Of a stretch of 64,000 nucleotides of DNA, positions 1 through 64,000 are shown piece by piece. Each line of letters starts with the position of its first letter. Within the stretch, counting starts at the first letter, position 1. Origin of the DNA: Sphingopyxis sp. GTDB lineage: Bacteria; Pseudomonadota; Alphaproteobacteria; Sphingomonadales; Sphingomonadaceae. The notes below the pieces were generated by a model that made no database searches, was not told where the DNA came from, and saw nothing but the letters and a program-made list of their open reading frames with translations. Position numbers and translations under genes: made by a program. The DNA lies in contig JAGHZY010000010.1 in the NCBI GenBank assembly GCA_017745175.1, positions 1-64,000 on the forward strand, read 5' to 3'.

Positions 1-86
1 CGCTGGTGTCGGTCAGCGGCAGTTCGAGATAGTCCGCGATCGCACGGGCCAGCGGCAGGTTGCTGTTGCCGGAGATGAGTTTCATG
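1..86 (-). CDS. prs: ribose-phosphate pyrophosphokinase, N-terminal fragment (continues off left edge)
   Basis: Reverse-complement translation MKLISGNSNLPLARAIADYLELPLTDTS matches the N-terminus of PRPP synthetases. Confidence 0.85.
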
Positions 87-160
87 GGGTGCAAGGCCCT
101 TTCGCGCGCGGGGGTGGGATTGCGCGCCCCTTAGCCAGCAGAGGCCGCGAGGGGAAGGCC

Positions 161-943
161 CTAAAGCCACCCCGCGGCGCGCAATTGCGGCATCATGTCG
201 CGCGCGACCGGAACTTCATGTCCGCCGGCGAGCGTGATGATCGCGGTCCGGCCGTCGCGGCGCACCGATACGACGGCGTCTTTCGCGACCCACCAGCTTC
301 GATGGACGCGAAGCCCGTCGACCTCGCCCAGCCGCTCGATCGCATCGCGCATGCGCATCAGGATCAGCTCCTCGCGCGCCTCGCCGACGACGCGGACATA
401 ATGATCCTCGCCTTTCAGTGCGCGCACGGTGCCGAAGCCCGGCGGAAGCGGAAGCGTCGCGGTGGCCGGGAGCGGCGGTTCCGGCTTGTGCAGTGCGACG
501 GACGAGGGCGTCAGGAGGTCGGCCGCCGGATCGGCGCGCCCGAACAGCGCGGCCATCGTGATGAAGACGACCGCCGAAATGACGCAGATATAGAGGTACA
601 TCGTCCCGAAGCCGGACCAGCCGAGGGTTTCGGCGAAGTCCAGCCGCGTCGCCATCATCGTGATGATCAGGGTCAGCGGGACGCCGGCGACGGCGATCGC
701 GAGCAGCTTGCCGGCGAAACGCGGCAGCCCGGTCGCCTCGCACAGCCAGTTGGCGACGACGCCGGTGGGGCGAAAGAGCATATAGCCCGCGAGCAGCCAG
801 ACCACCCAGCTGACCATCCGCTGCGCGGGCGGCGCGTCAAAGGTGCCGAACGGGCCGAGCAGCCCGATGAGTAGCCCGAGCGCGATCATCATCAGCAGTT
901 CGATCGTCAGCCGCTTCGCCATATCGCGCCTTGTGCGTGCCAT
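161..943 (-). CDS. Membrane protein with C-terminal LytTR DNA-binding domain
   Basis: N-terminal hydrophobic segments followed by LKGEDHYVRVVGEAREELILMRMRDAIERL..VHRSWWVAKDAV, typical LytTR; start trimmed to MARTRRDMAKRL. Confidence 0.8.
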   Translation of the reverse strand: MARTRRDMAKRLTIELLMMIALGLLIGLLGPFGTFDAPPAQRMVSWVVWLLAGYMLFRPTGVVANWLCEATGLPRFAGKLLAIAVAGVPLTLIITMMATRLDFAETLGWSGFGTMYLYICVISAVVFITMAALFGRADPAADLLTPSSVALHKPEPPLPATATLPLPPGFGTVRALKGEDHYVRVVGEAREELILMRMRDAIERLGEVDGLRVHRSWWVAKDAVVSVRRDGRTAIITLAGGHEVPVARDMMPQLRAAGWL

Positions 944-1073
944 TTCACGAAGCGTCAATTGGCCAAACGCCCCGTTTCGCGAAGAAATCCGCCGGTTCGG
1001 CGAAGATGCGATTGCCCGCAAACGGCGCAAGGGCAGGGACGGGGCATCGACGCCATGCAACAGGATTTCACCG

Positions 1074-1574
1074 ATGACCGCTCCCGCCCCGCCCCCCTTC
1101 CGCGCCGCGCATCTTCGCCGCATCGGACTTTTCATGCTGCTGATCGCCGGTGCGATTGCCGGGGCCGCGCTCCTCCGCTCAAGTGGCGGTGGACCGGCCT
1201 ATCAGACCCCGCCGCTCGCGATCTGGGTCCATCTCGCGACGGTCGTTCCCGCGGTACCGCTCGGTGCGTGGCTGCTCTGGCGTCAGCGCAAGGGCGACAT
1301 CGCGCACCGTATCGGCGGGCGCGTCTGGGCATTGCTCATGCTCGTCACCGCGATCGACAGCTTCTGGATCCGCACGATGACCGGCGGCATCGGCCCGATC
1401 CACATCTTCTCGGTGCTGACACTCGTCCAGCTGCCGCGCGCAATCTGGTTCGCGAGGACGCGGCAGATCGATCGCCACCTGAAGACGATGCGCGGCGTCT
1501 TTTTCGGGCTGATCGCCGCCGGCTTTTTCGCGATGGCGCCCGGACGGACGCTGTGGACGTTTCTCTTCGGTTGA
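1074..1574 (+). CDS. DUF2306-like integral membrane protein
   Basis: Four hydrophobic segments; IWVHLATVVPAVPLGAWLLWRQRKGDIAHRIGGRVWALLM. Confidence 0.6.
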   Translation: MTAPAPPPFRAAHLRRIGLFMLLIAGAIAGAALLRSSGGGPAYQTPPLAIWVHLATVVPAVPLGAWLLWRQRKGDIAHRIGGRVWALLMLVTAIDSFWIRTMTGGIGPIHIFSVLTLVQLPRAIWFARTRQIDRHLKTMRGVFFGLIAAGFFAMAPGRTLWTFLFG

Positions 1575-1606
1575 ACGCGACGGCCGGTTGGGCCTAAACC
1601 GCTCGC

Positions 1607-3265
1607 ATGACAAAGCAGCTCTCCATCGTCCTTTCGCAAATGACGCAGATCGTCGGCGATCTCGCCGCCAACGCCGCCGCGATGCGCGAGGTCCGGGCGC
1701 GGCACGGGGATGCCGACCTGATCCTCTATCCCGAGTTGCAACTGATCGGCTATCCGCCCGAAGATCTGGTGCTCAAGCCCGCGCTGGCGGTCCGCGCCGC
1801 GAAACTGCTCGACGAACTCGCCGCCGATACCGCCGACGGCGGCCCGGCGATGCTGGTCGGCTCGGTCGAATATGAAAACGGCCATCTCTACAATATCGTC
1901 GCCTTGCTCGACGGCGGCCGGATCGTCGCGATCCGGCGCAAGCACGAACTGCCCAATTACGGCACCTTCGACGAAAAGCGTGTCTTCGCTCCCGGGCCGC
2001 TTCCCGACCTCGTCGAATGGCGCGGGGTGAAACTGGGCCTGCCGATCTGCGAGGACGGCTGGTTGCCGAAGGTCAGCCGGCACCTTGCCGCGCAAGGGGC
2101 CGAACTGCTGATCTCGGTCAACGGCAGCCCGTACGAGATCGACAAGGACGATCGCCGCCTGACGCAGGTCTTTGCGGGCCGCGTCGCCGAAACGAAATTG
2201 CCGCTCATTTTCCTCAACCGTATCGGCGGGCAGGACGAACTGGTCTTCGATGGCTGCTCGTTCATCCTCAACGGCGACGGATCGACCGCGCACCGGCTGA
2301 CCGACTGGGAACCGGAGGAGCGCATGACGCGCTGGACGAAGGGCGCGAGCGGTTGGACGTGCGAGTCGGGCGTGATCGCCGAATGGGAGGCGCATCCGGC
2401 CGACATCTACAGCGCGATGATCCTGTCGCTGCGCGACTATGTCGAGCGCAACCGTTTTCCCGGCGTCGTGCTCGGCTTGTCGGGCGGGATCGACTCGGCG
2501 ATCTGCGCCGCGATCGCCGCCGACGCGCTCGGCCCCGACAAGGTCTGGTGCGTGATGCTGCCGAGCCGTTTCACCAGCGCGGCGAGTCTCGACGACGCGG
2601 CGGGCTGTGCGGCGATGATCGGATGCCGCCTCGACACGATCCCGATCGCTGCCGCGGTCGACGCGTTCGATACGATGCTCGCAGGGAGCTTCGCCGACCG
2701 CGACGTCGACACGACCGAAGAGAATGTCCAGTCGCGCATCCGCGGCGTGACCCTGATGGCGCTCAGCAACAAATTCGGCCCGATGTTGCTCACCACGGGG
2801 AACAAGAGCGAGATGAGCGTCGGCTATGCGACCATCTACGGCGACATGGCGGGCGGCTATAATCCGCTCAAGGACGCGTACAAGATGACGGTTTTCGCGC
2901 TTGCGAAGTGGCGCAACGAAAACATACCCCGCCTGTCGCGCAACGCGGTGACGCCGGTGATGCCGGGTACGATCGTCACCAAGCCGCCGAGCGCCGAGCT
3001 GCGCCCCGACCAGAAGGACGAGGACAGCCTGCCGTCCTATGCCGATCTTGACCGTATGCTCCACATGCTCGTCGAAGAGGAAGCGAGCGTCGACGATGTC
3101 GTGGCGAAATATGGTTTCGATCGCGATGCGGTCGTGCGGATCGAGCGTCTGCTGATGCTCGCCGAGTACAAGCGCCGGCAGGCGCCGCCGGGGGTGAAAT
3201 TGTCGACGCGTAACTTCGGCCGCGACCGGCGCTATCCGATCACGCACGGATTCCGGACGGGATGA
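1607..3265 (+). CDS. nadE: Glutamine-dependent NAD+ synthetase
   Basis: Nitrilase domain (YPELQLIGYPPEDL, LGLPICEDGW) fused to NAD synthase (GLSGGIDSAICAAIAADALG). Confidence 0.95.
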   Translation: MTKQLSIVLSQMTQIVGDLAANAAAMREVRARHGDADLILYPELQLIGYPPEDLVLKPALAVRAAKLLDELAADTADGGPAMLVGSVEYENGHLYNIVALLDGGRIVAIRRKHELPNYGTFDEKRVFAPGPLPDLVEWRGVKLGLPICEDGWLPKVSRHLAAQGAELLISVNGSPYEIDKDDRRLTQVFAGRVAETKLPLIFLNRIGGQDELVFDGCSFILNGDGSTAHRLTDWEPEERMTRWTKGASGWTCESGVIAEWEAHPADIYSAMILSLRDYVERNRFPGVVLGLSGGIDSAICAAIAADALGPDKVWCVMLPSRFTSAASLDDAAGCAAMIGCRLDTIPIAAAVDAFDTMLAGSFADRDVDTTEENVQSRIRGVTLMALSNKFGPMLLTTGNKSEMSVGYATIYGDMAGGYNPLKDAYKMTVFALAKWRNENIPRLSRNAVTPVMPGTIVTKPPSAELRPDQKDEDSLPSYADLDRMLHMLVEEEASVDDVVAKYGFDRDAVVRIERLLMLAEYKRRQAPPGVKLSTRNFGRDRRYPITHGFRTG

Positions 3266-3681
3266 TCCTCCCTCTTTTACTGATGTTCGTCGCGCCGCCC
3301 GAAGCGCCATGCGAATATTGTGCGGCGATATTCGACGATGTCCGCCTCAATGCGATGATCGGCAACGGCAACCTCGAGGTCAGCTCCGAATGGGCCGGGG
3401 GTCGCCACGGAGACGATGTTTCGATCAGGATCGAAGACCTGAATTGCCCCGAAAGTCGCAAGCGCAGGAAATGCAGCTTCACGCTGCGCCGGATGCTGAT
3501 CCGGAACGGCATCGAGGCAGCCGACCCGACCCTGCCCGAACGGCTGCGCTGCATGGCTATGGTGAAATGGTTCGATTCCGGGGGTGACGCGGGATGGGGC
3601 GTCGAGCATTCGCCGCCGCGGCGTGACAGGGGCCATTCGACCAGGTCCATGACGTGCAAGAGAATCGAAACGGGCGCATGA
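3262..3681 (+). CDS. Hypothetical protein, possible signal peptide
   Basis: ORF overlaps the nadE stop by 4 nt (ATGA); hydrophobic N-terminus MILPLLLMFVAPPEAP; no recognised family. Confidence 0.4.
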   Translation: MILPLLLMFVAPPEAPCEYCAAIFDDVRLNAMIGNGNLEVSSEWAGGRHGDDVSIRIEDLNCPESRKRRKCSFTLRRMLIRNGIEAADPTLPERLRCMAMVKWFDSGGDAGWGVEHSPPRRDRGHSTRSMTCKRIETGA

Positions 3682-3778
3682 CCGTCGCGGCCTGCTTCGC
3701 TCCCTCGCCGACCCGGCCGCCTTCACGCCGGCGGCATCTGTGGTTTCCGGAGAGCGTGTCGTGCAAGGGGGAGAAGAA

Positions 3779-4198
3779 ATGGCTTTGACCGGACCCGCGG
3801 CACCGGCGCCGCGCGCGGCGCAGGCTTTCGAGGCGTTGCGGATCGTCGTTGCGATCCTCATCCTGATCCACGGCGTCTACCGGCTCACGACCGGCGGGGT
3901 GGCGATCTTCGGTGTCTGGCTCGATAGCATCGGCTTTCCCTTCGGTTATGGCTGGGCAACGGCGGTAACGCTGTACGAACTGGCCGGCCCCGCGCTGATG
4001 CTGACGCGCCGCTGGACGAGCCTCGCCGCGCTCGGTCATGCTGGCATATTGACGCTCGGCCTGATCCTTGTCCACCTGCCCGCGGGCTGGTTCGTCGTCG
4101 GCGCGGGGCGCAACGGCGTCGAATATAGCGTGCTGCTGCTCGCCTCGCTGCTCGCCATCGCATGGGTCTATTGGCCGGGACGAAGGCCGGACTGCTGA
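3779..4198 (+). CDS. DoxX-like membrane protein
   Basis: Multi-TM ORF; good RBS (gggggagaag) upstream of ATG at 3779. Confidence 0.6.
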   Translation: MALTGPAAPAPRAAQAFEALRIVVAILILIHGVYRLTTGGVAIFGVWLDSIGFPFGYGWATAVTLYELAGPALMLTRRWTSLAALGHAGILTLGLILVHLPAGWFVVGAGRNGVEYSVLLLASLLAIAWVYWPGRRPDC

Positions 4199-4201
4199 TC
4201 C

Positions 4202-4405
4202 ATGGCGAACTGGCTCACGGGCGTCGGCTATGCGCTTTCGATCGTCAGCGTCGCGCTGCTCGCGTGGGTCGCATGGCCCGCGCCGGACGAAGATCGCGCG
4301 TTGGCCGTGGCGGTCGTCGCCGGCGCCGCCTTGTCGGTGATCGGCATGGCGATGCGCTGGGCGGCGCATCTCATCATGCACCGCAAGATCGAGGAAGACG
4401 ACTGA
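4202..4405 (+). CDS. Small two-TM membrane protein
   Basis: 67 aa, two hydrophobic stretches, directly downstream of the DoxX-like ORF. Confidence 0.5.
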   Translation: MANWLTGVGYALSIVSVALLAWVAWPAPDEDRALAVAVVAGAALSVIGMAMRWAAHLIMHRKIEEDD

Positions 4406-4438
4406 CGGCGCGCGATTATACGGCTATAGGCGCCGCCC

Positions 4439-5749
4439 ATGATCGTCACGACCCGCTTTGCCCCCTCGCCGACCGGCATCCTGCATGTCGGCAATGTCCG
4501 CACCGCGCTCCACAACTGGCTGTGGGCCCGAAAGCATGGCGGGCGCTTTCTGCTGCGCATCGACGACACCGATCTCGAGCGTTCGAAAGAGGAATATGTC
4601 GAGGGCATTCGCGCCGATCTCGCATGGCTCGGGCTCGATATCGACGGCGAGGAGCGGCAGTCGGCGCGCTTTGCGCTTTACGAGGCCGAGTTTGAAAAAC
4701 TGAAGGCGGCAGGGCGCGTCTACGCCTGTTACGAAACGCCCGAGGAACTCGACATTCGGCGTAAGGTGCTGCTCTCGCGCGGACTGCCGCCGGTGTACGA
4801 GCGCAAGTCCGAGGGCGCGCCGGTACCCGAGGGTATCGCCCCGCACTGGCGCTTCCGCCTCGACCATGACGCGCCGATCGAGTGGGCCGACATGGTCCGC
4901 GGGCCGCAACATTTCGAACCGAAAACGATGTCCGACCCGGTGGTGCGCCGCGCCGACGGTAGCTGGCTCTACCTGCTGCCGAGCGTGATCGACGACATCG
5001 CGATGGGCATTTCGCACGTGGTGCGCGGCGAGGATCATGTGTCGAACACCGCTGCGCAGATTCAGATGTTCGAGGCGCTCGGCGCCGCGCCGCCCGCCTT
5101 CGCGCACGAGGCGCTGCTGGTCGGGACCGAAGGCAAATTGTCGAAGCGTCTCGGCTCGCTTGGCATGGCGAATCTGCGCGATGCGGGGATCGAGCCGATC
5201 GCGCTCGTCGCGCTGCTCGCGCGCCTCGGCACCAGCGACCCGGTCGAGCCGGTGACCTCACCCGAGCCGCTGGTCGAAAGCATCGACTTCGCACGCTTCG
5301 GCCGCGCGCCCGCGCGCTTCGACGAGGCCGAGCTGGCATTGCTGGGCCAGAAGATCCTGCATCACACCGACCATGGTGCGGTCGCCGACCGCCTGCCCGC
5401 TGCGATCACCGCGGCGCGCTGGAACGCGATCCGCCCCAATCTGATGACGGTGGCCGAGGCGGCCGGATGGGTGCCGGTGTTCGACGGCCCCTTTGCGCCG
5501 CCGCCGGCCGGGGACGGCGACGGTCCGGTGCTCGCTGCGGCCGCCGCCGCAGCTCCGGGCATCGACTGGGAAGCCGACCCCTGGCATTCACTCACCGCCG
5601 CGGTGAAGGAGGCGACCGGTGCCAAGGGGCGCGCGCTGTTTCTGCCACTGCGTCGAGCGCTCACGGGACGCGACCATGGCCCCGACATGGCCGAGCTGCT
5701 CCCGCTGATCGCAAAGGACGAGGCGGTGGTACGGCTTTCCGCCGCCTAG
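4439..5749 (+). CDS. gltX: Glutamyl-tRNA synthetase
   Basis: RFAPSPTGILHVGNVRTALHNWLWARKHGGRFLLRIDDTD and KLSKR motif. Confidence 0.95.
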   Translation: MIVTTRFAPSPTGILHVGNVRTALHNWLWARKHGGRFLLRIDDTDLERSKEEYVEGIRADLAWLGLDIDGEERQSARFALYEAEFEKLKAAGRVYACYETPEELDIRRKVLLSRGLPPVYERKSEGAPVPEGIAPHWRFRLDHDAPIEWADMVRGPQHFEPKTMSDPVVRRADGSWLYLLPSVIDDIAMGISHVVRGEDHVSNTAAQIQMFEALGAAPPAFAHEALLVGTEGKLSKRLGSLGMANLRDAGIEPIALVALLARLGTSDPVEPVTSPEPLVESIDFARFGRAPARFDEAELALLGQKILHHTDHGAVADRLPAAITAARWNAIRPNLMTVAEAAGWVPVFDGPFAPPPAGDGDGPVLAAAAAAAPGIDWEADPWHSLTAAVKEATGAKGRALFLPLRRALTGRDHGPDMAELLPLIAKDEAVVRLSAA

Positions 5750-5790
5750 CCGGCTCCGCACCCCGCGATCATTCTTGCCTACCGATCCGC

Positions 5791-5820
5791 TTGACAAGCA
5801 AAGTGATGTTATAATATCAC
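5791..5820 (+). promoter_or_regulatory. Promoter with overlapping 18-bp near-palindrome
   Basis: TTGACA (5791-5796) and TATAAT/TAATAT in GTGATGTTATAATATCAC (5803-5820), palindromic except one G-T pair. Confidence 0.6.
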
Positions 5821-5891
5821 CTGATCTTGACCTGGCCGGTTATGACGGTCGGAACGCCGTGAGGCCGGGTCGACAGGCAAGGAGAGAGGCC

Positions 5892-6629
5892 ATGACCCTG
5901 ATACCCCTGATTTCGGCGATTGTCGCGGCGCCCGAAGCGACCGCCGCGCCGGCCGGTGCATCCGTTGTTCCGCCGCGCGCCAGTTACGGCAGCGATACCC
6001 GCCATCACCCGTTCGCGGCATTGTTCGCCGTCGGATTGCCCGCGGCACTGGTCGCTGGGGTGGCGCTGTCGCCAATGATCATCATCGACGAACCGGCGAC
6101 TTCCACGCCGCCGTGGAAATCGATCACGCTGCCCAAGCCGAAGCTCCCCGAACCGCAGCCTGATCCCAAGCCGCAGCACCGGCAGCAACAACCGCAATTG
6201 ACCGCGCCGCCAAGCCCGCTTCCGCCGATAGCACAGGACCCGCCGGAGGCGCCGTCGCTGCCGCCTTATGTCCCGCCTGCGGGAACCGGCACGGGGCCGT
6301 CGGTCACGGTCGATCCGCCGGTGATCCCGGTCAAGCCCAAGCTCGTGCTCGCCGAGCTTGATTCGCGTTTCGCCGGCGCCTTTCAGCCCGACTATCCGCC
6401 CCGCGAGCAGCATGGCGGGATCGAGGGTGCCGCGAAGGTGCGCGTCCTCATCGGCACCGACGGACGCGTGAAGGCGGTCGAACTCGTCAGCACCGACAGC
6501 CCTGGTTTCTTCGAGGCTACCAAGCGCCGCGCGCTCGCCAAATGGCGCTTCAGGCCCGCCACGCGTGGCGGCGTGCCCGAGGAAAGCTGGAAGGTGATGA
6601 CTGTCCGGTTCGAAATCCGGAACGCCTGA
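5892..6629 (+). CDS. TonB-like energy transducer
   Basis: N-terminal TM, Pro/Lys-rich linker, C-terminal TonB fold (PDYPPREQHGGIEGAAKVRVLIGTDGRVKAVELVSTDSPGFFEATKRRALAKWRFRPA); RBS ggagagagg. Confidence 0.85.
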   Translation: MTLIPLISAIVAAPEATAAPAGASVVPPRASYGSDTRHHPFAALFAVGLPAALVAGVALSPMIIIDEPATSTPPWKSITLPKPKLPEPQPDPKPQHRQQQPQLTAPPSPLPPIAQDPPEAPSLPPYVPPAGTGTGPSVTVDPPVIPVKPKLVLAELDSRFAGAFQPDYPPREQHGGIEGAAKVRVLIGTDGRVKAVELVSTDSPGFFEATKRRALAKWRFRPATRGGVPEESWKVMTVRFEIRNA

Positions 6630-6649
6630 AGTTCCAAACCCACCCCTCC

Positions 6650-6678
6650 CGGGCGGGCGGTCCTGTGCCGCCCGCCCG
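6650..6678 (+). terminator. Intrinsic-terminator-like hairpin downstream of the TonB-like gene
   Basis: Perfect 11-bp stem CGGGCGGGCGG/CCGCCCGCCCG with 7-nt loop; weak T tract. Confidence 0.6.
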
Positions 6679-6845
6679 TTCCTTTCGCTTGACAGAAAGG
6701 CCGAATCCCGCCAAAGGCGCCCGGATATTGGGGGCGGCGCCTCGTGCGCGGCCCTCTATGTTTTTCACACCAACGTCGGGGCCCCTAGTCCCGCGGCATC
6801 CATCGGACCTCCGGCGGATGTGCAGTTACTTCGAGGAACAGGGCC

Positions 6846-7013
6846 ATGGCCAAGCCGACGACCGTCAAGATCAAGCTGGTGAGCACCGCCGACACGGGCT
6901 TTTTCTATGTCACCAAGAAAAATCCGCGCACGATGACCGAAAAGATGTCGGTGCGGAAGTACGACCCGCGTGCGCGCAAGCACGTCGAGTTCAAGGAAGC
7001 CAAGATCAAGTGA
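6846..7013 (+). CDS. rpmG: 50S ribosomal protein L33
   Basis: 55 aa [55 protein letters not shown] (not in supplied ORF track because of size). Confidence 0.95.
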
Positions 7014-7081
7014 TCATTCTCCCGTGCGGCAGTCCCGCGCGGTCTGAGGATACGCTATCCCGGACATGATCCGGGATCCGG

Positions 7082-7108
7082 AAAGGGTGGCCTTGCGCCG
7101 CCCTTTTT
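7082..7108 (+). terminator. Rho-independent terminator of rpmG
   Basis: AAAGGGTGGC-CTTGC-GCCGCCCTTTTT hairpin followed by T run. Confidence 0.8.
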
Positions 7109-7136
7109 CATGTGCCCGCGTCGTGCGTCGCGCGGG

Positions 7137-7622
7137 TCAGGCGTCGCGAAGGGGGCGCCGCGCTGCCTCGTTCTCGACGATGTGGCGGATCGTGATCAGC
7201 GTCTTGAACGAATGAACGCCCTTGTCCTCGCCGAGCGCGCGCCGCGTGAAGCGGTCGTAATCCTCCATCGTCCCGACCTGGACCTTCAGCAGGAAGTCGT
7301 CGTCGCCGGTCACGTCCCATGCGCCGGTAATCTCGGGGTGGCGCACGATCTCGCGGGCGAAACTGTCCATCGTCTGCGGTCCGGCCTGCTGCATCTGCAC
7401 GAGCACATGCATGGTGAGCGCCGACCCGGTCAGCGCCGGATTGACCACCGCAATATCGGCGACGATCACCTTCTCCTCGCGCAGGCGGCGCAGGCGGCGC
7501 AGCACCGCGGACAGCGACAGCCCAACCTTGTCGGCGAGTATGCGCGCGGGCTGCAGATTATCCTCGCGCACCAGCGCGAGCAGGCGGCGGTCGAAGTCGT
7601 CCAAGTCGATCATTTTTCGCAT
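7137..7622 (-). CDS. Lrp/AsnC family transcriptional regulator
   Basis: MIDLDDFDRRLLALVREDNLQPARILADKVGLSLSAVLRRLRRL plus AsnC ligand domain. Confidence 0.9.
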   Translation of the reverse strand: MRKMIDLDDFDRRLLALVREDNLQPARILADKVGLSLSAVLRRLRRLREEKVIVADIAVVNPALTGSALTMHVLVQMQQAGPQTMDSFAREIVRHPEITGAWDVTGDDDFLLKVQVGTMEDYDRFTRRALGEDKGVHSFKTLITIRHIVENEAARRPLRDA

Positions 7623-7758
7623 GAATTGCACTATAGCGCGAAAATTAGTCGCCGATATGGTCAATTTCGGCGCCAATCGCCGCGCCCGCGGACGTAGAAG
7701 GATCGCGTCCGGGCCGCTCTCCCCCATCCCTTGCCGGCCCGGACGCAGGAGATATCCC

Positions 7759-7881
7759 ATGACTCGTACCGCACCCGAACCGAACTGGATTCAGCGTCTG
7801 TGGACTTCGGTGATCGAGGCCTCGGCCGCCGCGGTCGCCGTTCATTATCGCGCGCCCTGGGAGGGCCGGGCTTCGCGCTGA
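7759..7881 (+). CDS. Small hypothetical protein (40 aa)
   Basis: ATG preceded by aggagatatccc; MTRTAPEPNWIQRLWTSVIEASAAAVAVHYRAPWEGRASR; divergent to the Lrp gene. Confidence 0.4.
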   Translation: MTRTAPEPNWIQRLWTSVIEASAAAVAVHYRAPWEGRASR

Positions 7882-8060
7882 AGCCCGTCTTCCGCGCTCG
7901 GCGGCCGTCGGCGAACCAAGCCAACCGGTCCGATGCTTCCCGTCGGAATCGTCGCGAAACAAAATATGCGTCGCTAAAGGGGCGATATCCGGGCATCGAT
8001 CCCGACGGATGCCGTTGTCATTCGATGGCCGGTGTCGCCCGCCGTCGGCCGGGGCACGGA

Positions 8061-8423
8061 TCAGGCAAACGCCCCGACGCTCTCGATGAACCTGATCACC
8101 GAAATCGGCTTCGAGACATAGGCTTCGGCGCCCGCGGCCTTGATCTGCTCCTCGTCGCCCTTCCCTGCATAGGCGGTGACCGCCATGATCGGCACTGCGC
8201 GCAGCGTCAGGTCGGCCTTCATCTGCCCGATCAGCTCGAGCCCCGACACATGCGGTAGCTGGATATCCATGATGATCAGGTCGGGCGCGATCTCGCGCGC
8301 CTTCGCCAGCGCATCGCGCCCGTCGCGCACCGGATGCGCGCTGTAGCCATGGGCATTGAGCAGGTCGCAGAACAGGCGAAGGTTGAGCTCATTATCCTCG
8401 ACGACCAGGATGGTCTTGCCCAT
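8061..8423 (-). CDS. divK: Single-domain response regulator, DivK-like
   Basis: MGKTILVVEDNELNLRLFCDLLNAHGY..DLIIMDIQLPHVSGLELIGQMK..KPISVIRFIESV. Confidence 0.8.
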   Translation of the reverse strand: MGKTILVVEDNELNLRLFCDLLNAHGYSAHPVRDGRDALAKAREIAPDLIIMDIQLPHVSGLELIGQMKADLTLRAVPIMAVTAYAGKGDEEQIKAAGAEAYVSKPISVIRFIESVGAFA

Positions 8424-8510
8424 GTGCGTTCCGTTCCCCACCTTGCGTGCGCGGCCCGTTTAGGCGAATCGGCCACATGACACAATTGCATCGCGACGAA
8501 GGAAACCCGG

Positions 8511-8774
8511 TTGCTTGAGGATGATGCCGCGCTGGCGCTTCACGCGCTCGGCTGGATCTTGAACGATGAGCCGCGCGCCGAAAGGCTGCTTGCGCTCACG
8601 GGACTCGCGCCCGATGATCTGCGCGCCTCGCTCGGCGAACGCGCGACGCTCGCGGCGATCCTGACTTTCCTCACGGGCCACGAAAACGACCTTGTCGCCT
8701 GCGCCGATGCGTTGCAGGTGCCGCCCGCGAGCATCGCCGCCGCAGCCCACAGACTCGAAGGAACGATCGCATGA
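8511..8774 (+). CDS. DUF3572-like protein
   Basis: 87 aa, ALHALGWILNDEPRAERLLALTGLAPDDLRASL; TTG start; next to divK-like gene, an arrangement known in alphaproteobacteria. Confidence 0.7.
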   Translation: MLEDDAALALHALGWILNDEPRAERLLALTGLAPDDLRASLGERATLAAILTFLTGHENDLVACADALQVPPASIAAAAHRLEGTIA

Positions 8775-9412
8775 ACCGTCCGCTCGTCATCACCGATTGC
8801 GACGAGGTGCTGATGCACATGGTCGTGCCCTTTGCCGAATGGGTCGACGCCGAACATGGCGTGATCTTCCGCATCGAGGATGCAAGCTTTGCCAATGCGC
8901 TGAAGCGCAAGGAATGCGGCACGCCGCTCGAGGCGGCCGAAGTATGGCCCTTGCTCGACGGCTTCTTCCGGAAGGAAATGACGCGGCAATATCCGATCGC
9001 GGGAGCCCTGGCGGCAATGGCCGGGATCGGCGCCGAAGCGGATATCGTCGTCCTCACCAACGTCGGCCCCGAGCATCAGCAGGCGCGGATCGAGCAACTT
9101 GCGCTCCACGACTTCCACGCGCCGGTGATCGGCAGCCGCGGCGGCAAGGGTCAGCCGGTGCGCCGCCTGATCGAGGAATACAGGCCTTCGGTCACGGTGT
9201 TCATCGACGATCTGGCGGGCCATCATCAATCGGTCGCGCATGAGGCTCCCGACGTCTGGCGCCTCCATCTCGTCGGCGAGCCTGCGATCGCGGACAAGAT
9301 CGCGCCAGCGCCTTACGCCCATGCGCGAATCGACGATTGGAAAGAGGCGCAGCGCTGGATATTGGCGCGCCTTGCCGAAAACATTCCCGCCCCGGCTCCC
9401 GAGCCGGTTTAA
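8771..9412 (+). CDS. HAD-superfamily-like hydrolase
   Basis: N-terminal VITDCDEVLMHMVVPFAEWVD; IVVLTNVG; TVFIDDL. Confidence 0.65.
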   Translation: MNRPLVITDCDEVLMHMVVPFAEWVDAEHGVIFRIEDASFANALKRKECGTPLEAAEVWPLLDGFFRKEMTRQYPIAGALAAMAGIGAEADIVVLTNVGPEHQQARIEQLALHDFHAPVIGSRGGKGQPVRRLIEEYRPSVTVFIDDLAGHHQSVAHEAPDVWRLHLVGEPAIADKIAPAPYAHARIDDWKEAQRWILARLAENIPAPAPEPV

Positions 9413-9426
9413 TCAAGGAACGACCC

Positions 9427-9891
9427 ATGGATATCGCCGCCAAAATCGCCGAACTCGGCCTCGAGCTCCCCAAGCCCGCCGCGCCGGTTGCCGCCTATGT
9501 GCCCGTCGTAGAGCACAATGGCCTGCTCTATGTCAGTGGCCAGCTGCCGTTCCGTGACGGGCAGGTCGTCACCGGTCGCCTCGGCGACGATATGGACATC
9601 GCAGGCGGGCAGGACGCCGCGCAGCGCGTCGCGCTGATGCTCGTCGCGCAGATCGGGCAGGCACTCGGAGGCGACTGGTCGCGCGTCGAGCGCGTCGTCA
9701 AGCTCGGCGTGTTCGTCAACAGCACTCCCGGCTTCACCGATCAGGCAAAGGTCGGCAATGGCGCGTCGGAGCTGTTTGAAACGCTGTTCGGCGAAGCGGG
9801 CCGCCACGCGCGCGCCGCGGTCGGCGTCGCGGTGCTGCCGCTCGGCGCCGCGGTCGAGGCCGACGCGATCGTCGCGGTGCGCCCGGCGTAA
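9427..9891 (+). CDS. RidA family protein
   Basis: NGLLYVSGQLPFRDGQVVTGRLGDDMD..VVKLGVFVNSTPGFTDQAKV. Confidence 0.85.
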   Translation: MDIAAKIAELGLELPKPAAPVAAYVPVVEHNGLLYVSGQLPFRDGQVVTGRLGDDMDIAGGQDAAQRVALMLVAQIGQALGGDWSRVERVVKLGVFVNSTPGFTDQAKVGNGASELFETLFGEAGRHARAAVGVAVLPLGAAVEADAIVAVRPA

Positions 9892-9894
9892 GTC

Positions 9895-11046
9895 ATGGCC
9901 GAGGCGGACCCGCCGACACGCACGATCTCGCTCGGTAGCGGCGTCGCCGCGATCGACGCGGCGGCTTGGGACCGCCTTCACGACGGCGGCAATCCGTTTG
10001 TCAGCCATGCCTTCCTGACGCTGCTCGAAGACTCGGGCAGCATCGGGCCGGGCACCGGCTGGCAGGCGGCACCCTTGCTCGTCGAGGATGCCGGCAGCGC
10101 GCTCGTCGCCGCCGCGCCCGCGTATCTCAAGTCGCACAGCCAGGGCGAATATGTCTTCGATCATGCGTGGGCCGACGCCTGGGCCCGCGCGGGCGGCAAT
10201 TATTATCCGAAGCTGCAGATCGCGGCGCCCTTCACGCCCGTGCCGGGCCCGCGCCTGCTGGCGAAGGACAGCGGCGACGCGCTGCTGTTGCTCCGCGCGG
10301 CCGAGGCAGTGGTTCGACAGAATAATCTCTCGTCCGCCCACGCAACCTTTGTCGCCCCCGGACAGATGCCGCTGTTCGAGGAGGCGGGCTGGCTCGTCCG
10401 CCGCGACATCCAGTTTCATTTTGCAAACACCGGCTACGCCAGCTTCGACGATTTCCTCGCGACGCTGAACTCTCAGAAGCGCAAGCAGCTGCGCAAGGAA
10501 CGGTTGCGAGCCGTCGAGGGTCTGCGGATCGCGGAGCTGACAGGTAACGCGATCCGCCCCGAGCACTGGGACGCGATGTGGCTTTTCTATCAGGACACGG
10601 GCGCGCGCAAATGGGGGCATCCCTATCTCACGCGCGAAGCGTTCGACCTGATGGGCGAGCGGATGGCCGACCGGATCATCCTGCTCATCGCCTATGACAG
10701 CGACGAACGTCCGGTCGCGGGCGCGCTGCATTTCCTCGGCGCCGACACGCTCTTCGGCCGCTATTGGGGATGCCTCACCGAGATTCCCTATCTGCATTTC
10801 GAGCTATGCTATTACCGCGCGATCGACATTGCGATCGAACAGGGCCTTGCGCGGGTCGAAGCAGGCGCGCAGGGCGGACACAAGCTGGCGCGCGGCTATG
10901 GTCCGGTCGCGACCTGGTCGGCGCATTTCATCGCCGATCCGGGCTTTCGCCGCGCGGTCGCGGACTACCTCGAACAGGAGCGCCGCGCCGAAGAAAGTGA
11001 AATGGAATGGCTCGAAGGGCATACGCCCTTCAGGCGGAAGGACTAG
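9895..11046 (+). CDS. GNAT family N-acetyltransferase (DUF482/peptidogalycan-type)
   Basis: AAPAYLKSHSQGEYVFDHAWADAWARAGGNYYPKLQIAAPFTPVPGPRLL is characteristic of this family. Confidence 0.85.
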   Translation: MAEADPPTRTISLGSGVAAIDAAAWDRLHDGGNPFVSHAFLTLLEDSGSIGPGTGWQAAPLLVEDAGSALVAAAPAYLKSHSQGEYVFDHAWADAWARAGGNYYPKLQIAAPFTPVPGPRLLAKDSGDALLLLRAAEAVVRQNNLSSAHATFVAPGQMPLFEEAGWLVRRDIQFHFANTGYASFDDFLATLNSQKRKQLRKERLRAVEGLRIAELTGNAIRPEHWDAMWLFYQDTGARKWGHPYLTREAFDLMGERMADRIILLIAYDSDERPVAGALHFLGADTLFGRYWGCLTEIPYLHFELCYYRAIDIAIEQGLARVEAGAQGGHKLARGYGPVATWSAHFIADPGFRRAVADYLEQERRAEESEMEWLEGHTPFRRKD

Positions 11047-11378
11047 GCCGCGAAGCGGCGCGCGGCGGGACGGCGCGCCGTTTCGTCGAGCCATGCGCGC
11101 GCCTGACGCTGCGCTTCGGCGATTTCATCGCGCGACATTTCGTCCGACAGGTCGGCGCGGCATTGCTGGCCTTCGACATTGCCGCCGAGCGCGGCAAGAT
11201 TGAACCATTTATGCGCCTGGATCAGGTCGACATCGACCCCGCCGGTGCCGGTCGAAAAAGCGATACCAAGATCGAAATAGGCATTGGCGTCGCCGCGCGC
11301 GGCGTCGAGCAGACGGCTCTCGATCAGATATTGGGCAGACTTCAGACTATTCGCCATGATAACCCCCTTTGCCTCCAC
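11043..11378 (-). CDS. SEL1-repeat-like protein
   Basis: GDANAYFDLGIAFSTGTGGVDVDLIQAHKWFNLAALGGN. Confidence 0.7.
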   Translation of the reverse strand: MEAKGVIMANSLKSAQYLIESRLLDAARGDANAYFDLGIAFSTGTGGVDVDLIQAHKWFNLAALGGNVEGQQCRADLSDEMSRDEIAEAQRQARAWLDETARRPAARRFAA

Positions 11379-11496
11379 CCCACATGAAGACCTCGGAGTC
11401 AGATTTGCGATTTATGGTCAACAAAGCGTTAACGGTGATCGCGTTTTTTGTGGATATTGTCCGAATGCCCCAGAAATCAGCCGCTCTCCGGATTGA

Positions 11497-12336
11497 TCAA
11501 CCGACGGGCAAATTGTCGATCAGCCGCGTCTTTCCGATCCGTGCCGCCGCGAGAAGGCGTGCTGGCTTCCGCAAGGCGTCCAATCTTTCGAGGCTGTCGG
11601 CATCGGCGAGCGCGACATAATCGACACTGTCGAAGCCCCCCCCGACGATCGCCGCCTCGGCTCGGGCGAGCGTTTCGGCAACATCGGCACCGCCCGCAAT
11701 CGCCTTCGCCGCGGTGTTCAGGGCAACGGGAAAGGCGGTCGCCGCCTTGCGCTGCTCTTTCGACAGATAAGCGTTGCGCGACGATAGCGCGAGCCCGTCA
11801 GTGTCGCGCGCGATTGGCGCGCCCATGATGTCGATTCCGAAGTCGAGGTCGCGTGCCATGCGCCGGATGATCGCAAGCTGCTGCCAGTCCTTCTCGCCGA
11901 AGATCGCGACGTCGGGCCGGACCTGGTTGAACAGTTTGGCGACGACGGTCGCGACGCCGTCGAAATGGCCGGGGCGCGCCGCGCCGCAATAATCGGCACC
12001 GAGTTCGGCGACCTCGATATGCGTGCCGTGCCCGCCGGGATACATCGTCGCGACGTCGGGCGCCCAGAGCAGGCTCGTGCCTTCCTCGACGAGCATCGCG
12101 GCATCGCGTGCCTCGTCGCGCGGATAGGCGTCGAAATCCTCGTTGGGGCCGAACTGCGTCGGATTGACGAAGATCGACACGACCGCATGGTCGGCGACGC
12201 GCCTCGCCATGCGGACGAGCGAGAGGTGGCCGTCGTGCAGCGAACCCATCGTCGGGACCAGCGCGACGCTCTTCCTCCCCTGTTTCAGTGCCGTAACGGC
12301 ACGGTGCAGCATCGCGGTGTCACGGATGATTTGCAC
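11497..12336 (-). CDS. panC: Pantothenate synthetase
   Basis: LVPTMGSLHDGHLSLVRMAR, VSIFVNPTQFGPNEDFDAYPR, FGEKDWQQL. Confidence 0.95.
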   Translation of the reverse strand: MQIIRDTAMLHRAVTALKQGRKSVALVPTMGSLHDGHLSLVRMARRVADHAVVSIFVNPTQFGPNEDFDAYPRDEARDAAMLVEEGTSLLWAPDVATMYPGGHGTHIEVAELGADYCGAARPGHFDGVATVVAKLFNQVRPDVAIFGEKDWQQLAIIRRMARDLDFGIDIMGAPIARDTDGLALSSRNAYLSKEQRKAATAFPVALNTAAKAIAGGADVAETLARAEAAIVGGGFDSVDYVALADADSLERLDALRKPARLLAAARIGKTRLIDNLPVG

Positions 12337-12422
12337 GGTTGGTCGCCCTCCGATATTGGCGCGACTATATCACTTCGCGCGTCGGCCGCCCATGCCGCGC
12401 TAACAGGAAAATCGCAACGCTC

Positions 12423-13232
12423 ATGACGAAGCCAGCACCGCACCGCATCATCTTTGCCAATGAAAAGGGCGGGACCGGCAAATCGACCTGTGCGGTGCAT
12501 TTCGCGGTGGCGCTGGCGACGCAGGGCTGGCGCGTCGCGGGGATCGACCTCGACCCGCGCCAGCGCACCTTCCACCGCTATCTCGAAAATCGCGAACAGA
12601 CCGCAAAACGCCGCGAGGTCGCATTGCCGACCCCGCGCTTCGAGGTGTTCAACGGATCGACGGTCGAGGAACTCGACGAACAGGTCGAACGGCTTTCCGA
12701 AGATGCCGACTATCTGATCGCCGACACGCCGGGACGCGACGATGTCTTCGCGCGCCACCTTGCGACGAGCGCCGATACGCTGGTGACCCCGATCAACGAC
12801 AGCTTCATCGACTTCGACCTGATCGGGCAGGTCGATCCCGAAACCTTCCAGGTGACGCGCCCCAGCTTCTATTCGGAGCTGATCTGGGACACGCGCAAGG
12901 CGCGCGCGAAGAGCGATGGCCGGACGATCGACTGGATCATCCTCAGGAATCGTCTCCAGCATGTCGACGCACATAATATGCGCCGCGTCGGCGAAGCGCT
13001 GACCCAGCTGTCGCGCCGCGTCGGCTTCCGCGTCATCCCCGGGCTCGGCGAGCGCGTCATCTATCGCGAGCTTTTCCCGGCTGGCCTCACCCTGCTCGAC
13101 AAGGCGCATCTCGGCGGCATGGGAATCGGCCACGTCGTCGCGCGGCAGGAACTCCGTGAGGCGATGGGTGGACTGAACCTGCCGGCGCGCGAGCGATTGC
13201 ATCCGGACGGGGACCTGTTCGCCGCTGCCTAA
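12423..13232 (+). CDS. mipZ: MipZ-like ParA-family division-site ATPase
   Basis: IIFANEKGGTGKSTCAVHFAVALATQGWRVAGIDLDPRQRTFHRYLENR; ADTPGRDD. Confidence 0.85.
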   Translation: MTKPAPHRIIFANEKGGTGKSTCAVHFAVALATQGWRVAGIDLDPRQRTFHRYLENREQTAKRREVALPTPRFEVFNGSTVEELDEQVERLSEDADYLIADTPGRDDVFARHLATSADTLVTPINDSFIDFDLIGQVDPETFQVTRPSFYSELIWDTRKARAKSDGRTIDWIILRNRLQHVDAHNMRRVGEALTQLSRRVGFRVIPGLGERVIYRELFPAGLTLLDKAHLGGMGIGHVVARQELREAMGGLNLPARERLHPDGDLFAAA

Positions 13233-13286
13233 GGGTCCGTACTCAGTTACAGCGCCTCGACGGCGCGGTAACTGAGTACGGACCCT
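13232..13286. repeat. 55-nt near-perfect inverted repeat/hairpin between mipZ and pgm
   Basis: AGGGTCCGTACTCAGTTAC (13232-13250) and GTAACTGAGTACGGACCCT (13268-13286) are exact reverse complements; inner GCGCC/GGCGC extends the stem. Confidence 0.95.
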
Positions 13287-13314
13287 AGCCCTTCTCTCCC
13301 CAAGAGGTTCAAAC

Positions 13315-14697
13315 ATGACGCACAATTTCCATTCGACGATGCTTCGCGAATATGACATCCGCGGGGTCGTCGGCGACACGCTGTCCGACGCCGATGCCTA
13401 TGCCATCGGCCGCAGCTTCGCGACGATGATCCGCCGCGCGGGCGGCAAGTGTGTCGCGGTGGGCTATGACGGCCGCCTCTCGTCGCCGATGCTCGCCGAC
13501 GCACTGATCGCCGGGGTCAACGCCGCGGGAGTTGATGCCCTCAACGTCGGGCTCGGGCCGACGCCGATGCTCTACTATGCCGCGTCAACCGAGGATGTGG
13601 ACGGCGGCATACAGATAACCGGCAGCCACAACCCCCCCGACTATAACGGTTTCAAGATGGTGTTTCAGGGGCGCCCCTTCTTCGGTGCCGACATTCAGCG
13701 GATCGGCGAAATGGCCGCCGCCGGCGACTGGGATGCGGGCGAAGGCTCGGTGGAGAGCATCGATATCGTCGATGCTTATGTCGACCGGCTCGTCGAGGGC
13801 TTCGCGGGCGGCGCCTTTCGCATCGGCTGGGATGCCGGCAACGGCGCCGCGGGCACCGTCATTGAAAAGCTCACCGCGCGCCTTCCGGGCGAGCATCACC
13901 TGTTGTTCACCGATATCGATGGCCATTTCCCGAACCACCATCCCGACCCGACCGAGGAAAAGAATCTCGCCGATCTTCGGAAACTCGTCGCCGAGAAGAG
14001 CCTCGATTTCGGCGTCGCTTTCGATGGAGACGGCGACCGCATCGGCGCGATCGACGGCGAGGGCCGTGTGATCTGGGGCGACCAGCTCCTCCAGATCTAT
14101 GCCGCCGCAGTGCTCAGGGACCTGCCCGGCGCGACCGTCATCGCCGATGTGAAGGCGAGCCAGGCGCTGTTCGATCGTGTCGCCGAACTCGGCGGCCAGC
14201 CGCTGATGTGGAAGACCGGCCACAGCCTGATCAAGGCGAAGATGAAGGAAACCGCGAGCCCGCTGGCCGGCGAGATGAGTGGGCATATCTTCTTCGCCGA
14301 TCGCTACTATGGCTATGACGACGCGCCTTATGCCGCGGTGCGGCTGATCGAGGCGGCGACGAAGCTGGGGCAGAGCGTTACCGTGCTGCGCGGCAGCATG
14401 GCACCGATGGTCAACACCCCCGAAATGCGCTTCCGGGTCGACGAGAGCCGCAAGTTCGCCATTGTGGACGAGGTTCTGGACCGGCTCGCCGAATCGGGCG
14501 CGCAAGTCGACCGCACCGACGGCGCGCGTGTGCTCACCGACGACGGCTGGTGGCTGCTCCGTGCCTCGAACACGCAGGACGTTCTCGTCGCGCGCGCCGA
14601 GGCAAAGGACGAGGCGGCGCTGGCGCGGCTGCTCGCGGCGATCGACGAGCAGCTCGCGCTGTCGGGGATCGTGCGGGGACAGCAGGCGGCGCATTAG
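13315..14697 (+). CDS. Phosphomannomutase/phosphoglucomutase
   Basis: [43 protein letters not shown]. Confidence 0.95.
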
Positions 14698-14808
14698 ACG
14701 CCGCCGCTCGCGCCGATTTCATTGCCCTGCAAAAATCTTGCCAGATTGACGTTCGCCGCGTCGCTGGGGTAACGCCGCCCGGAGGCTAGAAACGGAACCG
14801 ACCGACCT

Positions 14809-15624
14809 ATGACCGACGACGAATCCACTGCGGGCACGCTGACCGAGGGCGATCATGGCGTCACCGAGCACAAGGCGCATGTGCGCGAGGACGCGGCGGC
14901 GGGCAACGGCCTCGCGGTCATCTCGATCGCCAAAAGCTATGACAAGCGCGTAGTGCTGTCGGATGTCTCGCTGTCGGTCGGCAAGGGTGAGGTCGTCGGC
15001 CTGCTCGGCCCGAACGGCGCTGGCAAGACGACCTGCTTCTATTCGATCATGGGGCTGGTGAAGCCCGACGCAGGGCGCATCATGCTCGACGGTGCCGATA
15101 TCACCGCGCTGCCGATGTACCGCCGCGCGATCCTCGGCCTCGGTTACCTGCCGCAGGAAACCTCGATCTTTCGCGGGATGACCGTCGAGCAGAATATCGG
15201 CGCGGTGCTCGAGCTCAGCGAGCCCGACAAGATCGCGCGCGAGCGGCGCATGGAAGAACTGCTCGACGAATTCGGCCTCACGCGCCTCCGCGATTCGGCG
15301 GCGATGGCGCTGTCGGGCGGCGAACGGCGCCGCGCCGAAATCGCGCGCGCGCTGGCTGCGAACCCCTCGATCATGCTGCTCGACGAACCCTTCGCGGGCA
15401 TCGATCCGCTGTCGATCAGCGACATCCGTGACCTTGTCGCGGACCTCAAGACGCGCGGGATCGGCGTGCTGATCACCGACCATAATGTGCGCGAGACGCT
15501 CGACCTCGTCGACCGCGCCTGCATCATCTACGACGGCAAGGTGCTGCTTGCCGGCTCGCCGGCCGAACTCGTCGCCGACCCCGAGGTGCGCCGCCTCTAT
15601 CTCGGCGAGGGTTTCTCCCTGTGA
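14809..15624 (+). CDS. lptB: LPS export ABC transporter ATP-binding protein
   Basis: Walker A GPNGAGKTTCFYSIMGLVKPDAG, LSGGERRRAEIARALA, LDEPFAGIDPLS. Confidence 0.95.
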   Translation: MTDDESTAGTLTEGDHGVTEHKAHVREDAAAGNGLAVISIAKSYDKRVVLSDVSLSVGKGEVVGLLGPNGAGKTTCFYSIMGLVKPDAGRIMLDGADITALPMYRRAILGLGYLPQETSIFRGMTVEQNIGAVLELSEPDKIARERRMEELLDEFGLTRLRDSAAMALSGGERRRAEIARALAANPSIMLLDEPFAGIDPLSISDIRDLVADLKTRGIGVLITDHNVRETLDLVDRACIIYDGKVLLAGSPAELVADPEVRRLYLGEGFSL

Positions 15625-15639
15625 TGTGGTGATCCACTG

Positions 15640-17106
15640 ATGGCGTTGGGTCCGCGCCTCGATCTCCGCCAGTCGCAATCGCTGGTGATGACGCCGCAGC
15701 TGCAGCAAGCGATCAAGCTGCTGGCGCTGTCGAACCTCGAACTCGAAGCCTATCTGGCCGAAGCGCTCGAGGGCAATCCGCTGCTCGATACGGCGTCGGC
15801 GGACAGCGACGGCAGCGCGGGTGATCCCGATTTCGCGCCCGGCGCCGATGCGCCGACGACCGAAGCCGCGTCGCTCGACGCCGACCAAGCGCTTGCCGCG
15901 GACGGCGGCAGCGCGAACGACCTCGATGTCGACCTGGCCGCCGACAGCTTCCATCATGACAGCGCGAGCGACAATGTCGGCCTGTCGGGACCCGGCGAGG
16001 ATATCGATTTCGACAGCTTCGCCGAGCATGAGGGCACGCTCCACGACCATCTGCTCGCGCAGGTCGGCGAGCGGTTCAGCGGCATCGAGGCGATCGTCGC
16101 GGGGCAGCTCGTCGCGCTGATCGACGAGGCGGGATATCTGCGCGCCGACCTTGCCGAACTCGCCGCTCAACTCGGCGTCCCGCTTGCGCTGCTCGAAGAG
16201 GTGCTGGCGGGCATCCAATGCTTCGATCCGTCGGGGGTCGGCGGACGCGACCTTGCCGAATGTATTGCGATCCAGGCGCGCGAGGCCGACCGCTACGACC
16301 CCGCGATGGCGACGATGATCGCGCATCTCGACCTCGTCGCGAAGGGTGCTTTCCCGCAATTGAAGCGCATTTGCGGGGTCGACGACGAGGATCTCGCCGA
16401 CATGATTCGCGAACTGCGAGGCTATGATCCCCGGCCGGGGCTGAAATATGGCGGCGAGGGCGCGCCGGCGGTCGTCCCTGACCTTTATATCCGCCAGACC
16501 GCAAAGGGCTGGGCGGTCGAGATCAACAACGGCACGCTGCCCCGACTGCTCGTCAACCGCCGCTACTATACCGAGCTGGCGCAGGGCGCGGCGGCGAAGA
16601 GCAAGGCGTGGCTGTCGGAGCAACTCGCCGGTGCGAACTGGCTCGTCCGTGCGCTCGATCAGCGCCAGCGCACGATCGTCAAGGTCGCGAGCGAGATCGT
16701 GAAGCAGCAGGAGGGCTTTTTCCTCAACGGCGTCGCGCATATGCGCCCGCTGACGCTGCGACAGGTCGCCGAGGCAATCGGCATGCACGAATCGACCGTC
16801 AGCCGCGTCACCAGCAACAAGTATCTCAGCTGCGCGCGCGGGCTGTTCGAGCTCAAATATTTCTTCTCGTCGGGGATTTCGGCCGTCGAGGGTGATGGTG
16901 CGGTGTCGGCCGAGGCGGTCAAGAGCCGGATCAAGGCGATGATCGAAGCCGAGGATGCGAAAGCGATCCTGTCCGACGAAACCATCGCGCAGAAGCTGTC
17001 GGCCGAGGGACACGACATCGCGCGGCGCACCGTCGTCAAATATCGCGAGGCGATGGGCTATGGTTCTTCGGTGCAAAGGCGGCGGCAAAAGGCGTTGGCG
17101 GGGTAG
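15640..17106 (+). CDS. rpoN: RNA polymerase sigma-54 factor
   Basis: N-terminal QSLVMTPQLQQAIKLLALSNLEL; C-terminal RRTVVKYREAMGYGSSVQRRR (RpoN box). Confidence 0.97.
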   Translation: MALGPRLDLRQSQSLVMTPQLQQAIKLLALSNLELEAYLAEALEGNPLLDTASADSDGSAGDPDFAPGADAPTTEAASLDADQALAADGGSANDLDVDLAADSFHHDSASDNVGLSGPGEDIDFDSFAEHEGTLHDHLLAQVGERFSGIEAIVAGQLVALIDEAGYLRADLAELAAQLGVPLALLEEVLAGIQCFDPSGVGGRDLAECIAIQAREADRYDPAMATMIAHLDLVAKGAFPQLKRICGVDDEDLADMIRELRGYDPRPGLKYGGEGAPAVVPDLYIRQTAKGWAVEINNGTLPRLLVNRRYYTELAQGAAAKSKAWLSEQLAGANWLVRALDQRQRTIVKVASEIVKQQEGFFLNGVAHMRPLTLRQVAEAIGMHESTVSRVTSNKYLSCARGLFELKYFFSSGISAVEGDGAVSAEAVKSRIKAMIEAEDAKAILSDETIAQKLSAEGHDIARRTVVKYREAMGYGSSVQRRRQKALAG

Positions 17107-17111
17107 ATATT

Positions 17112-17203
17112 GATTCGCGCGGAGCGCAGAGACCGCAGAGGATGAAGAAGGCGGCAGAGCCGCCAATCTCTCGTCTCCGCGTCTCCGCGTGAACCTTTTA
17201 ATG
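17112..17203. repeat. Intergenic imperfect inverted repeat with CGCGGAG-type units
   Basis: ttcgcgcggagcgcagagaccgcagagg ... GGCGGC-AGA-GCCGCC ... tctcgtctccgcgtctccgcgtgaa; arms imperfectly complementary. Confidence 0.6.
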
Positions 17204-17222
17204 GCGGGAGCGCCGGGAACGG

Positions 17223-17251
17223 TTGACTTTTTTCCCGCTTCCCCATAGTTG
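17223..17251 (+). promoter_or_regulatory. Candidate sigma-70 promoter for rpmJ
   Basis: TTGACT (17223-17228), 17-nt spacer, TAGTTG. Confidence 0.4.
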
Positions 17252-17293
17252 CGCCGCTTCGCGTAGCAACGCCAAGATTTACGGACAGAGATC

Positions 17294-17419
17294 ATGAAGA
17301 TTCGCAACAGCCTGAAGTCGCTGAAGGACCGCCACCGGGATAACCGCGTTATCCGCCGCCGTGGCCGCACCTATGTGATCAACAAGACCAACCGCCGCTT
17401 CAAGGCGCGCCAGGGCTGA
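17294..17419 (+). CDS. rpmJ: 50S ribosomal protein L36
   Basis: 41 aa [41 protein letters not shown]. Confidence 0.95.
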
Positions 17420-17516
17420 TGGCCCTGCCGGGGCGTTTCCCGCCCCGCGCGCATAGCCAAGTTAGCGTGACGCCGTCGGATGCTTCCGGCGGCGCTTTCG
17501 CGTGTCCGGAGCAGCC

Positions 17517-18128
17517 ATGATTCGCCAGAGCGTGATCTTCGACGTCGGCCGCGTCCTCTTCGACTGGGACCTGCGCTATCTGTTCGCCAAGCTGATCGAC
17601 GACACGGACGAACTCGAATGGTTCGTGATCAACGTCGTCACGCCCGGGTGGCATTTCCAGCACGACGCCGGCCGCCCGCTCGCCGAGATGGTCCCCGAGC
17701 GGAAAGCCGCGTTCCCCGATCATGCGCCGCTGATCGACGCCTATGCGACGCGCTTCAACGAGACGATCCCCGGCCCGATGCCGGGCAGCCTCGAACTCGT
17801 CGAACGCCTCGACGCCGCGGGTGTGCCCTTGTTCGCGATCACCAATTTCGGCCATGAATTCTGGGAGGCCTTCCGCCCGACCCAGCCGGTCTTCGACCGA
17901 TTCCGCGATATCATCGTCTCGGGCACCGAGAGACTGATGAAGCCCGATCCGGCGATCTACGCGCTCGCGATCGAGCGATTCGGCATCGACCCCGCGGGTG
18001 CGATCTTCATCGACGACAATGCCGCCAATGTCGCAGGCGCCGAATCGGCCGGGATTGCGGGGCACCAGTTCGTGGATGCGCCTAGGCTGGAGGCCGAACT
18101 GACCGCGCGCGGATATTTGTCAGCTTGA
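17517..18128 (+). CDS. HAD-IA family hydrolase
   Basis: VIFDVGRVLFDWD, ITNFGHEFW, IFIDDNAANVAGA. Confidence 0.85.
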   Translation: MIRQSVIFDVGRVLFDWDLRYLFAKLIDDTDELEWFVINVVTPGWHFQHDAGRPLAEMVPERKAAFPDHAPLIDAYATRFNETIPGPMPGSLELVERLDAAGVPLFAITNFGHEFWEAFRPTQPVFDRFRDIIVSGTERLMKPDPAIYALAIERFGIDPAGAIFIDDNAANVAGAESAGIAGHQFVDAPRLEAELTARGYLSA

Positions 18129-18470
18129 TGAGCAGGGCGGACCGCCTCGAACGTCTCGACACACGTCGAGTCGAGCTTGAAGCCGAATATGAGCAAGTGC
18201 TGCTCGAGGCCCTTGCGCAAGGTTGCTGCTGGTTCGTGGGGCTTGTTCGATCACAATCAAGATCGCGCGACCCGCGCCAAATGGAAACCCATCGTCACAG
18301 ATTTGTGCGACCGGGGCGAAGAAATTGACCAGATGCGCTATCAGCTGGGCTTGCAGCCGTTCGCATTGCACGAGGAGTTCGAGGCATCGCGCGGCCCCGT
18401 CTCGACAAACGCTCCTGGCGAACCGAAACAGGCAAAGGCGTGGCTGGAGCGATTGGGCAAGGAACTTTAG
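18125..18470 (+). pseudogene. Small hypothetical gene disrupted by apparent +1 frameshift
   Basis: Frame starting 18125 reads MMSRADRLERLDTRRVELEAEYEQVLLEALAQ; a coherent continuation VAAGSWGLFDHNQDRATRAKWKPIVTDLCDRGEEID... lies one nt later; likely extra G at 18221/18222. Confidence 0.55.
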
Positions 18471-18492
18471 CCCAATCGTTTAGGCCGGTGCC

Positions 18493-20676
18493 TTACTTCT
18501 CCACCCCGAGCTGCGTCAGCACGAAGGCAAATTCCTCGGCATCCTCGCGCAGCGCGCCCCAGCGGCCCGACTTGCCGGCATGGCCCGCGCCCATGTTGGT
18601 ACGGAGCAGCAAAGTCGCGTCGTTGGTGCGCGTCGCGCGCAGCTTCGCGACCCATTTCGCGGGCTCCCAATAGGTCACGCGCGGATCGTTGAGTCCTGCC
18701 GACACCAGCATCGGCGGATAGGCCTTTGCGGTCACATTGTCGTAGGGGCTGTAGCTCAGCATATAGTCGAACGCCGCCTTGTCGGTGATCGGGTTGCCCC
18801 ATTCGGGCCATTCGCCGGGGGTCAGCGGCAGCGTCTCGTCGACCATCGTGTTGATGACATCGACGAAAGGCACGCCCGCGAGCACCGCGCCCCACAGCTC
18901 GGGCGCCTGGTTATAGACCGCGCCCATCACCTGCCCGCCGGCCGAGCGGCCCTCGATCGAAATCTTGCCCGCGCTGGTATATTTGGCGGCGATCAGGCCT
19001 TTGGCGACGTCGATGAAGTCGTTGAATGTGTTCTTGCGCTCGGTCGTCTTGCCCGCGAGATACCATGCGCGGCCGAGGTCGTCGCCGCCGCGGACATGCG
19101 CGATCGCATAGATCATCCCGCGATCGACGAGGCTGAGCCGCGTCGTCGAGAAACCCGGCGGGACGCGGTAGCCGTACGAGCCATAGACATAGAGATGCAT
19201 CGGCGCGCTGCCGTCGCGCGGCGTGCCCTTCTTGTAGACGAGCGATACCGGCACCGGCGTGCCGTCGCGCGACGGCATGTGAACCAGTTCGGTTACATAG
19301 TCATCATGATTATAACCGGAAGGGATTTCCTGCACCTTCAGCGTCTCGAGCTTGCGGCTCGCGAGGTCGTAATCGAACACCGTGTCGGGGGTGACCATCG
19401 ATTCATAATCGAGGCGCAGCTTGTCCTGATGATATTCGGGATTGTCGCCGAGCCCGGCGACATAGGTCGCCTCGGGGAACTTGACGCGGCCCGGGGTCAG
19501 CGGCGCGTCATATCGGCGGATATCGACCTGATCGACGCCCTTTTCGCGCGATTCGAGCACGAAATAGTCGCGGAAGACCGAGAGCCCGGTGAGGTAATTG
19601 TCGTCCGACCCGGGAATCAGCGTCTTCCACGTCCCGGGCGCCTTGATGTCGGCGGTCGCGACGCGGAAATTGGGATGCTCGTCGTTGGTATGGATGTAGA
19701 GCGTCCCCTCGCGCTCGTCGACGCTGTATTCGCGCCCCTTCTTGCGCGCCGACACGAGCTGCATCTTCGCCTCGGGATTGTCGGCGGGGAGCAGATAGAC
19801 CTCGCTCGTCTCGTTATCGCCCGTTGCGATCACGATATAATTGTCGGCCGCGGTCTTGCCGATCCCGACGCCGAAGCCGATGTCGGGTTCCTTGTAGAGC
19901 AATTTGTCTTGCGTGACCGGCGTGCCGAGCCTGTGCAGCCGGACATTGTCGGTGCGCCAGTTCTCGTTCGCGAGACCATAGAGGATCGCGTCATTGCCCG
20001 AGGTCCAGACGAGCGACGACAGCGTGCCGGGGATCGTATCGGGGAGCAGTTCGCCCGTTTCGAGATTGCGGATGCGCGCCTCGAACCGCTCCGAGCCATT
20101 GTCGTCGAACGAATAGGCCATCAGCTTGCCGTCCGGGCTCACCGACACCTCGGCGAGCCGGAAATAATCCTTGCCCGCGGCCATTGCGACCTCGTCGAGG
20201 ATCAGCTGCGTATCGCCGGAGCCTGACGCCGGCTTGCGGTACCATTTCTTGTACTCGGCGCCCTCCTCATATTCGACCCAGTATACCCAGTCGCCATCCC
20301 TCTGCGGCACGCTCGAATCGGCTTCCTTGATCCGGCCCTTCATCTCCTGGAACAGGGTTTCGACGAGCGCGGCATGCGGCTTCATCGCGGCGTCGAAATA
20401 TGCGTTTTCGGCCTTCACATAGTCGAGCACATCCTTGTCATCGATCACCGGATAGCTCTCGTCCTTCAGCCAGTGATACGGGTCGGACAGCGTCTTGCCG
20501 TGCAGCGTCGTCTCGTGCGGGCGCTTTTCCGCGACGGGGGCGGCGGGCAGGGCAGGGGTCGGGCTGGTCAATGCGGCGTCTTTCTCTTTGGCGAAAACTG
20601 CGGGGGCGAACAGGGCAGGCGACGCGACAAGCGGGGTGGCAATTGCCGCCAGAAACATCCAAATAGCGCGCATCAT
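18493..20676 (-). CDS. S9 family prolyl oligopeptidase (oligopeptidase B-like)
   Basis: Signal peptide, DPYHWLKDESYP, catalytic region ISIEGRSAGGQVMGAVYNQ. Confidence 0.92.
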   Translation of the reverse strand: MMRAIWMFLAAIATPLVASPALFAPAVFAKEKDAALTSPTPALPAAPVAEKRPHETTLHGKTLSDPYHWLKDESYPVIDDKDVLDYVKAENAYFDAAMKPHAALVETLFQEMKGRIKEADSSVPQRDGDWVYWVEYEEGAEYKKWYRKPASGSGDTQLILDEVAMAAGKDYFRLAEVSVSPDGKLMAYSFDDNGSERFEARIRNLETGELLPDTIPGTLSSLVWTSGNDAILYGLANENWRTDNVRLHRLGTPVTQDKLLYKEPDIGFGVGIGKTAADNYIVIATGDNETSEVYLLPADNPEAKMQLVSARKKGREYSVDEREGTLYIHTNDEHPNFRVATADIKAPGTWKTLIPGSDDNYLTGLSVFRDYFVLESREKGVDQVDIRRYDAPLTPGRVKFPEATYVAGLGDNPEYHQDKLRLDYESMVTPDTVFDYDLASRKLETLKVQEIPSGYNHDDYVTELVHMPSRDGTPVPVSLVYKKGTPRDGSAPMHLYVYGSYGYRVPPGFSTTRLSLVDRGMIYAIAHVRGGDDLGRAWYLAGKTTERKNTFNDFIDVAKGLIAAKYTSAGKISIEGRSAGGQVMGAVYNQAPELWGAVLAGVPFVDVINTMVDETLPLTPGEWPEWGNPITDKAAFDYMLSYSPYDNVTAKAYPPMLVSAGLNDPRVTYWEPAKWVAKLRATRTNDATLLLRTNMGAGHAGKSGRWGALREDAEEFAFVLTQLGVEK

Positions 20677-20739
20677 AAAATCCCCCGCGGTGTCGCCCCG
20701 ATGGGCGGGATCGTTCGATGTAGGAACAAGGAATAGAGC

Positions 20740-22566
20740 ATGTCCAGCCCCGTCCATGCAGAACGCCTCGCCCGCGTCCGCGCCGAACTCGCCGCGCGCG
20801 GCCTCGACGGCTTCGTGGTGCCGATCAGCGACGAGCATATGAGCGAATATGTCGGCGATTATGCGCAGCGTATGGCGTGGCTGACCGGCTTCGGCGGCTC
20901 GGCCGGAACCGCGGCGGTGCTGCCCGAAAAGGCCGCGGTGTTCGTCGACGGGCGCTACACGGTGCAGGTGCGCGACCAGGTCGACGGGACGCTCTTCGAC
21001 TATGTCGGCGTGCCGCAGTCGAGCGTCGCCGAATGGCTCGGCGCGAACGTCAGCGCGGGGCAGAAGGTCGGCTACGATCCGTGGCTCCACGGCATCGACT
21101 GGGCGCGCGGCCTCGAAAAGGCGCTCGCCGCGAAGGGCGCGAGCCTCGTCGCGGTCGACGCGAATCCGATCGATGCGGCGTGGGACGACCAGCCCGCGCG
21201 GAGCGACGCCGTGGTGACCGTTCACGACGCGGCGCTTGCGGGTCAGGGCGCGGTCGAGAAGCGCGATATCATCGCCGACTGGCTGAAGGCAAAGGGGCTC
21301 GACACGACCGTGATGACCGCGCTCGATTCGATCGCGTGGACCTTCAATATCCGCGGTACCGACGTCACCCACACCCCGGTCGGGCTCGCTTTCGCCCTGC
21401 TCCACGCCGATGCCACCGCCGACCTGTTCATCGCCCCCGAAAAGATGACCGACGCGGTGCGCGCGCATCTCGGCAACAGCGTCCGCGTCCACGATCGCGA
21501 TGCGTTCGAGGCGGCGCTCGCGGAACTTTCGGGCAAGAAGGTCGCGGTCGATCCCGACCGCGCGGTCGCGGCGATCTTTACCGCGCTCGAAGCGGCGGGG
21601 GCACAGGTCGCGCGGTATCGCGACCCGGCGGTGCTGCCCAAAGCGATCAAGAACGACACCGAGCTCGACGGCACGCGCGCCGCGCATGTCCGCGACGGCG
21701 TCGCGGTATCGCGCTTCCTCAAATGGATGGAAGAGGTCGCGCCGCAGGGCGGGCTCGACGAACTCGGCGCCGCGGCGAAGCTGCGCGCGTTCCGCGACGA
21801 GAGCGGCGCGCTCAGGGATCTGTCGTTCGACACCATCTCGGCGACTGGCCCGAACGGCGCGCTGCCGCATTACAAGGTCGACGAGACCACCAATCGCGCG
21901 GTCGAGACGGGCACGCTCTATCTCGTCGATTCGGGCGGGCAGTACGCCGACGGCACAACCGACATCACGCGCACGATCGCGATCGGCGTGCCGACCGCCG
22001 AGATGCGCCGACGCTTCACGCAGGTGCTCAAGGGTCATATCGCGCTCGCGGTCGCGCGCTTCCCCAAGGGGACACGCGGCAGCCAGCTCGACATTCTCGC
22101 GCGCCAGTATCTCTGGGCCGACGGGGTCGATTATGCGCACGGCACCGGCCATGGCGTCGGCACCTATCTTGCGGTCCACGAGGGGCCGCAGCGCATCGCC
22201 AAGCCATCGGGCGGGCAGGCGGGGACCGAGGAGCCGTTGCACGCCGGCATGATCCTCTCGAACGAGCCCGGCTATTACAAGGCGGGCCACTTCGGCATCC
22301 GTATCGAAAATCTTGTCGTCGTGACGCCGCAGAGCATCGCGGGCGCCGAAGAGGATATGCTCGGGTTCGAGACGATCACCTTCGCGCCGATCGCGCAGAA
22401 CCTCGTCGACGTATCGCTGCTCTCGCCCGCCGAAGCCGACTGGCTCGACGCCTACCACGCGGCGGTGCTGGCAAAGCTTGGCGCGGGAATGGAGGGCGAG
22501 GAGCGCACATGGCTCGAAGCCGCGTGCGCGCCGCTCGACCGCACCCCCGCCGCGCTCGCCGCCTGA
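20740..22566 (+). CDS. Aminopeptidase P family protein (Xaa-Pro peptidase, M24B)
   Basis: LVDSGGQYADGTTDITRTIAIG, DYAHGTGHGVGTYLAVHEGP, ILSNEPGYYKAGHFGIRIENL. Confidence 0.93.
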   Translation: MSSPVHAERLARVRAELAARGLDGFVVPISDEHMSEYVGDYAQRMAWLTGFGGSAGTAAVLPEKAAVFVDGRYTVQVRDQVDGTLFDYVGVPQSSVAEWLGANVSAGQKVGYDPWLHGIDWARGLEKALAAKGASLVAVDANPIDAAWDDQPARSDAVVTVHDAALAGQGAVEKRDIIADWLKAKGLDTTVMTALDSIAWTFNIRGTDVTHTPVGLAFALLHADATADLFIAPEKMTDAVRAHLGNSVRVHDRDAFEAALAELSGKKVAVDPDRAVAAIFTALEAAGAQVARYRDPAVLPKAIKNDTELDGTRAAHVRDGVAVSRFLKWMEEVAPQGGLDELGAAAKLRAFRDESGALRDLSFDTISATGPNGALPHYKVDETTNRAVETGTLYLVDSGGQYADGTTDITRTIAIGVPTAEMRRRFTQVLKGHIALAVARFPKGTRGSQLDILARQYLWADGVDYAHGTGHGVGTYLAVHEGPQRIAKPSGGQAGTEEPLHAGMILSNEPGYYKAGHFGIRIENLVVVTPQSIAGAEEDMLGFETITFAPIAQNLVDVSLLSPAEADWLDAYHAAVLAKLGAGMEGEERTWLEAACAPLDRTPAALAA

Positions 22567-22574
22567 GGCTTCGC

Positions 22575-23036
22575 ATGACCGGCCATCGCAGCGACGTGCC
22601 GCTCGCCGATTTTCGTGTCCAGGAGCGCGTGCGCGTGCGCTTCAACGAGATTGACGGGCAGAATATCGTCTTCAACGCCAATTATCTGGTCTACGCCGAC
22701 ATTGGCGTGACCGAATATTTCCGCGCGCTCGGCGAGGGGCAGCCTGGACCATATTTTAACCAATATGGTACAGATATTCGCGAGACGCGATGCGAGATCG
22801 ACTATCATGTGCCCGCGCGGCTCGATGAACTGATCACGATCGCGGCCCGAATCAGCCACTTCGGCCGGACGAGTTTCACACTGCACTGCGGTATTTTCCG
22901 TGAAAACGAACGGCTTACCGATATCGAGATCAGCTATGCCCATCTCGATACCGACAGCGGGCAACCGACGCCGCTGCCGGGAAGCTTCATCGCGGAAGTG
23001 CGGCGTTTCGAAACGCGGACGCCTGTGCAGGATTGA
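22575..23036 (+). CDS. Acyl-CoA thioesterase (4HBT family)
   Basis: VRVRFNEIDGQNIVFNANYLVYADIGVTEYFRAL hot-dog fold motif. Confidence 0.85.
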   Translation: MTGHRSDVPLADFRVQERVRVRFNEIDGQNIVFNANYLVYADIGVTEYFRALGEGQPGPYFNQYGTDIRETRCEIDYHVPARLDELITIAARISHFGRTSFTLHCGIFRENERLTDIEISYAHLDTDSGQPTPLPGSFIAEVRRFETRTPVQD

Positions 23037-23076
23037 GTCGCACGAGCCGTATCGACCCTCTCAACCAAAAAAGTCG

Positions 23077-23139
23077 AAAAAAAAGGGCCACCCGAAGGTG
23101 GCCCGTGAAAGTTTTGGGAGAGGATGCCTAAAAGGCAAG
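23077..23139 (-). ncRNA. Predicted trans-acting sRNA with 5' hairpin, CU-rich single strand and UUCG terminator
   Basis: Minus strand CTTGCCTTTTAGGCATCCTCTCCCAAAACTTTCACGGGCCACCTTCGGGTGGCCCTTTTTTTT: TGCC/GGCA hairpin, exposed CCTCTCCC, 8-bp stem with TTCG loop and T8 tail; candidate -10/-35 upstream. Confidence 0.7.
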
Positions 23140-23295
23140 TGTGATATTGCAGTGCACAATGAATGTTGCAACTGCGAAAAGAGCATCCGCTATTGCATTT
23201 TTTGCAATCAAAAACGTTCCCAAAGATCATTTGGTGCAATCCACTGTCGTTCGCAGCCCCTCGCAAAATGCCGCGACATCGCCTAAATTGGCACG

Positions 23296-23760
23296 ATGAG
23301 GATGTTTCAAAAACCCGACATCGGCGGCGGGGTGTCCGACTTCTGGGCCTATATCCGCGAACCCAAGCCCCATCGCTGGGCGATCTGGGGCCTCGCGCTG
23401 GCGCTGACCTGGCTCGTTTTCCACGGCGTCGAGCAATATCTGATCCCGTACGAGAAGCCGAAGGCGCAGATCATCTATTTCGAGAACTGGACCGCGAACC
23501 GCAGCGCCGACGAGATTCGCGCCGACTGGGTCGCGCGCGCCAAGGAAACGACTTTGCATAATGCGAAGAAGCGCGCCGAGTATCAACGCTTTGCCGACAG
23601 CCTCGGCATCGAATATGATTCGAGCGAAGCCGACAAGGTGACGCGCGAAACGCTGGGCGAGGAAGCGGCAGCGGCGGCGAAGAAAAAGCCCGAGCCGGTG
23701 CAGACGCGCTCGACGCTCGCCGAGCGCGCGGCGCGCGGCGCACAGCCCAAAGCCGACTGA
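23296..23760 (+). CDS. Hypothetical single-TM protein
   Basis: 154 aa, FWAYIREPKPHRWAIWGLALALTWLVFHGVEQYL then charged C-terminus. Confidence 0.7.
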   Translation: MRMFQKPDIGGGVSDFWAYIREPKPHRWAIWGLALALTWLVFHGVEQYLIPYEKPKAQIIYFENWTANRSADEIRADWVARAKETTLHNAKKRAEYQRFADSLGIEYDSSEADKVTRETLGEEAAAAAKKKPEPVQTRSTLAERAARGAQPKAD

Positions 23761-23764
23761 CCCG

Positions 23765-24739
23765 ATGCGGCGACCGCCGACCGATGCCGACTGGATGGCG
23801 GCCGCCATCACCCTGTCGCGGCGCGGGCGGCCGGCATCGGCGCCCAATCCCAATGTCGGCTGCCTGATCGTCAGGGACGGCAAGCTCGTCGCACGTGGCT
23901 GGACCCGGCCCGGCGGCCGCCCGCATGCCGAGGCGATCGCACTGAATGCGGCGGGCGAAGCCGCGCGCGGTGCGACCGTCTACGTCACGCTCGAACCCTG
24001 CGCGCACGTCAGCCCGCGCGGCCCCGCATGCAGCGATTCGCTGATCACCGCGGGTGTTGCCCGCGTCGTGATCGCGGCGCAGGATCCCGACCCGCGCACC
24101 GACGGCGAGGGGATCGCACGGCTGCAGGCGGCGGGGATCGAAGTCGTGTTCAACCTGGCACCCGCCGAGGCGCGCGCCGCGATGGCGCCGTGGTGGACGC
24201 GCCATACCGGGGACCGGCCGTTCGTCACGCTCAAGCTCGCCACCTCGCTCGACGGCTGCATCGCGCGCGCCGACGGGGCGAGTCGCTGGATCACCGGCGA
24301 ACGCGCGCGCGCGCACGGCCATCTCGAACGCGCGCAACATCAGGCGATCCTCGTCGGTCGCGGAACATATGAAGCCGACAGGCCGAAGCTCGACGTGCGC
24401 TTGCCGGGGCTCGAGGATCGCAGCCCGCAGAAGCTGCTGCTGACGACCGGCGCCGCACCCGCGGGCTGGACCGCGGTCGCATCGCCAGAATCCGTCGACG
24501 ATGTCGATTCGCTGCTCGTCGAAGGCGGCGCGGGGGCGGCCTCGGCCTTTCTCGCCGCCGACCGCGTCGACCGGCTTTTGCTCTATCGCGCGCCGATCCT
24601 CATTGGCGGCGGGAAAGCTGCGCTCGGCGATATCGGCCTCGCCGATCTCGCCGACGCACACGGCCGCTGGCGCCTTGCCGACAGCCGCCTGCTTGGCAGC
24701 GACCGGCTCGACGTCTACGAGCGCATCAGGACAATCTGA
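23765..24739 (+). CDS. ribD: Bifunctional riboflavin deaminase/reductase
   Basis: PNPNVGCLIV, HAEAIAL, TLEPCAHVSPRGPACSDSLI; reductase domain KLATSLDGCIA. Confidence 0.95.
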   Translation: MRRPPTDADWMAAAITLSRRGRPASAPNPNVGCLIVRDGKLVARGWTRPGGRPHAEAIALNAAGEAARGATVYVTLEPCAHVSPRGPACSDSLITAGVARVVIAAQDPDPRTDGEGIARLQAAGIEVVFNLAPAEARAAMAPWWTRHTGDRPFVTLKLATSLDGCIARADGASRWITGERARAHGHLERAQHQAILVGRGTYEADRPKLDVRLPGLEDRSPQKLLLTTGAAPAGWTAVASPESVDDVDSLLVEGGAGAASAFLAADRVDRLLLYRAPILIGGGKAALGDIGLADLADAHGRWRLADSRLLGSDRLDVYERIRTI

Positions 24740-24747
24740 GGACCCTT

Positions 24748-25374
24748 ATGTTCACCGGCATCATCACCGACATCGGCACCATCCGCAGCCGCGAGGACCG
24801 CGGCGACACGCGGCTCGTCATCGGCACCGCTTATGACACCGCGACGATCGACCTCGGCGCATCGATCGCCTGTTCGGGTGCGTGCCTGACCGTCGTCGAC
24901 AAGGGCGTCGATGAAGGCAGCAACGGTCCGGGCGGCTGGTTCGCGATCGATGCGAGCGCCGAGACGCTCGCCCGTACCGCGCCCGGAATGTGGGACGCGG
25001 GGCGCCGTCTTAACCTCGAGCGCGCGTTGAAGATCGGCGACGAACTCGGGGGGCATATCGTCACCGGCCATGTCGATGACATCGGCCGCATCGTGTCGGT
25101 CGAGCCCGTCGGCGACAGCATCACGGTCACCATTGCGGCGCCGGCCTCGCTTGCGCCGCATATCGCGCCCAAGGGCTCGATCACCGTCGACGGCGTGTCG
25201 CTGACGGTCAACGAGGTCGTCGACCAGCCGGATGGCGAGGCGCATTTCACGCTCAACATCATCCCGCACACGCAGGAGATGACGACGCTCGACGAAGCGG
25301 CCGCCGGGCGCCCCGTCAATCTCGAGATCGATATTCTCGCACGCTATCTCGCACGAATGCAGGCGCGGGGGTAA
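24748..25374 (+). CDS. ribE: Riboflavin synthase alpha subunit
   Basis: MFTGIITDIGTI, IACSGACLTVV, GGHIVTGHVDDIG, VDGVSLTVNEV. Confidence 0.95.
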   Translation: MFTGIITDIGTIRSREDRGDTRLVIGTAYDTATIDLGASIACSGACLTVVDKGVDEGSNGPGGWFAIDASAETLARTAPGMWDAGRRLNLERALKIGDELGGHIVTGHVDDIGRIVSVEPVGDSITVTIAAPASLAPHIAPKGSITVDGVSLTVNEVVDQPDGEAHFTLNIIPHTQEMTTLDEAAAGRPVNLEIDILARYLARMQARG

Positions 25375-25411
25375 CCTGCCCCTGCCCGCGGGGGAGGAGG
25401 AGGACGACCGG

Positions 25412-25846
25412 TTGACCACAACGCTGAAAGGCTCCTGCCTGTGCGGCGGCGTCCGCTTCGCGATCGACGGAAAAATCGGGCCCGCCGGGCAATGCCATTG
25501 TTCGAAATGCCGCAAGGTCTCGGGCACCGACGGCAACGCGGTCTTTTACGCCTCGACCACCCGGTTTCGCTGGCTGGCGGGGGAGGATCTGATCGGGTGC
25601 TTCGCTGTGCCCGATGGCGGCGGCTGGGCGACGCATTTCTGCCGCCGGTGCGGCAGCCCGGTGCCGCAGCGTGCCGACGACGGCAAGTTCTTCTTTGTCC
25701 CGGCGGGACTGCTCGACGATGATCCGGGGTTCCGCGGCTATGCGGCGCATATCTTCGTCGGCTCGAAGGCGCCGTGGGTGTGCATCGCCGATACGGCGCC
25801 GCAATATGAAGCGGGTTTCGATTCGGCGCGGATCGATCCCGCCTAG
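25412..25846 (+). CDS. GFA family (glutathione-dependent formaldehyde-activating-like) protein
   Basis: GSCLCGGVRFAIDG, CHCSKCRKVSGT, CRRCGSPV zinc ligands. Confidence 0.9.
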   Translation: MTTTLKGSCLCGGVRFAIDGKIGPAGQCHCSKCRKVSGTDGNAVFYASTTRFRWLAGEDLIGCFAVPDGGGWATHFCRRCGSPVPQRADDGKFFFVPAGLLDDDPGFRGYAAHIFVGSKAPWVCIADTAPQYEAGFDSARIDPA

Positions 25847-26310
25847 CTCTCGCCCCATCCGGCGGCGAGTTCGGGGTCGGCGGCGATCATCGACCGTCGC
25901 ATCGCGATCCGCCCGATCCGCAGCAGTTCGGCCTTGCGCCGCGCGGGCGCGAGGTTGCAGCTCGCCGCCTCGCGCACCACGGCTGCGCCGTAACGGTCGG
26001 CAATAATCAGCCCCGAGGTATCGGGGCGATAGCCCTCGGTTTCGAGGATCGCGGGATCGAGCCCAGCTGCGAGCGCCCAGTAGAAGCGGTCGCACCAGTC
26101 GCAATAGTCGGGCCATTTGCCGTCGCCGTGCAGGTCGGCGCGGCTGACCTTGATCTCGACGATCGTGATCCGGCCTCTGGCATCGATCGCGGTGAGATCG
26201 GTGCGCCGCCCGTTGGGCAAGGTAACCTCGGGGATCGCGACGAGCCCCTGCTGCGCGAACAGGCGGCACACGCCGCGCGCGACGTCCGCGGCGGTCAGCA
26301 GGTCGCGCAT
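25843..26310 (-). CDS. MmcB family DNA repair protein
   Basis: EVTLPNGRRTDLTAIDARGRITIVEIKVSRADLHGDGKWPDYCDWCDRFYWAL. Confidence 0.88.
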   Translation of the reverse strand: MRDLLTAADVARGVCRLFAQQGLVAIPEVTLPNGRRTDLTAIDARGRITIVEIKVSRADLHGDGKWPDYCDWCDRFYWALAAGLDPAILETEGYRPDTSGLIIADRYGAAVVREAASCNLAPARRKAELLRIGRIAMRRSMIAADPELAAGWGES

Positions 26311-26324
26311 CGCTCAGCCAGCCC

Positions 26325-26882
26325 TCAGAACGGGACGTCGTCGTCCAGATCGTCGTCGAAGGGCGGGCGTCCGCCGCCCGAGCTGCCGCCGCCGCCCTGG
26401 TTCCAGCCGCCGCCCGAGCTGCCGCCCCCGGAGCTGCCACCGCCCTGATCCCATCCGCCCGACGAGCCGCCGCCTGACGAACCGCCGCCCTGCGCCCAGC
26501 TGTCGCCGCCGCGCGAACCGCCGCCGCCCGGCGCGCCGTCGAGCATGGTCAGCGTGCCGCCCATGCCGGCGATCACGATCTCGGTCGTATATTTGTCGTT
26601 GCCGTCGCGATCCTGCCATTTGCGGGTGCGCAGCGAACCCTCGATATAAACCTTCGAGCCCTTTTTCAGATAGCGTTCGACGACGCCGATCAGCCCTTCG
26701 CCGTTGATCACGACCTGGTGCCACTCGGTGCGCTCCTTGCGCTCGCCGGTCATCCGGTCCTTCCACTGCTCGGACGTCGCGATGCGGAGATTCGCGACCT
26801 TGCCGCCGTTCTGGAACGACTTGATTTCGGGGTCGGCGCCGAGATTGCCGATCAAAATTACCTTGTTGACGCTGCCAGCCAT
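26325..26882 (-). CDS. ssb: Single-stranded DNA-binding protein
   Basis: [38 protein letters not shown]..., Gly-rich linker, [10 protein letters not shown] tip. Confidence 0.97.
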
Positions 26883-26914
26883 TGCCGCTCCGCTCCGCTA
26901 GAAAATGTGGAGGA

Positions 26915-28777
26915 TCAGCCTAGTCCGAAGGCAACGGCTGTCCAGTAAGTGATTCCAGCAGCGGCATAGGCGAGCAGGAACAAATAGCCAACCATGAAGA
27001 GTGGCCATTTCCATCCGTTTGTCTCGCGCCGGGTGATTGCGATCGTCGAAATGCACTGCGGCGCGAAGACGAACCAAGCGAGGAAGGCGAGCGCAGTGGC
27101 GATGCTCCACTTGCCTTGCAGCCGTTCGCCGAGCGACTGCGCCATGGCCTCTTCGTCGTCGCCGGCATCGATCGCATTCGCGGTCGCCATCGCCGACACC
27201 GCGACCTCGCGCGCCGCCATCGCGGGGATCAGCGCGAGCGCGATGTCGTGGTTGAAACCGATGGGCTTGACGATCACCTCGAGCCCGCTCGCGATGCGGC
27301 CGGCAACGCTATATTCGACCTGGCTTTCGCCTTCGGGCGCCTGCGGAAAGGTCAGCAACAGCCACAGCACGACGGTGGTCATCGCGATGATCGTGCCCGC
27401 GCGGCGAAGGAATATCCACGCACGCTGCCACAGGCCGAGCGCGATGTCGCGCCACCGCGGCATCTGGTAACGCGGCATTTCCATCATGAAGCCGGCCGCG
27501 CTGCCCTTCGCCACAGTACGGCGCAGGACATAGGCGACGACCAGCGCGCCGACGATGCCGGCGAGATAGAGGCCGAACAGCACAAGACCCTGCAGTCCGA
27601 CGGGCGTGCCGCCGACCGTGCGATTCGGGATGAAGGCGGCGATGATCAGCGCATAGACGGGCAGCCGCGCCGAACAGGTCATCAGCGGCGCGATCAGGAT
27701 CGTCGTCAGCCGGTCCTTCTCGTCGGGGATCGCGCGCGTCGCCATGATCCCCGGCACCGCGCAGGCGAAGCTGGAGAGGAGCGGGATGAAGCCGCGCCCC
27801 GACAATCCGACCTTGCCCATCAACCCGTCCATCAGGAAGGCGGCGCGCGTCATGTAGCCCGACGCCTCGAGCAGCAGGATGAAGAGGAAGAGGATCAGGA
27901 TCTGCGGGAGGAAGACGACGACCGCGCCGACCCCCGCGAGCAGGCCTTCGACGACCAGCCCGCGCAGGAAATTGTCGGGGAAGGTCGCAACCACCCATTG
28001 CTGCAGCACGCCGATCCCGCCCTCGAGAAAATCGGCGGGCGCCTCGGCGGCGGCATAGACCGCCTGGAACATGACGAACATCAGTGCAAGCAGGATGGCC
28101 ATGCCGGCGACCGGATGCAGCACGACATTGTCGACGCGCTGTGTCCAGCGGCGTACCGGCGTCTCGCTGAGGATCGCCGCGCGTGCGATGCCGCGGGCAC
28201 GCCGATGGAGCGAGGCGTCATTGGCCCCGGCCGGAGTGGCGACGTCCCCGGCGGCGGGCGAGCGGATCGCGCCGTCGACCGCGGCGAGCAGGTCGGCGAG
28301 CCCGCGCTTGCGCACCGCGACCGTGGGCACGACCGGCACGCCGAGTTCGCGCGACAGCCGTTCGGCGTCGAGCGTCAGCCCGTCGCGCTCGGCAAGATCG
28401 ACCATGTTGAGCGCGACGACGGTCGGCAGGTTCAGCGCGATCAATTCGAGCGCGAAGCAGAGATGGTTGTCGAGGTTGGCGGCGTCGAGCACGACGATCA
28501 GCGCGTCGGGCCGCTTTTCGCCGTCCTGCCGGCCGAGCACGACGTCGCGCGTCACCGCCTCGTCGAGGCTGGCGGGGGTCAGGCTGTAGGTGCCGGGCAG
28601 GTCGATCAGCGACATCGGTCGGCCGTCGGCAAAGCTCGCATGCCCTGCTTTCCGCTCGACGGTGACGCCCGGGTAGTTGGCGATCTTCTGTCTCGCGCCG
28701 GTCAGCGCGTTGAACAGGCTCGACTTGCCGGCATTGGGATTGCCGACGAGCGCGATCGAGGGAATCGCGCCGGTCAT
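26915..28777 (-). CDS. feoB: Ferrous iron transport protein B
   Basis: IALVGNPNAGKSSLFNALTGARQKIANYPGVTVERK; LPGTYSL; multi-TM C-terminus. Confidence 0.95.
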   Translation of the reverse strand: MTGAIPSIALVGNPNAGKSSLFNALTGARQKIANYPGVTVERKAGHASFADGRPMSLIDLPGTYSLTPASLDEAVTRDVVLGRQDGEKRPDALIVVLDAANLDNHLCFALELIALNLPTVVALNMVDLAERDGLTLDAERLSRELGVPVVPTVAVRKRGLADLLAAVDGAIRSPAAGDVATPAGANDASLHRRARGIARAAILSETPVRRWTQRVDNVVLHPVAGMAILLALMFVMFQAVYAAAEAPADFLEGGIGVLQQWVVATFPDNFLRGLVVEGLLAGVGAVVVFLPQILILFLFILLLEASGYMTRAAFLMDGLMGKVGLSGRGFIPLLSSFACAVPGIMATRAIPDEKDRLTTILIAPLMTCSARLPVYALIIAAFIPNRTVGGTPVGLQGLVLFGLYLAGIVGALVVAYVLRRTVAKGSAAGFMMEMPRYQMPRWRDIALGLWQRAWIFLRRAGTIIAMTTVVLWLLLTFPQAPEGESQVEYSVAGRIASGLEVIVKPIGFNHDIALALIPAMAAREVAVSAMATANAIDAGDDEEAMAQSLGERLQGKWSIATALAFLAWFVFAPQCISTIAITRRETNGWKWPLFMVGYLFLLAYAAAGITYWTAVAFGLG

Positions 28778-29022
28778 GCCGCGGGCTCCACTTCGATCGC
28801 CGCAGCCTGCCGGGCGCGGATGATCACCTTCATGCGCCCGACGGTGAGCGCGAGCGGATCGCGCGAGAAAATGCTGCCGCGGTGCAGCGGGGTGACCTCG
28901 CATCCTTCCATCAGGCCGAATTCGCGGAGGCGTCGTCCCTCATGATCGGACATGGCATTCCAGTCGATCCGGGCGATCCGCACCGCCACGCCGAGCGGCG
29001 ACTTGTCGAGCAAAGCTGTCAT
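28774..29022 (-). CDS. feoA: Ferrous iron transport protein A
   Basis: 82 aa; RRLREFGLMEGCEVTPLHRGSIFSRDPLALTVG; overlaps feoB start. Confidence 0.9.
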   Translation of the reverse strand: MTALLDKSPLGVAVRIARIDWNAMSDHEGRRLREFGLMEGCEVTPLHRGSIFSRDPLALTVGRMKVIIRARQAAAIEVEPAA

Positions 29023-29079
29023 TTGCGAGCGATTATCAATAACAGCAGGCGAGCGCCAGCCCCGCCTTGCATTTAATGA

Positions 29080-29745
29080 TCACCGGCCGGGGTAACGCAG
29101 CCGTCCCACGAAGCGCGCGAGGCTGGGGCGCTCGCCGCCGCGCGCGGCGCGGCGGTGCTTCCAGCTCTCGAACCGCATCACCTGATCGATCCGGCGCGCG
29201 AGGAAGGCGCGGGTTTCGGCGAAGCCTTCGCTTTCGTCGTTCAGGAACACCGCCATCGCCGAGCCATAGACGGCACCGAGGATCGCGCGCTTGCTGTAGT
29301 GATTATAATCGGTCGCGGTATCGCCCGCGAGGCGCCACATATGGTCGGCGGCGCGCCAGCCGAGCTTCGCGGCATGCGGCGCATTGGTCGGCAGCGCGAG
29401 CAGCGCCAGCGCGCGCCGCAGCGATTCGCGGTTTGCGGCGAGCAGGTCGATCCGCGTCTCGACGAGCGTGGTGATCCGTTCGCGAATCTTCAGCATAGCG
29501 AGCTTTTCGGCCGGCCAGCGCTGTTCCATTTGCGCGTCGATATCGGCGAACCAGGCGTCGACCATGTCGCGACTGCCGCCGGGAAAGGCGAGGCGCGCGA
29601 CGTCGGGATCGACGCCGGTGCGCGCGGCGGCATCGGCGAGCGCGGTGCCGCCGAAACCGTCGAACGCCGCCGAGGCCGCGATCAGCGGCGCGAGTGCGGC
29701 GCGAATTTCGTCGAGGGTCGGGTCGGCGGGAAGGATCGAGGCCAT
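29080..29745 (-). CDS. COQ9 family protein
   Basis: TALADAAARTGVDPDVARLAFPGGSRDMVDAWFADID; DHMWRLAGDTATDYNHYSKRAILGAVYG. Confidence 0.88.
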   Translation of the reverse strand: MASILPADPTLDEIRAALAPLIAASAAFDGFGGTALADAAARTGVDPDVARLAFPGGSRDMVDAWFADIDAQMEQRWPAEKLAMLKIRERITTLVETRIDLLAANRESLRRALALLALPTNAPHAAKLGWRAADHMWRLAGDTATDYNHYSKRAILGAVYGSAMAVFLNDESEGFAETRAFLARRIDQVMRFESWKHRRAARGGERPSLARFVGRLRYPGR

Positions 29746-29750
29746 AAGCG

Positions 29751-30662
29751 TCAGATAGGCCGCGCCGCGCGGTTCGGCAACCGGATCAGCACCAGCGCGG
29801 CGCCGACCATCATCCCGCCGAAAATGTCGATGGCGGAGAGCGTCTCGCCGAACCCGATCCAGCCGGTCAGCGCCGCGAACGCCGGCTGGACGAGGAGGGT
29901 CAGCCCGATCACCAGCGGCGAGAAGCGCGGCAGCGACCAGATTATCAGCCCCTGGCCGACGACCTGGCTCAGCAGCGCCAGCAGGATCAGCGGCGTCCAG
30001 TTCTGCGGCATTACCGCCTCGCCGAGCGCAAGCGCGGTGCCGAGCAGGATCGGCACGCACACCGCCGAGGCGATCGCGAGCGCGGTCCACGGCGCGAGTT
30101 CGCCGCGCACGCGCTGCATCAGGATGACATAGCCCGTGTAGAGCACCCCCGCGAGCAGGCTCAGAAGATCGCCGACGAGATAGTCGGGCGACAGTTCATA
30201 ACTCTGCCCCATGAGCAGCGCCGATCCGGCGAAGGCGAGCAGGATCGCAAGCGCCTGTCCGCCGCGCGGGAGCGTCCGGGTCTGGAAAATCGTCCAGAGG
30301 GCGAGCAGCAGGCTCGCGCAATTGCCGAACAGGGTCGCGTTGGCGACCTTGGTCTGGAGGATGCCGAGGTGTCACGCGACGAGATCGAGCGCGAAGAAAA
30401 TGCCCGCCGCCGCGGCGACCAGCAGCGCGGGGCGTGGCGGCATCCGTCCGCCGGTCTCGCGCCATGCAAAGAGCAGCAGCAGCGGCAGCGCGAGCGTCAT
30501 CCGCCAGAAGGCCGACGCGGTGGGCCCGGTATCGGCCATCCGGACGAGCATCGCGCCGAGCGACAGCGCGATGTTGCCGCCGAGCAGGGCGGCGAAGGCC
30601 CATCGGCGGCCGTGTCCGCCGGCCACGGGCATCGCGCCGGCGCTGTCCTTCTTCGCTGTCAT
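29751..30662 (-). pseudogene. DMT-superfamily (EamA) transporter interrupted by in-frame TGA
   Basis: ORFs 30372..30662 and 29751..30212 are in the same frame; sequence reads FFALDLVA-*-HLGILQTKVANATLFGN with TGA (minus strand of tca 30372-30374) where TGG (Trp) is expected. Confidence 0.8.
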
Positions 30663-30775
30663 TTAGATTTTCTTTTGCTACTCACCATTGTGCCGATGCC
30701 GCGTCGTCCATAGCTTCGCGGGCCATAGCGGCGGCCGCAGGGGTCGCCCATGAAAAAGTGAAACGTGGAGGAACC

Positions 30776-31861
30776 ATGGCCGTATCGCTGTTCGATCCGA
30801 TCAAGCTGGGCGCCATCGAGGCGTCGAACCGCATCATCATGGCGCCGCTGACGCGCGGCCGGGCGGGGCCGGGCTTCGTGCCCAACGAGCTCGCGCTCGA
30901 ATATTATCGACAGCGCGCCTCGGCGGGGCTGATCATTTCCGAAGCGACGGGCATCTCGCAGGAAGGGCTCGGCTGGCCGAGTGCACCGGGCCTGTGGACC
31001 GATGCGCAGGTCGAAGGCTGGAAGCCGGTGACCGACGCGGTGCATCAGGCCGGCGGGCGCATCGTTGCGCAGCTCTGGCACATGGGCCGCGTCGTCCATT
31101 CGGTGTTCAACGACGGCAAGCCGCCCGTTTCGGCGTCGGCGACGCAGGCACCCGGCAAGGCGCACACCCATGTCGGCCGCCTCGAATATGAAGTCGCGCG
31201 CCCGCTCGCGCTCGGCGAAATCCCGCGCGTGATCGCCGATTATGTCAAGGCGGCCGAAAATGCGAAGCGTGCCGGCTTCGACGGCGTGCAGCTGCACGGC
31301 GCGAACGGTTATCTGATCGATCAGTTCCTGCGCGACGGGTCGAACCTGCGCGACGACGACTATGGCGGCCCGGTCGAAAACCGCATCCGTCTGCTGCGCG
31401 AAGTGACCGAGGCGCTGATCGGCGTGTGGGGCAAGGATCGCGTCGGCGTGCGCCTGTCGCCCAATGGCGATACGCAGGGCGTCGATGACAGTGCGCCCGA
31501 AAAGCTGTTCCCGATCGCCGCCGCGGCGCTCGACGCGCTCGGCATCGCCTTCCTCGAACTGCGCGAGCCGGGTCCCGACGGCACCTTCGGGCGGACCGAC
31601 GTGCCGAAACAGTCGCCCTCGATCCGCGCGGCGTTCAAGGGCCCGTTGATTCTCAACAGCGACTATGATGTCGCGCTCGCCGAACAGGCGCTCGCGAGCG
31701 GCACCGCCGATGCGATCGCCTTCGGCCGGCCGTTCATCGGCAACCCCGATCTGGTCGAACGGATCAGGAGCGGCGCCGCCTGGGCGGCCGACAATCCGCA
31801 GACCTGGTACTCGCCGGGTCCCGAGGGCTATACCGACTATCCGGCGCTGCAGCTGGCGTAA
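30776..31861 (+). CDS. Old yellow enzyme family alkene reductase (NADH:flavin oxidoreductase)
   Basis: NRIIMAPLTRGRAGPGFVPNELALEYYRQRASAGLIISEAT; GANGYLIDQFLRDGSN; IAFGRPFIGNPDL. Confidence 0.93.
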   Translation: MAVSLFDPIKLGAIEASNRIIMAPLTRGRAGPGFVPNELALEYYRQRASAGLIISEATGISQEGLGWPSAPGLWTDAQVEGWKPVTDAVHQAGGRIVAQLWHMGRVVHSVFNDGKPPVSASATQAPGKAHTHVGRLEYEVARPLALGEIPRVIADYVKAAENAKRAGFDGVQLHGANGYLIDQFLRDGSNLRDDDYGGPVENRIRLLREVTEALIGVWGKDRVGVRLSPNGDTQGVDDSAPEKLFPIAAAALDALGIAFLELREPGPDGTFGRTDVPKQSPSIRAAFKGPLILNSDYDVALAEQALASGTADAIAFGRPFIGNPDLVERIRSGAAWAADNPQTWYSPGPEGYTDYPALQLA

Positions 31862-31870
31862 GACCTGTGT

Positions 31871-31900
31871 GATCCGGACGACCCCGGGGCCGTCCGGATC
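31871..31900. terminator. Hairpin between convergent genes
   Basis: GATCCGGACG/CGTCCGGATC perfect 10-bp stem, loop accccggggc. Confidence 0.65.
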
Positions 31901-32513
31901 ATCCCCTTTCGGCAAGCGCCTTGTCGACGATCCTCGCCCCGACGGGGCCGAGGATATTACCGCCGAAGCGGAACAGCACGAACGCTGCGGCAAAGAGCAG
32001 CACCGGCTCGATGAAGAAGGCGATGATCGCCGCGATCACCAGGCCGAAGACCAGCGCCATAAAACCGCCCGAGAGCTCGGCCTGGCCCTTCGGCCCCAGC
32101 TCGACCGTGCGCGGCCCCTTTGAATCCCACCATTTTGCCGTGACGATCGTCTTGCGGCCTGCCGTTTTCGGCTGCGGGCGCTGCGCGCTGCGCGCCGGCT
32201 GTGACGGGGCCGTGCCTCTGGGTTTCTGGCCCCATGGCTGCTTGCGGTTCATTTCGGCGACGGCGGCTGCCATCCGCGTGTCGGGCGGCCGCGCGGCCGC
32301 GCGCTGCGGCGCGGCCTCGACAGCCATCGGCGCGGATTCGGCCGGCGTCTGCCGCACCGCAGGCCGGATCGGCTCCACGCCGAGATTGCGATCGTGAAGA
32401 TCCATCCGCTCGGCGGCGCTCAGCGGGGTCTGTCCGGTTTCCCTGTCGATCACCACCAGCCGCCCGCCGCGCTCGACGACAGAAAAACGGCTGGGAGGCG
32501 GTCGATCAACCAA
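31899..32513 (-). CDS. Hypothetical protein with C-terminal TM segments
   Basis: 204 aa; low-complexity Pro/Ala N-terminal region then [31 protein letters not shown]. Confidence 0.65.
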
Positions 32514-32931
32514 TGCCGAATTGTTCCTTCAGCGCGAGCATGGCGAGCGCGGCCTTCGCCGCCTCGCCGCCCTTATCCTTGCGCGTCCTGTCGGCGCGCG
32601 CAAGCGCCTGTTCTTCATTCTCGACCGTCAATATGCCGTTGCCGATCGCGAGGCCGTCGAGCGTCAACGCCATGATGCCGCGCGCGCTTTCGTTCGACAC
32701 GACCTCGAAATGATAGGTTTCGCCGCGGATCACGACGCCCAATGCGACATAGGCATCGTAGCGTCCGCTGTCGGCTGCGAGCGAAATCGCGGCCGGAACC
32801 TCGAGCGCGCCGGGGACGGTCACCGTCTCGTGGCTGTGCCCCGCGGTGTCGAGCGCGCTGCGCACGCCGTCGAGCAGCATGTCGTTGAGGTGGCTGTAGA
32901 AACGGGCTTCGACGATCAGGACATGCGCCAT
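32506..32931 (-). CDS. ribH: 6,7-dimethyl-8-ribityllumazine synthase
   Basis: [52 protein letters not shown]. Confidence 0.95.
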
Positions 32932-34205
32932 CAGGCTTCTCCGGGAATGGGGCGTTCGCCGACCACCGACAGGCCATAGCCTTCGAGCCCGACGATATTG
33001 CTGTGGGTGGGGGTGAGCAATTCCATTGCATGGACGCCAAGGTCGGCAAGGATCTGCGCGCCGATGCCATAGGTGCGAAGGTCCATGCTCCCGCTCGGCG
33101 CGGGGAGCGTCTCGGCGTCTGCCGATCCGGGCAGCGGGCGCATCAGCATGACGATCACGCCTGCGCCGGCCTCGCCGACGGCGTCCATCGAACGCTGCAG
33201 GCGGCGCTTCTTCGGGCCCGGACGGCCCATGATGTCGTCGAAGATCGACACCGGATGCATGCGGACGAGCGTCACGCCCTCGGGATCGACGGGTCCCTTC
33301 TGCAGCACCAGATTGACCGTGCCGTCGATCTTGTTGCGATAGGATTTGAGGCGCCAGTCGCCGCCGTAATCCGATTCGAACGGATCGTCGGACACGCATT
33401 CGACCAGCCGGTCGCTGCGATTGCGATACGCGATCAGGTCGGCGATCGTCCCGATCTTCAGCCCGTGACGCCGCGCGAAGGGAATCAGGTCGTCGAGCCG
33501 TGCCATCGTGCCGTCGTCGTTCATGATCTCGCAGATCACGCCCGACGGGTTGAGCCCCGCGAGCCGGCTGATATCGACCGACGCCTCGGTGTGGCCGGCA
33601 CGCACAAGCACGCCGCCGTCGCGCGCGATCAGCGGGAAGATATGTCCGGGGGTGACGATATCGTCGCGCGTCTTGCCCGCGTCGATCGCGACCGCGACGG
33701 TGCGCGCGCGGTCGCCCGCCGAAATACCCGTGGTGACGCCCTCGCGGGCCTCGATCGAGGTGGTGAAGGCGGTCTCGTGCCGCGTCCCGTTGTTGCGGCT
33801 CATCAGTTCGAGCCCGAGCGTGTCGACACGCGCCTTTGTGAGCGTCAGGCAGATCAGGCCGCGACCGTGCGTCGCCATGAAGTTGATCGCGTCGGGGGTC
33901 GCCATCTGCGCGGGAATGACGAGGTCGCCTTCATTCTCGCGGTCCTCGTCGTCGACGAGGATGAACATGCGGCCGTTGCGCGCCTCGGCGATAATCTCTT
34001 CGGGGCTCGCCATCGGCGACAGGTCGCTGCCGTTCGCCAGCCAGTTCTCGAGTTTGCGCAGCGTATCCGCGGTCGGGTTCCAGCCCGGCGAATCGAGGTC
34101 GCGCAGGCTGTTGGCATGAAGCCCGGCGGCACGGGCGAGGCCCGAGCGGGACATGGCGCCGTCGTCGACGATGGCGCGGATACGATCGATGAGCTGTGTA
34201 GACAT
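32931..34205 (-). CDS. ribB: 3,4-dihydroxy-2-butanone-4-phosphate synthase (RibBA-like) with N-terminal HTH-like domain
   Basis: RibB core [42 protein letters not shown]-terminal [56 protein letters not shown] resembles XRE-type HTH. Confidence 0.9.
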
Positions 34206-34226
34206 GTCCGCGATGTCTCACACTGA

Positions 34227-34255
34227 AATGTGATTGTCAATCAGGATATCACATT
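34227..34255. promoter_or_regulatory. Inverted repeat spanning putative -35 of the HTH-RibB gene
   Basis: AATGTGAT (34227-34234)/ATCACATT (34248-34255); between them the minus strand carries TTGACA and a nested TGATTG-T-CAATCA palindrome. Confidence 0.55.
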
Positions 34256-34262
34256 GTGCCGA

Positions 34263-34883
34263 TCATTTCGGCCCGAAGCTCGGTCCGAATTCGCGCGTCG
34301 CCGCATCGGCCTTGGCATTGAGCAGCGCGAGCAGCTGGCCCGAACGGTCGTCGCGCTTGGCATAGTCGCGCGCCGACATGCCGGCGATATGATCTGCCTT
34401 GTCGGGGTTGGCGCCGCGGCGCACGAGCAGGCTGACCATGCTGTTGTTTTTCGCCTGTACCGCAAGAATCAGTGCGGTTTCGCCGCGCCGGTTCGTCTGG
34501 TCGATCGGCGCCTTCTCCCGCAGCAGCTCGTCGGCGCCATCGGTGAAATTGAGGAGGGCGGCGTGCATCAGCGGCGTGACGCCCTGCCGGTCGGCGATCG
34601 ACGGATCGGCGTCCTTGGCGAGCAGGAAGCGCAGCCAGCTGGTATCGCGCCGCTTGGTGACAATGATCAGCGCGGTTTCGCCGTTGTCCGGATTGCGCGA
34701 GTTGACGAACGAGGGATCGTCCTTCAGCGCGTCGGTCGCCTTGGTGCCGTCGCGGCTCTCGACCGCCTGCAAAAAGGCATAGCCGCCGCGATACTGTGCC
34801 TGTGCGGGGCTGATCAACAGGCCGGCCGCGACAATCGGCGCGACAAGGAACGAGGCAAGGCGGAATTCCGCGCGGCGAAACAT
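34263..34883 (-). CDS. Ankyrin-repeat exported protein
   Basis: Signal peptide; NGETALIIVTKRRDTSWLRFLLAKDADPSIADRQGVTPLMHAAL repeats. Confidence 0.85.
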   Translation of the reverse strand: MFRRAEFRLASFLVAPIVAAGLLISPAQAQYRGGYAFLQAVESRDGTKATDALKDDPSFVNSRNPDNGETALIIVTKRRDTSWLRFLLAKDADPSIADRQGVTPLMHAALLNFTDGADELLREKAPIDQTNRRGETALILAVQAKNNSMVSLLVRRGANPDKADHIAGMSARDYAKRDDRSGQLLALLNAKADAATREFGPSFGPK

Positions 34884-34970
34884 GGCTGGGCGACCCCCGG
34901 GACAATTTGTCCGCCGCTCGCGCGACGACAAAGGTTGATTTTCGGCGGCTGGCCGACCAAGGCTGGCCGC

Positions 34971-35615
34971 ATGATGAACATCGCAAATATGGGACAAAGG
35001 CTCGTCCGTGCAAGCCTGATCGTCGCTTTTGCCGCGGCGCTCGCCGGATGCAATGGCGCGGGCGAAGGCGCGCCGGCCAAGCCGCCGCTCGAAGGCGCGC
35101 GGATCGGCGGCGCCTTCGCGCTCACCGACCAGAATGGCAAGGTCGTGCGCGACAGTGATTTCGCGGGCAAATATCGGCTGATCTATTTCGGCTACAGCTT
35201 CTGCCCCGACATCTGCCCGGTCGACCTGCAAAAGCTGATGCGCGGCCTGTCGCAGTTCGAAAAGGCCGACGCGGCTCGCGGTGCGAAGGTCCAGCCGCTC
35301 TTCATCACCGTCGATCCCGAACGCGACACGCCCGACGCATTGAAGCCCTTCGTCGCGCGCTACCATCCGCGTCTGCTCGGCCTCACCGGCACCCCCGAAC
35401 AGATTGCCGCGGTCGCAAAAGCCTTTGTCGTGACCTACAACAAGGTGCCGGGCTCGGCGCCCGACCGCTATCTGATGGCGCACAGCCAGCTCGCTTTCCT
35501 GATGGATCCCGACGGCAAGCCGCTCGCGCTGCTGCCGCTCGACGACCCCTCGTCCGATATCGACGAGGGCGCGCCCGACAAGGTCGCGGCCGAGCTGGCG
35601 AAATGGGTCAAATAA
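34971..35615 (+). CDS. SCO family lipoprotein (SCO1/SenC)
   Basis: AALAGC lipobox; LIYFGYSFCPDICPVDLQKL CxxxC; FITVDPERDTP. Confidence 0.93.
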   Translation: MMNIANMGQRLVRASLIVAFAAALAGCNGAGEGAPAKPPLEGARIGGAFALTDQNGKVVRDSDFAGKYRLIYFGYSFCPDICPVDLQKLMRGLSQFEKADAARGAKVQPLFITVDPERDTPDALKPFVARYHPRLLGLTGTPEQIAAVAKAFVVTYNKVPGSAPDRYLMAHSQLAFLMDPDGKPLALLPLDDPSSDIDEGAPDKVAAELAKWVK

Positions 35616-35617
35616 CG

Positions 35618-36064
35618 ATGGCGGGGGCGACATCGGAGCGCCCCTTCTGGGAAGCGCCGCTCGCCAGCCTCGACGCGGGGCAGTGGGAGGCGCTGTGCGA
35701 CGGCTGCGGCAAATGCTGCCTCCACAAGCTCGAGGATGAGGATACGGGCCGCGTCTATCCGACCAATGTCGCGTGCCGCCTGCTCGACCTCACCACCGCG
35801 CGCTGCGGCGACTACCGGCATCGCCGCCGCCATGTTCCCGATTGCCTGACGCTGACGAAGGCCAAGGTTGCCGATATCGAATGGCTGCCGCAGACCTGCG
35901 CCTACCGTCTGCGCGCCGAGGGCGCGCCGCTGCCCGGCTGGCATTATCTCGTCTGCGGCGATCGCGATGCGGTGCACCGCGCGGGCGAGTCGGTCGTCGG
36001 CTGGACCGTCGGTGAGGATGTCGCCGGACCGCTCGAGAATCATCTTGTCGAACGCATCGTCTGA
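35618..36064 (+). CDS. YcgN family cysteine cluster protein (UPF0260)
   Basis: PFWEAPLASLDAGQWEALCDGCGKCCLHKLEDEDTG. Confidence 0.92.
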   Translation: MAGATSERPFWEAPLASLDAGQWEALCDGCGKCCLHKLEDEDTGRVYPTNVACRLLDLTTARCGDYRHRRRHVPDCLTLTKAKVADIEWLPQTCAYRLRAEGAPLPGWHYLVCGDRDAVHRAGESVVGWTVGEDVAGPLENHLVERIV

Positions 36065-36776
36065 CTTCGCGCCCGAGGGTCCCCATATCCGGGTGGGCGA
36101 CGAGGCGTGGCCGGTGCGTGTCGTGCGGCATGCGCAGTCGCGCCGTTATCGGCTCGTCTTCGACGGCGCGCGCGGCGAGCTCAGGCTGACGGTTCCGCGC
36201 CGCGCCAACGAACGCGCGGCATTGAAATGGGCCAGCGAGCAGCAGGCGTGGCTGGTCGAACAGGTCGGCAAGGCGGCGCTGCCCGTCATCGTCGGCCCCG
36301 GCGCATCGCTACCCTTTCTCGGTGTCGAACGTCATATCGACTGGACCGCGACTGCGCCGCGCGCGATTCGTCTCGGCGGCGATAGCCTGCACGTCGGTGG
36401 TCCGCCCGAAACCGTCGGCCGGCGCATCGAACGCTGGCTGAAAGGACAGGCGCTCGACCTGATGGAGCGCGAAAGCCGCGAAATCGCGGCCGTCGCGGGC
36501 CTGTCGGTCGGCCGCGTCGGGGTCGGCGATCCGCGCAGCCGCTGGGGCAGCTGCACGCATGACGGCGACCTGCGCTACAGCTGGCGGCTCATCATGGCGC
36601 CGCATCATGTCCGGCGTGCAACCGTCGCGCACGAGGTCGCGCACCTTCGGCATATGGACCATGGCCCCGCCTTCCACGCGCTCGTCGACGAGCTGCACGA
36701 TGGCGATGTCGCCGCGGCGCGGGGCTGGCTGCGCCGCGAAGGGCGCGCGCTCCACCGCTACCGCTTCGCGGCCTGA
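36045..36776 (+). CDS. YgjP-like/SprT-related metal-dependent hydrolase (DUF45)
   Basis: VGDPRSRWGSCTHDGDLRYSWRLIMAPHHVRRATVAHEVAHLRHMDHGPAFHAL; TTG start assumed. Confidence 0.85.
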   Translation: MSNASSDFAPEGPHIRVGDEAWPVRVVRHAQSRRYRLVFDGARGELRLTVPRRANERAALKWASEQQAWLVEQVGKAALPVIVGPGASLPFLGVERHIDWTATAPRAIRLGGDSLHVGGPPETVGRRIERWLKGQALDLMERESREIAAVAGLSVGRVGVGDPRSRWGSCTHDGDLRYSWRLIMAPHHVRRATVAHEVAHLRHMDHGPAFHALVDELHDGDVAAARGWLRREGRALHRYRFAA

Positions 36777-36779
36777 GCT

Positions 36780-39005
36780 CTAGTTGAAATCGCTTGTCTG
36801 CGGTTGCGGTTGCGATCGCGGCGGGGGCGCCTTGACGGCGGGTGGCGCGGTTTTCGGCACCGTCACGATCTTGGGCTGACCGCCATTCCTCGGCACCGCG
36901 CCATTGTCGGCCGGCGGCCGCCGCCCGGTCTGTTCCTCGATCCATTGCTGGTCGAGTACCGGGCCGTCGTCGGGTGCCTGCTGAGGCGGCGGGGCGCCTT
37001 CGGGCGGGCGGCTGTCATAGGGCAGCTCGATCGGCATGCCGTTCTCGTCGACCAGCCCCTCTTCGCCGGGCTCGCCCATATAGGCTTCGCCTTCGTCCTC
37101 GAGCTGCCATTCGGGCAGCACGACTTCGGTGTCGAACTGTTCGACCGGGCGCCGCGCGACCGCGACGCGCATATAATCGGCAAAGGCCTTGGCGGGCGCG
37201 CGCCCGCCCTGCAGCCCGCCGACGGGTTTCGCATCGTCGCGGCCCATCCACACGCCGGTGGTGATCCCGCTCGAAAAGCCGAGGAACCAGCCGTCCTTGT
37301 TGCTCGACGTCGTGCCGGTCTTGCCCGCGACGGGACGGCCGATCTGCGCCGCCTTGCCCGTGCCGGTGTTGACCGCGGTCTGGAGCAGGTCGGTGATCCC
37401 CGCCGCGACCCAGTGATCGACGAGCGTCTGGCCGCTTGTCGCGGGGCGCTGGTAGAGCAGTTCGCCGCTCGCGGTCGTCACCTTGGTGATGCCATAGGGC
37501 TGCACCGAGACGCCGCCGCGCGACACCGCGGCGAAGGCGGCGGTCATGTCGATCACGCGCACCTCGGCGCTGCCGAGCACCATCGACGGGTGGGTGTTCA
37601 CCGGCGTCGTGATACCGAAGCGGCGCGCCATATTGGCGACCGCCGAAAAACCGACCTCGTCGCCCAGCTTCGCCGCGACGGTGTTGACCGAATAGGCAAA
37701 GGCGCTGCGCAGGTCCATCGTGCCTGAAAAGCGGCCCGACGAGTTGCGGGGCGACCAGCCGTTGATCGTCACCGGTTCGTCGACCACCTTGTCATTGACT
37801 TTGTAACCCGCCTCGAGCGCCGCCATATAGACGAACAGCTTCCACGCCGATCCGGGCTGGCGCAGTGCCTGCGTCGCGCGGTTATAGTTGGAGGCGACAT
37901 AATCGCGCCCGCCGACCATCGCGCGCACCGCGCCGTCGCGGTCGAGCGACACCAGCGCCCCCTGCACATCCTTCGGCGTGTCGGCCTGGATCGCGGCGGT
38001 CGCCGCGCGCTGCATGCCGAGGTCGATCGTCGTATAGACGTCGAGCGCCTCGCTGCCCTCGTCGATCAGCATGTCGAGCTGCGGCAGCGCCCAGTCGGTG
38101 AAATAGCGCGCGCTGTTTTGCCCCGTCTCCTTCGCGAGCTGGACGTTGGCGGGTTCGGCGCTGTCGGCCTGCGCCCGTGTGATCACGCCCGCGTCGACCA
38201 TCACGTCGAGCACGACCCCCGCGCGGCCCAGCGCGGCCTGCGCGTCGGCGGTCGGCGAATAGCGCGACGGCGCCTTCACGAGTCCGGCGATCACCGCGGC
38301 CTCGGACAGCGACATTTCGGTCGCGCTGTGGCCGAAGAAGCTGTTCGACGCGGCGTCGATGCCATAGCTGCCGCCGCCGAAATAGACCTTGTTGAGATAG
38401 AGCTCGAGCAGCTCGTCCTTCGAGAATTTCCATTCGAGCGCGAGCGCGAGAATCATCTCGCGCATCTTGCGCGTCCAAGTGTAGCTGTTCGACAGGAAGA
38501 TGTTGCGCGCGAGCTGCTGGGTGATCGTCGAGGCGCCCTGCATCCGGCGCCCTGTCCCGTAATTGCGCGCCGCGAAAATGGCGGCGCGCGTCATGCCGAC
38601 GGGATCGACGCCGGGATGATAGCGAAAGCGCCGGTCTTCGACCGCGACCATCGCGTCCTGCATCACCTGCGGCGTTTCGCGCAGCGTCAGCCAGCGACCG
38701 TAATTGGGGCCGAGCGAGAGGAACACCGTGCCGTCGGCGGCGCGGACGCGGATCGTCTGCCCCGCCGGCGATTTCCTGAGCTCTTCGAAGCTCGGCATAC
38801 GCTGCACCGCGATGCCGACCGCGACACCGAGCGCGACGAGGCCGACGACCGCAAGGCCAAGGCCCCAGCGAACGACGCGGCGCAACCAGACGCGCCAGCG
38901 CGGCGGTTCGCCGCGGGGCGCGCCGCTGCCTTTGCCGGAAGATGACGATTGTTTCGACGAAGCCTGCTGTCTCTCGCGGCGCAAAGCCCGTATTCCTTCC
39001 CTCAC
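36780..39005 (-). CDS. Penicillin-binding protein 1A family
   Basis: Transglycosylase EDRRFRYHPGVD, GASTITQQLARNIFLSN; transpeptidase GSAWKLFVY, KTGTTSSNKDGWFLG. Confidence 0.95.
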   Translation of the reverse strand: MREGIRALRRERQQASSKQSSSSGKGSGAPRGEPPRWRVWLRRVVRWGLGLAVVGLVALGVAVGIAVQRMPSFEELRKSPAGQTIRVRAADGTVFLSLGPNYGRWLTLRETPQVMQDAMVAVEDRRFRYHPGVDPVGMTRAAIFAARNYGTGRRMQGASTITQQLARNIFLSNSYTWTRKMREMILALALEWKFSKDELLELYLNKVYFGGGSYGIDAASNSFFGHSATEMSLSEAAVIAGLVKAPSRYSPTADAQAALGRAGVVLDVMVDAGVITRAQADSAEPANVQLAKETGQNSARYFTDWALPQLDMLIDEGSEALDVYTTIDLGMQRAATAAIQADTPKDVQGALVSLDRDGAVRAMVGGRDYVASNYNRATQALRQPGSAWKLFVYMAALEAGYKVNDKVVDEPVTINGWSPRNSSGRFSGTMDLRSAFAYSVNTVAAKLGDEVGFSAVANMARRFGITTPVNTHPSMVLGSAEVRVIDMTAAFAAVSRGGVSVQPYGITKVTTASGELLYQRPATSGQTLVDHWVAAGITDLLQTAVNTGTGKAAQIGRPVAGKTGTTSSNKDGWFLGFSSGITTGVWMGRDDAKPVGGLQGGRAPAKAFADYMRVAVARRPVEQFDTEVVLPEWQLEDEGEAYMGEPGEEGLVDENGMPIELPYDSRPPEGAPPPQQAPDDGPVLDQQWIEEQTGRRPPADNGAVPRNGGQPKIVTVPKTAPPAVKAPPPRSQPQPQTSDFN

Positions 39006-39039
39006 TGCGCCCCTGATGCGTCAGTCCGGGAAGGAATTT

Positions 39040-39447
39040 TCAATCCTTGCCGGCTGACGCCTCATCCTGCCCGCGGTCCGCGAAGTCAAGCGCCGCGCTG
39101 TTGATGCAGTAGCGCAGCCCCTCGGGCCCGGGACCGTCGGGAAAGACATGGCCGAGATGGCCTTCGCATCTGGCACAGCGCACCTCGGTGCGGACCATGC
39201 CGTGGGTCGCGTCATGATGCTCGGTCACCGCGCCGCCACCGGCAGGCGCGGTGTAGCTCGGCCAGCCCGACCCGCTGTTGTATTTTGTGCGGCTGTCGAA
39301 CAGCGGCGCGCCGCATCCGGCGCAATGATAGACGCCGTCGCCCTTGTGGTCGGTATATTTGCCCGTGAATGCACGCTCGGTGCCGCCTTCGCGCAGCACA
39401 TGGTGCGTCATCGGGTCGAGATCCTTGCGGATGGTCGGATCGGTCAT
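39040..39447 (-). CDS. msrB: Peptide-methionine (R)-S-oxide reductase
   Basis: [59 protein letters not shown]. Confidence 0.95.
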
Positions 39448-39548
39448 GGAATTTCTCCTGTCTGCGGGCCCGCGGGCGCCGTTTTCCTGTCCACAATATC
39501 GGTTGGCGCGTGCGCCGCTGCAAGGGCCAGGGCCGGGTGTCGAGGGCA

Positions 39549-40652
39549 TCAGCTCCCGCGGAGGCGCGTCGTTCGCGATACCATTCGTACCAAAGACGGA
39601 AAAAGTGACGCCGCCGCCGTCATCGGCCCCGCGGTGCGCGGATTTTCGCCGAGCCGCCACACCAGATTCGCCAGCGCGAAGGGTCGCGCCATGCGCGCGG
39701 CGAATGCGCGTTGAAAGCCCGGTGCCGCGCCGCCGCCGCCGTGACGCCACGCCGCCACCCCGGCCCCGGCGCTGGCGATCGCAAGCCCCATGCCCTCGCC
39801 GGCGAGGCTCGGGATCACCCCCGCCTGGTCGCCGAGCCGGAACAGCCCCGGTGCCGTGTCTGCGGTCCGCCACCCATAGGGAACATGGCCGATCGCATCG
39901 ACGCCACGCGGCCAGTCGGCATGGGCCAGCCGCTCGCCGAGATGGGGTAAGGCTTCGCCCAGCATACGGAGCAGCGCGGCGGGTTCGCCGCCCGCCTCGT
40001 CGAGCCGCGACTTGTGGACCGCAAGGCACAGGTTGCCGCTGCCATCCTCCTGCCGCATCAGCCCCGCATAGCCGCGGTCGAACAGGTGCAGCTCGACTGC
40101 ATCGCCGACCAGCCGGTCCAGCGCGGGGTGCGCGGGGAACCGCAGCCGCAGCCCCATCGCCGGGTCGTTCCGCTGCCATTCGGCGGGTTCGCGCGGAAAG
40201 CCGCGAAAGCCATGCTTGCCGGCGGCAAGAAAGATGGCAGGCGCGGTGAGGGCTCCGCCGTCGCGCATTTGCACCGCGCCGTCGCCGATCGCCGTCGCAT
40301 GGACGCCATATTCCAGCCCGGCCCCTGCCCGGGTGGCGGCCGCCTGCAGGGCGCCGTCGAGGGTGCGCCGCGAAACCCCCATCGCCGCGCCCGGCAGCCG
40401 CGTCTCGCTCGACCGCGTCCCCGCGAACAGCCGCACGCAGGTGACGCGCTGTCCCCCGAGCATAGCCCCGTCGATCCCCAGCGCATCGAGCCGCGCCAGC
40501 GTTCGCCAGCTCAGGAAGCCGCCGCAGAGCGCATCGCCCGTCGCGCGCGCGCGTTCGAGGAGCAGCACTCGCGCTCCGCTTCGTGCCAGCCCGATCGCGG
40601 CCGCCGATCCGGCGGGGCCGGCACCGACGACGATCGCATCGGCCCCGGTCAT
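39549..40652 (-). CDS. FAD-dependent oxidoreductase (geranylgeranyl reductase-like)
   Basis: [54 protein letters not shown]. Confidence 0.88.
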
Positions 40653-40656
40653 CGGG

Positions 40657-41370
40657 TCACCGGATCCGTTCGACGCAGAGCCGCCAGGGAAAGCTGCGGA
40701 AGATGCGGCATTCGTCCGCCGTATCGGGCAGGGCATCGGCGAGCATCGCCTGCCATTCGGCGCGGCGAAAACTGCGCCCGACCGACAATTGCCCGTCGCG
40801 CCGCACGATCGGGTCGACGAACGCCAGCGTCGCGAGCAGCGGGTAGCCGGCAAAGGGCAGCCGCCGGCGATGCAGGTCGTTGACCAGCCAGCCGCGCGCT
40901 GCCTCGTCTTCCATGAAGCGCAGATATTCGGTCCGCTGCGCCGATGTCATGTGATGGGTGACGAGGCTCGACAGGATGATATCCCACCCTTGCCCCGCGA
41001 GATTGCGATAATCGCCCGTGATCAGCCGCGCCCGGTCGCCGAGCCGCACCGCGGCCACCGCTTCGCTCTTGCGGTTGAGATCGACGCCGACGAGGTCGAG
41101 CGCGACCCCGCGCCGCTCGCCCCAGCGCGCGATCCGCGCCAGCATGTCGCCCGCGCCGAACCCGACATCGAGAATGCGCCACGGCCTCGTCCCGACGCCG
41201 CGCGCGCGGACCCGGTCGAGAAACCCCAGCGTCGGCCGCGGCGCCAGCGTCAGCGCGTTGATCCGCGACAGGTCGGCGAGCACCCTCGCATAGCGTCCGG
41301 GCGGCAGGTCGGCCGCGTCCATTTCTTCCTCACGCGCGATCGGGCTGGCGAGGCTGGCGAAGGGGTTCAT
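40657..41370 (-). CDS. SAM-dependent methyltransferase
   Basis: RILDVGFGAGDMLARIARWGERRGVALDLVGVDLN; overlaps PKS gene by 4 nt. Confidence 0.88.
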   Translation of the reverse strand: MNPFASLASPIAREEEMDAADLPPGRYARVLADLSRINALTLAPRPTLGFLDRVRARGVGTRPWRILDVGFGAGDMLARIARWGERRGVALDLVGVDLNRKSEAVAAVRLGDRARLITGDYRNLAGQGWDIILSSLVTHHMTSAQRTEYLRFMEDEAARGWLVNDLHRRRLPFAGYPLLATLAFVDPIVRRDGQLSVGRSFRRAEWQAMLADALPDTADECRIFRSFPWRLCVERIR

Positions 41371-42446
41371 GCCCGGAACCGGATCGCCTCGGCGGCGAGG
41401 CCCGGGCCGAAGGCGATCGCGAGGCCCTCGCCGCGCGCCCCTCGCGCCATCATCGCGGCGAGCACGAACAAAATCGTCGCCGACGACATATTGCCGAAAC
41501 GCGCGAGTATGTCGCGGCTGTCGGCGAGCGCCTCGGGCGCCACGTCGAGCGCATGTTCGACCGCATCGAGCACCGAGCGTCCGCCGGCGTGGACCGCGAG
41601 CAGCGGCGGCGTGTGCGTATCGCCGAACAATGCGCGCTGCACCCCGGGCTGGCCGAGCGTTTCGCGCAGCCGCGCCGGTACCTCGCCCGACAATGTCATC
41701 TCGAACCCGCGGTCGCCGATGTCCCAGCGGATCAGCTCCTCGCTGTCGTCGAGCGCAAGGCTGCGTCCGTCTCCGAGTTCGATTCCGCCGGGCGAGGCCG
41801 AGACGATCCCAGCCGCGGCGCCGTCGCTGAACTGCAGCATCGCGAGCAGCGGCTCGGGCGCGTCGGCAAGGCTGAGATGGAGCGTCGACAGCTCGACGCT
41901 TACGACCAGCACCACCGCGCCGGGCTCGGACCGCACGATATGCCGCGCGGTGCGCAGTGCGGTAACCCCCGCATAGCAGCCCATGAAGCCGATCAATACG
42001 CGCTCGACGGTGGCCGAAAGGCCGAGACGCCGCGCAAGGATCTGGTCGATCCCCGGCGCGACGAAGCCGGTGCAGCTCGCGACGACCAGATGCGTGACGC
42101 GTGCGGCGTCGAAGGCGCTTCCGAGGTTCGCGATCGCCGCCATGGCAAGCGCGGGCGCGTGGCCGGCATAGGCGCGCATCCGGACCGACGTCGGCGGCAG
42201 GTCGGGAGTGTCGTAAAAGCCGCCCGTCGCGACGGGCGAGCCGCCGTCAGCGGTCGGCGGCAGCACCGACCAGCGATGGTCGATCCCCGACCGCGCCGCC
42301 ATGCGCGCGAAGAGCGCGCGTATCCGCTCGTCGGTCAGCCGCGCCGTCGCCCAGTCGATGAAGGGCTGATGGATGTCATGCCCGGGCACCGCGGTGGCGA
42401 GGGCGTTGAGCCGGGGAGACGGCGGGGGTCTGTTCATCGCGCACAT
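41367..42446 (-). CDS. Type III polyketide synthase (chalcone/stilbene synthase superfamily)
   Basis: THLVVASCTGFVAPGIDQILARRLGL (Cys active site), LIGFMGCYAGVTALRTA, FGPGLAAE. Confidence 0.93.
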   Translation of the reverse strand: MCAMNRPPPSPRLNALATAVPGHDIHQPFIDWATARLTDERIRALFARMAARSGIDHRWSVLPPTADGGSPVATGGFYDTPDLPPTSVRMRAYAGHAPALAMAAIANLGSAFDAARVTHLVVASCTGFVAPGIDQILARRLGLSATVERVLIGFMGCYAGVTALRTARHIVRSEPGAVVLVVSVELSTLHLSLADAPEPLLAMLQFSDGAAAGIVSASPGGIELGDGRSLALDDSEELIRWDIGDRGFEMTLSGEVPARLRETLGQPGVQRALFGDTHTPPLLAVHAGGRSVLDAVEHALDVAPEALADSRDILARFGNMSSATILFVLAAMMARGARGEGLAIAFGPGLAAEAIRFRA

Positions 42447-42532
42447 GTGACCGAAAAGCGGGAAACTGGCCAGCGTTTAGCGCCGCGGCGGCTTTACCGC
42501 GGCTTAACCGTGAAGGCGCTAGGCGTGCAGGG

Positions 42533-43045
42533 GTGAAACGGCATCTTTTTCTCGGGACCTTGCTGGTTTTTGCCGGTCCGGCGGTGGCGGCGGAGCCCTG
42601 CATGCTGTGCGCGCGGGACAAGGTGGACGGTGTCGCCGCGCGGTCGCGGGAAACCCCCCTCCGCATCGATGTCGAAACCCGGCTCGACATGGGACGCATA
42701 GCGGTCGGCGCGACGGGCGGCGAGGTCGAACTCGACCCCGCATCGGGCGCGCGCCGCCTGCGCGGCGACGTCGTCGACCTCGGCGGCTTCGCGCTCGGCG
42801 GCACCGTCACCGTGCACGGCGAGCCCGGCGCGGCGGTGCGGGTGATCCTGCCCGCCAGCGTCGATCTCGAAAGCGGCCACGGTCGCACCGCGCGCGTCAC
42901 CGGACTCGTCACCGACCTCACCGCCGCGCCGCGGCTCGGTCCCGACGGGCGTCTGATATTCCGGTTCGGCGGCCGCCTGCAGGTCGCGGCGCTCGACGAC
43001 GGCGACTATCGCGGGCGGATTCCCGTGACGGTCGAATATCAATAG
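42533..43045 (+). CDS. Secreted DUF4402-like protein
   Basis: Signal peptide; short beta-rich protein ending RIPVTVEYQ. Confidence 0.55.
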   Translation: MKRHLFLGTLLVFAGPAVAAEPCMLCARDKVDGVAARSRETPLRIDVETRLDMGRIAVGATGGEVELDPASGARRLRGDVVDLGGFALGGTVTVHGEPGAAVRVILPASVDLESGHGRTARVTGLVTDLTAAPRLGPDGRLIFRFGGRLQVAALDDGDYRGRIPVTVEYQ

Positions 43046-43099
43046 CCGCCGCGCGCGGTCCGCCGGTTTCGGGCCCGCCATTTTTTGCCTGTTCCCGCG

Positions 43100-43846
43100 C
43101 TAGCCGGCACGGAGCAACATATCGGACCGGAGCGCGAGCAGTTCGCCGCCGAGTGCCTCGATCTCGGAAGCGCTGCGCGACCCGGCGACGATTGACGCCG
43201 ACAGGCAAAAACCGGGGGGGATGTCGGCGATGCCGGCTGCGACGGTGCAAACGCCGCGGTGCGTATAGCCCTTGTCGATCGCAAAGCCCCTCGCCTTCGC
43301 CTCGCCAATCTGCCGGGTATAGGTTTCGAACGGCAGTTCGGCCTGCCAGCGCACCGGGGCAAATCGGCGTGCCAGTTCGGCGTCGCTCGCCGCTTGCGCC
43401 GCTGCGATCGCCCGTCCCGCCGCGCCGCCGCCGAGCGGCTGGCGCTGATCGTCGGCAAGGCTGAGGCGCATGCCCGCATTGCTTTCGGCGCGGACGACGA
43501 GCTGCATGCGGTCGCGCGAGACGATCTTCCAGAGGCCCACCGCCGCTTCGGCTTTTTGCGCGAAATGCGCCATCAGCGGCTGCGCCGCGTCGACGAGCCG
43601 CGCGGCGTGGCTGTCGCGCAGCGCCTCGGCCGCCTGCCAGGCGGGTGCCAGCCGATATTGCTTCGTGCGCGCATCGCGCTCGACTGCACCCTCGGCGACG
43701 AGGGTTTTCAGCAGGTTGAGGCCACTCGAGGGGCTGAGACCGATGAGGCGGCCGATATCCGACAGGGTCAGCGGACCCGATTCCGCGAGCAGGCGGAGGA
43801 TGGCGAAGGCTTGCGCGACGGAGCGAACGGGGCCGGTCATCGGCAT
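43100..43846 (-). CDS. IclR family transcriptional regulator
   Basis: SVAQAFAILRLLAESGPLTLSDIGRLIGLSPSSGLNLLKTLVAEG. Confidence 0.92.
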   Translation of the reverse strand: MPMTGPVRSVAQAFAILRLLAESGPLTLSDIGRLIGLSPSSGLNLLKTLVAEGAVERDARTKQYRLAPAWQAAEALRDSHAARLVDAAQPLMAHFAQKAEAAVGLWKIVSRDRMQLVVRAESNAGMRLSLADDQRQPLGGGAAGRAIAAAQAASDAELARRFAPVRWQAELPFETYTRQIGEAKARGFAIDKGYTHRGVCTVAAGIADIPPGFCLSASIVAGSRSASEIEALGGELLALRSDMLLRAG

Positions 43847-43852
43847 CGAGTA

Positions 43853-43870
43853 TTTTCAATCATGTGAAAA
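43853..43870. promoter_or_regulatory. Candidate operator in divergent IclR/SDR promoter region
   Basis: TTTTCA-ATCATG-TGAAAA inverted repeat. Confidence 0.4.
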
Positions 43871-43945
43871 ATCAATTCTGAATGTTGAAATGATGCGAAG
43901 GAACGCATATCGCGCTATCGACACGAATCGAACGGGAGAGCGGCC

Positions 43946-44863
43946 ATGAACGGATGCCTCGACGGAAAGGTCGTCGCGATTACCGGCGCCGGGCGCGGAA
44001 TCGGGCGCGAGCTCGCGCTGCATTGCGCGGCGCAGGGCGCGGCGGTGATCGTCAACGATCCGGGTGTCGCGCAGGCGGGCGAAGGTGGCGACGCTGCCCC
44101 GGCCGAGACCACTGCCAACGACATCGTCGTCGCGGGCGGCAAGGCGGCGCCCAATTTCGGCAATGTCGCTGACCCCAAGGAAGCCGCAGGCATCATCGAG
44201 GACGCGGTGGCGAAGTTCGGCCGCATCGACGCGGTCGTGAACAACGCCGGCATCCTCCGCGACACCATCTGGCACAAGATGAGCTACGAGGACTGGAAGA
44301 GCGTCCTCGAGGTCAACCTCACCGGCGTCTTCAACGTCTCGAAGGCTGCGACGCCGTATTTTCGCGAACAGCAGTCGGGGAGCTTCATCCACTTCACCTC
44401 GACCAGCGGGCTGATCGGCAACATCGGCCAGGCGAATTATTCGGCGGCCAAGCTCGGCGTCGTCGCGCTGTCGCAGTCGATCGCGCTCGACATGGCGCGC
44501 GTCGGGGTGCGCTCGAACTGTATTGCCCCCTTCGCATGGAGCCGCATGACCTCGTCGATCCCCGCGACGACGCCCGCCGAGCAGGAACGCGTCAAGCGCC
44601 TGCAGGAAATGTCGGCGGACAAGATCGCGCCGCTCGTCGCCTATCTCGCCTCGGACCTGTCGAGAGACGTCACCAACCAGATTTTCAGCGTCCGCAAGAA
44701 CGAGATTCTGCTCTTTTCGAAGCCGCGCCCCGTCCGCTCGATGACGAAGCTTGAGGGCTGGACCGCCGAGGCGATCGCCGACGAGCTGATCCCCGCCTTC
44801 CGCCCCGCCTTCGCGCGCGCCGACGAGGTGTCGGCGCATGTCTTCCCCTACGACCCGATCTGA
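43946..44863 (+). CDS. SDR family oxidoreductase (MFE-2-like 3-hydroxyacyl-CoA dehydrogenase type)
   Basis: GKVVAITGAGRGIGRELALHCAAQGAAVIVNDPG; VNNAGILRDTIWHKM; YSAAK. Confidence 0.9.
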   Translation: MNGCLDGKVVAITGAGRGIGRELALHCAAQGAAVIVNDPGVAQAGEGGDAAPAETTANDIVVAGGKAAPNFGNVADPKEAAGIIEDAVAKFGRIDAVVNNAGILRDTIWHKMSYEDWKSVLEVNLTGVFNVSKAATPYFREQQSGSFIHFTSTSGLIGNIGQANYSAAKLGVVALSQSIALDMARVGVRSNCIAPFAWSRMTSSIPATTPAEQERVKRLQEMSADKIAPLVAYLASDLSRDVTNQIFSVRKNEILLFSKPRPVRSMTKLEGWTAEAIADELIPAFRPAFARADEVSAHVFPYDPI

Positions 44864-44873
44864 GGATAAGCCC

Positions 44874-46043
44874 ATGAGCAACCCCGGCATGGACGCCGAC
44901 GTCTTCGAACAGTTCATCGAACAGCTCGAACGCTATGTGCGCGACCGCCTTCTCCCCGCCGAGAAGGAGATCATCGAGAGCGACGCGATCCCCGATGATA
45001 TCCTGTCCGAGATGCGCGACATGGGCCTGTTCGGCCTGACGATCCCCGAGGAGCATGGCGGCGCGGGGATGAATGTCAGCCAATATATCAGGACGATCCA
45101 TACGCTGAGCTATGCGATGCCGGCGTTCCGTTCGATCATCTCGATCAACATCGGCATGTTCGCGTCGGCGCTGAAGAATGGCGGGACCGAAGCGCAGAAG
45201 GCCGAATGGCTGCCGCGTGTCGCTTCGGGCGAAATCGCGTGCTTCGGCCTGACCGAGCCGGGCTCGGGATCGGACTCGGCGGGGCTTCAGACCACCGCGA
45301 CACAGACCGACAACGGCTGGATTCTGAACGGCACCAAGCGTTACATCACCAACTCGCCCTTCGCGAAGGTCGGCCTGATCATGGCGCGGACCAGCAAGGA
45401 AAATCTGCCGAAGAATGCGCATGTCTCGGCTTTCGTCGTGCCCTTCGACGCCCCGGGCATCACCATCGGCAGGTCGGACAAGAAGATGGGCCAGTCGGGC
45501 AGCCATATCGCCGATGTCGTGATGGACGACGTCCGCGTCGGCGGCGAAGCGCTGCTCGGCGGTGAACTCGGCAAGGGCTTTGCCTATGCGATGATGAGCC
45601 TCGACAATGGCCGCATGTCGGTCGGCGCCGCGGCCACGGCTTACGCGCGCCGCGCGCTCGACAGCGCGGTGCGCTATGCGACCGAGCGCAAGGCGTTCGG
45701 CGAGCCGATCGCCAACTTCCAGCTGATCCAGCAGATGCTCGCGCAGAGCGAGATCGACATCTATGCCGCCGAATGCATGATGGAGGACGTCACGCGCCGC
45801 GCCGACGCGGGCGAGAATGTCCTGCGCAAGGCTGCGGCGTTCAAGGTCTTCGCGTCCGAAATGTGCGGCCGCGTCGTCGACGCCTGCGTGCAGGTCTATG
45901 GCGGCGCAGGCTATCTCGCCGAATATGACGCCGAACGCTTCTTCCGCGATGCGCGCATCTACCGCATCTACGAAGGCACGACGCAGATCCTGCAGCTCCA
46001 GATCGCGAAGCATATGCTGCGCGAGTTTGCGGCAGCGAACTGA
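44874..46043 (+). CDS. Acyl-CoA dehydrogenase
   Basis: GLTIPEEHGGAGM, CFGLTEPGSGSDSAGLQTTA, RFFRDARIYRIYEGTTQI. Confidence 0.95.
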   Translation: MSNPGMDADVFEQFIEQLERYVRDRLLPAEKEIIESDAIPDDILSEMRDMGLFGLTIPEEHGGAGMNVSQYIRTIHTLSYAMPAFRSIISINIGMFASALKNGGTEAQKAEWLPRVASGEIACFGLTEPGSGSDSAGLQTTATQTDNGWILNGTKRYITNSPFAKVGLIMARTSKENLPKNAHVSAFVVPFDAPGITIGRSDKKMGQSGSHIADVVMDDVRVGGEALLGGELGKGFAYAMMSLDNGRMSVGAAATAYARRALDSAVRYATERKAFGEPIANFQLIQQMLAQSEIDIYAAECMMEDVTRRADAGENVLRKAAAFKVFASEMCGRVVDACVQVYGGAGYLAEYDAERFFRDARIYRIYEGTTQILQLQIAKHMLREFAAAN

Positions 46044-47251
46044 TGTACCAATTGCTGTCCGGCCTGTCGGTGATCGAGGCGTCGTCCTTCGTCGCCTCGC
46101 CCACGGCCGGACTCTATTGCGCGCAGTTCGGCGCCGAGGTGATCCGCGTCGACCAGATCGGCGGCGGCCCCGATTTCCGGCGCTGGCCGGTCACGGCAGA
46201 AAACAACTCGCTCTATTGGGAAAATCTCAATCGCGCGAAAAAGTCGGTCGCGCTGGATCTGTCCAGACCCGAAGGGCGCGAGCTGCTCAAGGAGCTGGTG
46301 CGCGCGACGGGCCAGTTCATCACCAACTTCCCCGTCGACGGATTCCTGTCGCACGCGAAGCTCGCCGAGGCCCGCGCCGACCTGATCACCGTGCGCGTGA
46401 TGGGCTGGGCCGACGGCTCGCCCGCGCTCGATTACACGGTGAACAACAGCGTCGGCTATCCGATGCTCACCGGCGCCGGACCCGAACCGGTCAATCATGT
46501 GCTTCCGGCATGGGATCTGCTCACCGGCGCCTATGCCGCCTTCGCGCTGCTCGCGGCGATCCAGCGGCGGAGCGTCAGCGGCGAAGGCGGCGAGGTGCGC
46601 ATCCCGCTCTCCGACGTCGCGATCGGCACCGTCGCCAACCTCGGCGGCGTCGCCGAGGTGCTCTATTCGGGCGAAAACCGCCCGCGACTCGGCAACGCCG
46701 TCTATGGCCTGTTCGGCCGCGACTTCGTGACGCGCGACGGCGAACGGACGATGATCGTCGTCGTCACCTCGCGCCAATGGGCGAACCTGATCGCGGCGCT
46801 GAACCTCGGCGATGCGATTGCAGCGATCGAAAGCGCGCGCGGTGTCTCTTTTGCGAAGGACGACGGCCTCCGCTTCGACCATCGCGACGCGCTCTATCCG
46901 CTGTTCGAACAGGCGATCGGTGCGCGCGATCACGCCGACCTCGCCGCTGCCTTCGATGCGGGCGGGATCGTCCACTCGGCGTACCGCACGATGGCCGACG
47001 CGGTGCGGGATCCGGCGCTCGTCGCGAACAACCCGATCTTCGGCGGCGCCGCCGACCCCAGCGGCTTCGCCTATCCCGCCGCGGGCGCCTTCTCGACCAT
47101 ACCTCAGGTCGAACGCAAACCGCCCCGCCCTGCCCCGCTCAACGGCCAGCACAGCGAAGAAGTTCTCGCTGTCCGCCTTTCGCTTTCCTCGGGCGAGATC
47201 GCCCGCCTGATCGATGCCGGCATCGTCGGCACATCCAAAACCGGAGACTGA
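46043..47251 (+). CDS. CoA transferase family III (CaiB/BaiF)
   Basis: LSGLSVIEASSFVASPTAGLYCAQFGAEVIRVDQIGGGPDFRRWP; NRAKKSVALDLSRPEG. Confidence 0.92.
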   Translation: MYQLLSGLSVIEASSFVASPTAGLYCAQFGAEVIRVDQIGGGPDFRRWPVTAENNSLYWENLNRAKKSVALDLSRPEGRELLKELVRATGQFITNFPVDGFLSHAKLAEARADLITVRVMGWADGSPALDYTVNNSVGYPMLTGAGPEPVNHVLPAWDLLTGAYAAFALLAAIQRRSVSGEGGEVRIPLSDVAIGTVANLGGVAEVLYSGENRPRLGNAVYGLFGRDFVTRDGERTMIVVVTSRQWANLIAALNLGDAIAAIESARGVSFAKDDGLRFDHRDALYPLFEQAIGARDHADLAAAFDAGGIVHSAYRTMADAVRDPALVANNPIFGGAADPSGFAYPAAGAFSTIPQVERKPPRPAPLNGQHSEEVLAVRLSLSSGEIARLIDAGIVGTSKTGD

Positions 47252-47254
47252 CCC

Positions 47255-48469
47255 ATGACCCTTCGCCGCGCCGCCATCGTCGCCCCGATCCGCACCGCCG
47301 TCGGCAAGTTCGGCGGCTCGCTCTCGTCGATCACCGCCGGCGACCTCGGCGCAGTCATCCTGAAGGCGCTGATCGAGCGCACGAAAATCGACCCCGCGCG
47401 CGTCGACGATGTCGTTTTCAGCCAAGGCTATGGCAACGCCGAGGCGCCGAGCATCGGCCACTGGTCGTGGCTTGCCGCGGGCCTGCCGCTCGAGGTGCCG
47501 GGCTACCAGCTCGACCGTCGCTGCGGCTCCGGCCTGCAGGCGGTCGTCAACGCCGCGATGATGGTCCAGACCGGCATGTCCGACGTCGTCGTCGCGGGCG
47601 GCGTGGAATCGATGTCGAACGTCGAGCACTATACGACCGACGTCCGCAAGGGCATCCGCGCGGGCAACCTCACGCTCCACGACCGGCTGACGCGCGGCCG
47701 CCTGATGTCGCAGCCGATCGAGCGCTTCGGTGTCATCACCGGCATGATCGAGACCGCCGAGAATCTGGCAAAGGATTATGACATCAGCCGCGAGGCGTGC
47801 GACGCCTATGCCGTGCGCAGCCATCAGCGCGCCGCCGCCGCATGGGCGAACGGGCTGTTCGACGACGAGCTCGTGCCCGTGTCGGTGCCGCAGAAGAAGG
47901 GCGATCCGGTCGTCTTCGCGCACGACGAGGGCTACCGCGCCGACGCCACGCTGGAATCGCTCGGCAAGCTCAAGCCGCTCGAAGGCGGGGTGGTCACCGC
48001 GGGCAATGCCAGCCAGCAGAATGACGCCGCCGCCGCGTGCCTCGTGGTCGCCGAGGACAAGCTCGACGAGCTCGGGCTCACGCCCGTCGCCTGGTACCAC
48101 AGCTCGGCCGCCGCGGGCTGCGATCCCAGCCGCATGGGCATCGGCCCGGTGCCCGCGGTCGAACGCCTTTTCGCGCGCAATGGCCTCGGCTGGGGCGATA
48201 TCGATCTTGTCGAACTCAACGAAGCCTTCGCGCCGCAGGTGCTCGCGGTGCTCAAGGGCTGGGGCTGGTCGGAGGGCGACAGCCGGAACGAGATTCTGAA
48301 CGTCAATGGCTCGGGGATCTCGCTCGGCCACCCGATCGGCGCGACCGGCGGGCGCATCCTCGCCAATCTGACGCGCGAACTCGTCCGCAGGGACGGTCGC
48401 TACGGCCTTGAAACCATGTGCATCGGCGGCGGTCAGGGCATCGCCGCGATCTTCGAGCGCGCAGCCTGA
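47255..48469 (+). CDS. Acetyl-CoA acetyltransferase (thiolase)
   Basis: APIRTAVGKFGGSL, LDRRCGSGLQAVVNAA, NVNGSGISLGHPIGATGGRI, CIGGGQGIAAIFE. Confidence 0.95.
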   Translation: MTLRRAAIVAPIRTAVGKFGGSLSSITAGDLGAVILKALIERTKIDPARVDDVVFSQGYGNAEAPSIGHWSWLAAGLPLEVPGYQLDRRCGSGLQAVVNAAMMVQTGMSDVVVAGGVESMSNVEHYTTDVRKGIRAGNLTLHDRLTRGRLMSQPIERFGVITGMIETAENLAKDYDISREACDAYAVRSHQRAAAAWANGLFDDELVPVSVPQKKGDPVVFAHDEGYRADATLESLGKLKPLEGGVVTAGNASQQNDAAAACLVVAEDKLDELGLTPVAWYHSSAAAGCDPSRMGIGPVPAVERLFARNGLGWGDIDLVELNEAFAPQVLAVLKGWGWSEGDSRNEILNVNGSGISLGHPIGATGGRILANLTRELVRRDGRYGLETMCIGGGQGIAAIFERAA

Positions 48470-48471
48470 GC

Positions 48472-50064
48472 GTGAGCGACCTGCGAGCGGCCCTGACGGC
48501 GGCACGGGCCTATCGAGGCGCTGCACAAGCCGCGCTCACCGACCGGCTGGCTGCCAGCCCGATCGATAACGAGCAGCGCGCTGCGCACGGTTTTGCATGG
48601 GTCGCCACGACGGTCGCAGCGCTCGAAGCGACCCTGGCGTGGTGTGAGTCCGGCCGGGACTCGAACCCCCTCGACGCAAAGATCGCCACGCTCGCCTTCG
48701 CCGAAGGCGTGGGCCAGCTCACCGGCGGTCTGCCGATGGGCCAGAATGAAATCTTCCGCTCCCCCGACCTCGGCCTCACCGTCGCTGCGCGCTCGCTGGC
48801 TGATGCCTGCGCCAACCTGCTCGGCGCCGATCATGCCGCGACCCGCGCCGAAGTCGCCGCCGCGCTTGCCGAGGGCCATTGGCCGAGCGAGACCCTCCAC
48901 GACGCCGATCTCGACGCAATCCGCGATCAGTACCGCCGCTTCACCGACGCCGCGATTATCCCGCACGCGCACGGCTGGCACCTCGCCAACGACCTGATCC
49001 CCGATGCGACGGTTCGGGCGATGGCCGAACTCGGCACCTTCGGCGTCTGCATTCCCGGGGAATATGGCGGGCTCGGTCTCGGCAAGCTCGTCATGTGCAT
49101 CGTCACCGAAGAACTGTCGCGCGGCTGGATCGGCACCGGCTCGCTCGGCACGCGATCGGAAATCGCGGGCGAGCTGATCGTCCTCGGCGGCACCGACGCG
49201 CAGAAGGCCGAATGGCTGCCGCGGATCGCCAGCGGCGAAATCCTGCCCACCGCGGTCTTTACCGAACCCGATGTCGGGTCCGACCTCGGCTCGCTCCAGA
49301 CGAAAGCGCGCCTTGAGGGCGACTGCTGGATCATCGACGGGGCAAAGAACTGGATCACCCACGCTGCGCGCTCGGACCTGATGACCCTGCTCGCGCGCAC
49401 CCTGCCCGACGCAAAGGGCTATGCGGGCCTCTCGATGCTGCTCGTCCCCAAGCCGCGCGGGACCGGGACCGATCCCTTCCCCGCCGCCGGCATGACGGGC
49501 AGCGAGATCGAGGTGCTCGGCTATCGCGGGATGCGCGAATATGCACTGCAGTTCGATGGCATGACGGCACCTGCCGACGCGCTGCTCGGCGACGAGGAGG
49601 GCCAGGGCTTCAAGCAACTCATGCGGACCTTCGAGGGCGCGCGTATCCAGACCGCCGCACGCGCCGTCGGGGTTGCGCGCCGCGCGCTCGAACTGGGGCT
49701 CGACTATGCGCTCAGCCGCAAACAGTTCGGCAAGGCGATCGTCCACTTCCCGCGCGTGTCGGACAAGCTCGCGATGAGCCTCGTCGATTTCGTCATGGCG
49801 CGCGAGCTGAGCTATTCCGCCGCGCGCGCCAAGGACAGCGGCAAGCGCTGCGATATCGAGGCGGGCATGGCCAAGCTGCTCGGCGCGCGCGCTGCCTGGT
49901 CGAACGCCGACGCCGCGCTGCAGATCCACGGGGGCAACGGCTATGCGCTCGAATATGAGATCAGCCGCATCCTCTGCGACGCGCGTATCCTCAATATCTT
50001 CGAGGGCGCGGCCGAAATTCAGGCGCAGGTGATCGCGCGCGGGCTGGTCGAGGGGCGCAACTAG
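48472..50064 (+). CDS. Acyl-CoA dehydrogenase family protein with N-terminal extension
   Basis: GTG start just after thiolase stop; GVCIPGEYGGLGLGKLVMCIVTEELSRGW, TEPDVGSDLGSLQTKARLEG, ALQIHGGNGYALEYEISR. Confidence 0.9.
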   Translation: MSDLRAALTAARAYRGAAQAALTDRLAASPIDNEQRAAHGFAWVATTVAALEATLAWCESGRDSNPLDAKIATLAFAEGVGQLTGGLPMGQNEIFRSPDLGLTVAARSLADACANLLGADHAATRAEVAAALAEGHWPSETLHDADLDAIRDQYRRFTDAAIIPHAHGWHLANDLIPDATVRAMAELGTFGVCIPGEYGGLGLGKLVMCIVTEELSRGWIGTGSLGTRSEIAGELIVLGGTDAQKAEWLPRIASGEILPTAVFTEPDVGSDLGSLQTKARLEGDCWIIDGAKNWITHAARSDLMTLLARTLPDAKGYAGLSMLLVPKPRGTGTDPFPAAGMTGSEIEVLGYRGMREYALQFDGMTAPADALLGDEEGQGFKQLMRTFEGARIQTAARAVGVARRALELGLDYALSRKQFGKAIVHFPRVSDKLAMSLVDFVMARELSYSAARAKDSGKRCDIEAGMAKLLGARAAWSNADAALQIHGGNGYALEYEISRILCDARILNIFEGAAEIQAQVIARGLVEGRN

Positions 50065-50374
50065 AACCAGAGCGGGGGCTGGCGAACGGGGAAGCCATCC
50101 CCGATATTCGACCTCGGCAGCAGCGGCCATTCGGTTTGTTGGCCATAAGAAGCATCTGGCACGCGATCACGCCGCCGATCGAGCGGCCGTCGGGACCTGT
50201 CGGCGTCTGGCTGGGCGTCGACATATCGAAAAAGCGACCCGGCGCTATCCATGTCCGCGGAAAGTCGCAAGCCCGCCTCCGTCCGTGCGACACCGGTGAC
50301 CGGGAATGGGGCACGCCGGAAATTAGCTACCTACTGACCTTGATTTCGACTCGTGATGCTCTATTCCAACCCCC

Positions 50375-50854
50375 GTGCAAGGCGACCCCGACAATTACAT
50401 CAGCCTGCTGTCTGCCGCGCAGATCGAAACGTTGCGGCATGTTTATGAGCACAAAAATTCCAAGCAGATCGCGCGCCTGATGAACGTCTCGCCGCATACC
50501 GTCGACGAACGGGTACGCCGGGTGTTAAAGAAACTTAATGTTTCCAACAGAATAGAAGCGGCGCGCATCCTCGCGGTTAACGGTGTCTTCGAGCATGTTA
50601 CCCCTTATCAGCCTTTGACATATCAATTGATCGACCTAGGCGACGTCCAAAAGGCCAGCGATGGCGAGCCGGGGCGCAGTTCGTTTCGGCGATTTTTCGA
50701 TATTGGTTCGCCATTTCCTACCGCGTCCCAGCCGGCCAACCGGCATGGGTTGATGGAAAGGATAATCTGGCCGATCCTGATCGCATTCGCGACGATTTTG
50801 GCCTTCTCCGCCCTCTATTCGATCCTTGTCGGACTCGGTCGTGTTCTGACTTGA
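50375..50854 (+). CDS. LuxR-type HTH protein with C-terminal transmembrane segment
   Basis: SAAQIETLRHVYEHKNSKQIARLMNVSPHTVDERVRRVLKKLNVSNRIEAARIL; C-terminal IIWPILIAFATILAFSALYSILVGL; GTG start. Confidence 0.8.
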   Translation: MQGDPDNYISLLSAAQIETLRHVYEHKNSKQIARLMNVSPHTVDERVRRVLKKLNVSNRIEAARILAVNGVFEHVTPYQPLTYQLIDLGDVQKASDGEPGRSSFRRFFDIGSPFPTASQPANRHGLMERIIWPILIAFATILAFSALYSILVGLGRVLT

Positions 50855-50912
50855 TGTTCGGACGAATGCTGCGGGGGGGAGCCGGTAGCATTCTTTTTCA
50901 AGGAAAAAGAAA

Positions 50913-51281
50913 ATGCTGAATCAACGAGTTTCAGCGGCGAAGAAGATCGCTTCGGAGCTGCACATGGCCGAAGATGCCATCGACGAGGCGATGATCCGCA
51001 TCGCCCGGCTCGCCGCGACGATGCCCGCCGCGCGCCGCGAAACCAACATGTCGGCGATCGTCGGCCAGGAAGCGATGGCGAAGGTCGCAAATGCGCTCGC
51101 CGCCGCCGGCGAAGTCCGCCAGCTGCTGACCGACGCGCATCTGGCGCTGACGGTCACGCAGAAGGAAGTCGGCCTCGGCACGCGCATGTTCGGCGCGGGC
51201 GTGAAGCCCGCATCGGCGAAGCTGGTCGACGGGGGCAGCAACGACCTGTCGGGCCAGGCACCGTTCGCGAAGGCCGGTTGA
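50913..51281 (+). CDS. Hypothetical protein (122 aa, helical)
   Basis: MLNQRVSAAKKIASELHMAEDAIDEAMIRIARLAATMPAARRETNMSAIVGQEAM; AAGGA-type RBS. Confidence 0.7.
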   Translation: MLNQRVSAAKKIASELHMAEDAIDEAMIRIARLAATMPAARRETNMSAIVGQEAMAKVANALAAAGEVRQLLTDAHLALTVTQKEVGLGTRMFGAGVKPASAKLVDGGSNDLSGQAPFAKAG

Positions 51282-51306
51282 TCCGCAAGAAAGGCTGACA
51301 GCCACA

Positions 51307-51720
51307 ATGTGGTCCGTCGCGATCTATTATGTTGTACTGCTCATCACGGTGGCCGTCGCGATCAGACGCGGCGGCCCCCTTGAAAGATGGGCGGCTTACA
51401 CCGCGCTGATCGCTTCGGTCCTCACCAGTGCCGTTACGCCCTTTCCGACCTGGAGAGATATCGAACTGAATATCTTCGTCATAGACGTGCTGGTTCTGCT
51501 GAGCTTCTGGTTCATCGCCATGAAGGCGCACAGTTTCTGGCCGTACTGGATCACCGGGTGGCAGCTCATCGCCATTTTCGGTCATATCCAGAAATATATG
51601 TTTTCGGAGATACTGGCGCGACCCTATTCGCTCCTCTCGGTTTATATATCCTATCCGATCCTGTTGCTGATCATCTATGCATCAGGGTCGTCCAAGCGAC
51701 GGAACGACGTTACGGCCTGA
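51307..51720 (+). CDS. Multi-TM hypothetical membrane protein
   Basis: 137 aa with several hydrophobic helices. Confidence 0.7.
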   Translation: MWSVAIYYVVLLITVAVAIRRGGPLERWAAYTALIASVLTSAVTPFPTWRDIELNIFVIDVLVLLSFWFIAMKAHSFWPYWITGWQLIAIFGHIQKYMFSEILARPYSLLSVYISYPILLLIIYASGSSKRRNDVTA

Positions 51721-51748
51721 TATGTGGCTCCCCGGGGGGCATCGTCAC

Positions 51749-52252
51749 ATGCAGCAGTTTTCGAACCAAGAAATCGCCGAGCTGAAGTCGCGGGTCGACC
51801 AGATCCACGACCTGCTCGCCAGCCGCGGCGAGGAAGCGCCGGTCGCGCCCGTGCGCGCCATCGCTACTGCCCGCGGCGAGGCGGCGCCGAAATCGGAGCT
51901 GCTCGACCAGTTGTCGTTCAGCATCCAGATCCGGCGCATCCGCCGCACCCATTTCGGCACCGCCGAAATGTCGGGTCCCGTCTGGGACATGATGCTCGAC
52001 CTGATGCTGGCGGCGGCGAACGAGCGCGTGCTCGGCGCCAGCGATCTCGCGACCGGCGCGGGGGTTCCGCTGTCGTCGGGTTTGCGCATGATCGCCGCGC
52101 TCGAACGCCTCGGCTTTGTGCACCGTTCGATCGACGAACGCGACCGCCGCCGCACCATCGTGCGCCTGACCGACTGCGGGATCGAACGCATGGTGAGCTA
52201 TTTCGAAAAGATCGGCGGAATCCGGCAGGCGGTTCCACCGCTGGCGGCCTGA
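51749..52252 (+). CDS. MarR-like winged-helix regulator
   Basis: ASDLATGAGVPLSSGLRMIAALERLGFVHRSIDERDRRRTIVRLTDCGIERM. Confidence 0.7.
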   Translation: MQQFSNQEIAELKSRVDQIHDLLASRGEEAPVAPVRAIATARGEAAPKSELLDQLSFSIQIRRIRRTHFGTAEMSGPVWDMMLDLMLAAANERVLGASDLATGAGVPLSSGLRMIAALERLGFVHRSIDERDRRRTIVRLTDCGIERMVSYFEKIGGIRQAVPPLAA

Positions 52253-52262
52253 CCCCCCGGAT

Positions 52263-52300
52263 CGGGTACGGCGCCGGCTTGGTCGCGCGCGCCGTACCCG
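52263..52300. terminator. Bidirectional hairpin between convergent marR-like gene and fliA
   Basis: CGGGTACGGCGC (52263-52274)/GCGCCGTACCCG (52289-52300), perfect 12-bp arms, 14-nt loop. Confidence 0.7.
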
Positions 52301-52310
52301 GTCGCGCGCC

Positions 52311-53057
52311 CTAGTCAGTCATTTCCTTCATCATGCGGTCGACCTTGATCATCGCGTCGCGCTTGATCTGGCAGATGCGCGCGGCGCTGACATCGAGCGT
52401 CAATCCGATCTCGTGCAGGTTGAGTTCCTCGAAGAAATAGAGCTGAAGCACCATCTGTTCGCGCTCGGACAGGCGGCCGACGCACTGGCGCAGCGCACCC
52501 ATCAGATCCTCCTGCTCGCAGCGCTCGTCGGCGCCGGTATCCTCGTCTGCGGCAAGGAAGGCGCCGATTTCGGTGAGTTCGTCGAGCGAGGTCGAGCGGC
52601 CGTGTGTCGCGTTGCGCTCGAGCGCAAAATAATCCTCTGCCGACATGTCGAACGCGACCGCCATTTCGGCCGAGGTCGGCGCGCGCATCAGCTGCTGTTC
52701 GAGCGCGGCGCGCATCGCGTGGATCCGCTTCGCCGCGACCATCGCCGAACGACCGACGTCGGCCTCGCGGCGCAGCTGGTCGATCATCGCGCCACGGATG
52801 CGCGTCGAGGCATAGGTGGCAAAGGCGAAACCGCGTTCTTCATAATGGCGGCTGGCCTCGATCAGCGCGATCAGCCCGGTCTGGATCAGGTCGTCGAGCT
52901 CGCTCGTCCGCGATACGCGCGAAAAGACCTGCCATGCGATCTTGCGGACCAGCGGCGCATGTTCCTCGACCAGTGTCTCGACGCTTTCGCCATAGCCGTG
53001 CGCACGCGGCGCGCGGCCGCCGCTCGCGGCAAAATGCTCGGCGGGCTCAATTCTCAT
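52311..53057 (-). CDS. fliA: Flagellar sigma-28 factor
   Basis: LVRKIAWQVFSRVSRTSELDDLIQTGLIALIEASRHYEERGFAFATYASTRIRGAMIDQLR; LSEREQMVLQLYFFEELNLHEIG. Confidence 0.92.
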   Translation of the reverse strand: MRIEPAEHFAASGGRAPRAHGYGESVETLVEEHAPLVRKIAWQVFSRVSRTSELDDLIQTGLIALIEASRHYEERGFAFATYASTRIRGAMIDQLRREADVGRSAMVAAKRIHAMRAALEQQLMRAPTSAEMAVAFDMSAEDYFALERNATHGRSTSLDELTEIGAFLAADEDTGADERCEQEDLMGALRQCVGRLSEREQMVLQLYFFEELNLHEIGLTLDVSAARICQIKRDAMIKVDRMMKEMTD

Positions 53058-55170
53058 GCGGTTGGTCCTCCATATGGGCGTCGGGCCCGGACGCGAGGCG
53101 CGGCACTTCGGCGCCGATCGTCGCGACGATTTCGGTCTGCTTGGTCGCCGGAATCTCGAGATAGGAGATGACGGCGACGTCGGGGAATGTGGCGCGCACG
53201 AGGCGCGAGAGGGCCGAGCGGCAGATCGGCGACGCGACGAGCGCGAAGCTGCGCGTCTGGAGCAGCAGCGGTTCGACCGCCTGACCGACCTGTTCGATGA
53301 TCGTCATCGCCATACCGTGCTCGAACGGCCATTCGGCGGCCGGGTTGGCGCGCACCGCCTGGTTGAGCAGCACCTCGACCTCGGGGCTGAAGGTGACGAC
53401 GGGCAGCGGCATCCGGCTCGGCACGATGGTCTGGACGATCAGCGCGCCGATGCGCTGGCGCACCGCTTCGACAAGATCGATCTCGCCGAGCTGCTGGCTT
53501 GCGAGCGCGACCATCGCCTCAGCGATCTTGCGGAAATCGCGGAGCGGCACGCGCTCGATCAGCAGCGATTTGCAGAGACTCGCGACGCGCGGCAGCGAAT
53601 AGCCCTGCGGGCTGAGATTCTGTGCGAGCTGCGGATAATGCGTCTTGAGATTGTCGAGCAGTGCCTGCGCATCGTCGATGCCGAACAGTTCGGCGGCCGA
53701 GCCGACGATGCTGTTGTTGAGGTGCGTCGCGACGACGGTGGCGGGATCGACGACGGTGTAGCCCGCGGCGATCGCGTCATTCTGCATCGCCTTCGGGATC
53801 CACAGCGCGTCGAGGCCGAAGGTCGGATCCTTGCACGGGCGCCCCGTAACCTTGGTAACGAGGTCGCCCGAATCGAGCGCGAGCATTTCGTTCGGGAAGA
53901 CCTCGTCCTCGCCGACGATGACCCCGGCGACCGAGATGCGATAGACGTTGCCCGGGAGCGACAGGTCGTCGGTGACCTTCACCGGCGGAACGACGAAGCC
54001 GAGTTCCTTCGACAGCTGGCGGCGGATGCCGGTGATGCGCGTCATCAGCGGCGAACCCTTGCGTTCGTCGACGAGGGTGACGAGCGCATAGCCGATCTCG
54101 AGCTGGCACGCGCTCGCGTCGCTGACGTCGGCCCATTCGATATGCGACGGGTCGGGCGCGGGGGCGGCGGGCTCGGGAAGATCGGCGATTGCGGCCTCGG
54201 CGCGGCGGAGCTGCCAGCCGATGCCGAAGGCGAGCGCGGCGGCGGGCAGGATCAGCATCTGCGGCATCGCGGGAACGAGGCCGAGGATGAAGAGGATGCC
54301 GCCGACCGCCATCCAGATGGCGGGCGAGGAAAACTGGCTGCCGATCTGGCCGCTGAGGTCGAAGGGCGAGGAGACGCGGGTGACGATCGCGGCGGCGGCG
54401 ATCGAGAGCAGGAGCGCCGGGATCTGTGCAACGAGCGCGTCGCCGATCGCGAGCGTGATATAGGTGCTGCCGGCTTCGGAGAGGCTGAGGCCATGACTGA
54501 AGATGCCGAGGATGAGGCCGCCGACGATGTTGACGAACAGGATCAGCAGGCCCGCGACCGCGTCGCCCTTCACGAATTTCGAGGCGCCGTCCATCGAGCC
54601 GTAGAAATCGGCCTCGGTACCGACCTCGACGCGGCGCGCCTTGGCCTCTTCGGGAGTCAGCAGTCCGGCGTTGAGATCGGCGTCGATCGCCATCTGCTTG
54701 CCGGGGAGGGCGTCGAGGGTGAAGCGGGCCGACACTTCGGACACGCGTCCCGCACCCTTGGTGATCACGATCAGGTTGATGATCATCAGCACGACGAAGA
54801 CGAACAGGCCGACGACATAGTCGCCGCCGATCAGCACTTGGCCGAACGCCTCGATGACATGGCCCGCCGACGCGGTGCCTTCATGCCCGTGGACGAGCAC
54901 GACGCGCGTTGACGCGACGTTCAATGCGAGGCGGAACAAGGTCGCGAGAAGGAGCACGGTCGGGAAGGCCGAGAAGTCGAGTGGTTTCGACGCCTGCAAC
55001 GCGACCATCAGGATCAGCAGGCTGATCATGATGTTCGCGACGAAGCTGATGTCGAGGATCAGCGGCGAGACCGGGATCACCATCAGCGCGACGAGGATCA
55101 GCATCCCCGCCGGCAGCGCCGAGACGCCGGCGAAGCGCGTGACATTGCGGAGGTTGAAGCCGCCGGTCAT
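53047..55170 (-). CDS. flhA: Flagellar export protein FlhA
   Basis: SLLILMVALQASKPLDFSAFPTVLLLATLFRLALNVASTRVVL; GAGRVSEVSARFTLDALPGKQMAIDADLNAGLL. Confidence 0.97.
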   Translation of the reverse strand: MTGGFNLRNVTRFAGVSALPAGMLILVALMVIPVSPLILDISFVANIMISLLILMVALQASKPLDFSAFPTVLLLATLFRLALNVASTRVVLVHGHEGTASAGHVIEAFGQVLIGGDYVVGLFVFVVLMIINLIVITKGAGRVSEVSARFTLDALPGKQMAIDADLNAGLLTPEEAKARRVEVGTEADFYGSMDGASKFVKGDAVAGLLILFVNIVGGLILGIFSHGLSLSEAGSTYITLAIGDALVAQIPALLLSIAAAAIVTRVSSPFDLSGQIGSQFSSPAIWMAVGGILFILGLVPAMPQMLILPAAALAFGIGWQLRRAEAAIADLPEPAAPAPDPSHIEWADVSDASACQLEIGYALVTLVDERKGSPLMTRITGIRRQLSKELGFVVPPVKVTDDLSLPGNVYRISVAGVIVGEDEVFPNEMLALDSGDLVTKVTGRPCKDPTFGLDALWIPKAMQNDAIAAGYTVVDPATVVATHLNNSIVGSAAELFGIDDAQALLDNLKTHYPQLAQNLSPQGYSLPRVASLCKSLLIERVPLRDFRKIAEAMVALASQQLGEIDLVEAVRQRIGALIVQTIVPSRMPLPVVTFSPEVEVLLNQAVRANPAAEWPFEHGMAMTIIEQVGQAVEPLLLQTRSFALVASPICRSALSRLVRATFPDVAVISYLEIPATKQTEIVATIGAEVPRLASGPDAHMEDQPHEN

Positions 55171-55994
55171 GCCGCGCCTCCCGAAAGCGACGCGAGCCGC
55201 CGGTAGGCATCGGCGGCAAAGCCCATCGAGAGCTTTTTGGGCATGGGCTGGATATCCATCATCTGGAGCGGCGGACGGCCGCCGCCGTTGGCTGCAAGCC
55301 CGCTCGAACTGCTCGCCTGCGCGTGCCAGCCCGAGGGAGCGAAGGGCTTCATATTTTCGATCTTGCCGCCGTCCTCGAGCTTTGCGCGAAAGCGTTCGCG
55401 GATCTCGGCTAGGCTGCGCATGCTGCCGTCGGCGGCATAAAAGACCGACCGATTCGCGGCCGCGGCTTCGGGCATCATCGCTGCGCCCGGCTGATCGGGA
55501 TTGGCCTCGAGCGCCGTCAGGAACTTGGCGGCGCCGCCGCTGCCGAGGAAATGGGCGAGATAGAGATCGACGGGTTCGGCGGCGCGGCCGATCCGGCTTT
55601 CGAGATAGGCGCGATTGTCGCCGGTCAGCGCCGCGGCCATGTTCGACGCGGCGGTCGGGTCGTCGCGCAGGTCGAGGATCTGCTGGCGGAGGACCGGATC
55701 GGCGACCGTCAGCCGGCCCGACGCGTCGCGGCCGATGGCATCGGCCGCCCAGGCGAGACCGTGGTTCGCGCCATGGCGGTCGAGCGTTGCCAGCCATGTC
55801 TGCTTGGTGAACTGGTAGAGGCCGCGTGCCGACGAGGTCGGGGCCCTGGCATTCGGATCATAGCCGCTTTCGACGCGCGCCACGTCGAAGAGATAATCGA
55901 AATCGATTCCCGAGCGCGCCGACGCATTCTGCACCGCATCGAGCACGGGTGCGGCGATACGCGAAGCGCCCTGGGGATTGTTGATTGCGTTCAT
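55167..55994 (-). CDS. Lytic transglycosylase (SLT), flagellum-associated
   Basis: DFDYLFDVARVESGYDPNARAPTSSARGLYQFTKQTWLATLDRHG; overlaps flhA start. Confidence 0.85.
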   Translation of the reverse strand: MNAINNPQGASRIAAPVLDAVQNASARSGIDFDYLFDVARVESGYDPNARAPTSSARGLYQFTKQTWLATLDRHGANHGLAWAADAIGRDASGRLTVADPVLRQQILDLRDDPTAASNMAAALTGDNRAYLESRIGRAAEPVDLYLAHFLGSGGAAKFLTALEANPDQPGAAMMPEAAAANRSVFYAADGSMRSLAEIRERFRAKLEDGGKIENMKPFAPSGWHAQASSSSGLAANGGGRPPLQMMDIQPMPKKLSMGFAADAYRRLASLSGGAA

Positions 55995-56027
55995 GGCTTT
56001 TGGTTCCGCTTGTTCGGCAGACCAAAA

Positions 56028-56042
56028 GCAATCATCGTGCCA
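56028..56042 (-). promoter_or_regulatory. Sigma-54 promoter for transglycosylase-flhA-fliA unit
   Basis: Minus strand TGGCACG-ATGA-TTGC followed by TTTT, exact -24/-12 consensus. Confidence 0.85.
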
Positions 56043-56074
56043 TTTTCCGGAAATCTCCGGAAACTATATGGTTA

Positions 56075-56383
56075 TCAGTAGCTTAAAGCCGCTCCGCGTG
56101 GGCGCGTGCCGCGGATTTCGTGGCTCTTGTCAATCCTCTGACGTGTCCAGTTCTTCAATATGTTGACGCGGACCGCCGCCGCTTCGAGCTGGCTCAGCGT
56201 CTGCCCGATCAGCGCGCGCGCGCGATGCTCGCTGCCGGCGGGGATCGCGGCGCCGCGAAACAGGATCACCGCGGTCGCCAGTGCTTCGGTCGCCGCGATG
56301 ATCGCGCCGGCGTCGTGCCCGTCGAGCGCGCCGACCAATGCGTTGAGCCGCGACTGTACGTCTTCCATTTGCGCCTGCATCAT
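56075..56383 (-). CDS. FlgN-like protein (by position)
   Basis: 102 aa helical protein immediately downstream of flgM, overlapping by 4 nt. Confidence 0.45.
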   Translation of the reverse strand: MMQAQMEDVQSRLNALVGALDGHDAGAIIAATEALATAVILFRGAAIPAGSEHRARALIGQTLSQLEAAAVRVNILKNWTRQRIDKSHEIRGTRPRGAALSY

Positions 56384-56679
56384 TCGGCCCCGCGGCCGTG
56401 GAAGTCGAGCATCGCGCCGGCGATGATCGCGGGGTGGACGCCATAGCTGCCGCTCGCAATTGCGGTGCGCAGCGCCGCGACGCGCGCGACATCGACCGGG
56501 GGCGCCTGTTCGGCGAGGCTCCCGGCGAGGCGGGTCAGCTTCGCCGTCGGCAGATTTTCCTGTGCCGGCCGAAGCTGCACCGGCGCGCGCATCGATACGA
56601 CGGCTTCGCCGGCGACCCTGCGCAACGGGCCGGTGCGGCCGACGCCGCCGACTGGTCCGATCTTGCTGTCACCCGACAT
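56380..56679 (-). CDS. flgM: Anti-sigma-28 factor FlgM
   Basis: MSGDSKIGPVGG... VARVAALRTAIASGSYGVHPAIIAGAMLDF typical FlgM C-terminus. Confidence 0.8.
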   Translation of the reverse strand: MSGDSKIGPVGGVGRTGPLRRVAGEAVVSMRAPVQLRPAQENLPTAKLTRLAGSLAEQAPPVDVARVAALRTAIASGSYGVHPAIIAGAMLDFHGRGAE

Positions 56680-56772
56680 AAAAGCCTCCATCCGGTGCCG
56701 TCAGAAAAGTGACGACGCGGTTCACGAAAGCTTTAACGGATGGTGGATGCGGGCATTAAGGCGACCGGTCGC

Positions 56773-56823
56773 AAAAAAACAAAAGAAAGGCCCGGCGCCG
56801 TCGGAAAGCCGACAGCCCGGGCC
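56773..56823 (-). terminator. Rho-independent terminator of flgA
   Basis: Minus strand GGCCCGG..GTCGG-cttt-CCGAC..CCGGGCC followed by TTTCTTTTGTTTTTTT. Confidence 0.8.
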
Positions 56824-56848
56824 CGGTGGGAGGGTCGTGAAGTGAAAA

Positions 56849-57379
56849 TCAGTCTTGCAGGATCGCGCGGCCCGGGCCGGTCACGGTAGCGCTGAGCGTC
56901 GATCGGGCGTCGCTGCCCTTGAGCGCGATCGTCTCGCCGACGCGGCCGTCCTGCGTCGCGACCGCGGCATAGCTGATCGCATAGCTGTCGGTCTCGATCG
57001 TCACGCGGACATTGTCGCCGCGGCGGATAACGGGGGCGCTTGCCGCGGGGCGGGTGAAGCCCGGGGCGGCGGGCGCCGCGACGGCCGGGCCGGTCATCGG
57101 AACCCGCAGGCGCCAGCCGAGCGCGGCGCAGCGCACGGCGAGCGTCTGGGCGTCGATTGCAGTCACCGAGGCCTGTTCGGGGCAGCGCGCGAGCCTGATG
57201 CGGCGATCGATCGGGGTGGCGGTGCGGCCGAGCGCGCTTGCGACCGTCGCGGTCAGCATGTCGATCGTCTGCCAGTCCTCGGTCGCCTGCTGGGCGGGCG
57301 CCGCGACCGGTGCGGCGATCGCGCATGCGGCGAGGCCTGCGAGAGTTTTGCGGGACAAGGTCGGTCTCCTTCGGTCCAT
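56849..57379 (-). CDS. flgA: Flagellar P-ring assembly chaperone FlgA
   Basis: Signal peptide; RRIRLARCPEQ; VIRRGDNVRVTIETDSYAISYAAVATQDGRVGETIALKG. Confidence 0.85.
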   Translation of the reverse strand: MDRRRPTLSRKTLAGLAACAIAAPVAAPAQQATEDWQTIDMLTATVASALGRTATPIDRRIRLARCPEQASVTAIDAQTLAVRCAALGWRLRVPMTGPAVAAPAAPGFTRPAASAPVIRRGDNVRVTIETDSYAISYAAVATQDGRVGETIALKGSDARSTLSATVTGPGRAILQD

Positions 57380-57398
57380 TCGGGTCGTCCGGTAGTTT

Positions 57399-57413
57399 GC
57401 AGGAAGCGTGCCA
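57399..57413 (-). promoter_or_regulatory. Sigma-54-like promoter for flgA
   Basis: Minus strand TGGCACG-CTTC-CTGC (one mismatch in the -12 element), 20 nt before flgA ATG. Confidence 0.6.
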
Positions 57414-57523
57414 GTCGCGCTTTGGTGCGCCCTTTGCGGCGCGTCGTCAGATTTTTGACTCGACTGTCGGGTGCTCGCGCCATTCTTGCATGAAATATAT
57501 GAAAATATAGGGAAAAATACTTT

Positions 57524-57538
57524 TGGCACGGGCATTGC
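57524..57538 (+). promoter_or_regulatory. Sigma-54 promoter for the flgBCDEFGHIJK operon
   Basis: TGGCACG-GGCA-TTGC exact -24/-12 consensus. Confidence 0.9.
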
Positions 57539-57577
57539 ATAATGCCTTGGTGCTTTTCCGCGCGTCCGTGCCACCTG

Positions 57578-57627
57578 GCCGGATGGCGGCAAGCGAAGGC
57601 CCGCCGCCGGATGGCGGCAATCGAAGG
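57578..57627 (+). repeat. Direct repeat in flgB 5' leader
   Basis: gccggatggcggcaagcgaagg (57578-57599) and gccggatggcggcaatcgaagg (57606-57627), 21/22 identical, 28-nt period. Confidence 0.9.
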
Positions 57628-57633
57628 AACGTG

Positions 57634-57975
57634 ATGATGGCATCCGAGAAACTCTTTGGCCTGCATGCGACCGCGCTCCAGCTGCGCAGCCAGCGCATGA
57701 TGATGCTCGCGTCGAACATCGCGAACGCCGCGACGCCGAATTACAAGGCGCGCGACCTCGATTTCGCCAAGGCGCTCGACCTCGCACAGCAGGGCGGCTC
57801 GACCGACGGCGCGATTTCGTACCGTGTCCCGGTGCAGGCGTCGCTCGACGGCAACACCGTCGAGATGGCGACCGAGCAGACCGCCTATGCCGAAAACGCG
57901 CTCGCCTATCGCTCGAGCCTCTCGTTTCTCACCGGGCGCATCAACACGCTGACCCGCGCGATCAAGGGCGAATGA
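57634..57975 (+). CDS. flgB: Flagellar basal body rod protein FlgB
   Basis: ASNIANAATPNYKARDLDFAKAL. Confidence 0.93.
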   Translation: MMASEKLFGLHATALQLRSQRMMMLASNIANAATPNYKARDLDFAKALDLAQQGGSTDGAISYRVPVQASLDGNTVEMATEQTAYAENALAYRSSLSFLTGRINTLTRAIKGE

Positions 57976-58382
57976 CGATGAACGGCAATTTCTCCGTCTT
58001 CGACATCAGCGGCCGCGCGATGTCGGCGCAGCTCGTCCGGCTCAACACCACCGCGTCGAACCTCGCCAATGCGGGCACGGTCGCGGGCAGCGAGGCGGGG
58101 GCGTTTCGTTCGCTCAAGCCCGTCTTTCGCACCGTGATGGACGCGTCCGGCCGCGCGACGGTCCAGATCGACCAGGTCACAACCTCGAAAATGGCGCCCT
58201 CGAAGCGCCACGATCCGTCGAATCCATTGGCCGATGCCGACGGCAATGTCTGGGAAGCCGCGGTCGATAGCGCCGCCGAGCTGGTCGAGATGGTCGAGAC
58301 CGCGCGCCAGTATCAGAACAACGTCCAGGTCCTCGAAACCGCGAAGGGCCTGATCAACGAAACTCTCAGGATGGGACAGTAA
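57972..58382 (+). CDS. flgC: Flagellar basal body rod protein FlgC
   Basis: FDISGRAMSAQLVRLNTTASNLANAGTVAGSE; VEMVETARQYQNNVQVLETAKGLINETLRMGQ. Confidence 0.95.
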   Translation: MTMNGNFSVFDISGRAMSAQLVRLNTTASNLANAGTVAGSEAGAFRSLKPVFRTVMDASGRATVQIDQVTTSKMAPSKRHDPSNPLADADGNVWEAAVDSAAELVEMVETARQYQNNVQVLETAKGLINETLRMGQ

Positions 58383-58383
58383 G

Positions 58384-58674
58384 ATGAGCGTCAACAGCAT
58401 CACCAGCAACAACCCCCCCGTGTTCCAGCCCAAGGGCGGCAAGCAGATGGATCAGAACGACTTCATGCGCCTGATGACCGCGCAGCTGTCGCAGCAGGAT
58501 CCGTTCAACCCGGTCGATAACCAGCAGATGGTGGCGCAGATGGCGCAATTCTCGAGCCTCGCCGGGATCAGCGAGACGAACACCGTGCTCGCGAAGATTT
58601 CGGAGCAGCTCACGGCGCAGACCCAGCTGCTCAAGGACATCAAGGCCGCCACGCCGACGCCGCCCACCACTTAA
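58384..58674 (+). CDS. flgD: Flagellar hook assembly protein FlgD, short form
   Basis: MDQNDFMRLMTAQLSQQDPFNPVDNQQMVAQMAQFSSLAGI; only 96 aa. Confidence 0.9.
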   Translation: MSVNSITSNNPPVFQPKGGKQMDQNDFMRLMTAQLSQQDPFNPVDNQQMVAQMAQFSSLAGISETNTVLAKISEQLTAQTQLLKDIKAATPTPPTT

Positions 58675-58703
58675 GCTCCCCATCATTCAGGAAGGATAAG
58701 TCC

Positions 58704-59531
58704 ATGTCATTCTATACTTCGCTCTCGGGCCTCAAGGGCGCGCAGACCGACATGTCGGTCATCTCGAACAATATCGCGAACGCCGGCGCGATCGGCTTCA
58801 AGCGCAGCAAGGCGCAGTTCGGCGATATCTTTGCTTCGTCGCCGACGCAGTCGACCAAGATGATCGCGGGCCAGGGCACGCGCCTCAACGGCATCACCCA
58901 GCAGTTCACGCAGGGGTCGTACGAAGCGAGCGAAAAGACGCTCGACCTCGCGATCGTCGGCGAAGGCATGTTCATCGTGAAGGGCGAACCGCCGCGTGAA
59001 GCCATCTCCTACACGCGCAACGGCTCGTTCGAACCGACTCCTGACCGCTATGTCATCGATTCGACGGGTGCGAAGCTGCAGCTGCTGCCGATCGACGCGA
59101 ACGGCAATGTCACCAACAACACGCTCGCCGGCGCCTTCGACCTCCGCCTGCCCACGGGTGCGCCGAGCGACCCGACCTCGGGGCTGGTCAACGTCACGAT
59201 CGGCCTCGACGGCCTCGTCACCGCAACCTTTGCCAACGGCGAAGACCAGCAGCTCGGCAAGGTCGCGATGGCGACCTTCCCGACGATGTCGGGCCTGCGC
59301 CCGACCGGCGATGCCCACTGGCAGTCGACGGGCGAAAGCGGTCCGCCGACGATCGACGCCGCGACCAACGGCCCGATGGGCGCGGTCCGCTCGGGCGCGC
59401 TCGAGCGCTCGAACGTCGATATCACCGAGGAACTGGTGATGCTGATGTCGGCGCAGCGCAATTTCCAGGCGAATGCCAAGGCGATCGAGGGCGCGTCGCA
59501 GCTGACCCAGACGATTATCGGCATGCGCTGA
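58704..59531 (+). CDS. flgE: Flagellar hook protein FlgE
   Basis: SFYTSLSGLKGAQTDMSVISNNIANAGAIGFKRSKAQFGDIF; C-terminal SNVDITEELVMLMSAQRNFQANAKAI. Confidence 0.92.
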   Translation: MSFYTSLSGLKGAQTDMSVISNNIANAGAIGFKRSKAQFGDIFASSPTQSTKMIAGQGTRLNGITQQFTQGSYEASEKTLDLAIVGEGMFIVKGEPPREAISYTRNGSFEPTPDRYVIDSTGAKLQLLPIDANGNVTNNTLAGAFDLRLPTGAPSDPTSGLVNVTIGLDGLVTATFANGEDQQLGKVAMATFPTMSGLRPTGDAHWQSTGESGPPTIDAATNGPMGAVRSGALERSNVDITEELVMLMSAQRNFQANAKAIEGASQLTQTIIGMR

Positions 59532-59566
59532 CGCACCGCTGATCGCCGCTTGCCGGGAGCTACCGC

Positions 59567-60310
59567 ATGGACCGCCTCATATATACCAGCCTTACCGCGA
59601 TGCGGGGCAGCATGTCCCGGCAGACGGCGATCGCCAACAATCTGGCGAACGCCCAGACGCCGGGTTTCCGGGCCGACATGGCGAATGCGCAGGCGCTGTG
59701 GCTCGATGGAAGCGGGCTCGATGCGCGCGCCATGGCATCCGAAGAGGTGCTCGGCGCCGACATGCGCGCCGGCACCGTCACCCAGACGGGCCGCGACCTC
59801 GACATCGCGATGCAGGGCGATGCACTGCTTGTCGTGCAGGCGAAGGATGGCGAAGAGGCGTACACCCGCCGCGGCGACCTGCAGGTTTCGCCGAGCGGGC
59901 TGCTCACTACCGGTGACGGCAATCCCGTTCAGGGCGGTCAGGGGCCGGTGACGATCCCGCCCGCCGACGCGATCACGATCGACCAGGAAGGCCGTGTGTG
60001 GATCGTGCCGCAAGGCGGCGATCCCGAAAATCCGCAGGAGGTCGACCGGCTTCGCCTCGCGACGCCGGCGGGATCGGACATCGCCAAGGGTCTCGACGGA
60101 CTGTTCCGCGTGAAGGGCGGTGGTATCCTGCCCGATGACCCCGAAGCCCGGCTGCTCACCCGCTCGATCGAAGGGTCGAACGTCACCGCAACCGCCGCGC
60201 TCGTCGAGATGATCGAGGCGAGCCGCAGCTGGGACACCCAATTGAAGATGATCGGCGACGTGCGCGACATGGACAGCGCGACCGCCAATCTGATGCAGCT
60301 TCCGCGTTAA
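59567..60310 (+). CDS. flgF: Flagellar basal body rod protein FlgF
   Basis: MDRLIYTSLTAMRGSMSRQTAIANNLANAQTPGFRADM. Confidence 0.94.
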   Translation: MDRLIYTSLTAMRGSMSRQTAIANNLANAQTPGFRADMANAQALWLDGSGLDARAMASEEVLGADMRAGTVTQTGRDLDIAMQGDALLVVQAKDGEEAYTRRGDLQVSPSGLLTTGDGNPVQGGQGPVTIPPADAITIDQEGRVWIVPQGGDPENPQEVDRLRLATPAGSDIAKGLDGLFRVKGGGILPDDPEARLLTRSIEGSNVTATAALVEMIEASRSWDTQLKMIGDVRDMDSATANLMQLPR

Positions 60311-60322
60311 GGAGATTATGAA

Positions 60323-61108
60323 ATGAGTATCGGTGCCTTGCACGTCGCGCGGACCGGTCTGGATGCCCAAGGCTTCCGGATGCAGGTGATCGCGAACAAC
60401 CTCGCCAACGTCAACACGACGGGCTTCAAGCGCGACCGCGCGAGCTTCGAGACGCTGAGCTATCAGATGATGACGCAGGCGGGCGCGCCGTCGACGGCCG
60501 AAAACCGCTACGCGACCGGGCTCAACCTCGGTACCGGCGTCGCGCTCAATGGCACAGCGCGCATGGACACGCAGGGCACGTTCCAGACGACGGGCAACGG
60601 GCTCGACGTTGCGATCGACGGCGCCGGCTATTTCCAGGTCGAGATGCCCGACGGGCGCACCGGCTATACCCGCGCGGGCAATTTCGGCCGCGCCCCCGAC
60701 GGCACGATCGTGACCTCGGACGGCAAGCCGCTGACCCCCGCGATCCAGATTCCCGAGGATGCGAGCAATGTGACGATCGGCCTCGACGGCACCGTGTCGG
60801 CAACCGGTGCCGACGGTACGGCGCTCGAACTCGGACGGATCGAGATCGCGCGCTTCGCCAATCCGGCGGGGCTGCAGGCGATCGGCGGCAACATGCTCGT
60901 CGAGACGCAGGCCTCGGGCGCTCCGCTCGTCGGCGGCGCGGGCGAGGAAGGCCGTGGCAGCCTGCGCGGCGGGATGCTCGAGGGATCGAACGTCAATGTT
61001 GTCGAGGAACTCGTCGACATGATCGAGACGCAGCGCGCCTATGAGGTCAATTCGAAGATGATCTCGGCAACCGACGAGATGATGAAAAATGCGTCGCAGA
61101 CTCTCTAA
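60323..61108 (+). CDS. flgG: Flagellar basal body rod protein FlgG
   Basis: ALHVARTGLDAQGFRMQVIANNLANVNTTGFKRDRASFETLSYQ; SNVNVVEELVDMIETQRAYEVNSKMI. Confidence 0.96.
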   Translation: MSIGALHVARTGLDAQGFRMQVIANNLANVNTTGFKRDRASFETLSYQMMTQAGAPSTAENRYATGLNLGTGVALNGTARMDTQGTFQTTGNGLDVAIDGAGYFQVEMPDGRTGYTRAGNFGRAPDGTIVTSDGKPLTPAIQIPEDASNVTIGLDGTVSATGADGTALELGRIEIARFANPAGLQAIGGNMLVETQASGAPLVGGAGEEGRGSLRGGMLEGSNVNVVEELVDMIETQRAYEVNSKMISATDEMMKNASQTL

Positions 61109-61748
61109 CGCGGCCCTGCTTGCCCTCGCGCTGGCGCCCGTTTCGGCGCTCGCGAAGGACAAGCAGCCGCCCGACGCCTTTGCGGCGACGGCGCCGGTCG
61201 GTCCGGCGCCGCTGCCGGGCAATGGCTCGATCTTCCAGGGCAGCTATGTGGCGCTCACTTCGGGCGGTCGCGCAGGCGCCGTCGGCGATATCGTCACGAT
61301 CCAGCTCGTCGAGCGCACCGCGGCGACAAAGAGCAACGCCGCGGGCACGCAGCGCGACGGCAATATCGGCCTGACGCCGCCGACCACCGGCCCGCTGTCG
61401 CTGTTCAACCCGAGCGACGTCGCGATGGGTGGCGGCCAGCAGTTCAAGGGCAAGGGCGACGCGTCGCAGTCGAATGCCTTGTCGGGCGAAGTCAGCGTGA
61501 CGATCGCTGCGGTCTATCCCAACGGCACGATGCTGGTGCGCGGCGAAAAGCTGCTCACGCTCAATCGCGGCGACGAACGCGTCCAGATTTCGGGGATCAT
61601 CCGCGCGATCGACATCAGCCCCGACAACCGCGTCCTGTCGACCCGCGTTGCCGACGCGAACATCCGTTACGTCGGCAAGGGCGAGATCGCCCGCGCCAGC
61701 AAGCAAGGCTGGCTGCAACGTTTCTTCTCGATCATCAGCCCTTTCTGA
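61089..61748 (+). CDS. flgH: Flagellar L-ring protein FlgH
   Basis: GSIFQGSYVALTSGGRAGAVGDIVTIQLVERTAATKSNAAGTQRDG; IRPDN-like ISPDNRVLSTRVADANIRYVGKG. Confidence 0.93.
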   Translation: MRRRLSNAALLALALAPVSALAKDKQPPDAFAATAPVGPAPLPGNGSIFQGSYVALTSGGRAGAVGDIVTIQLVERTAATKSNAAGTQRDGNIGLTPPTTGPLSLFNPSDVAMGGGQQFKGKGDASQSNALSGEVSVTIAAVYPNGTMLVRGEKLLTLNRGDERVQISGIIRAIDISPDNRVLSTRVADANIRYVGKGEIARASKQGWLQRFFSIISPF

Positions 61749-61760
61749 AGAGGAATTAAA

Positions 61761-62870
61761 GTGACCCAGCGTCCGTCCCTGTTCACCCTTTTTGCGCTCC
61801 TGCTCGCCAGTTTCGCCTTCGCGGCGCCGGCGCAGGCCGAGCGCATCAAGGACATGGGCCAGTTCCAGGGCCTGCGCGCCAACCAGCTCACCGGCTACGG
61901 CATCGTCGTCGGTCTCGCGGGCACCGGCGACGACAGCCTCGATTATTCGACGCTGGGCATGAAGGGCGCGGTCTCGCGTTTCGGCCTGACCTTGCCGCCG
62001 GGAGTCAACCCGGCGCTGAAGAACGCCGCGGCGGTGATGATCACCGCCGAACTGCCGCCCTTCGCCAAGCCCGGCCAGCGTCTCGATGTCACCGTGTCGG
62101 CGATCGGCAAGTCGAAAAGCCTGCGCGGCGGCACGCTCGTGCTCGCGCCGCTTTATGGCGCCGACGGGCAGATCTATGCGATGGTGCAGGGCAATCTGGT
62201 CATCGGCGGCCTCGGCGTCGATGCCGCCGACGGATCGAAGCTGACGGTGAATGTGCCGTCGAGCGGCCGCATCGCCGGCGGCGCGACGGTCGAGCGCGCA
62301 GTCGACACCGGCTTTGCCACGACCAGCTATCTCACCTTCAACCTCCACCAGTTCGATGCCACCAATGCCAAGCGCGTCACCGATGCGATCAACGCGGCGC
62401 TGCCCGGCAGTGCGTCGATGATCGACGGCGCGAGCATCGCCATTCGCACAGCGGGCAGCGGCGACGAACGCATGCGGCTGATCTCGCAGATCGAAAATCT
62501 GGGCGTCCAGCGCGCCGAGCCTCCGGCCAAGGTCATCGTCAATGCCCGTACCGGCACCGTCGTGATCAACGGCGCGGTCCGCGTCGGCACCGCCGCGGTG
62601 ACGCAGGGCAAGCTCACTGTCTCGATCAAGGAATCGCCGATGGTCGTGCAGCCGGCGCCGTTCAGCCGGGGCCAGACCGCGGTCGAGCCGTCGAGCGAGA
62701 TCAGCGTCGAGCAGGACTATCGTCCGGTGATGCTGGTGAAGCCCACCGCCTCGCTTTCCGAACTCGTCGATGCGATCAATCGCATGGGCGTTCCCCCCGG
62801 CGACCTTGTCGCCATCCTCGAGGCGCTGAGCCAGGCCGGCGCGCTCACTGCGGAACTGGTGATCATATGA
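61761..62870 (+). CDS. flgI: Flagellar P-ring protein FlgI
   Basis: RIKDMGQFQGLRANQLTGYGIVVGLAGTGDD; VIVNARTGTVVINGAVRV. Confidence 0.97.
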   Translation: MTQRPSLFTLFALLLASFAFAAPAQAERIKDMGQFQGLRANQLTGYGIVVGLAGTGDDSLDYSTLGMKGAVSRFGLTLPPGVNPALKNAAAVMITAELPPFAKPGQRLDVTVSAIGKSKSLRGGTLVLAPLYGADGQIYAMVQGNLVIGGLGVDAADGSKLTVNVPSSGRIAGGATVERAVDTGFATTSYLTFNLHQFDATNAKRVTDAINAALPGSASMIDGASIAIRTAGSGDERMRLISQIENLGVQRAEPPAKVIVNARTGTVVINGAVRVGTAAVTQGKLTVSIKESPMVVQPAPFSRGQTAVEPSSEISVEQDYRPVMLVKPTASLSELVDAINRMGVPPGDLVAILEALSQAGALTAELVII

Positions 62871-63184
62871 CGACGCCCATCTCTTCGGTCGGTGCGACGC
62901 CGACCCCCGCGGCCGCGGGTGGCGGCGACGGCGGCCTCCGCAAGGCGGCCGAGGCTTTCGAGGCCGTGATCCTGCGCCAGCTGATGGCGTCGATGCGACA
63001 GGCCAAGCTTGGCGACGACATCTTCGGATCGAGCGCGACCGACAATTTCCGCGAAATGGCCGACGCGCGCACCGCCGATTCGATCGCCGCGATGCGCCAG
63101 TTCGGCATCGCCGACATGGTCGAACGGCAGTTCCGCGGCCAGCTCGGCGGCCTTGCGAGCGGCCTCAAGGGAGGCGTGCAATGA
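62867..63184 (+). CDS. flgJ: Rod-binding protein (FlgJ N-terminal domain)
   Basis: LRKAAEAFEAVILRQLMASMRQAKLGDDIFGSSATDNFREMADARTADSIA. Confidence 0.9.
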   Translation: MTTPISSVGATPTPAAAGGGDGGLRKAAEAFEAVILRQLMASMRQAKLGDDIFGSSATDNFREMADARTADSIAAMRQFGIADMVERQFRGQLGGLASGLKGGVQ

Positions 63185-64000
63185 GCGATCTGCTCGGCAT
63201 CGGCTACAGCGGGCTGAAGGCCTATTCGCGCGCGCTGGCGACGGTGGGCGACAATATCGCCAACGCCCAGACGCCCGGTTATGCGCGGCGCCGGCTCGAG
63301 ATGATGGAGGCCGTCGGCGGCGGCAATTCGATCTTCTATCGCGGCAACACCAACCCCGGCGGCGTCGACATCCGCGGGCTCGATCGCTCGGTCGACCAGT
63401 GGCTGATCGAGGATTCGAGGATCACCTCGGGCGATGCCGAACGCTCGGCGACGAAGCTTTCGTGGCTCGACAAGGTCGAAGGCGCATTGAGCGACGAGAC
63501 CAACGGCATCAAGACCGCGCTCACCAAACTCTACACCACCGCCGATCAGCTGACGTCCGATCCGTCGAACCGGACGCTGCGCAGCCAGTTCCTCCAGTCG
63601 GTCGACGATATCGCGTCGGGCTTTCGCACCGCGGCGAACCAGCTCGACAAGATGGGCGAGGGGATCGAGGGGGCCGCGGCGAGCGCGGTCGACCAGTTCA
63701 ACGCCGATCTCGATGCGCTCGAACAGATCAACATCGGCTTGCGCAAGGCGCGGCCGGGCTCGACCAACGAGGCGAGCCTGCTCGACGAACGCGACCGCCT
63801 GCTCGACAAATTGTCGTCACAGGCGGGCGTCAGCCCGACGTTCGACAACAATGGCGCGGTGACGCTGCGCGCGACCGGATCGGGCGACCTGCTCGTCGGC
63901 GGCGGCGTGGTGAATCCGATTTCGGTCACCGCCGCACCCGACGGACGCCTGTCGTACAGCGTCGGCGGTTCGCCACTCGCGATTTCGACCGGATCGCTCG
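63181..64000 (+). CDS. flgK: Flagellar hook-associated protein FlgK, partial (runs off right edge)
   Basis: MSDLLGIGYSGLKAYSRALATVGDNIANAQTPGYARRRLEM; ATG overlaps flgJ stop. Confidence 0.93.
   Translation, partial: MSDLLGIGYSGLKAYSRALATVGDNIANAQTPGYARRRLEMMEAVGGGNSIFYRGNTNPGGVDIRGLDRSVDQWLIEDSRITSGDAERSATKLSWLDKVEGALSDETNGIKTALTKLYTTADQLTSDPSNRTLRSQFLQSVDDIASGFRTAANQLDKMGEGIEGAAASAVDQFNADLDALEQINIGLRKARPGSTNEASLLDERDRLLDKLSSQAGVSPTFDNNGAVTLRATGSGDLLVGGGVVNPISVTAAPDGRLSYSVGGSPLAISTGSL

Follow-up and report, generated by a model that had tools for sequence, protein, structure and literature searches.

A SuhB/MmgR-family sRNA between a thioesterase gene and a short uncharacterised gene

The window, a 64,000-nt stretch of Sphingopyxis sp. 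DNA, contains a 259-nt intergenic gap that runs from the stop of a thioesterase gene (PF03061) at 23036 to the start of a short, uncharacterised gene at 23296, which is followed by ribD. The original prediction placed a minus-strand sRNA in this gap, and the gap, the quoted sequence, both hairpins, the single strand with CCUCUCCC, the UUCG terminator and the U8 tail were all recovered at their positions, with the minus strand of 23077–23139 agreeing letter for letter. The RNA folds into a 5-bp 5′ hairpin (UGCCU-UUU-AGGCA; 23125–23137, minus strand), a 20-nt single strand (AUCCUCUCCCAAAACUUUCAC; 23105–23124, minus strand) that carries the anti-Shine–Dalgarno seed CCUCUCCC (23116–23123, minus strand), and an intrinsic terminator with an 8-bp stem and UUCG loop (23085–23104, minus strand) ending in the U8 tail (23077–23084, minus strand). 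The minimum free energy of this fold is −23.9 kcal/mol (z = −4.96), a value reached by 0 of 200 shuffled sequences. One detail needed correcting: the CU-rich stretch had been called a loop, and it is the linker that joins the two hairpins. A terminator scan of 22950–23350 reported the sRNA terminator as its sole hit, which is not significant alone with 0.9 expected by chance. Going by the role of Hfq in this family, the U8 tail is also the expected Hfq-binding end.

The covariance model RF00519 (suhB/mmgR, αr8) matches minus-strand positions 23070–23143 over its full length (1–77) with 54.5 bits (E = 1.9e-8). Because this score exceeds the curated gathering cut-off of 41 bits, it confirms the family membership that had first been offered as a guess from layout. 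The match is the only one in the window, and a single copy was found in the genome. Both the fold and its conservation reproduce the family layout of a weak 5′ hairpin, an unpaired conserved linker and a Rho-independent terminator. The sRNA is a genuine member of the known SuhB/MmgR family and ordinary in kind; a relative has been characterised in the same genus, and its presence here is expected.

That relative, SuhB of Sphingopyxis granuli TFA, is a 61-nt RNA detected by Northern blot and dRNA-seq (Garcia-Romero et al. 2018, summarised in PMC6563040). The same review describes it as highly conserved in Sphingopyxis and as an Hfq-dependent repressor that pairs with the 5′ UTR of thnR, a gene of the tetralin pathway (PMC6563040). 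The two RNAs are alike in genus, Rfam family and length (about 61 nt, predicted here), a comparison made by description. From the position of the −10 element and the length given for the TFA homologue in that review (PMC6563040), we predict a transcript of about 61 nt that starts near 23137 and ends at the U-run. MmgR (αr8) of Sinorhizobium meliloti falls under the same family model and has the same order of 5′ hairpin, anti-Shine–Dalgarno linker and terminator, in a different gene neighbourhood. In S. meliloti, mmgR is reportedly activated by NtrC. SisA–D of Caulobacter crescentus are also αr8 RNAs and use an anti-Shine–Dalgarno seed on ribosome-binding sites with Hfq; Caulobacter has four copies and the sponge RNA CrfA, whereas one copy was found here, and the seed letters differ (PMC12559287).

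RF00519 matches above the cut-off occur in 57 of 60 relatives, and a pattern scan of DNA returned at least 120 stretches in Sphingobium, Sphingomonas, Novosphingobium, Erythrobacter, Zymomonas and others. We compared at least 119 named sphingomonad copies, retrieved via the sphingomonad seed. The hairpins, the CU-rich strand and the terminator are kept across both sets, so that the conservation on which the original prediction had staked its case is present.

Promoter elements and a PhaR-type box

The original prediction had also proposed TTGCAA-N16-CAATAT as the promoter, with the −35 element at 23166–23171 and the −10 element at 23144–23149 (minus strand). A generic sigma-70 scan found nothing at this place, and support comes from conservation. 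Counted from the CCTTT core, each position of the −35 TTGC (−36 to −33) is kept in 103–118 of 119 sphingomonad copies, the three specified letters of the −10 motif CAnA (−13 to −10) are kept in 98–115, and the cores of both hexamers hold in the 33 genus copies when 1-nt shifts are allowed. The RNA is preceded by a conserved promoter, from which it may be made as a stand-alone transcript. Farther upstream, almost all 119 copies also share the conserved blocks TGCAAy (near −62) and TTTCGCAnTTGC (near −43), with or without the box described below. In the window, the upstream element TTTCGCAGTTGCA (23167–23179, minus strand; near-universal among the 119 copies) includes part of the −35, and a second half-element, TGCAAT, lies at 23192–23197 (minus strand), its TGCA being kept in 82–106 of 119 copies per position. 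The sole exact match of TTTCGCAGTTGCA in the genome is the sRNA promoter itself. We rejected TTTCGCANTTGCA as the mark of a wider regulon: it has 1 exact match, one mismatch gives 12 matches against 8 for the control, and the near matches that were inspected fall within coding sequence or at its beginning.

Between the −35 and −10 elements, overlapping the latter, is a palindrome of the form TGCRNYGCA (TGCACTGCA, 23148–23156; extended form ATTGTGCACTGCAATAT, 23144–23160). Its letters fit the consensus footprinted for the regulator PhaR in Bradyrhizobium, TGCRNYGCASMA (PMC6201568); in S. meliloti the core of the PhaR motif is YGCRNYGCR (PMC12542648). The genome encodes PhaR (PF07879). The strict box TGCRNYGCA overlaps the −10 in 33 of 33 genus orthologs, which are related copies and not 33 independent observations, and it appears there as TGCGCTGCA, TGCAGTGCA or TGCACTGCA, versions that differ only where the consensus allows. 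Among the sphingomonad copies the strict box is present in 23 of 119 and the relaxed S. meliloti core in 34 of 119 (19–29%, against 0.5% of control windows), almost always at exactly −20/−21. Most sphingomonad copies from outside Sphingopyxis (71–81%) lack the box, and PhaR control is therefore not family-wide; in promoters from the order's other families, no PhaR box was found at the expected place. All 22 box-bearing genomes encode PhaR, a co-occurrence that fits PhaR control but is uninformative, since 41 of the 42 genomes compared have the gene. We regard the box as a previously unremarked and likely PhaR-binding site.

The same TGC/GCA repeat could instead be read by a different regulator, one that recognises the TGCAAT or TTTCGCA-TTGCA elements, leaving the sRNA itself as described. 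The upstream element has TTGCA half-sites of its own and is present in nearly all copies, whether or not they carry the PhaR box, and another factor, such as one acting through that element, could mediate the dependence of TFA suhB on growth rate (PMC6563040). The letters of the box, however, vary only within the footprinted PhaR consensus, and the genome-wide distribution of its extended form argues for PhaR. The genome holds 25 matches to the extended box TTGTGCRNYGCA and one to its reversed control. Two of the boxes lie at a phasin gene and one at a PHB (polyhydroxybutyrate) depolymerase gene (PF06850), and a patatin gene and the glutamate dehydrogenase gene gdhA have one each. In the genus, all phasin promoters that were examined carry a pair of boxes, and the extended 13-mer of the sRNA promoter recurs in this genome's phasin promoters. 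A non-PhaR reader of the box is thus unlikely, and PhaR remains the preferred regulator.

Neighbourhood and structure across relatives

The order thioesterase gene, sRNA, 23296 gene and ribD is preserved in 30 of 32 genus orthologs tested, the other 2 being on incomplete contigs, and in S. panaciterrae the promoter, sRNA and neighbours are all as in the window. At the seven loci tested in other sphingomonad genera, the sRNA sits beside different genes, and no homologue of the thioesterase or 23296 gene was found next to it. This change of neighbours bears on whether the RNA serves the convergent thioesterase gene, as an antisense or 3′-end regulator, and not targets in trans. The two are only 41 nt apart, measured from the thioesterase stop, with no U-tailed terminator on the plus strand between them; yet the predicted RNA is clear of the coding sequence, the pairing of neighbours breaks down outside the genus, and thnR, which the TFA homologue represses, is a trans target (PMC6563040). 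We consider a dedicated role in thioesterase control very improbable. As a separate observation, the plus strand at 23037–23104 offers the thioesterase gene no U-tailed terminator ahead of the sRNA, and read-through from that gene would therefore be antisense to the sRNA.

Comparison of the copies also speaks to the RNA structure. A terminator hairpin is present in 111 of 119 sphingomonad copies as 88 distinct stems, counted directly, with several standard pair types at every stem position. That the 5′ hairpin and seed do not vary among the 119 copies is partly built in by the search pattern; elsewhere in the order, other families have a 5′ helix that reads GCCC/GGGC, ACCC/GGGU or GCUC/GAGC, paired changes that support it independently. 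Within the genus, the core of the single-stranded linker does not vary. A strong hairpin with a U8 tail could in principle do nothing more than stop read-through or end a minus-strand transcript, without there being any regulatory RNA, but the original prediction was right that no upstream minus-strand gene needs a terminator here, the letters of the stem drift while promoter, 5′ hairpin and unpaired seed are conserved, and a homologue is a proven sRNA (PMC6563040), all of which makes this reading less probable still. Least probable of all is a small protein: open reading frames at 22934–23266 (minus strand) and 22900–23286 (plus strand) do cross the sRNA site, but both overlap the thioesterase 3′ end in another frame, relatives differ in the linker and U-run by single bases and not multiples of three, and conservation tracks RNA structure and promoter.

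In three Novosphingobium loci, two sRNA cores lie on one strand about 0.2 to 1 kb apart, forming tandem siblings.

Seed change, candidate targets and a proposed PHB-responsive model

The single-stranded 10-mer reported across the family is UUUCCUCCCU (PMC12559287). The exact 10-mer is absent from this sRNA, in which the aligned positions read UCCUCUCCCA. Every genus copy has the seed AUCCUCUCCC and not UUUCCUCCCU, as do the named sphingomonad copies, the latter having been retrieved by that seed. The change separates this sRNA from MmgR and sets copies in the Sphingomonadaceae apart from those in the order's other families that were examined. As the curated family model still accepts the sRNA, we read AUCCUCUCCC as a lineage variant of the family seed. 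Its complement, GGGAGAGGAUG, extends from a Shine–Dalgarno sequence into a start codon.

Among possible targets, the gdhA ribosome-binding site GGGGAGGGGUGCAUGG is predicted to pair with the sRNA at −21 kcal/mol, within the top 4 of 202 windows against a biased background, and 19 of 19 Sphingopyxis orthologs have either the identical site or one that pairs equally well. Conservation in Sphingopyxis extends over the whole gdhA 5′ leader (about 50 nt), and the PhaR box ahead of gdhA lacks conservation. Owing to these two features and the biased background, gdhA is a candidate target and a lead only. Phasin mRNA was discarded as a target, its ribosome-binding site pairing at −10.5 kcal/mol, no better than the background average of −10.5, as were two exact seed-complement sites elsewhere in the genome, which start open reading frames of 3 and 11 codons that are not genes.

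Taken together, the locus very probably encodes a free-standing, trans-acting, Hfq-dependent αr8 sRNA that is orthologous within Sphingopyxis, masks ribosome-binding sites and is most likely repressed by PhaR and induced by PHB. In TFA, PHB granules and a high growth rate favour suhB expression, and the review PMC6563040 leaves unstated the route by which PHB acts on the promoter, for which we propose the PhaR box. In S. meliloti, PhaR (AniA) represses mmgR, whose promoter has a PhaR motif, as does the promoter here, and was among those assayed with purified PhaR in EMSAs; PHB, once accumulated, sequesters PhaR (PMC12542648). With the box found here, these two precedents make titration of PhaR by PHB the simplest account. 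By analogy with them, PhaR would most likely occupy the box overlapping the −10 element and repress transcription; formation of PHB granules would draw PhaR off the −10 region and switch the sRNA on, so that it would be made when carbon is plentiful. The seed CCUCUCCC would then pair with purine-rich ribosome-binding sites and lower translation of the target mRNAs in this genome.

We think it fairly probable that SuhB in Sphingopyxis and scattered other sphingomonads is a direct, PHB-induced member of the PhaR regulon, and that the change from UUUCCUCCCU to AUCCUCUCCC, by allowing pairing through the Shine–Dalgarno sequence into the start codon, shifted its targets, with gdhA as a candidate. 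Sphingomonads are used to degrade pollutants, and phenotypes already connect SuhB with PHB and catabolite repression in this group while the mechanism is missing; if true, the model would explain how PHB is tied to catabolite repression in TFA. What goes beyond the known sRNA and is worth follow-up is the PhaR box together with the seed change: the box provides a concrete, cheap test of how sphingomonads read out stored carbon at the RNA level, and the change of seed across the clade amounts to a natural experiment in how an anti-Shine–Dalgarno sRNA shifts its targets.

The genome also encodes Hfq, outside the window (contig C62, 8550–8984). A limited literature search found no paper on a double-domain Hfq, and here a single frame of about 185 amino acids contains two tandem Hfq domains (PF17209, E = 1.5e-29 and 6.9e-25); the sRNA would work with this unusual double Hfq.
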